A stretch of DNA of 34,264 nt from Sulfurimonas sp. SAG-AH-194-I05 (GTDB taxonomy: Bacteria; Campylobacterota; Campylobacteria; Campylobacterales; Sulfurimonadaceae), in the NCBI RefSeq assembly GCF_029215955.1, contig NZ_JAEMVA010000018.1, forward strand, positions 1 through 34,264. The letters are read 5' to 3'. Below the pieces are notes generated by a model. That model was given only the letters and a program-made list of their open reading frames with translations, made no database searches and was not told the origin of the DNA. The position numbers and the translations under genes were made by a program. Positions 1 to 34,264 of the stretch are shown one piece after another (position 1 is the stretch's first letter; every line of letters begins with the position of its first letter).

Positions 1-98
1 GGTAGTGTCTCTTCCCCTTTTTCACCTTTACTACTACATACACCTTCTACTATTTACACTCACTCTATTTTCATATGGAATGCTTAAGCGAATTCTCT

Positions 99-1136
99 TT
101 ATTTTGTAGCGTGATTATTCACCGTACTTGGAATAGTGTTACCGCTGGCTTGCATACTGAGTGCATTTGGATATTTTTTATAATGTTCACGTACTACTTG
201 TGCTAGTTTTTCTTTTGTAGATGTATTAATTTCACCTTTGTCATTTATAACATTAGCAAGATTTTTCACTAATTCATCTTGCGGAGTAGTTGAGATATCA
301 GCCCAAGAAAGTAAAAGTTTCTTATTAACAAAGGTAGGAAGCGAACCCATAATTCCAACATCATTTTGCTTATGAATAAGAAGACCAGAAGTTGTACCTC
401 GGTCAAGTGTTAAAACTTGGTAAAGGTAAAGTGTATGGTAGTCACGTTGCTTCATTATGTCTTGGACTGAAAAGGCTACGCGTGTTTTAAAAGCATTTTC
501 AATTATACCAATATATGTATCAATAATCCCCTCTCCAAAGCTTTGTGCCAAGGCATAGTCATTTTCTTGAGAATCTGTTTTATAGTTTTCTAAATAAAAA
601 TGCGAGACTCCTCTTGCTCGTTTTAAAGAGGGAATAGTAAAGTATTTATTACCTTGAGACGTACCTTCTTGGTATAATTCTTGTGATACATTTTGTAAAG
701 AATCATCAAAAATTTGTTTGTCCTCATCATTCGTTATACTTGGATTAAGGTCAGCCATTATTCGCCAATAAGAACCGCTATTTTTAAGTTGCGTTAAACT
801 AATGTGTATATGAATACTCGGAACATGTGGATTATTTGGATGAATAATAGTTGAAATAGCAGTAGCACTTTGAAGATTCTTTTGGGGCATTTCATCATAA
901 TGAACTTGAGATACATTTACACTCGCTGTGTTAAAGAGTTTTGTATCACGTGCTTCAAAGCGATTTCCTCCACCATGGAGTCCTTCATCCCGCAACCATG
1001 TAACTTCTTCAAAAGATTTATTTTCTCCTATTGTAGCGCTAAGATTGTTTAGCTTGTCTACAAACCTTTCTTGTAAACCTCTAACGAGTGTATACGCCCA
1101 AACTGCATCTTGTGATGCTGACATAATCATTTGCAT
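99..1136 (-). CDS. hemF: Divergent HemF-type (oxygen-dependent) coproporphyrinogen III oxidase
   Basis: Likely a haem-pathway enzyme that oxidatively decarboxylates coproporphyrinogen III to protoporphyrinogen IX in the cytoplasm. Family signatures appear in the right order over 345 residues: a GGG loop (55-57), ASVNVSQVH (71-79), HPNNPHVPSIHIHIS (about 99-113, holding the conserved His) and LDRGTTSGL (244-252), matching the usual YDRGTKFGL with its Asp-Arg pair. It departs from the family in two places: the usual WFGGGxDLTP segment reads YWRIMADLNPS (123-133), and RGxGGxFFDD reads RGVSHFYLENY. The ATG at 1136 is supported by AAGGAC eight bases upstream, inside the end of the preceding gene (10-base overlap). 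The family is fairly clear; retained activity is less certain because of the altered loops. Confidence 0.75.
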   Translation of the reverse strand: MQMIMSASQDAVWAYTLVRGLQERFVDKLNNLSATIGENKSFEEVTWLRDEGLHGGGNRFEARDTKLFNTASVNVSQVHYDEMPQKNLQSATAISTIIHPNNPHVPSIHIHISLTQLKNSGSYWRIMADLNPSITNDEDKQIFDDSLQNVSQELYQEGTSQGNKYFTIPSLKRARGVSHFYLENYKTDSQENDYALAQSFGEGIIDTYIGIIENAFKTRVAFSVQDIMKQRDYHTLYLYQVLTLDRGTTSGLLIHKQNDVGIMGSLPTFVNKKLLLSWADISTTPQDELVKNLANVINDKGEINTSTKEKLAQVVREHYKKYPNALSMQASGNTIPSTVNNHATK

Positions 1137-1774
1137 GTACTTTTGTCCTTATATAATATTTTTTTTATCCATTGTGAAATCATTGTAAGCTCATCTTCTA
1201 CTATAGTATGATCTTTATCGTATACTTTAAAGTCAATCTTAAATCCTGCATTTTGTAAAACTTCTACTTGCTTTTTAGATGTAGCGTAAGGAAGAACTCC
1301 ATCTGAAGTTCCATGTGTGCATAACCATTGTGACTCTTTTACATGTGGATTTATCTCTTGTAGAAGCTTTTTTGCATCATATATATAGCCACTAATAGCT
1401 ATATAACCAGCTAAAACTTGCTGGTATCTCGCTCCAAATTCAAATGTGAGTAAAGAACCTTGAGAAAATCCAAACAAAAAGCTCTCCTGTGGATTAAATT
1501 TCTCCTTAAATAATTGGTCGAGCACTGTTGTAAGTACTTTAGAAGAGTATTCTATACCCGTAAATTGGTTTGGAGGTAAAGGATACCAAGAAAAACCTGA
1601 GTAATACTCAAAAGGAGCATCAAGTAAAATATAGTTCATTTCGTCTATATCGAAAAAGGGAGGGAGGGAGGTGAAACCCTCAGAAGAATCTCCTCGTCCA
1701 TGAAGAATAATCATGAGTTTTTTCGAGGGGATTTTTGAAGGTATAAATATGTTATCTAATTCTAATTCATTCAT
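1127..1774 (-). CDS. Alpha/beta hydrolase, phospholipase/carboxylesterase (YpfH-like) family
   Basis: A 215-residue single-domain serine hydrolase, the typical length for small carboxylesterases of the YpfH/acyl-thioesterase type. The oxyanion-side motif LHGRGDS is at 24-30. The nucleophile elbow GFSQGS gives Ser104, and the likely triad is completed by Asp158 (GTSDGVLP) and His189 (DKDHT). No signal peptide, so cytoplasmic. It overlaps the start of the HemF-like gene by 10 bases, so the two are probably co-translated. Substrate unknown; an ester or thioester is expected from the family. Confidence 0.85.
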   Translation of the reverse strand: MNELELDNIFIPSKIPSKKLMIILHGRGDSSEGFTSLPPFFDIDEMNYILLDAPFEYYSGFSWYPLPPNQFTGIEYSSKVLTTVLDQLFKEKFNPQESFLFGFSQGSLLTFEFGARYQQVLAGYIAISGYIYDAKKLLQEINPHVKESQWLCTHGTSDGVLPYATSKKQVEVLQNAGFKIDFKVYDKDHTIVEDELTMISQWIKKILYKDKSTCK

Positions 1775-1819
1775 AAATGCATTATATTAGAAATTTACTT
1801 ATGTAGAAATATTAAGAGA

Positions 1820-2086
1820 TTATCTTCTAATATCGAGTTCTTTTTGTCTATGCGTATTTTGATTTTCAACTCTTGCATATACGCGCATATTATTATAGTT
1901 TCTAATAGAATCTCTCATTTCCATATTGTTTGAAATTTTATTTCTTCTATCTTCTAGTTTTTGAATATGTGATGCATTTGCAAGTGCCATATACTTTGTA
2001 GAAGAAGCGATTTCTTTATAATTGCTAGCTGCAAATGTTAGTGTACTTAATGCGATGAGGCCAAGGATTGTTCTGTGTAGTTTCAT
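1820..2086 (-). CDS. Small exported protein of unknown function
   Basis: An 88-residue protein. Residues 1-20 form a signal peptide (MKLHR, then a hydrophobic stretch ending TFAAS), so the mature part of about 68 residues should be periplasmic. The mature part is charged, Asn/Arg-rich and probably helical, with no cysteine. A purine-rich AAAGAAAA lies just before the ATG. It is first in a minus-strand run with the hydrolase and HemF-like genes (45-base gap), but no functional link is evident. I do not recognise the family. Confidence 0.65.
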   Translation of the reverse strand: MKLHRTILGLIALSTLTFAASNYKEIASSTKYMALANASHIQKLEDRRNKISNNMEMRDSIRNYNNMRVYARVENQNTHRQKELDIRR

Positions 2087-2259
2087 GTATTTTCTTTCAT
2101 TTATTTTAGATTTCGGAATTATCTCTAAAATATCATAAAAGTTACCTTAAATATTATAAATTTTATTTATAATAAAAGTTTCTTTATCTATTTGTCTACA
2201 TAATATCTCTATTGTCTCTCCTTTCTTTCATAAAAGGCAAAATAAAGTAAAATTTATGT

Positions 2260-2265
2260 TAAAAT
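2260..2265 (+). promoter_or_regulatory. Putative -10 box for the coiled-coil gene
   Basis: TAAAAT preceded by TGT makes an extended -10 (TGTTAAAAT), 27 bases before the ATG at 2293, within a very A/T-rich 206-base spacer (2087-2292). There is no convincing -35, which is usual for Campylobacterota sigma-70 promoters. I see no other feature in this spacer. Confidence 0.4.
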
Positions 2266-2292
2266 AAAATAAAAAGAAATGATACTTAGATT

Positions 2293-3549
2293 ATGAATGA
2301 TACGAATTTACATGAGTTAATGGATATACTTGAAGCACATCCCGATTTTATACAGTACGATTATAAAGGTGATGAAAATCAAATTCTTATTGACAAACAA
2401 TTAATTACTTTACTCCTTAGATATTTATTGAAAATTGGAAAAAAAGAAGAAGAATTAAAAAAAGAGTTAAAGTTTCTCATTAAGCATGCTTTTGAATTAG
2501 GTGAGAGAGATTTAGTACTCAGTAAAAATAATAATATTTTTATTAAAATTGTAAACTTAGATACAAGAGTAGTTATTGAAGAAAAAGATCAAGACACTAT
2601 TAAGAATCGTTTTTCAGGTATAAATGAAGATGAACTCAAAAAATTTCATAATGAATTTTTTGCAGAAAAAGAAAATCAAAACTTTTTTAATCATATTGCA
2701 CTCGAATTTGTTACTCTTTATTTTCATGAAAAAAAAATAACAAATTATGTATATGAAAAAAATGTTTTTGGATATATTCAGTCGATTATCTACAATAATC
2801 TTGTTTCCATGTATGATAATGATGATGGCTTTTTTACTGGATTTGCAGGATATATATTTCGAATTCATTTTGAAGATGTATTTGCACATATTGCAGATTT
2901 AATTTTAGATGAAATATCAATGGCAAACAACTATCTTATGGAATTTTTAGATTACTATGCTTCAAATATCATTGTAATAAATGGGGAAAAGTACCAGGTT
3001 CCTGCAATCGAAGCTGGGAAGGGTCTCAAGTGGAGTGTTGTATCTATGCTATCCATTTCAAAGATATATACAAAAACAAAAAAATCAATCATTGCTTTAG
3101 AAAAAGAGATTGAGACCTTAAAAATTAAAATCCAAAAACTTTTTATAAATAAATTATCTCCGACACAGTATCAAACATTATTTATAGCTGAGAAACAAAA
3201 ACTTGAACATAATATAGATAAGGTTACAAAAGATCTAGAAAAACATTTAGATGCACTAGATTTAAAACCTATCAAAGATAAAAAAGAATTATTGCAGCGT
3301 CAAATTAGAAAGATTAGAGAATCCTTAGAGTTATTGAGAAATAAGAAAAAAGAATTAGCCACGCGAGCAATAAATCAAAAAGTTCTTCAAGAATATTCAA
3401 ATCTACAACGCGAAATGGACAAAATGAAAAGACATTTAATTCGAGATAAAAAAATCATTGCTCAAAATGACGATTCTTATAAATCTATGCGAAACTCCTT
3501 AGTTAAAGCATTGACTTCTAAAAAAAAGTTATTATCCCCTGCCAAATAA
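2293..3549 (+). CDS. Unrecognised lysine-rich coiled-coil protein
   Basis: A 418-residue cytoplasmic protein with no signal peptide or membrane segment. The N-terminal half (about 1-245) looks globular and acidic/aromatic, with many Asn, Phe and Tyr residues. From about 255 to the end it is rich in Lys, Glu and Leu with heptad character, a long coiled coil. I do not recognise a family. It is flanked by genes on the other strand, and its last 32 bases overlap the end of pgpA tail to tail. No strong Shine-Dalgarno precedes the ATG. The reading frame is long and closed, so it is very likely a real gene; function unknown. Confidence 0.7.
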   Translation: MNDTNLHELMDILEAHPDFIQYDYKGDENQILIDKQLITLLLRYLLKIGKKEEELKKELKFLIKHAFELGERDLVLSKNNNIFIKIVNLDTRVVIEEKDQDTIKNRFSGINEDELKKFHNEFFAEKENQNFFNHIALEFVTLYFHEKKITNYVYEKNVFGYIQSIIYNNLVSMYDNDDGFFTGFAGYIFRIHFEDVFAHIADLILDEISMANNYLMEFLDYYASNIIVINGEKYQVPAIEAGKGLKWSVVSMLSISKIYTKTKKSIIALEKEIETLKIKIQKLFINKLSPTQYQTLFIAEKQKLEHNIDKVTKDLEKHLDALDLKPIKDKKELLQRQIRKIRESLELLRNKKKELATRAINQKVLQEYSNLQREMDKMKRHLIRDKKIIAQNDDSYKSMRNSLVKALTSKKKLLSPAK

Positions 3550-4015
3550 TAGCACTTGATATTCCAGCAGCAAAACCTGCAATAATATCATCACCCATAA
3601 CACCTAAACCACCTTTAACTTCACGGTCTATTCTTCCAATAATAGAAGGCTTTGCTATATCAAAGTATCTAAAAAGTGCAAAAGATAAAACTGATTGAAT
3701 TAAAAAACCATTTTCCCACATGCTCAGCGCATTAAAACTAATGCTAATTGCTGGTGCTAAGCTAAGTGCAAACCACATGCCAGCTAACTCGTCAATAACG
3801 ATTCTTTTATCGTCATGAATGTTCGAGTGTGCTTCATACTTGTTAATCTCTTTAATGGCGATTATACTTACTAAAACAGTGGCTAAAAAAAGTGTTTGTG
3901 AACCAAAGTATATAAGTATCATCATACCTAAAGGAAGTGAAACTAATGTACCAACTGTGCCTGGTGCCTTTGGTGATAAACCGCTGTAGCCTAATGTTAT
4001 AAAAAACCAATTCAT
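3518..4015 (-). CDS. pgpA: Phosphatidylglycerophosphatase A
   Basis: Dephosphorylates phosphatidylglycerol phosphate to phosphatidylglycerol in the inner membrane. The 165-residue length and motifs fit PgpA: GYSGLSPKAPGTVGTL near the N-terminus, IVIDELAGMW in the middle, and FRYFDIAKPSIIGRIDR followed by GGLGVMGDDIIAG near the C-terminus, the acidic metal and substrate residues of the family. Several hydrophobic segments match an integral membrane protein. It is the last gene of the ispDF / regulator / ATP-sulfurylase-like / pgpA run, 11 bases after its upstream neighbour. Its end overlaps the convergent coiled-coil gene by 32 bases. Confidence 0.92.
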   Translation of the reverse strand: MNWFFITLGYSGLSPKAPGTVGTLVSLPLGMMILIYFGSQTLFLATVLVSIIAIKEINKYEAHSNIHDDKRIVIDELAGMWFALSLAPAISISFNALSMWENGFLIQSVLSFALFRYFDIAKPSIIGRIDREVKGGLGVMGDDIIAGFAAGISSAIIWQGIITFF

Positions 4016-4026
4016 ATGCGTCCTCT

Positions 4027-5217
4027 TTATGTAAGTGAAGATGTTTGGTAGAGCTTCATAAGCTCTAAATAAAAATCTTTTTCAGTATGCTCTTCTAGCA
4101 GTGCTCCTGATGGTAAAATATCGTAGTATAATCTTTCCAAATTTTTAAACCTCTTGGGAAGTACTTTTGAAAGTAAAAATGCAGATATTTCTTTGCGTAT
4201 TAACACCGCAGGAGGCAGTATTCCAAGTTGTAAAAGTTCAAGCATTGAGTCCGAATGATAAGAAATCTGGTGATGCTGTCCATGTGGACATGTATTTTTA
4301 CTTACAAGTGTCGTACACTTATCACAGTAAACATATTCACTTGATATTTGAATTTCTATATCAATTCCAACAACTTTATCAGCTATTGATTTGTTAGAAT
4401 TACAATCATAATACATACCTAAGCCAGCATGATTGCTCCCTATTGTAATTCTATCGCACCCATGATTTTTCGCAACAATAGCATCAATGATAATTTCGTT
4501 AAATCCAGCAAAAATATAAGAATTTTCTAATGGAACTATGATGACTTTATTTTTTGGTAAAAAATTATTAATAAAGTACTCTAATGCCTCTTTACGAATT
4601 TCATAACTTAGCTGTACGCTATCGTTTGGTTTAAGTAAAAAGATAACGAGCAAATCTGTTGTATCTAAGGCTTGTCGAATAACCCTTTCATGTGCTCTGT
4701 GAAGAGGGTTTGCTGCCATAAAAATTGAAGTAGTATGTTTTGCATTAATTAATTTTTTTGCATCTTGAATAATTTTTATATTTTTATTTGGACTGTGGTT
4801 ATAAATTTTATATACGCCGCTAAGTGCCCAGTGTCCAAGTCTTTTTGTGGTAGCCATCACACCTGGATGTGTCGCATCACTTGTCCCATAAATATGCTTT
4901 GCTCTTTCTTTTGGATCTATCTTAAAGGTATCATCAACAACTAAACTAGCGTATTCTTCACCTTCACATAAGATAGTAACTTCCTCTCCAGCTTCTAGAC
5001 TTGAAATTATTTCCTCATTTTTCGTTCCAGATGGAGCGAGTATAAAAGGAAAAGGAAAAGTTTTTCCATTAATTAAATTTGTAGAGAGAACTTTTTCACT
5101 CTCATTTTTTCCCATAAGAGATTCCAGAGGATACAAAAGTTTATCAGCTACAAGCTCTAAAGCAGCAGCCGCTTCAAGGTCAATATAAACTGTTTTATTT
5201 TTTCTTAATGATGTCAT
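4027..5217 (-). CDS. ATP-sulfurylase-fold protein lacking the sulfate-binding residues
   Basis: By overall sequence a 396-residue sulfate adenylyltransferase homologue. GTSDATHPGV (111-120) and GHWALSG (128-134) match the N-terminal half. The nucleotide-binding HxxH is intact in NPLHRAHE (170-177). A C-x2-C-x8-C-x-H cluster (Cys298, Cys301, Cys310, His312) matches the zinc site of prokaryotic Sat. Canonical QTRNP, however, is MAANP (167-171), and GRDHAG is GSNHAG (260-265), so the Gln and both Arg residues that hold sulfate in characterised enzymes are missing. It probably still binds a nucleotide but acts on another acceptor, or is regulatory. It overlaps the upstream response-regulator gene by 23 bases; the same neighbours occur in Campylobacter (cj1607-cj1610), from memory. 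Confidence 0.85.
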   Translation of the reverse strand: MTSLRKNKTVYIDLEAAAALELVADKLLYPLESLMGKNESEKVLSTNLINGKTFPFPFILAPSGTKNEEIISSLEAGEEVTILCEGEEYASLVVDDTFKIDPKERAKHIYGTSDATHPGVMATTKRLGHWALSGVYKIYNHSPNKNIKIIQDAKKLINAKHTTSIFMAANPLHRAHERVIRQALDTTDLLVIFLLKPNDSVQLSYEIRKEALEYFINNFLPKNKVIIVPLENSYIFAGFNEIIIDAIVAKNHGCDRITIGSNHAGLGMYYDCNSNKSIADKVVGIDIEIQISSEYVYCDKCTTLVSKNTCPHGQHHQISYHSDSMLELLQLGILPPAVLIRKEISAFLLSKVLPKRFKNLERLYYDILPSGALLEEHTEKDFYLELMKLYQTSSLT

Positions 5218-6082
5218 ATTTTTTACGTCTTTCCCAAAGACTTTTACGTGAAATACCTAGCTTTTTTGAAAGTTCTGTATCTGGAAATTTATGCTGGTAA
5301 TTTAAAACGATAAATTTAACATAATCTTCAATAGGAAGAATATCTCCTTGTGCAAAAACATTGTTTTCACTTTTAATTTTTATAATCTTATGTGCAACAT
5401 CTTCTACGTTATCTGTACTCGAAACAATTACATTTTTGTTTGCTATTAAACTACAAAATGTTTTCTTTTCGGCCTTTTTAAGTGTTTGGTAATCTATAGC
5501 ATAAACAATACCTTTAGCACTTAAAGCAGCGATTTCATTCATAGCTTTAGGGTTACTCAGTGAAATAAAATTGAGAGGCATTTTCTTACTCTCAGCATGC
5601 TCAAATGCAAAAGCATCAGCATATTTTTGAAAACTTGATGATACATAAATTGGTAGCTCAATATCTTTATGTTTATGGTCGCGTCGTACTGAAGCAAAAG
5701 TATGTTTTAAATATTTTTCATACGCAGTATTTTTAATTTTAAGTCTTTCATAGTCTTGGTAATGGTCTATTTTACGAATCAATTCTTCTATCATAAATGG
5801 TTTTAAAATATAATCTTTTGCGCCCGCAGAAAGAGGTTTTGAAACAGTATCATTGCTAATGTATGAGACCATTAAAATTACAATAGATTTTTTAAATACT
5901 TCTATTGCAGGATGAAAATCTTGCCCGTTTATATTTGTCGAAAGTAAAACAACATCGTAGTTGTTTGAAGGGACTGCATCTTTTGTTGAAGTACACATCT
6001 CACACGTATGACCGAGTTCACCTAATTTTGTAGCTATACTTTGCGCTAAGTATATTTCGTTCTCAATTATCAGTATTTTCAA
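5195..6082 (-). CDS. Atypical response regulator of the HP1021/Cj1608 type
   Basis: A 295-residue DNA-binding regulator. Residues 1-120 form a receiver-like domain (MKILIIENE start; Lys94 of the LKP motif present), but the phospho-acceptor Asp is replaced by Ser48 in VVLLSTN, and the acidic pocket is Glu-Asn. The C-terminus (about 252-295) is a Fis-like helix-turn-helix: LSKKLGISRKSLWERRKK. This architecture and its place beside ispDF match HP1021 of Helicobacter and Cj1608 of Campylobacter, phosphorylation-independent regulators linked to redox response and to control of DnaA at oriC (established for those proteins). Three cysteines (27, 30, 210) could serve redox sensing; that is inference. 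It overlaps ispDF by 4 bases and the next gene by 23. Confidence 0.88.
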   Translation of the reverse strand: MKILIIENEIYLAQSIATKLGELGHTCEMCTSTKDAVPSNNYDVVLLSTNINGQDFHPAIEVFKKSIVILMVSYISNDTVSKPLSAGAKDYILKPFMIEELIRKIDHYQDYERLKIKNTAYEKYLKHTFASVRRDHKHKDIELPIYVSSSFQKYADAFAFEHAESKKMPLNFISLSNPKAMNEIAALSAKGIVYAIDYQTLKKAEKKTFCSLIANKNVIVSSTDNVEDVAHKIIKIKSENNVFAQGDILPIEDYVKFIVLNYQHKFPDTELSKKLGISRKSLWERRKKYDIIKKK

Positions 6083-7200
6083 ATTTCCGTCCAGTTAAAA
6101 TATTTTAAATTTGCATTTGCAATGACACCAACACCTTCACCTCTCCCTATAAATCCGAGTTTTTCAGTTGTTGTTGCTTTTATGTTTACTCTACTCATAT
6201 CTATGTTTAATATATGTGCAAGTGTTTTTCTCATAGGAAGTTTATATTTTCCTACTCTTGGTTTTTCAGCCGTTATTGTAATGTCAATATTTATGATGAC
6301 AAAACCAAAGTTATTTATTTTTCGTACTACATTTTCTAAAAGTTTTTTCGAATCAATATCTTTATATTCATTATTATTATCAGGGAATAACATTCCAATA
6401 TCACCCATTCCAGATGCGCCAAGAAGAGCATCTATTAAGGCGTGAATAGCTACATCACCATCACTATGCGCTTTAAAACCAAAATTTGATTCTAAGTGTA
6501 CACCGCCTAGATACATTTTTTTCTTGTCCTCAAAAGCATGTACATCAAAACCAGTACCACTTAATATGTCATTTGATGGTTTAGATAAGCAAGAAAGCTT
6601 GTTTAAATCGTGTATATACGTAATTTTATGGGCTTCATCTTCACCTAAAAGAAACACCCTACTCCCTGCATTTGCAACAATTGCACTACTTTCATCTGTA
6701 TATTCTTCATTTGTTTGTAAAGCATTTTTCAATACTTCCGTACGAGAGAGTTGTGGTGTTTGAATTCTCTTCACCTTGTCTCTATCAATAGTTGTGTCTT
6801 CGTAAACTATAGTATCTGTTACTTTAAGAAACGGAACAATACAATCTGCTTCTCCCTTTTTTGCAATTATTCTTTGTAAAAATGTTTCACTTATACACGA
6901 ACGTGCGATATCACTCACAAGAACGAATTCAGTAGTAACTTCTTTAAGAGCATTCTTGAGTGATTCTTGACGTGATGAACCGCCCTCAACAAAGACATAC
7001 TCAGCATAATAAGGCATAAATGCAATAGAATCAGCTGAAGAGGTAATAATTATTTTTTCAAATAATTGTGTATTTTGAAGCTTATCTGCTACAAATTGCC
7101 ACAATGGAGTATGTCCAATACGTAGCCACTGCTTTTTAACGGTACTATTAAATCGAGTAGAACTACCAGCAGCAAGTAAAATAAGTGTCAAATCATGCAA
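6079..7200 (-). CDS. ispDF: Bifunctional IspD/IspF isoprenoid enzyme
   Basis: Carries two non-consecutive steps of the methylerythritol phosphate pathway: cytidylyl transfer to MEP (IspD, about residues 1-210) and cyclisation to MEcPP (IspF, about 216-375). The IspD loop LAAGSSTRF is at the N-terminus. IspF has its metal ligands in GTGFDVHAF and AHSDGDV, and ends with TTTEKLGFIGRGEG. The fusion is typical of Campylobacterota and alphaproteobacteria. Three TTG codons lie in tandem at 7206-7198. I chose the third (7200) because AGGGG (7211-7207) is then six bases upstream; the first TTG would touch it. First gene of the four-gene minus-strand run. Confidence 0.93.
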   Translation of the reverse strand: MHDLTLILLAAGSSTRFNSTVKKQWLRIGHTPLWQFVADKLQNTQLFEKIIITSSADSIAFMPYYAEYVFVEGGSSRQESLKNALKEVTTEFVLVSDIARSCISETFLQRIIAKKGEADCIVPFLKVTDTIVYEDTTIDRDKVKRIQTPQLSRTEVLKNALQTNEEYTDESSAIVANAGSRVFLLGEDEAHKITYIHDLNKLSCLSKPSNDILSGTGFDVHAFEDKKKMYLGGVHLESNFGFKAHSDGDVAIHALIDALLGASGMGDIGMLFPDNNNEYKDIDSKKLLENVVRKINNFGFVIINIDITITAEKPRVGKYKLPMRKTLAHILNIDMSRVNIKATTTEKLGFIGRGEGVGVIANANLKYFNWTEI

Positions 7201-7233
7201 CAACAACCCCTATAGTTTTAAAAGTGTTACGAA

Positions 7234-7239
7234 ATTATA
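7234..7239 (-). promoter_or_regulatory. Extended -10 box for ispDF
   Basis: Reading minus, TGTGTATAAT contains a perfect TATAAT with an upstream TG, about 34 bases before the chosen ispDF start. T/A-rich sequence lies upstream and there is no clear -35. Confidence 0.55.
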
Positions 7240-7375
7240 CACATCAAACCTTTTTTCTCTCTTTTATGAGGAACAATATTTTCGCCAATTCAAGAAATAA
7301 GTGCAATACTATAGAGTAAGTGAGAAAGATAAATGAATGCGCAGTCTGAAAGTTCATTTTTAGAGATTGTATAAG

Positions 7376-7452
7376 TGGTGGGTCCTATGTGACTCGAACA
7401 CATGACCACTCCGTTATGAGCGGAGGGCTCTAACCAACTGAGCTAAAGACCC
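7376..7452 (-). tRNA. tRNA with CAT anticodon, probably tRNA-Ile2 (lysidine-modified)
   Basis: A full 77-base cloverleaf with encoded CCA. The acceptor stem is GGGTCTT pairing with AGGACCC (one G-T). The D arm contains AGCTCAGTTGGTTAGAGC. The anticodon arm is CTCCG-CTCATAA-CGGAG, anticodon CAT, and the T arm is ATGTG-TTCGAGT-CACAT. A CAT anticodon could be elongator Met, initiator or Ile2. The initiator is unlikely because it lacks the run of three G-C pairs at the base of the anticodon stem. The G-C pair closing the anticodon loop and the GGGTCTTTAGCTC start resemble Ile2 tRNAs better than elongator Met. The gene itself is certain; identity is moderate. Confidence 0.93.
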
Positions 7453-7488
7453 ACTAAATCTAAAAGGCGTAATGCTTTGTAGGGCGTG

Positions 7489-7494
7489 ATTATA
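7489..7494 (-). promoter_or_regulatory. -10 box for the tRNA gene
   Basis: Reading minus, TATAAT within GCAGTATAATCACG, 37 bases upstream of the mature tRNA 5' end, leaving room for a short leader. There is no recognisable -35. Confidence 0.5.
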
Positions 7495-7621
7495 CTGCAC
7501 CCTAGCTTATGGTTTTCTTTTATTTCAAACTTTATTGTTTATTTTTCAAATCCATGCATCACGCAATTTTAAGAATTTTATACAGAGAGTAATGTATTTC
7601 TAACCTTGTTCTCTTCTGTTT

Positions 7622-8920
7622 CTAGTGCGTTGTGCATACCGAACATACATCAAAAGTACGAAAAATGAAGAGTGCATCTGTTTTTGAATGTCCTTGCATG
7701 GTTTTTTGAACTGGAGTTAATTTATTTTTGTTTGAGCTTCCTATATTCCATTGTGTTGGAGTGATGATTTCATAGTTTTTTATCATGCCTTTTTCTATAT
7801 CTATTTTATGTATCAGTGGTCCACGAGGAGCTTCTACGATCCCTACTCCACTCGCTGTAAGTGTTTCTATCGGTGCTGGTTTATTAAAAGAGTTTTCATC
7901 TATACGTACTTCACTGAGTAACTCTTTTACATGTTTCATTAAGTGTGCCACCTCATACACTCGCGCCATAACACGAGAATATGCACTATCTTTATAACGT
8001 CTATGAATATTTTTTATCAAAGGTATTTGCAAGGACATCATGCGTGATAAAGAACCAACCTCGTAGTATTCATCTTTATACAAAGCGTTTCTTGCAAAAG
8101 TTTTTTCATTTGGAGAAAATGATTCTACTGTGCTAACATATTTAGAATCTACACTAAAGAATCGTGTTTGTTTGATTTTTGATTGTCTTGAAAACTGATG
8201 CTTGCCTAAAACAATAAATCTATCGTAGGCTAAACCTTTTTCATGCATACCAAGCTGAAGTAAGTATGCTTCTATTTTTGCTATATCTGCATCTCCTTGT
8301 GCGAACTCTTTACATGTTTCATATGCTAAAAAATCATCTAAAGCGACTCCTAAACTCTCTTTTTCAAAAAACGCTATAAGTTCTTCTAAAAATCCTTGTG
8401 CCTGAAGTATCTCTATGTAAGTTGGATCGCAGGTAATTCCACCTGGAACCATGTACGAAGAGTGTGGCCACTGCCCACCTAAGAGTGCTATTGCTTTTGT
8501 AGCTAAACTCGCTCCAAATGCACCTTTGAGTGGGTAGCTCGTTTGTTTAGAATCACTGCGTTTATACAGTTCTGGAAGTAAAACAAAATAAATCCATTTT
8601 AAATGGTTTTGAATAATCTCCATTACCACTGTAAACTCACGAATATTTTCTGCTTTTTTGCTTAACACAACAGATTCACCAGCATTTTTATACGCGTCTT
8701 CTATAGCTCTCACACATGCCATAAGGTGTGCATGACCACAGATTCCACATACTCGAGGGGTTATAACAAGTGCATCGAGTGCATTTTTTCCCTTGAGTAT
8801 GTTCTCCATCCCACGAAAATGAGGAAAGGCTATGGTTGAAAAAACCACTTTTTCATCGTCTGTATCAAAGTAAACAGAGGCTTCGCCCTCTATTTGTTCA
8901 ACGAGTTGTTTTGTAGTCAA
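7622..8920 (-). CDS. hupL: [NiFe] hydrogenase large subunit, group-2-like, no C-terminal extension
   Basis: Houses the Ni-Fe centre for H2 oxidation or sensing. The N-terminal metal motif is TPRVCGICGHAHL (first CxxC) and the C-terminal motif is FDVCSVCTTH (second CxxC). The TAG stop follows that last His directly, so there is no removable C-terminal peptide as in most large subunits. Other family segments: IEGEA near the N-terminus, FRGMENILKG, and GVGIVEAPRGPLIHKI. At about 432 residues it is shorter than the usual 480 or more of HupL. I chose the TTG at 8920 because AAGGA sits about seven bases upstream; a TTG at 8935 is possible. It overlaps the small-subunit gene by 23 bases. No maturation genes are in the window. 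Confidence 0.85.
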   Translation of the reverse strand: MTTKQLVEQIEGEASVYFDTDDEKVVFSTIAFPHFRGMENILKGKNALDALVITPRVCGICGHAHLMACVRAIEDAYKNAGESVVLSKKAENIREFTVVMEIIQNHLKWIYFVLLPELYKRSDSKQTSYPLKGAFGASLATKAIALLGGQWPHSSYMVPGGITCDPTYIEILQAQGFLEELIAFFEKESLGVALDDFLAYETCKEFAQGDADIAKIEAYLLQLGMHEKGLAYDRFIVLGKHQFSRQSKIKQTRFFSVDSKYVSTVESFSPNEKTFARNALYKDEYYEVGSLSRMMSLQIPLIKNIHRRYKDSAYSRVMARVYEVAHLMKHVKELLSEVRIDENSFNKPAPIETLTASGVGIVEAPRGPLIHKIDIEKGMIKNYEIITPTQWNIGSSNKNKLTPVQKTMQGHSKTDALFIFRTFDVCSVCTTH

Positions 8921-9803
8921 TGAGTTTTCCTTCAAGTCTTTTTATACTAAATGTTTTAGCAAATCCTGTCATCGTAAGATAGGCTCGTTTTGGAATCTCC
9001 AAAGGAACATCTTGGGGTATGGACATATTTGTTTGTGTGCTAAAAAGATTGTTACGGGGAAAGTCTGGTTCAGTGCATCCAAAACATGGTGTTCCTGCTC
9101 GTGTTTTTGAGCTCACTTCATTCCATAGAATCTTATTGCACGAAGCGTGTGTCATAGGAGCGCGACACCCTTGTTCGTAAAACAAACAGCCCTCTTTTAA
9201 ACCAAACTCTTTTGCATCTACCTTCCATTCAAAGTACTCATTTCGTGTGCATCCATGGTGTGCTAAATGACTGTACAACTCCAAAGGTCGATGAAGTTCA
9301 TCGAGGAGAATCTCTTTTTTGTTTATAATCATATTTAAAGTGTAGCCTAACCATTCTGGATGAACTGGACATCCTGAGAGGTTTATAACCTTTTTTTGAG
9401 ACTCTAAAAGTGGACCAAAAGATTCTTTTTCATTAAAGATAAGTCCACTGTTTCTCTTAGGAGCAGATGCCTTAAAAATGCCACCAAAACTCGCACAACT
9501 CCCTAAAGCGACAACATACTTCGCTTCTTGTGCAAAATGCTTTACAACATCTGCAATAAGTACATCATTTCTTTTTAAAAGTGGGTCGTATGTTCCTTCA
9601 AATATAAGTACATCACACGCAATTTCAAGCTGTGTAATCTCTTGGAGTGTGTGAGAACATTCTAGTGATGGATGGTAAAGCATGTTGAGTTTACTGAGTA
9701 AGGATGGAAGAGTTGGTAGGTTTAAAAAGGAGTGGATATTTGCGTTACAAGTAACGCCCTGTATCCAAACAAGACGCGGTTTAGCTTCTTGTTTTGAGTG
9801 CAT
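8898..9803 (-). CDS. hupS: [NiFe] hydrogenase small subunit, group-2-like, cytoplasmic
   Basis: The electron-transfer subunit with three iron-sulfur clusters. There is no twin-arginine signal, so it should stay in the cytoplasm, as group 2 enzymes do. The proximal-cluster motif [16 protein letters not shown] has Asn where most enzymes have the second Cys of CxxC, as in cyanobacterial HupS. Other ligands are visible: [20 protein letters not shown], then HHGC, EGCLF and QGCR for the distal cluster, and CNKILW with [13 protein letters not shown] for the medial cluster. ATG at 9803 is chosen; a GTG at 9839 in the same frame is possible, and neither has a clear Shine-Dalgarno. The start lies inside the TetR gene, suggesting one transcript and coupled translation. 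Confidence 0.85.
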
Positions 9804-10383
9804 TGAAAATATTTTGTGAAATACTTGTTTTGTACTCACTCAAGGGTTCTGGCAAAATATTTTCACCAAACAAAAACACCATACCACCTAAGTAGCCCAT
9901 AAAAAGCCCAAAAGCACTAAAGAAGTCTTGGTTATGTAATTCGCCTTTCGCCACACCATCATCAAAGAAAATCATCATCTCTGTTACAAAAGGAGAGACG
10001 CAGAGCATACCTTTACAGTCTTCACCAAAAACTTCACGATTTGATAAATATACGCGTAAAAAGTACTCAATCATTTCAGGTTTATGATCTGCCATATCAA
10101 AATACATAGTAACGATTTTATATACTTTTTCTTCCGTAGAAACATCTTCTTCGTTAATTTTTTGAATACTTTTACCTAAGTACTCTGATATAAAAAGAAC
10201 TAATTCTTTTGCCAAAATATCTTTAGATGTAAAATAGTTATAAAAATTCCCAACACTCATACCAACTTTTTCTGCAATGTCTGGAATCGTTGTGATGTAA
10301 AAACCTCTCTCAGAAAAAAGTTTTAATGCTACTGAGATGATTGTACTTTTTCGTTCTTCTTTGCTGATTCTTGCCATATACAT
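9781..10383 (-). CDS. TetR-family transcriptional regulator
   Basis: A 200-residue one-component repressor type. The N-terminal helix-turn-helix (about 5-52) is classic Tet[20 protein letters not shown], then [18 protein letters not shown]. The C-terminal ligand domain is unassigned. A second ATG two codons in (10377) is equally plausible, with GAG a few bases upstream. It is the first gene of the regulator-small-large hydrogenase cassette and its end overlaps the small-subunit gene, so it probably controls the hydrogenase and itself. The inducer is unknown. Confidence 0.9.
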
Positions 10384-10407
10384 ACTCGATTTAAATAATT
10401 TGTAATG

Positions 10408-10413
10408 ATTATA
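10408..10413 (-). promoter_or_regulatory. Extended -10 box for the TetR-hydrogenase cassette
   Basis: Reading minus, TGCTATAAT: a perfect TATAAT with TG one base before it, 25 bases ahead of the TetR start. It sits inside a short dyad (AATG...CATT, 10404-10418) that could be part of an autoregulatory operator, though this is too short to claim. Confidence 0.5.
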
Positions 10414-10503
10414 GCATTTATTTTGCGAAAAACTACAATAAGAGACAATTTTATTTACTATCTTAAAACTCTCTTCTTAACAATAGCATTAATACAAAAA
10501 ATA

Positions 10504-10509
10504 TATAAT
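10504..10509 (+). promoter_or_regulatory. -10 box for queH
   Basis: TATAAT 44 bases before the queH ATG, in an A/T-rich spacer shared with the divergent TetR gene. AGAGGG (about 10540-10545) is a good ribosome-binding site eight bases before the start. Confidence 0.45.
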
Positions 10510-10553
10510 AATGATAAAATTGCATAAATAATTTCTTCCAGAGGGATAAAATA

Positions 10554-11636
10554 ATGCTTGTACATATTTGTTGTAGTGTCGACTCACACTTTTTTTTAGA
10601 AAAACTCCAGACGGATTATCCAGAAGAAAAACTTACTGGTTTTTTTTATGACCCAAATATTCATCCTTATTCAGAATACCAACTTCGTCTTTTAGATGTA
10701 CAACGTTCATGTAAAAAGCTCGGGATAGAAGTTCTTGAAGGTCCCTACGACTATGAAAACTGGCTTCAAGCAGTTCGTGGACTAGAAAATGAACCCGAAA
10801 AAGGTGCACGGTGCGAAGTATGTTTTGATAAACGTTTTGATGTGAGTGCAAAAAAAGCACTTGAACTGGGTGAAAAAAAAATCACTACTACCCTTTTAGT
10901 AAGTCCTTTAAAATCACAAGAGCAACTTAAACGTGTTGGTGATGCCTTTTATGAAAAGCATGGCGTTGCATTTATTGCAGTTGATTACCGCTCAAAAGGT
11001 GGAACACAAGATCAAAGTCGTGTCACAAAAGAAGAACAGCTTTATCGACAAGATTATTGTGGATGTATTTTTGGATTAACTATGCAAAGGGATCAGCAAA
11101 ATAAACTCATGGATGAAATGTTTTCTCCTATTTCAAATCTTACACTTCCAGCTTCTATAGAAGAAAGAATCCACATGTATAAATATAGAATGGAACTTGA
11201 AGATGAGAATAAAGAATATAAAATCATAAAACAAAAATTTTTAAATTATAGACAGTTTAATTTTAAACTTATAAAAGGAAAAAGAGAAGTTCTTGATGCG
11301 TATGCTCTTTCTTATTCAACACTTCAAAGAAAAAAAGCACAAGGTCGTATAGAATTTACAAATGAAAATATCCATTATTTTAATAGAGAAGAGATAAAGT
11401 TTATTACACTTGATTATTTCAATCTTACATGTGGAACAAGCTATCAAGCAATAAAAGAACTTATTTTCAACCCACCTCACTTTGAAAAAGAGATGGAATG
11501 TAGAAGAGCTATGCTGTGTGATAACTATGATATTACACCGATAATAGTTGTCAAAAATATTCCAGATGGAAAATTAAGTATTGAATTAGATGCTAAAACA
11601 TATGAAGATGTAAAAGAAAAACTAATCATTTTATAA
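10554..11636 (+). CDS. queH: QueH-type epoxyqueuosine reductase with an extra C-terminal domain
   Basis: Likely reduces epoxyqueuosine to queuosine in tRNA, the last step of Q34 modification, using an iron-sulfur cluster. Residues 1-175 are QueH-like: HICC (Cys6, Cys7), FYDPNIHPYSEY (31-42), GARCEVCFDKR (Cys87, Cys90), TTTLLVSPLKS (111-121) and YRQDYCGCIFG (Cys169, Cys171). Family members are usually about 180-240 residues. Here another 180 or so follow, Lys- and aromatic-rich, with no family I recognise, in which HTH-like SYSTLQRKKAQGRIEFT (about 254-270) stands out. It stands alone between the divergent TetR cassette and fabZ. Confidence 0.85.
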   Translation: MLVHICCSVDSHFFLEKLQTDYPEEKLTGFFYDPNIHPYSEYQLRLLDVQRSCKKLGIEVLEGPYDYENWLQAVRGLENEPEKGARCEVCFDKRFDVSAKKALELGEKKITTTLLVSPLKSQEQLKRVGDAFYEKHGVAFIAVDYRSKGGTQDQSRVTKEEQLYRQDYCGCIFGLTMQRDQQNKLMDEMFSPISNLTLPASIEERIHMYKYRMELEDENKEYKIIKQKFLNYRQFNFKLIKGKREVLDAYALSYSTLQRKKAQGRIEFTNENIHYFNREEIKFITLDYFNLTCGTSYQAIKELIFNPPHFEKEMECRRAMLCDNYDITPIIVVKNIPDGKLSIELDAKTYEDVKEKLIIL

Positions 11637-11648
11637 TAAAATTTAGGG

Positions 11649-11654
11649 TAAAAT
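11649..11654 (+). promoter_or_regulatory. Possible -10 box for the fabZ-lpxA-clpX-mre run
   Basis: TAAAAT in TAGGGTAAAATGC, 29 bases before the fabZ ATG and just after the queH stop. Position and sequence fit a Campylobacterota promoter; not otherwise supported. Confidence 0.35.
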
Positions 11655-11683
11655 GCTACAAATTATTACCAAGGCCTTGACTT

Positions 11684-12131
11684 ATGACTCTTGATGTTAC
11701 CGAAATTCAAAAAATTCTTCCTCACAGATACCCGTTCTTACTTGTAGATCGTGTTACTGATGTTCAAAAAAAATGAGACATTAGTAGCTTTTAAAAATGT
11801 CTCCATTAATGAACAAGTATTTGAAGGTCACTTTCCTGGACACCCTATTTACCCTGGTGTTATGATTTTAGAAGGTATGGCACAAGCGGGTGGTATTCTT
11901 TCATTTAAAAGTTTAGATATGACAGAAGAAGAAGCTGCAAATAAAGTAGTTTATTTTATGAGTATAGACAAAGCAAAATTTCGTGCTCCAGTGAAGCCAG
12001 GTGATCGACTTGAATATAGAATTAGCGTTCTTAAGACAAAGGGTCCTGTTTGGGTATTTGAAGGAAAAGCTTATGTTGATGAGAAGTTAGTAGCGCAAGC
12101 TGAATTAAAAGCTATGATAGTAGATAAGTAA
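11684..12131 (+). pseudogene. fabZ: fabZ, 3-hydroxyacyl-ACP dehydratase, interrupted by a one-base frameshift
   Basis: FabZ dehydrates 3-hydroxyacyl-ACP in type II fatty-acid synthesis. Translation from the ATG at 11684 (AAGG nine bases upstream) gives [20 protein letters not shown] and continues [10 protein letters not shown], then meets TGA at 11774. The rest of FabZ, including [20 protein letters not shown] with the catalytic His and Glu, continues in another frame to 12131. The break is at an A8 tract (11766-11773): with seven A's the protein would read [12 protein letters not shown], about 149 residues, normal for the family. So the gene is complete apart from one extra base. Either a homopolymer sequencing error or a true indel. 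The downstream part alone would lack the first conserved motif. Confidence 0.88.
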
Positions 12132-12148
12132 ACTAAGGTAAGCAACAG

Positions 12149-12940
12149 ATGTCAAATAGCAAAATATCACCTCTCGCAATTATAGACGATGGTGCAGTAA
12201 TAGGCGAAAATGTTACAATTGGTCCCTACTGTCTTATTTCCTCTCAAACAACTATTGGAGATGGAACGACAATAGCCCAAGGTGCTTGTATTTATGGAAA
12301 AACAACTATTGGAAAAAATAATGTAATTTTTTCACATGCAGTAATTGGTTCTGTTCCCCAAGACTTGAAGTTTAATGGTGAAGATGTTGAGCTCATTATT
12401 GGTGATGGAAATACCATACGTGAATTTACACTTTTTAATCCTGGAACCAAAGGCGGTGGTGGCAAAACTATCATTGGAGATAATAATCTTTTTATGGGGT
12501 ATGTTCATCTTGGTCATGATGTAATCGTTGGCAACAACAATGTTTTAGCAAATGCTGCTTCTTTTGCTGGGCATGTGGAAATTGGAAATAACATCGTGAT
12601 AGGTGCATTTACACCTGTGCATCAGTTTGTAAAAATCGGTGACTATGCAATGCTTGGTGGTGCTTCTGCACTTACACAAGATGTACCACCCTTTTGCATG
12701 GCTGAGGGAAATCGAGCTACATTACGTGGCTTAAATCTCAATGGACTACGAAGACATTTAGACCGTGAAGTAATAAATGAATTAAAAATTGCATATAGAA
12801 AACTTTTTGAGTCTGGGCAACCACTTAAAGATGTTGCCAATGCATTAGTAGAAAACACTACAGATGAACATATTAAAAACCTATGTTCTTTTATATTAAC
12901 AACAAAAAGAGGAATCCCCTTTGAGAGAAAAACAGTATGA
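12149..12940 (+). CDS. lpxA: UDP-N-acetylglucosamine O-acyltransferase (LpxA)
   Basis: Transfers a 3-hydroxyacyl chain from ACP to UDP-GlcNAc, the first step of lipid A synthesis. The 263 residues match LpxA length. The N-terminal two thirds are hexapeptide repeats of the left-handed beta helix ([27 protein letters not shown]). [13 protein letters not shown] and [14 protein letters not shown] contain the family's substrate and catalytic-His regions, and [12 protein letters not shown] lies in the helical C-terminus. It starts 17 bases after fabZ and overlaps clpX by 4 bases (ATGA). Confidence 0.96.
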
Positions 12941-14184
12941 TAACTAGAAATTGTAGCTTTTGTGATGCCATAGAAAGTGATGTAAATCCGCTTATTGCAG
13001 GAAATGGTGTTTACATATGTAAAAACTGTGTTACTTCAGCATATAAAATCATGTTTGGTGATGAAGTAAACACAAGTGCACAAGAAGACAATAAAGCACT
13101 CACAGATGCAGTTGTAAAACTCATGGTACCAAAAGAGCTCAATGCTTTTTTAAGTGACTATATTATTGGTCAAGAAAGAGCCAGAAAACTTTTAAGCGTA
13201 GCTGTATACAACCACTATAAAAGAATTTTTAAAACAGCAGACCTTTTAGATGATGAAACTGAAATAGCAAAATCAAATGTTCTTCTCATCGGACCAACTG
13301 GTTCTGGAAAAACACTTATGGCACAAACAATAGCAAGAGTTTTAAATGTTCCTATTGCTATTGCAGATGCTACAAGTTTAACAGAAGCTGGTTACGTTGG
13401 TGAAGATGTTGAAAACATTTTAACAAAACTTCTCCAAGCTGCTGATGGTGACATCGAACGTGCACAACAAGGAATCGTTTTTATCGATGAAGTAGACAAA
13501 ATTTCACGAATGAGTGAAAACCGTTCTATTACACGTGACGTTTCAGGTGAAGGTGTACAACAAGCACTTCTTAAAATCATAGAAGGTGCACAGGTAAACA
13601 TTCCGCCAAAGGGTGGTCGTAAGCACCCTAACCAAGAATTTACTTCTATCGACACAACTGGAATTTTATTTATTTGTGGTGGGGCTTTTGATGGTCTTAA
13701 GGAAATTCTTAAAAAGAAACAAGGCGAAAATATTCTTGGCTTTGGTCATGATAAAAAGACAAAAACAGAGCAAGAAACAACATATGACATGGTTGAACCT
13801 GATGATTTAGTTTCTTATGGTTTAATTCCAGAGCTTGTTGGACGTCTTCCTATTATTGCTTCTTTAAATGAAATAACTGAAGAAGATATGGTACGAATTT
13901 TAACAGAACCTAAAAACTCGCTTATCAAACAATATAAAAAGCTTTTTTCTATCGATGAAGTTGAACTCAACTTTGAAGATGAAGCATTAGTAGCAATCGC
14001 AGCAAAAGCAATAAAAAGAAAAACTGGAGCACGTGGTTTACGTGCAATACTAGAAGAAAACATGATAGACATTATGTATGAACTTCCAGAGTACAGTGGG
14101 TATGAGGTTTTAATAACTGCGGAAGTTATTGAAAATGGCGAAAGTCCAGTATATATAAAAAAACAAACGAAAATTACAGCATAA
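12937..14184 (+). CDS. clpX: ClpX, ATP-dependent unfoldase of ClpXP
   Basis: Unfolds substrates and feeds them to ClpP. The N-terminal zinc finger has Cys6, Cys9, Cys28 and Cys31. Walker A GPTGSGKT is at 119-126, the pore loop GYVG at 152-155, and Walker [11 protein letters not shown] at 180-189. The ClpP-docking loop reads LGF (in [10 protein letters not shown]) instead of the usual IGF, a conservative change. The C-terminus carries the sensor-2 region [14 protein letters not shown]. Length 415 is normal. It overlaps lpxA by 4 bases and is followed closely by mreB. Confidence 0.97.
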
Positions 14185-14196
14185 GGCATATAAAAC

Positions 14197-15234
14197 ATGA
14201 TATTTAACAAGATTATCGGACTTTTCTCTAACGACCTCTCTATAGATTTAGGAACAGCAAATACTATCGTAATTGCAAAGGGCAGAGGCATCATTATTAA
14301 TGAACCTTCTGTTGTTGCTGTAAAAACTGAAAAATATGGACAACAAAGAGTTTTAGCCGTTGGACAAGAAGCTAAAGATATGGTTGGAAAAACTCCAGGA
14401 AATATTAAAGCTATTCGTCCTATGCGGGATGGTGTTATTGCTGATTTTGACATGACTGAAAAAATGATTCGTAAATTTATTGAAAAAGCACATGGTCGTT
14501 CTTCTTTAATTTCTCCTCGAATTATTATTTGTGTACCTTATGGTTTAACACAAGTTGAGAGAAAAGCTGTTCGTGAATCTGCATTAAGTGCAGGAGCACG
14601 TGAAGTATTTCTAATAGAAGAACCAATGGCAGCTGCTATTGGTTCTGGTATAGATATTCGTGAGCCACAAGGACATTTAGTTGTTGATATTGGTGGTGGT
14701 ACTACTGAGATTGGTGTTGTTTCACTAGGTGGACTTGTACTTTCAAAGTCAATCCGTACAGCTGGTGATAAAATCGATACTTCTATCGTAAACTATATTC
14801 GTAAAAAATATAATCTTCTTATTGGTGAGAGAGTTGCTGAAGAGATTAAAATCAACATAGGTACTGCTGTAAAACTTGAAGAAGAATTGACAATGGTTGT
14901 AAATGGACGTGACCAAGTTGAAGGTCTTCTAAGCTCAGTTGAATTAACAAGTGAAGATGCACGTGAAGCGATGAAAGATCCTTTACGTGAAATCGCTGAA
15001 GCACTTCGTGATGTATTAGAAAAAATGCCACCTGATTTAGCTGGTGACATTGTAAACCATGGTATTATTTTAACAGGTGGTGGTGCTTTAATTCGTCAAC
15101 TTGATAAATACCTTTCTTCTCTTGTAAGAATTCCAGTTTTTGTAGCTGATGAGCCACTTTTAGCTGTTGCACGTGGAACGGGTCGTGCTCTTGAAGAGAT
15201 AGACCTACTTCAAGAACTTTTCGACAATGAATAA
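14197..15234 (+). CDS. mreB: MreB, actin-like rod-shape protein
   Basis: Polymerises under the inner membrane and guides lateral wall synthesis. [11 protein letters not shown] (phosphate 1) is near the N-terminus, [18 protein letters not shown] forms phosphate 2, and [16 protein letters not shown] is the adenosine loop. The 345 residues match the family. It follows clpX by 12 bases and overlaps mreC by 8 bases. Confidence 0.97.
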
Positions 15235-15988
15235 AGAGCTCTTTAGCTTTTTATTTACCCTCATTGCACTCGTTATGGGTGCACTCTACTATACGAATAC
15301 TATTCAAGCGCCCTTTATAAATTCATTGAACTATTTAAAATCTAGCTACCATAAAACTACCACTCTTATCGAAAAAAATATCGATAAACATGTATTTCAA
15401 GCTTCTACAATTACAAGCCTCAAAGACACACTGCAAAACTATGAAAAAAATCACCTTGTTATGCAACAACTTGCTTCAGAAGTAAATGAACTCTTTAAAG
15501 CAAATAAATCTTCTTTAAAAAATGAACCAAAGGTTATCTTAACCCGAGTTATTTCTTATGAAAAATTTGGTAATTTTGATAGACTATGGTTAGATTTAGA
15601 AGATTATAATAATTCTAAAATTTATGGTCTCACCTACCAAGAACTTGTTGCCGGTATTGTTATTGAAAAAAACAATCGTCCTTTAGCCTTACTCAATCAA
15701 GATCCAAAAAGTGCGTATGCTGTGCATGTGGGAAATGTACTCGCTCCTGGGATTGCCCAAGGTAATAATAGTGAAAATTTAATTATAAACTTCATTCCTG
15801 CGTGGTTTCTTATTAAAAAAGATGATGAAGTTGTCACATCTGGTCTTGATAATGTTTTTTTTAAAGGTTTAAAAGTTGGTAAGGTACTTTCCGTTTCAAA
15901 AGAACACGGATTCCAAACAGCAATAGTAGAGCCCTACTATAAATCAAATAGCCCTAGCTATTTTCACATGATAAGGATACAACGATGA
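15227..15988 (+). CDS. mreC: MreC, rod-shape protein
   Basis: A periplasmic scaffold partner of MreB in the elongation machinery. One N-terminal membrane segment (about 5-25) is followed by a coiled-coil stretch (about 40-90) and a C-terminal beta domain with KKDDEVVTSGLDNVFFKGLK, typical of MreC. At 253 residues it is on the short side, as in related Campylobacterota. It starts inside the end of mreB and overlaps the next gene by 4 bases. mreD is not present here. Confidence 0.9.
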   Translation: MNKELFSFLFTLIALVMGALYYTNTIQAPFINSLNYLKSSYHKTTTLIEKNIDKHVFQASTITSLKDTLQNYEKNHLVMQQLASEVNELFKANKSSLKNEPKVILTRVISYEKFGNFDRLWLDLEDYNNSKIYGLTYQELVAGIVIEKNNRPLALLNQDPKSAYAVHVGNVLAPGIAQGNNSENLIINFIPAWFLIKKDDEVVTSGLDNVFFKGLKVGKVLSVSKEHGFQTAIVEPYYKSNSPSYFHMIRIQR

Positions 15989-16725
15989 AATATATTGTAC
16001 TACTACTCTTCATTTTTTCTCTCTCTCAAGCAAAAGAGAAAGAACAAACAATCACGATAGGACTTGGGTTATATACACAAACACAACCTTATGCAAATGT
16101 AGATACTTTAGTTTTACCCTCCCCTGTAGTTTTTTTTGATAATGAACTCTTTTATATTCGTTGGACGAGAGCGGGTGTATACTTTTTAGGGAACAAAAGT
16201 AAAGACTTTTCTTGGGGCTTATCACTTACAGCCCAACCCCGAACAAATGGGTATAAGTCTTCTGATATAGTAGGAATGAATGAACGAAAATCGAGTCTAG
16301 AGGGTGGTTTAGCACTAAGTGTAGAAAGTGGAGATACTTTTTTTGAAGCTCTTTTATTAACAGATATTATTGATAGACATGATACTTGGGTTCTACAAAG
16401 TGAACTAGGTCACGAATTTAAATTCTCTAAACTTTCTATTTACCCTAGCGTACTTTTACGCTACCAATCGAGTGCTTTTATGAATTACTATTATGGTGTT
16501 ACAGCTGCAGAAGCAGTACGTAGGGGTGAAACTACGTATACACCAAGCGCAGGTTTACAGGTAAGTTTACAAACATATATTACATACCCTCTCACTAAAA
16601 ATATAGATGCTTTCATTAATATACGTGCAGACAAACTACCTATTGGAGCAACTTCTAGCACCATAGTACAAGATAAATATGTCTATTCAGGATTAGCTTC
16701 ACTTATATATACTTTTGACTATTAA
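15985..16725 (+). CDS. MipA/OmpV-like outer-membrane beta-barrel protein
   Basis: A 246-residue protein with a signal peptide (MKYIVLLLFIFSLSQA, residues 1-16), then alternating hydrophobic strands and a terminal aromatic residue (TFDY), as in outer-membrane barrels. Family-like segments include the DRHDTW region, SELGHEFKFSKLSIYPS, and FMNYYYGV, which MipA/OmpV proteins share. MipA scaffolds MltA and PBP1B in E. coli, so a cell-wall role would suit its coupling to mreC (4-base overlap), but that is inference from position. Last gene before the carB promoter. Confidence 0.75.
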   Translation: MKYIVLLLFIFSLSQAKEKEQTITIGLGLYTQTQPYANVDTLVLPSPVVFFDNELFYIRWTRAGVYFLGNKSKDFSWGLSLTAQPRTNGYKSSDIVGMNERKSSLEGGLALSVESGDTFFEALLLTDIIDRHDTWVLQSELGHEFKFSKLSIYPSVLLRYQSSAFMNYYYGVTAAEAVRRGETTYTPSAGLQVSLQTYITYPLTKNIDAFINIRADKLPIGATSSTIVQDKYVYSGLASLIYTFDY

Positions 16726-16735
16726 ATCTCTTCAT

Positions 16736-16776
16736 CCAAAGACACTAAAACTCATCAAATATTAAGTGCTCTTTGG
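16736..16776. promoter_or_regulatory. Inverted repeat abutting the carB -10 box
   Basis: The left arm CCAAAGACACT (16736-16746) and right arm AGTGCTCTTTGG (16765-16776) pair over 11 bases with one bulged base, around an 18-base A/T-rich loop. It begins 11 bases after the stop of the MipA-like gene, and its right arm ends 2 bases before the carB TATAAT. It could be a terminator of the mre run (no good U-tract follows) or an operator for carB. Confidence 0.4.
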
Positions 16777-16777
16777 C

Positions 16778-16783
16778 TATAAT
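16778..16783 (+). promoter_or_regulatory. -10 box for carB
   Basis: TATAAT in TTTGGCTATAATC, 36 bases ahead of the carB ATG. AGAAGG (16807-16812) is a strong ribosome-binding site six bases before the start. Confidence 0.6.
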
Positions 16784-16818
16784 CTTTCAATTTTATAAAA
16801 TAATTCAGAAGGTAAAAA

Positions 16819-19800
16819 ATGCCAAAACGCACCGACATTACTACTATTTTACTTATAGGTTCTGGTCCTATTATTATTGGTCAAGCATGTGAGTTTGACT
16901 ACTCTGGAACACAGGCTGTAAAAACGCTCAAAGAGTTAGGCTACCGTGTAGTTCTTATTAACTCTAATCCTGCAACGATTATGACTGACCCTGAATTTGC
17001 AGATAGAACGTATATAGAACCTATCAAAGAAGATGTAATTGCTAAAATTATTAAAGAAGAAAATATTGATGCAATTTTACCAACTATGGGCGGACAAACT
17101 GCACTTAATGTTGCAACATCTATGTACGAAAAAGGTATGCTTGAGGGAATCGAATTTTTAGGAGCAAGTCCAGAAGCAATTCATAAAGGTGAAGACCGTT
17201 CAGCTTTTAATGAGGCTATGGAAAAAATTGGTATGGATTTACCAAAAAGTAAAAATGCGTATACTGTCGATGAAGCTATTGAAGTAGTAAAAGAGATAGG
17301 TTTTCCCGTAATTAGTAGAGCCTCTTTTACGCTTGCGGGTGGTGGTTCAGGTGTTGCATACAATATGGAAGAGTTTAAAACATTAGCAGCAGAAGGTCTT
17401 TCAGCTTCTCCTGTAAGTGAAATCGAAATTATGGAATCAATGCTTGGCTGGAAAGAGTATGAGATGGAAGTTATTCGAGATAAAAACGACAACTGCATCA
17501 TCGTTTGTACAATAGAAAACTTCGACCCAATGGGCGTGCATACAGGTGATTCAATTACAGTAGCTCCAGCACTTACTTTAACAGATAAAGAATACCAAAG
17601 AATGCGTGATGCTTCTTTTGCAATTTTAAGAGAAATCGGCGTAGATACTGGTGGATCAAATGTTCAGTTTTCTATTTGCCCAACAACTGGAAGAATGATT
17701 GTTATTGAGATGAATCCTCGTGTTTCACGTTCTTCTGCTCTTGCTTCAAAAGCAACAGGGTATCCTATTGCCAAAGTTGCAACGCTTTTAGCTGTTGGTT
17801 TTACTCTTGATGAAGTAACAAACGACATTACAGGAACGCCTGCCTCATTTGAGCCTGTTATAGATTATGTAGTTACAAAAATACCGCGTTTCACGTTTGA
17901 AAAATTTCCAGAAGCTGTTGATACACTCAGTACAAGTATGAAATCAGTTGGTGAAATAATGGCAATTGGTCGTACATTTAAAGAGTCTATGCAAAAAGCT
18001 CTTTGTTCACTTGAAACTGGACTGTGTGGATTTAATGAAATGAAAGCTGAAACAGAATCTATAAAACATGAAATCCGTCGTCCAAATGCCGACAGAATGC
18101 TTTATGTCGCAGAAGGCTTTCGTCGTGGAATGAGCGTTACAGACATCTTTGATACATGCCAAATCGACCCTTGGTTTTTATACCAAATACAAGAGATAGT
18201 AGCATCTGAAAATGCAGTAACGGACAAAGTTCTTTTTGATGAAAAGCTTATGAGAACTTTAAAAGTTGATGGTTTTTCAGATAAACGAATAGCACAACTC
18301 ATTCTTAAAAACTCGAATCACATAGTAAGTGAAGATGAAGTCTATTTAAAAAGAAAAACTCTGGGGGTGTCTGTAGAGTTTAATGAAGTAGATACGTGCT
18401 CGGCTGAGTTTAAAGCATTAACTCCCTACCTTTACTCTACTACAAATATCACAAAACTTCCACATGTAAAAAAGAGAATAAGCGAGAAGAAAAAAGTTCT
18501 TATTTTAGGTGGAGGACCCAATAGAATCGGTCAAGGAATAGAGTTTGATTACTGCTGTGTTCATGCTGCTTTTGCACTTAAAGAGATGGATATTGAATGT
18601 ATTATGTATAACTGTAACCCTGAAACAGTTTCTACTGACTATGACACTTCTGATGTACTTTATTTTGAGCCTATCGACCTTGAACATGTGCGAGAAGTAA
18701 TCGAGAATGAACAACCCGATGGAATAATTGTACATTTTGGTGGACAAACGCCACTTAAACTTGCAGATGCACTTACAAAAATAGGTGCAAAAATCATCGG
18801 TACAACATCTGCTGTAATTGATCTTGCAGAAGATAGAGAACAGTTTTCTAACTTTGTAATTAAACATGGTTTAAAGCAACCAGAAAATGGATTAGCGCGT
18901 AAAAAAGAAGAAGCTGGTCCTATTGCCGAAAAACTTGGTTTTCCTGTTCTTGTACGTCCTTCATTTGTTCTTGGTGGTCGTGGTATGAAAATAGTATACT
19001 CACAGAGTGAACTCGAAGAGTATATGGCACTTGCTATCTCCGTATCAAACGAAGCTCCTGTTTTGATTGATAAGTTTCTTGACCAAGCGATTGAGCTTGA
19101 TGTAGACTGTATTAGTGATGGTAAAGACGTATATATTGGTTCGGTTATGCAACACATTGAAGAAGCGGGTATCCACTCTGGTGATTCAGCATGTTCACTT
19201 CCTCCTGTAAACTTAACAGATGCGATGATAGAAAAAGTAGAGCAACAAACCAAAACAATTGCCTTAGGTCTTGGTGTAATTGGACTTATGAATGTTCAGT
19301 ACGCAATTTATAGAGATGCAATTTACTTAATCGAAGTTAATCCAAGAGCTTCTCGTACAGTTCCATTTGTAAGTAAGGCAACGGGTATGCCACTCGCAAA
19401 AGTTGCAACACGCGTTATGGTTGGAGAAACACTAAGAAGTGCACTCGAACACTATGACCAGTATGATGTAGTTCAAGAAAAAAATGGACTGCTAAAACCA
19501 CTTCTAAAAAACCATGTTTCTGTAAAAGAAGCAGTATTTCCTTTCCATAAACTCTACGGTGCAGACTTAGTGCTAAGCCCTGAGATGAAATCAACCGGTG
19601 AAGTTATGGGTATAAGTTCAAACTTTGGTATTAGTTTTGCAAAAGCGCAACTCTCAGCTGGAAATACAATTCCAACAGAGGGAACATGTTTTCTTTCTTT
19701 TGTCGATACAGACAAACAACATGCTTCAGAAATCGCAACTGGACTTCATAGACATGGCTTTAAACTTGTTGCTACAAAAGGAACACAGTCTATTATAGAA

Positions 19801-20076
19801 AAAGCTGGTATTCCATGCCAAAGAGTTCTCAAAATTTCAGAAGGACGTCCAAACATTGAAGACAGCATGAAAAATGATGAAATTTCAATGGCCATTAATA
19901 CCTCAGATAATAATACTTCAAAAAAAGATGCTGTCGTTATTCGTCAAGAAGTACTTAAGCGAAGTATCCCATACTTTACAACACTGAGTGCTGCACGTGC
20001 ACTCATTTTAGCACTTGATGCAATGCAAGATGAATCATGGTCGAATCCAAAAGCACTTCAAGACTTCCTCGTATAG
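16819..20076 (+). CDS. carB: Carbamoyl-phosphate synthase large subunit
   Basis: Makes carbamoyl phosphate from glutamine-derived ammonia, bicarbonate and two ATP, for pyrimidines and arginine. The 1085 residues contain the duplicated ATP-grasp halves: the first begins [20 protein letters not shown], the second [20 protein letters not shown]. Each half has [19 protein letters not shown] or [19 protein letters not shown]. The C-terminal regulatory domain ends in a helix-rich tail. The small subunit carA is not in the window. The end overlaps the Sua5-like gene by 40 bases. Confidence 0.98.
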
Positions 20077-20510
20077 CTAAGCCTGTTATACTTATACAAA
20101 CCGACACAACTGTCGGTTTTATTTCTCAAAATAAAGAAGAACTCTCTTTCATCAAAACACGTGATTCTTCAAAGCCCTTTATTAAGGTATATTCTAGTTT
20201 AGCTAGCTTTATAGCATGTGGAAATCGCTTTCCAAAAAAACAAAAGAACATACTTCGTCGCTCCTTAAAAACAAGTTTTATCGTTAAAAATAAAGCATTT
20301 AGAATTTCAAGAACAAATCTCAATTCAAAAATACTCCTAGACCTAGAGTGGAACTACTCTACTTCTGCAAATGCTGCGGGAAAAAGTTTTGATAGCGTGT
20401 TTTGTGAAGACAAAGCTGATATAATAATAATAAATAAAGATGGTTTTACGCAAAGAGATGCTTCATCTCTCATAAAAATCAATAATAAAAAAATAAAGAG
20501 GATACGATGA
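20037..20510 (+). CDS. Minimal Sua5/YciO/YrdC-domain protein
   Basis: A 157-residue protein with clear traces of the fold that makes threonylcarbamoyl-adenylate for tRNA t6[14 protein letters not shown] (18-30, cf. YPTDTVYGL), [13 protein letters not shown] (39-51) and [13 protein letters not shown] (about 107-119, cf. STSANLSG). It is shorter than YrdC (about 190) and Sua5 (about 340). It may be a small lineage-specific TsaC or a paralogue with another role. The only start before the first motif is the ATG at 20037, inside carB. A terminator-like hairpin lies within its first motif. It overlaps the next gene by 4 bases. Confidence 0.75.
20098..20119 (+). terminator. Terminator-like hairpin after carB, inside the Sua5-like reading frame
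   Basis: AAACCGACA-CAAC-TGTCGGTTT is a perfect 9-bp stem with a 4-base loop, followed directly by TATTTC, so the right arm's T's run into TTTTATTT. It starts 21 bases after the carB stop, the textbook place for an intrinsic terminator, yet it also encodes the TDTTVGF motif of the downstream protein. Confidence 0.55.
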
Positions 20511-20947
20511 GTAAAGTAGTTCAAGCTTTTTTAACGGGTGTGTTTTTCACTTTCTTTTTGGATTTCTTTTTATTTTTAGGAATTAAACTCCATTATATAG
20601 ATTTTTATGAAATTGATGTTTATTATAACTCTCTTTTTGCGGATCATCAAAATATTTATATTTATACATTTTTCACGATACTTTTTGGTTTTCTTATTAC
20701 CTATGTGGAGCATGTGAAAACGAATATAATACTCATCGGTGGATTGTTTTTTCTTGCCTTAAGCACACTCATTGCACCCGTAGGGTTTCAAATAGGTCAT
20801 TTTATTTTAAGTCAAAAAAATGTCACCTTTGAAGATGACAGATATACATATATAGGTGATATATACTATGATGGAAGAGAAAAAATAACTTTTTACGACT
20901 ATGAAGTTAAAAAAATTATACTAATTAATAAAAAGGATTTAAAGTAA
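20507..20947 (+). CDS. Small integral membrane protein of unknown function
   Basis: A 146-residue protein with three likely membrane segments (about 7-26, 51-67 and 74-100), then a hydrophilic tail of about 40 residues rich in Tyr, Asp and Lys (GDIYYDGREKITFYDYEVKK). I do not recognise the family. It is translationally linked on both sides: 4-base overlap with the Sua5-like gene, and TAATG coupling to the lipoprotein gene. Confidence 0.7.
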   Translation: MSKVVQAFLTGVFFTFFLDFFLFLGIKLHYIDFYEIDVYYNSLFADHQNIYIYTFFTILFGFLITYVEHVKTNIILIGGLFFLALSTLIAPVGFQIGHFILSQKNVTFEDDRYTYIGDIYYDGREKITFYDYEVKKIILINKKDLK

Positions 20948-21507
20948 TGATAAAAATGTCTTCAATTGCAAGTGGTATAGCACTAGGTTCTACTGGTGTT
21001 ATGATGATGGGAGTTCTAACAGGTTGTGAAGCACCGCAAGAACAACAGCAACAAAATAGATTTTTAGTAATCGAGCAACAAACAAATGGAAAATATATAG
21101 TTGTTGAAGAGATGCCAACCGATGGTCCCTCTCGTGCAATTATTCGCGAGAAAGATGCAAATGGAAATACAGTAGAGCGTTTTATGAGTGAAGCTGAAAT
21201 GAAAGCACTTGCCGAACAAGAATACCAAAAAGTCCAAAATGGAACATCTGAAACTGTTCAAGAAAACTCTGGTGGTGCTGGAATGGGACTTGCAGGAACA
21301 ATTCTTGCAGTAGCCGCTGGTTCACTTCTTGGAAATATGATAGGAAATGCTCTTAATAAAAACAAGAATTTTTCTAAAAATTCTGCAAGTTCAAATAAAA
21401 GTGCTTATAGCCGTTCTAAAGCTTCAAGTACTTCAAAAAGATCTACAAAAAAAAGCTTTTTTGGAAGTTCTAGTAAACGTTCATCGTCTCGAAGTTTTGG
21501 TAGCTAA
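20947..21507 (+). CDS. UPF0323-family lipoprotein
   Basis: A 186-residue predicted lipoprotein with lipobox LTGC at 24-27 (Cys27 acylated), followed by a Gln-rich linker. The mature part has a compact region (about 35-75), a Gly/Ala-rich hydrophobic segment (about 93-118) and a Ser/Lys-rich tail with SSSKRSSSRSFGS at the end. This pattern, and its position directly before a glutathionylspermidine-synthase-like gene, matches the UPF0323 lipoprotein of Campylobacter (Cj0371 with Cj0372) from memory. Its stop overlaps the next ATG by one base. An alternative ATG lies three codons in. Role unknown. Confidence 0.8.
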   Translation: MIKMSSIASGIALGSTGVMMMGVLTGCEAPQEQQQQNRFLVIEQQTNGKYIVVEEMPTDGPSRAIIREKDANGNTVERFMSEAEMKALAEQEYQKVQNGTSETVQENSGGAGMGLAGTILAVAAGSLLGNMIGNALNKNKNFSKNSASSNKSAYSRSKASSTSKRSTKKSFFGSSSKRSSSRSFGS

Positions 21508-22685
21508 TGGTTCAGTTACAAAAAATCAACCCACTTGATGATACAACGCTTGAAGAGTTAGACTTCACATGGCATACGGATGATGACGGTACAAAGTATG
21601 TTAGTGATGCTCTTGTAAAAATTACACAAAATGAAGCTGAAGCTTACTATACTGCAACAAATGAAATATATGACATGTATGTTGAAGCAGCTGAACATGT
21701 GATTGAAAATGATTTATTTTTTGATTTAGGAATTCCATTTAACCTCATTGATGTAATCAAAAAATCTTGGGAAAATGATGTGCATTGGCATATTTATGGC
21801 CGCTTTGATTTGGCAGGTGGTATCGATGGACAGCCCATTAAACTTATAGAATTTAATGCAGATACTCCGACTTCACTCTTTGAAACAGCCCTCCTCCAAT
21901 GGGCACTTCTTAAGCATAATGCTATGGACGAAGAAAAACAATTTAATAATGTTTATGAAGCAATAAAAAATAATTTTAAACGACTTATAACACTCTTTGA
22001 TGACATAGAAGAGTTTGATGAGCGTTATGATGGTTGGAAAATTCTTTTTTCTTCCATTGCAGGAAATGAGGAAGAAGAAGCTACAACGAAACTCCTTCAG
22101 CAAATTGCAACGGATGCAGGATTTAACACAGGTTTTGAGTACCTTGAAAATACCCATTTTGATGATGACGGTATTTACGATGCAGATGAAAACAAATATG
22201 AGTACTGGTTTAAGCTCTACCCTTGGGAAGATATAGCTGTTGATGAGCCAGAACTCGCAACGACCCTTACAAATATTATGAATGCACAAGAAGCTATAAT
22301 ACTAAACCCGGCCTATACACTTCTTTTTCAATCTAAAGGAATGTTAAAAGTACTTTGTGATTTATTTCCTGATTCTCCCTACGTACTTCAAACATCTTTT
22401 GAACCACTCGAGGGTGTAAAGCAAGTTGAAAAAGCAGTTTTTGGCAGAGAGGGTGCAAATACGGCTATCGTAAATGCTGATGGTTCACTGAGTGTAAAAA
22501 CTGATGGACCTTACGATAACTACAAAAAAGTATACCAAGAGTATGTAGACTTTCCAAAGGATTCTGAGAGAAAAAAATACCAAGCTGGAGTTTTCTTCGC
22601 GTACGAAGCATGTGGAATGAGCTTTAGAAAAGGCGATGAAATCATGGATAATATGAGTAAGTTTGTAGGGCATGTGATAGTGTAA
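21507..22685 (+). CDS. Glutathionylspermidine-synthase-like ATP-grasp protein
   Basis: A 392-residue ATP-grasp ligase-fold protein like YgiC/YjfC, corresponding to the synthetase half of Gsp synthetase/amidase without the CHAP amidase domain. Visible family segments: WHIYGRFDLAGG (94-105), IKLIEFNADTPTSLFETA (about 111-128), NPAYTLLFQSKGMLKVL and the C-terminal SFEPLEGVKQVEKAVFGREG. The substrate in bacteria lacking glutathionylspermidine is unknown; peptide-amine ligation is inferred from the fold. Coupled by a one-base overlap to the lipoprotein gene. Its stop codon lies in the loop of a strong hairpin. Confidence 0.85.
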   Translation: MVQLQKINPLDDTTLEELDFTWHTDDDGTKYVSDALVKITQNEAEAYYTATNEIYDMYVEAAEHVIENDLFFDLGIPFNLIDVIKKSWENDVHWHIYGRFDLAGGIDGQPIKLIEFNADTPTSLFETALLQWALLKHNAMDEEKQFNNVYEAIKNNFKRLITLFDDIEEFDERYDGWKILFSSIAGNEEEEATTKLLQQIATDAGFNTGFEYLENTHFDDDGIYDADENKYEYWFKLYPWEDIAVDEPELATTLTNIMNAQEAIILNPAYTLLFQSKGMLKVLCDLFPDSPYVLQTSFEPLEGVKQVEKAVFGREGANTAIVNADGSLSVKTDGPYDNYKKVYQEYVDFPKDSERKKYQAGVFFAYEACGMSFRKGDEIMDNMSKFVGHVIV

Positions 22686-22695
22686 CTATCACATG
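22671..22695. terminator. Hairpin between convergent genes, probable bidirectional terminator
   Basis: CATGTGATAG-TGTAA-CTATCACATG is a perfect 10-bp stem with a 5-base loop. The TAA of the Gsp-like gene is in the loop, and the convergent pglF gene ends 3 bases beyond. Neither side has a strong U-tract, so termination may need help from Rho or be modest. Confidence 0.6.
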
Positions 22696-22698
22696 TAG

Positions 22699-25909
<3,211 letters not shown>

Positions 25910-25923
<14 letters not shown>

Positions 25924-26521
25924 TTTTTCCACATGCACTTCCTTCAAACTTTTCCATAGTTACATTTGTATCTGATGCTATATTACTTCTTTTAACTACT
26001 TTTAAAAATGTCATCCACAATATTTTTAAATCTAAAAAAAATGATTGATTCTCAACATACCAAACATCATATTCAAATTTTTTTTCCCAACTAATTGCAT
26101 TCCTTCCATTTACTTGTGCCCACCCAGTAATACCAGGTTTCACAGAATGCCTTTGTGCTTGTTTAGAATTATAGAGAGATAAATATTCTACCAGTAAAGG
26201 ACGTGGACCTACAAAGCTCATTTCACCTTTAAGTACATTAAAAATCTGAGGTAATTCATCTAAAGACGTACTACGAATAAACTTACCAACACCAGCGATT
26301 CTTTGCGCATCTGGTAATAGTTCACCCTTAGAGTCTTTTTCATTTGTCATGGTTCGAAACTTATAGATACCAAATATTTTCTCATTCAATCCTGGACGTT
26401 TTTGTCTAAAAAGTATGGGTGATCCCATTTTAATTAAAATTAAAAAAGAAACAATCACATAGAAGGGTGAAAATAACACTACTAAAAATAAAGCTAAACC
26501 AAAATCAAATAATCTTTTCAT
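25910..26521 (-). CDS. pglC: PglC-like phosphoglycosyl transferase
   Basis: Transfers the sugar-1-phosphate from the UDP-sugar to undecaprenyl phosphate, the first membrane step of the N-glycan. A re-entrant N-terminal hydrophobic helix ([12 protein letters not shown] onward) is followed by [18 protein letters not shown], the catalytic Asp-Glu pair in SLDELPQ, VGPRPLL and [14 protein letters not shown]. From the ATG at 26521 it is 203 residues, close to the 200 of Campylobacter PglC; a longer start at 26545 is possible. It overlaps both neighbours (17 and 14 bases). Confidence 0.92.
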
Positions 26522-27647
26522 ACACTTCCATATATTTTGACACAACTATTTTCACATCAAATTCTTTTAATACTTTTATTCTACCATTTATGCCCATAGA
26601 CTCTCGTAAAGAGCTATCATTTATAAGCTTTTCAATTCCACAGGCTAAGTCTTTAGAGTCTTTCACCTTTACTAAAAAACCATTTAATCCATCCTCGACA
26701 ACTTCTCTGCATCCTATAGCATCTGTTGTAACAATTGGTTTACGCATAGAAGCTGCTTCAAGTAAGGTTCTTGGAACTCCTTCACGGTAACTTGGAAGTA
26801 CATAAATATCACTTAATGCTGTTACATCAACGATATCATCACGGTGCCCTAACCAACCAACATTTGATGATGACAAAAAGTCCCTATTTGCACAAGAGTG
26901 GTTTCCATCATCTGTATCACCAACATAAAGGAATATAACATGTGGATATTTACTTTCTAGTTCTTTAGCTGCTTCATAGTATTCTCTAACACCCTTGTCC
27001 CAGATGGCACGCGCGACCATTAGAACAACGATACTGTTTTCATCTATTTTTAGTTCTTTTTTTAAAGCTTTTTGTATCTGTAAGTTTTGTTTTTGAATAT
27101 CAAATTTTTCACTATCGATACCTGAACTTTTTATAAGAACTGCTTGATTTTTTTTTACAAGTTCTTTATCTAAAAAATATTGCATGTCATCACTATTTTG
27201 AAAAATCACAAATGATACTTTTTTATTTGCTTCTCTGTAAAGTGTTTCAATGACTCTTCTAACAGTTTTTGCCTTTGTAGTTTCTTGTATAAAAAAGCTG
27301 CCCATCCCAGTAACAGAGTTAATAACTTTTGAAACTCTTGCTAAATGCCCTGCAATAGAACCATATATATTTGGCTTAACAGTAAAGTTATGTAAAACAT
27401 CTAGCTCTAATGGCTTAACAACACGGTAAATATTTCTAATTGTTTGAAGCTCTTTGAGGGGATTTAAACTCTTTCTTTGTATCTTGTAGTCTAAGGCTAG
27501 AACACCATGCTGAACAAATAAGTCAAATTTTTCACCTCGTGGACAAATTGCATATACAATATGTCCTCTTTTAATGAGCTCTATCATAATAGGTAAACGA
27601 AATAAATATAAATTTAAGTCAAGATGAGAAAGAAAAGCTATAGTCAT
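26505..27647 (-). CDS. pglA: PglA-like glycosyltransferase (GT4 family)
   Basis: Likely adds the second sugar to the lipid-linked acceptor. The N-terminus [20 protein letters not shown] resembles PglA. The C-terminal domain has the GT-B signature [19 protein letters not shown], the E-x7-E pattern of retaining transferases, preceded by [16 protein letters not shown] and [10 protein letters not shown]. From the ATG at 27647 it is 380 residues and overlaps asnB by 4 bases (ATGA); an in-frame ATG 39 bases upstream is less likely. Sugar specificity (GalNAc in Campylobacter) cannot be read from sequence. Confidence 0.85.
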
Positions 27648-29443
27648 AAACTCTTTTTCCAACTCTCTAAACTGAACATATCCCACAACATTTTTGCTCT
27701 TTTTTCATCAGAAACATTCACTTTTTTTTGTAAAAGTTTTTGAATAAATTCATTGTCTACAAACGTAGAAGAATAAGAGTTTATATTTAAACTTTCATAT
27801 ATAGTATCTTTTAAATCTTTCTCTACCCATTTTTTTAGAGGTACTTCAAAACCTCTTTTAGGTTGAGAAATTAATTCACGAGGTAAGTACTTTTTAGATA
27901 GTTCACGTAAAATATATTTTGTTGTTTTACCTTTTATTTTGTACGCATCTTGCAGTGTTGGAGTAAATTCAAGCATATACTTACTTAAAAATGGGCTCCG
28001 ACCCTCCAAAGAATGTGCCATAGTCGCAATGTCCATTTTCACTAATAAGTCAGATAACAACAGCATATTAAAATCAAGATACAACTGCTTCGAAAGTCCT
28101 GTTAATGTACAAGTGCTTATAAACTTTTCCATTTCTTGCATTATATGGTTATTTGTAAACGTATAACTATCTTCAAATAAATCTGTAGTAGCTGAAAGGT
28201 AAAAGTCTAAGCCTTGTTTATCTGACATACTCAGGAGTCTATATACATGCGAATACAAAGATTTTTTAGCATGTGGAATTGGTAAAATCTTTAAAAGAAA
28301 GGAGAACTTACTAGCAATGTCAATCCAATTATTTGCGATAGGAACATACCGACGGTACCCTGCAAAAATTTCATCTGCACCATCACCATTAAGAATAACT
28401 GTCACATACTTCTTTGCTTCTTGTGATACATAATAACTAGGTACGGCAGAGCTATCCATAAAAGGCATGCCATAGTTATATAATATTTTTTCTATATCAT
28501 CTTTTACATTCATACTAATCTCTATAGTATGGTGTTGCGTGTTATATTTTGTCGCTGTTAGTTGTGCTAAATGAGACTCATCGTAAGCACCATCAAACTT
28601 AACTGTAAATGTCTTAAGGTTCTCAGTATACTCAGATGCAATTGCAACAATTAAAGAGCTATCAATACCTCCACTTAAAAAAGCTCCAACTTCTAAGTCT
28701 GAACTTAAAAGTCTATCTTTAACACTCTTATGTAGAATGTCATCTACTTTTTTCTTTGCCTCTTCAAAACACAAGTTTGAAGGTTTTTTATAAAAATATT
28801 CTATATCAAAATATTTATTTTTTTTGATATCTAAAGTTTTAATATCAATTATGTAATAACTTCCTGCATCCATCTCTTGAACATTTTTGTATGGTGTATA
28901 TTTTCCATAAAAAAGCCCTACTCTTAAGTATGAAGCTATTGCTTCTTCATCTATTATAAGTTCTTTCACTCCAGATTTTATGGCATTCAATTCACTTGCG
29001 AAAAAAAGAGAGTTTTCATTTTTATAAATATAAAGAGGTTTTTTTCCTGAGCGATCTCTACTTAAAAATATTGTATTTGTATTAAAATCAACTATAGAAA
29101 AGGCAAACATTCCATCAAGCATTTCCAAACATTTTTCTTTGTATTTTATATACATAAAAAGTAAGGTTTCCGTATCTGAAGAAGTATTGAAATTAAACTC
29201 TTTAAGATTTTCTCTTAGTTCTAAATGATTATAAATCTCTCCATTAAATAAAATAGAAAAATTTTTATAATGTAGAGGCTGATGCCCGCAGGATACGTCT
29301 TGTATCGACAACCTTGTATGAATTAAAGCTATTTTATCTTTGATAAAAATCTCTTGTTCATCCGGTCCTCGATGCAAAAGAGAAGTTTTTATAGCCTCAA
29401 GATTATATGTATTGTGATTAATTATTCCTGCTATGCCACACAT
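27644..29443 (-). CDS. asnB: AsnB-type glutamine-dependent amidotransferase
   Basis: A 599-residue asparagine-synthetase-family protein. The N-terminal Ntn glutaminase domain starts MCGIAGI, with catalytic Cys2, and includes HRGPDEQ (24-30) and LFNGEIYNH (65-73). The C-terminal synthetase has the PP-loop LSGGIDSS (256-263) and ILNGDGADEIFAGYRRY. It may make asparagine, or, being inside the glycosylation cluster between the heptad-repeat gene and pglA, amidate a glycan sugar acid as AsnB-like proteins in O-antigen clusters are thought to do. The second is inference from location. ATG overlap with pglA. Confidence 0.9.
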   Translation of the reverse strand: MCGIAGIINHNTYNLEAIKTSLLHRGPDEQEIFIKDKIALIHTRLSIQDVSCGHQPLHYKNFSILFNGEIYNHLELRENLKEFNFNTSSDTETLLFMYIKYKEKCLEMLDGMFAFSIVDFNTNTIFLSRDRSGKKPLYIYKNENSLFFASELNAIKSGVKELIIDEEAIASYLRVGLFYGKYTPYKNVQEMDAGSYYIIDIKTLDIKKNKYFDIEYFYKKPSNLCFEEAKKKVDDILHKSVKDRLLSSDLEVGAFLSGGIDSSLIVAIASEYTENLKTFTVKFDGAYDESHLAQLTATKYNTQHHTIEISMNVKDDIEKILYNYGMPFMDSSAVPSYYVSQEAKKYVTVILNGDGADEIFAGYRRYVPIANNWIDIASKFSFLLKILPIPHAKKSLYSHVYRLLSMSDKQGLDFYLSATTDLFEDSYTFTNNHIMQEMEKFISTCTLTGLSKQLYLDFNMLLLSDLLVKMDIATMAHSLEGRSPFLSKYMLEFTPTLQDAYKIKGKTTKYILRELSKKYLPRELISQPKRGFEVPLKKWVEKDLKDTIYESLNINSYSSTFVDNEFIQKLLQKKVNVSDEKRAKMLWDMFSLESWKKSL

Positions 29444-29477
29444 ACCTATAAGCTCTTTATTAAATATTTATATCTCA

Positions 29478-29906
29478 TCACAATAAACTAGCAGCTTTTA
29501 ATGAACGTTGAATTTTTTCATTGTCTTGAGCCATTTCTCTCAAAACAAAAAGAATACCTTTAAGATTTTCAAAATGCTTTTTATCTTCTGCTTCTCGCTT
29601 ATCTCTTAAATAAATAGCAATAAATGGTGATGCGAATATAAGTCCCATAAGCATATACAAAATATTTTGCATAAAATCAAATCTCTTCTCAACATGTTCA
29701 AACCTTCTATCTACTTGTTCAAAGCGTTTATCTACTTGCTCAAATCGCTTATCAATCTGCTCAAATCGTTTATCTACTTGCTCAAACCTTTTATTCATAT
29801 CTACTCTTAGTTGCTTAATCTCTTTTAAAATCATCTCAGAATTATCAAGAGCAAATAGGTTTATACTTAACATACTCATTAAAATAATAAAAATTATCTT
29901 TTTCAT
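29478..29906 (-). CDS. Exported heptad-repeat coiled-coil protein with a C-terminal membrane anchor
   Basis: A 142-residue protein. A signal peptide (1-19, ending NLFA) is followed by a run of near-identical 7-residue units of the form RFEQVDK (about 40-77), giving a regular coiled coil. Then come a membrane segment (about 81-99, MQNILYMLMGLIFASPFIAIY) and a charged cytoplasmic-type tail of about 40 residues. AAGGAC lies upstream of the ATG. It sits between pglB and asnB. The repeat architecture recalls phage and plasmid Bdr-like or tether proteins but I assign no family. A periplasmic spacer or oligomerisation role is possible. Confidence 0.72.
   Translation of the reverse strand: MKKIIFIILMSMLSINLFALDNSEMILKEIKQLRVDMNKRFEQVDKRFEQIDKRFEQVDKRFEQVDRRFEHVEKRFDFMQNILYMLMGLIFASPFIAIYLRDKREAEDKKHFENLKGILFVLREMAQDNEKIQRSLKAASLL
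29677..29802. repeat. Tandem 21-bp repeats encoding the RFEQVDK heptads
   Basis: Six consecutive 21-base units on the plus strand, each opening with TCAAA and typically continuing CGTTTATCTACTTGC. The middle four (29698-29781) are the closest to each other and the outer two are degenerate. They keep the reading frame of the coiled-coil gene, so gain or loss of a unit would change coiled-coil length by one heptad. Confidence 0.85.
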
Positions 29907-29953
29907 CTCTTTGTCCTTTTAATTAATATTAACATATATTAGCATAATTTCAT

Positions 29954-32101
29954 TTATATCTTCAACTTATAAACTTTAGCAAGTGGAGATAAAATAACAG
30001 GTTCAAATAAATCTTTATTTGCATTTTCCAAAACAAAAAGTTGAATAAACAATGAGTTGTAAAGTCGTCTGTCTAAGACTAAAAATTGATTGTAGTTTTT
30101 CATAAAAATTACAAAAACTTGTGAGGTGGGGTCTATATTTTGAATATTTTTATGTAAAACACCTTTTGAATCATACTCTGTTACTATAAACTGATTTAAA
30201 TTTACTAGCTGATTACCTATTTTAATCTTGCCACCTTGCTTCATCACTTGGACACCATTACCAAGTTTAATACTTGTAGTATCTTCTGTAAATGATTTCG
30301 ATACAAAAAATAAAGGTCTTTTTTTCTGCTTACCAGTTAATAAATCTAAATTTGAAAAAAGGTCTACAGTTGGTAAGATGTTTAACATTCGGTTTGGTAG
30401 ATATACAAAAATATCACGTGTTTTTGTGGGGAGCTGTAAAGTTTTGGAATTCAATGCTGAAACTAATGCATTTGGATTTTTAATATTAGAATGTTTTAAC
30501 ATACATTCTATAGATGGTCCACATGGTTTGGAAAAATTTAATTCTGTAAACTCAACATCAAGTCTAAGCATATTTGCTGCTGCTGTTTGGTTGTTTAAAA
30601 GTGCAAAACTAACTGGAAAGTTAGAACTACCATCATGCTTACCACCATCTACTAAAGTTTTAACATCTGCATAATATCGAATAGGGTATCCATAATCCCA
30701 CCAAGAAAGTACATAGTCTTCACGAGTAGCAATTTGACCAAGTTTATCTAAAACTACAACTTCTTCTTTGTTAAATACCGTTGGTACCTTATAGGCAATA
30801 ATATGCATAATATTTGGATAAAGAACAGCAATAGTTGCTAGTACAATAAATCCATATTTAGCATATTCTTTAATATTATCTGCAAATAAATTTTCAACAA
30901 TGTTTGCCATAATAAAAATGAAGTAAGAAATACCTATAGCCATAAAAGGAACAGAAAAAACAGTAAAGCGAAGTCCACCTTGAAGAGCAAAAAAGCCAAG
31001 TATGACCATGGGAAAAGTTACTATAAAAAGTTTATATCTCCATATAAATAGCATATAGCCAACTATACTCAACCAAAAAGTCAAAGTATGCCCGCTTATA
31101 CGATTTGCAAATGTCTCAAAAGGTATACTACCTACCTCCCGAACAGTACCAACAACACCAAAGTAGTGTAAGGATAAGTTTACATCATCTGCAAATATAC
31201 GAGTAATATATGCATTATTTAAAATTCCTATAATCCAATCAGCACCACCGAAGACCAAATATATAAACGCACTAAGCAGAGAAATACTTATGACTATTTT
31301 TTTTGTTAACTTATCTCTTAAGAAATGAAAAGATGTAACAAGAGCAATCATAAATAAAACCTTGACAAGAACTGGTAAGGTTGTCAAAGCAATCACAAGA
31401 ATAGATAAGAATTTATAGTAATAAAGATTGTGTTTTTCATAAAAAAATGTATAAATAAGCGTTAAGATAAATACACCATTTACTATATGAACTAAACCTC
31501 CATGCCAATGCATAGTAGCTATTGCAAATAATGGAGCTATTAAAAAAGAATCACTATCTTCATGACTTAAAGAATATAAAACTCCCCAAATAAAAAAAGT
31601 AGGTAAAACAACAACGAGTAAGTCTGTGTCATAGTACCCTGTCATAGTACGGTTATAGTAACTCCAAACGATTCCACCCAAAAGTGCAGCAACAAAACCA
31701 ACCATATCTTGCTTGAAAATTCTTGTTATTAACATGATAGGGACTATTAACAAAGACCCAAAAAATGTTGGCATATAAAGAATGAGTGTTTCAAAAGAAA
31801 TCGGTAAAATCGATGCTAAAAAGGCTGTTAAGCGAGAAAGTGGTTGTGAAACGGGAGACAGATCATTATCTTGATGAGTACCAGCTAAAATATCTCTAGC
31901 ACCCTCGGCATAAAAATAACCATCATTAGTGTTAATCATAAGTTGATTATTCCATTTAAAATTATCAACTCCACTAAACTGATCTACCCAAATCATACGA
32001 ACTAAAATGCTAAATATAAATGCCATTAACATTAGGACTAAAAAATACTTAATATTTAAGGTATTTTTTTTTAAATGTAGTGTTTCTTTTATTTTATTCA
32101 C
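29954..32101 (-). CDS. pglB: PglB oligosaccharyltransferase (STT3 family)
   Basis: Transfers the lipid-linked glycan to Asn in D/E-x-N-x-S/T sequons of periplasmic proteins. The N-terminal 430 or so residues hold about 13 membrane segments; the C-terminal domain is periplasmic. Conserved residues: Asp60 in NTNDGYFYAEGARD, TGYYDTD (154-160), Glu322 in VREVG, WWDYGYP (467-473) that reads the sequon, and DGGKH (485-489). It ends KVYKLKI, as Campylobacter PglB ends KVFKLKI; 715 residues versus 713. It starts with GTG at 32101, preceded by AAGGGA five bases upstream, and the small RHH-like gene stops 10 bases before. Confidence 0.97.
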   Translation of the reverse strand: MNKIKETLHLKKNTLNIKYFLVLMLMAFIFSILVRMIWVDQFSGVDNFKWNNQLMINTNDGYFYAEGARDILAGTHQDNDLSPVSQPLSRLTAFLASILPISFETLILYMPTFFGSLLIVPIMLITRIFKQDMVGFVAALLGGIVWSYYNRTMTGYYDTDLLVVVLPTFFIWGVLYSLSHEDSDSFLIAPLFAIATMHWHGGLVHIVNGVFILTLIYTFFYEKHNLYYYKFLSILVIALTTLPVLVKVLFMIALVTSFHFLRDKLTKKIVISISLLSAFIYLVFGGADWIIGILNNAYITRIFADDVNLSLHYFGVVGTVREVGSIPFETFANRISGHTLTFWLSIVGYMLFIWRYKLFIVTFPMVILGFFALQGGLRFTVFSVPFMAIGISYFIFIMANIVENLFADNIKEYAKYGFIVLATIAVLYPNIMHIIAYKVPTVFNKEEVVVLDKLGQIATREDYVLSWWDYGYPIRYYADVKTLVDGGKHDGSSNFPVSFALLNNQTAAANMLRLDVEFTELNFSKPCGPSIECMLKHSNIKNPNALVSALNSKTLQLPTKTRDIFVYLPNRMLNILPTVDLFSNLDLLTGKQKKRPLFFVSKSFTEDTTSIKLGNGVQVMKQGGKIKIGNQLVNLNQFIVTEYDSKGVLHKNIQNIDPTSQVFVIFMKNYNQFLVLDRRLYNSLFIQLFVLENANKDLFEPVILSPLAKVYKLKI

Positions 32102-32111
32102 TTGTTCCCTT

Positions 32112-32249
32112 TTATGATAGCATTAACTCATATTTAATACTTATTAATTCTTCTATTATCTTAACCCGAGTTGTATTCTCTCTTTTTTCTAGTTCTTTTA
32201 AATATCTTATTATTTTTTCATCTAGTAAAAAGCTTTTTATAACTTTCAT
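32112..32249 (-). CDS. Hidden 45-residue ribbon-helix-helix-like protein
   Basis: A small open frame from ATG (32249) to TAA (32112) with AAGGA about eight bases upstream. The product is MKVIKSFLLDEKIIRYLKEL followed by EKRENTTRVKIIEELISIK and YELMLS. This matches the CopG/Arc-type pattern: a short beta strand, helix 1 beginning after LDE, a turn (RENTTR), then helix 2 (VKIIEELI). Such proteins bind DNA as dimers. It lies between the PglJ-like transferase (19-base gap) and pglB (10-base gap). It could be a regulator of the cluster or the leftover antitoxin of a toxin-antitoxin pair; no toxin frame is adjacent. Confidence 0.65.
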   Translation of the reverse strand: MKVIKSFLLDEKIIRYLKELEKRENTTRVKIIEELISIKYELMLS

Positions 32250-32268
32250 TTAATTATTCCTTATATTT

Positions 32269-33417
32269 TTAGTCTTTTATTATATCAAACCATTGCTGTA
32301 TAATTTTATCTTTATCATATTCTTTAGCTCTATCTAAAGCTTTATCTTTATAGCTTCTTCTTAACTTACTATCATTCATCATTAAATCCATAGCCTTAAG
32401 CAGATTATCTTTACAATTAACAGGAGTCAATATTCCAAAGTCAGCTAACTCTATAGTGTCTTTTAATTGAAATTCCATGTCGCTTGTAGGTGATAATATC
32501 TCTCTTGGACCACTTTGACAATCAGTACTAATAACTGGTAATTCACAAGCCAAGGCTTCAAGTAAAACATTTGGAAAGCCTTCATAATTTGAGCTAAATA
32601 TAAAACAATCTGCTTTAGCTAAATACTTATATGGATTTTCTTGACGACCCAATAATATGACTTTTAATTTTAAATTTAATTCATTTATTTGAGATTCTAA
32701 TGCTTGTCGTAATTCACCATCACCTATTATATAGAGTTTTGCGTTTATATTTTTCATAGCTTCTATCATTAATTTATGGTTTTTTTGGTTCTCGAATCTT
32801 CCTATTGTGATAAATGTATAAATCGACTGGCTTATCTCATCTGTAAACTCACCTTTAGATATCAATAGCTTAGTCAAATTAATAGGATTATTAATTACAT
32901 TAATTAATAAAGGACTTATTAAAAAGTTTTTTAGTAAATCATTTTTTATACCAATAGCATTTGGTATAATTACATCTACCTTTGGATATAAATGCTTAAT
33001 TAAATTTCTCGATATTTTATCTTTGATTCCAGCTGTTTTATACTCTTGTGAAGGTACTATTCTTTCACTTATTAATACTCTAGAATTATTACCTGTTAAT
33101 CTTGAAAAAGTATTTATATAATTTGGTCTATTCATAAAAGACAAACTAACATCGATATTATTCTCTTTACATATATTTTTATACTGAAATCCTAATAATG
33201 GTAATTTTAATAGTTTGTAAATACCATTTTCTTTAGGATCTGATTTTTCTAGAAATATTATTTTAGTATCTTTTGGTATATCATAAAACATTGTATCATT
33301 CATAAGTACTAAAGTAATGTTATATTTATACTTAAATTCATTTAATAAAATAGATACAACTCTTTCGGCACCACCCGATGCTAATGAATAAATTAAAATA
33401 GCTAAATTTTTTTTCAT
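32269..33417 (-). CDS. pglJ: PglJ/PglH-like glycosyltransferase (GT4 family)
   Basis: Probably extends the lipid-linked glycan with a HexNAc. The 382-residue product begins with LAILIYSLASGGAERVVSIL, closely like Campylobacter PglJ, and continues MNRPNYINTFSRL and LYPKVDVIIPNAIG. The C-terminal domain has IGRFENQKNHKLMIEAM, GRQENPYKYLAKADCF and SSNYEGFPNVLLEALACELP with the E-x7-E catalytic pattern. PglH is the nearest alternative. It overlaps the upstream SGNH gene by 4 bases (ATGA). Confidence 0.85.
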   Translation of the reverse strand: MKKNLAILIYSLASGGAERVVSILLNEFKYKYNITLVLMNDTMFYDIPKDTKIIFLEKSDPKENGIYKLLKLPLLGFQYKNICKENNIDVSLSFMNRPNYINTFSRLTGNNSRVLISERIVPSQEYKTAGIKDKISRNLIKHLYPKVDVIIPNAIGIKNDLLKNFLISPLLINVINNPINLTKLLISKGEFTDEISQSIYTFITIGRFENQKNHKLMIEAMKNINAKLYIIGDGELRQALESQINELNLKLKVILLGRQENPYKYLAKADCFIFSSNYEGFPNVLLEALACELPVISTDCQSGPREILSPTSDMEFQLKDTIELADFGILTPVNCKDNLLKAMDLMMNDSKLRRSYKDKALDRAKEYDKDKIIQQWFDIIKD

Positions 33418-34264
33418 AATTTCAATTCTTTCTTTAAGTACTTAGCTATTGCCTGATGTGTATTTTCATTCCAATGCCCATCACAAGAAAAATCTATTTT
33501 TTGTTTACTAGATAATTGTTTTAAAAATGGAGCTATATTACTGTGAGAAATATTTTGTTTGTTTAAAAATACTTGAAATTTTTCTCTATTTTTTAAATAT
33601 CCATCATCTTCAAATGTAGAAAATATTATAATTTTATATTTAAAACTCATCTTTTTCGCAATTTTATTTATTTGGTATATAGAGCCTTCAAGTTGTGTCC
33701 ACTTATATTCTTCATTATCTAATATATACTTTTTGTCATTAACTAGTACTTTTACAACTTCTCTTTTTTCTTTAAAAAAATTTGATATATGACTACTATA
33801 AAAGTAAAAAGTTTTTTTCAGGTAAACATACAATTCAAAATGTCCAAGAAAATCTCTTATTTTTTCTTTTATATTATAAACTCTCGGTTTTATAATCTCA
33901 TAGTTCTCGAAGTTCTTAAATTTATAATAGACTTTTGGACGATTTATTTCATTGAAATTTTTTGGATCACCATCATTTAAATCATTCTCTAAAAATACGA
34001 AATGAATCAAGGTATCAATATTTTTTAAATCAACTTTAGTTTTAAGTATCTCTAATTGTTGAGAAGGTCCTGTTCCTGATAGCCCATAATTCAATACATT
34101 ATATTTTCCATTAATCTCTCTATATAAACTATTATGAATCACATTCTCATTCTCGACCATTAATGCTTCTACTTGAGAATCACCTAGCAAAATAATATTT
34201 TTCTTTTTAACATCAAAATCATAAATATTTTGTATTCTTCCATCTTCATCAAAAAAATACTTTG
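33414..34264 (-). CDS. SGNH/GDSL-family protein, cut by the window edge
   Basis: The frame runs open to the right edge, so the N-terminus is missing; the visible part is about 283 residues. KKNIILLGDSQVEAL (the GDS nucleophile region) is followed by VLNYGLSGTGPSQQLE and VFLENDLNDGD. The C-terminal SCDGHWNENTHQAIAKYL supplies the Asp and His of the triad. Family members are esterases or act in O-acetylation of polysaccharides; its place at the head of the visible pgl genes suggests glycan acetylation or deacetylation. The TTG at 34190 is inside the conserved motif and is not the true start. Confidence 0.75.
   Translation of the reverse strand, partial: KYFFDEDGRIQNIYDFDVKKKNIILLGDSQVEALMVENENVIHNSLYREINGKYNVLNYGLSGTGPSQQLEILKTKVDLKNIDTLIHFVFLENDLNDGDPKNFNEINRPKVYYKFKNFENYEIIKPRVYNIKEKIRDFLGHFELYVYLKKTFYFYSSHISNFFKEKREVVKVLVNDKKYILDNEEYKWTQLEGSIYQINKIAKKMSFKYKIIIFSTFEDDGYLKNREKFQVFLNKQNISHSNIAPFLKQLSSKQKIDFSCDGHWNENTHQAIAKYLKKELKL

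What the first reader, a model, noticed from the sequence alone, without database searches (positions are those of the whole stretch)
4027..5217. ATP-sulfurylase homologue without sulfate-binding residues, coupled to an HP1021-type regulator
HxxH and the zinc-binding cysteines are kept, but QTRNP is MAANP and GRDHAG is GSNHAG, so the Gln and two Arg residues that hold sulfate are absent. The reading frame overlaps a response-regulator gene by 23 bases in a run that I recall being conserved in Campylobacter. This suggests a nucleotidyltransferase with a different acceptor, or a partner of the regulator.
Basis: partly seen in the sequence, partly recalled or inferred. Interest (0 to 1): 0.65.

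Follow-up and report, generated by a model that had tools for sequence, protein, structure and literature searches.

The report
Sulfate-blind ATP-sulfurylase relative of Campylobacteria
A gene that most Campylobacter relatives carry and that is annotated as a sulfate-activating enzyme has lost the residues that hold sulfate and mostly sits in cells with no pathway for activated sulfate, so the annotation is very probably wrong and an often essential protein has an unknown job.

Summary
ORF 4027-5217(-) is a 396-aa protein with the ATP-sulfurylase (Sat) fold; MAANP and GSNHAG stand where true Sat has QTRNP and GRDHAG. It belongs to a vertically inherited, single-copy clade, here "CSL", found in 161 of 200 Campylobacteria genomes and separate from true Sat (support 100). 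Across 158 distinct CSLs the sulfate Gln and first Arg are never present (0/158 each), and the pyrophosphate Arg of SGTxxR is usually Leu. The second Arg is weaker evidence: it is Arg in 72/158, and the window's Ser is rare. Fold, zinc site, second His of HxxH and the ribose-binding Gly/His are kept; a near-invariant C-terminal tail (LYQTTSLT) is new. All 25 genomes with an APS/PAPS reductase also have CysD; 144 of 161 CSL genomes have no such reductase, and none of 200 has AprA. The C. jejuni orthologue is essential by TraDIS although C. [quoted passage not shown] So it is very probably not an ATP sulfurylase; a nucleotide-binding protein with another acceptor, or with no catalysis, is likelier. 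The regulator link looks like operon coupling: the two genes are lost or moved independently, and the conserved overlap is explained by the regulator's own C-terminus.

The parts
4027..5217 (-). CSL gene (Campylobacteria Sat-like protein), 396 aa
4804..5202 (-). N-terminal PUA-like domain (Pfam PUA_2), residues 6-138
4171..4728 (-). ATP-sulfurylase domain, residues 164-349
4690..4719 (-). MAANPLHRAH, residues 167-176; replaces QTRNPxHRAH of Sat (sulfate Gln and Arg lost, HxxH kept)
4423..4440 (-). GSNHAG, residues 260-265; replaces GRDHAG of Sat
4267..4326 (-). Zinc-site region CxxC...CPHGxHHQ, residues 298-317 (C298, C301, C310, H312 and H315 invariant in the family)
4240..4257 (-). HSDSML, residues 321-326; replaces SGTxxR of Sat, whose Arg binds pyrophosphate
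4030..4083 (-). C-terminal helix and tail EKDFYLELMKLYQTSSLT, residues 379-396, near-invariant in the clade and absent from true Sat
5195..5217 (-). 23-base overlap of the regulator's 3' end with the CSL start
5195..6082 (-). HP1021/CemR-type atypical response regulator gene upstream in the operon
6079..7206 (-). ispDF, first gene of the conserved run
3518..4015 (-). pgpA (phosphatidylglycerophosphatase A), downstream gene, 11 bases after the CSL stop

Best explanation
CSL is an ancient relative of ATP sulfurylase that was fixed, single-copy, early in the class Campylobacteria and no longer acts on sulfate. Shown: Sat fold, zinc site and the ribose-side pocket residues are kept; the sulfate Gln and Arg are gone in every member; the pyrophosphate Arg is mostly gone; the gene is under strong constraint and sits in ispDF-regulator-CSL-pgpA. 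Inferred: it still binds an adenine nucleotide in the old groove, and couples it to a different acceptor that enters where sulfate used to sit, serving a housekeeping step that matters even to cells that cannot use sulfate. The acceptor is unknown.
For: 0/158 CSLs have the sulfate Gln or first Arg; these contact sulfate in A. vinosum Sat (PMC3779200). H208-, G295- and H298-equivalents kept in 157/158, 158/158 of the 43-row alignment's weight at 1.00 for Gly, and 149/158. Replacement residues are themselves conserved (Ala at the Arg position 136/158, Asn for Asp 138/158, Lys196 130/158), as expected of a rebuilt pocket. AF2 model pLDDT 85.8; best PDB matches are all Sat, Z 32.6 to 1v47. One clade apart from Sat, support 100. 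APS consumers are missing in most carriers, the window's genome included. Constraint like its housekeeping neighbours, pN/pS 0.23 against 0.21-0.27. Essential in C. jejuni and C. coli by TraDIS.
Against: No acceptor, partner or activity is known. N202-, H205- and R365-equivalents, which handle pyrophosphate in Sat, vary inside the clade, which an adenylyltransferase should not tolerate easily. Nucleotide binding is inferred from kept residues only. Essentiality was called only in two of four Campylobacter species tested.
Confidence: 0.45

Rival explanations
1. Non-catalytic nucleotide-binding protein (pseudo-Sat): it binds an adenine nucleotide, or another ligand, and acts as a sensor, scaffold or assembly factor, with the conserved C-terminal tail as its docking piece.
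For: Three of the four residues that handle pyrophosphate in Sat vary among members (N170 N/K/D/R/E, H173 H/N/T, R365-equivalent L/K/R/M) while structural and ribose-side residues stay. A tail that AF2 models with low confidence (last block pLDDT 51) yet is near-invariant suggests a binding peptide.
Against: The rebuilt pocket is conserved, not decayed; H176 is kept in 157/158, and R174 and E177 are invariant in the 43-row alignment. The test for pocket and tail changing together was negative.
Confidence: 0.38
2. Dedicated partner of the HP1021/CemR-type regulator, expressed with it through the 23-base overlap.
For: Adjacent and overlapping by 23 bases in 117 loci; order ispDF-regulator-CSL-pgpA in over 110 loci.
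Against: The regulator persists in 11 of 13 CSL-less genomes tested with ispDF-regulator-pgpA closed up; CSL persists away from the regulator in two genera (L042, L043); the regulator knock-out is viable in C. jejuni but the CSL orthologue is essential.
Confidence: 0.1
3. A genuine ATP sulfurylase with a differently built sulfate site (for instance Lys196 and other gained basic residues holding sulfate).
For: Fold, zinc site and much of HxxH kept; Lys196 is gained on the loop that covers the phosphosulfate site (K 130/158).
Against: All 25 genomes with APS/PAPS reductase also have CysD; none relies on CSL. 118 of 161 CSL genomes have neither CysD nor canonical Sat; 79 have neither reductase nor any APS-kinase homologue; AprA 0/200. 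Two genomes have CSL and canonical Sat side by side (L003/L050, L004/L049). C. [quoted passage not shown]
Confidence: 0.05

Closest known systems
ATP sulfurylase (Sat, sulfate adenylyltransferase, EC 2.7.7.4), zinc-containing type such as Thermus thermophilus 1v47 and Methanothermococcus 8a8d
   Same: PUA-like domain, nucleotidyltransferase domain and zinc-bearing domain III over the whole length (Z 32.6, 26% identity); second His of HxxH, ribose-side Gly and His.
   Different: Sulfate Gln and Arg absent in all members; SGTxxR mostly lost; Asp of GRD is Asn; about 45 extra C-terminal residues ending in LYQTTSLT; separate clade.
Cj1609 of Campylobacter jejuni, annotated sulfate adenylyltransferase
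   Same: Same place after Cj1607 (ispDF) and Cj1608 (CemR), by the gene order named in PMC4435418 and the order seen here.
   Different: Known in print only under the Sat name, and as essential by TraDIS; no biochemistry found.
Phosphopantetheine adenylyltransferase (CoaD)
   Same: Nucleotidyltransferase fold of the middle and C-terminal domains, Z about 15.7; CoaD also lacks a strict first His in its motif (from general knowledge).
   Different: Single domain, no zinc, about 15% identity.

Membership tests
ATP sulfurylase (Sat) | Overall Sat fold | tested here: met
   AF2 model, top PDB matches all Sat, Z 24-32.6
ATP sulfurylase (Sat) | QxRN loop with sulfate-binding Gln and Arg | tested here: not met
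   0 of 158 CSLs have Gln or Arg there; contacts from PMC3779200
ATP sulfurylase (Sat) | GRDHAG loop | tested here: not met
   Window GSNHAG; in the family Arg 72/158, Asp 2/158, His 149/158
ATP sulfurylase (Sat) | HxxH | tested here: met
   HRAH in the window; first His 142/158, second 157/158 in the family
ATP sulfurylase (Sat) | SGTxxR with pyrophosphate-binding Arg | tested here: not met
   HSDSML in the window; Leu 107, Lys 20, Arg 9 of 158
ATP sulfurylase (Sat) | Score over the curated family cut-off | tested here: not met
   191.4 of 387 bits (NF003166), 128 of 323 (TIGR00339); the broad Pfam domain cut-off is met
ATP sulfurylase (Sat) | Makes APS from ATP and sulfate | not testable with these tools
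   Needs an assay; genome context speaks against
CSL clade (Campylobacteria Sat-like) | One clade apart from true Sat | tested here: met
   SH-aLRT 100 between 37 CSL and 6 Sat rows
HP1021/CemR-type regulator (neighbour) | Same gene order after ispDF and one close match per genome, Helicobacter-like genomes included | tested here: met

The most novel reading that the evidence does not exclude
CSL is an unrecognised, class-wide and often essential nucleotidyltransferase of Campylobacteria that joins an adenine nucleotide to an acceptor no known enzyme of this fold uses, and its Sat label has hidden it.
Probability: 0.35. Interest if true: 0.78.

Novelty: new variant of a known kind. Interest (0 to 1): 0.6.

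Why it matters
The label 'sulfate adenylyltransferase' on this gene enters metabolic reconstructions: an orphan sat without the rest of the pathway was called conspicuous in an aquifer epsilonproteobacterium (PMC4674564), and a Nautilia 'sulfate adenylyltransferase' was counted as sulfur respiration (PMC10092268; whether that gene is CSL was not checked). If the label is wrong, sulfate activation is overcounted across Campylobacteria, and an essential C. jejuni and C. coli protein of unknown function is open to a direct assay.

Tried and rejected
Tail and pocket evolving together: g14 of family f3 changes both, but on the tree the independent pairs gave no signal. Link to queuosine: in two genera CSL lies next to queH, but queH is in all 30 genomes tested with or without CSL. 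Anti-correlation with sulfate assimilation: 8 of 39 CSL-less genomes have CysH against 17 of 161, Fisher p 0.11. Relatives outside the class: the one named-genome scan returned 497 relatives but listed only the best 80, nearly all Sulfurimonas, so absence elsewhere is not shown. A paper search for the Sat motifs found none. The window's genome is 85% complete, so its own absences are weaker than those of the complete relatives. Structure matches cover residues 4-357; the C-terminal extension was not searched alone.

Full report
What is there. On the minus strand the window carries ispDF (6079-7206), an atypical response regulator (5195-6082), the 396-aa ORF of the finding (4027-5217) and pgpA (3518-4015). 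ispDF and the regulator overlap by 4 bases, the regulator and the ORF by 23, and pgpA starts 11 bases after the ORF's stop. The nearest named relatives are Sulfurimonas, and the window's genome has 2.05 Mb in 110 contigs, 85% complete.

The protein. It has the PUA-like and ATP-sulfurylase domains of Sat, yet scores at about half or less of NCBI's cut-offs for sulfate adenylyltransferase. The AF2 model (43 sequences, pLDDT 85.8, pTM 0.84) matches solved Sat structures over residues 4-357, best T. thermophilus 1v47 with Z 32.6, rmsd 2.7, 332 residues, 26% identity; the next family is CoaD at Z about 15.7. I call the family CSL.

Residues. In A. vinosum Sat, APS is held by Gln199, Arg201 and Ala299-NH (sulfate), Thr200, Arg201-NH and Asn202 (alpha-phosphate) and Gly295, Arg296-O and His298 (ribose), and pyrophosphate by Asn202, His205, His208 and Arg365 of SGTxxR; that paper calls the Sat substrate site virtually identical whatever the metabolic role (PMC3779200). 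In 158 distinct CSLs the Gln position is Met 104, Leu 37, Ser 7, Ile 5, Ala 2, Phe 2, Thr 1, never Gln; the Arg201 position is Ala 136, Val 9, Phe 7, Gly 3, Leu 2, Ile 1, never Arg. Asp297 is Asn in 138. Arg365 is Leu 107, Lys 20, Arg 9. His208 is kept in 157, His298 in 149; His205 is His 142, Asn 11, Thr 5. Zinc ligands C298, C301, C310, H312 and also H315 are invariant. So the ribose side is kept and the sulfate and pyrophosphate sides are not. Gln and Arg have not simply moved within the aligned loops; Lys196 is a gained basic residue near the site, which leaves a small door open for another anion site.

Family. CSL was found in 161 of 200 genomes of the class, one per genome, and 240 of 298 genomes of the phylum sample match its alignment, a few of them by true Sat. 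It forms one clade against six true Sat rows, three of them from the same class, support 100, and its tree follows the host families. Two genomes, G120 and G162, hold both CSL and true Sat. It evolves at pN/pS 0.23, like its neighbours, with synonymous sites near saturation. The C-terminal extension of about 45 residues ends in LYQTTSLT in most members; 133 of 158 match that strict pattern, and the last residues have low model confidence. In genus g14 the tail is QMSYMV, and in some f2 genera it is lost.

Sulfate pathway. Of the 200 genomes, 50 have CysD and 25 an APS/PAPS reductase, and all 25 also have CysD; 17 of the 25 have CSL. 144 of 161 CSL genomes have no such reductase, 118 have neither CysD nor canonical Sat, and 79 have neither reductase nor any APS-kinase homologue. 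No genome has AprA over the cut-off. No CysD, reductase or APS kinase was found in the window's genome. C. [quoted passage not shown] jejuni and C. coli, though not in C. lari and C. hyointestinalis (PMC10077673). That Cj1609 is the CSL orthologue rests on gene order (Cj1607 IspDF, Cj1608, Cj1609; PMC4435418); I did not have its sequence.

Regulator. The 23-base overlap recurs in 117 loci and the gene order in over 110. But the regulator's own C-terminus, KLGISRKSLWEKRKKY, explains the conserved run; in L042 and L043, where CSL has moved beside queH, CSL starts without MxSxRKN. Of 13 CSL-less genomes, 11 keep a close regulator match and two have only distant ones. The regulator can be deleted in C. 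jejuni and A. butzleri (PMC11334517). Coupled translation is likely; an obligate partnership is not.

Judgement. That CSL is not an ATP sulfurylase I put at about 0.93. Whether it transfers a nucleotide to another acceptor (0.45) or works without catalysis (0.38, plus 0.1 for the regulator partner) cannot be decided here. The first fits the conserved, rebuilt pocket; the second fits the drift of three pyrophosphate residues.

Noticed in passing
window 22699-34190: A run of sugar-modification genes on the minus strand, with a 715-aa protein bearing WWDYG (29954-32101), which by its motif looks like a PglB-type oligosaccharyltransferase with glycosyltransferases and a UDP-sugar dehydratase, aminotransferase and acetyltransferase beside it.
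   Followed up: no
window 2293-3549 (+): A 418-aa ORF with no family over its Pfam cut-off; it converges on pgpA and overlaps its 3' end by 32 bases (3518-3549).
   Followed up: partly
window 10554-11636 (+): queH-type gene of about 360 aa, longer than the 175-position QueH domain; in two other genera a queH gene is the divergent neighbour of the relocated CSL gene.
   Followed up: partly
L042 2195-2599 and L043 2371-2796 (-): Small predicted lipoprotein gene directly downstream of the relocated CSL gene in both genera.
   Followed up: no
L174-L177 (f2 genera g17 and g25): CSL copies on long branches that have lost the C-terminal tail and most of the GxNH loop, in the same family whose genus g18 has lost the gene: CSL may be decaying there.
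   Followed up: partly
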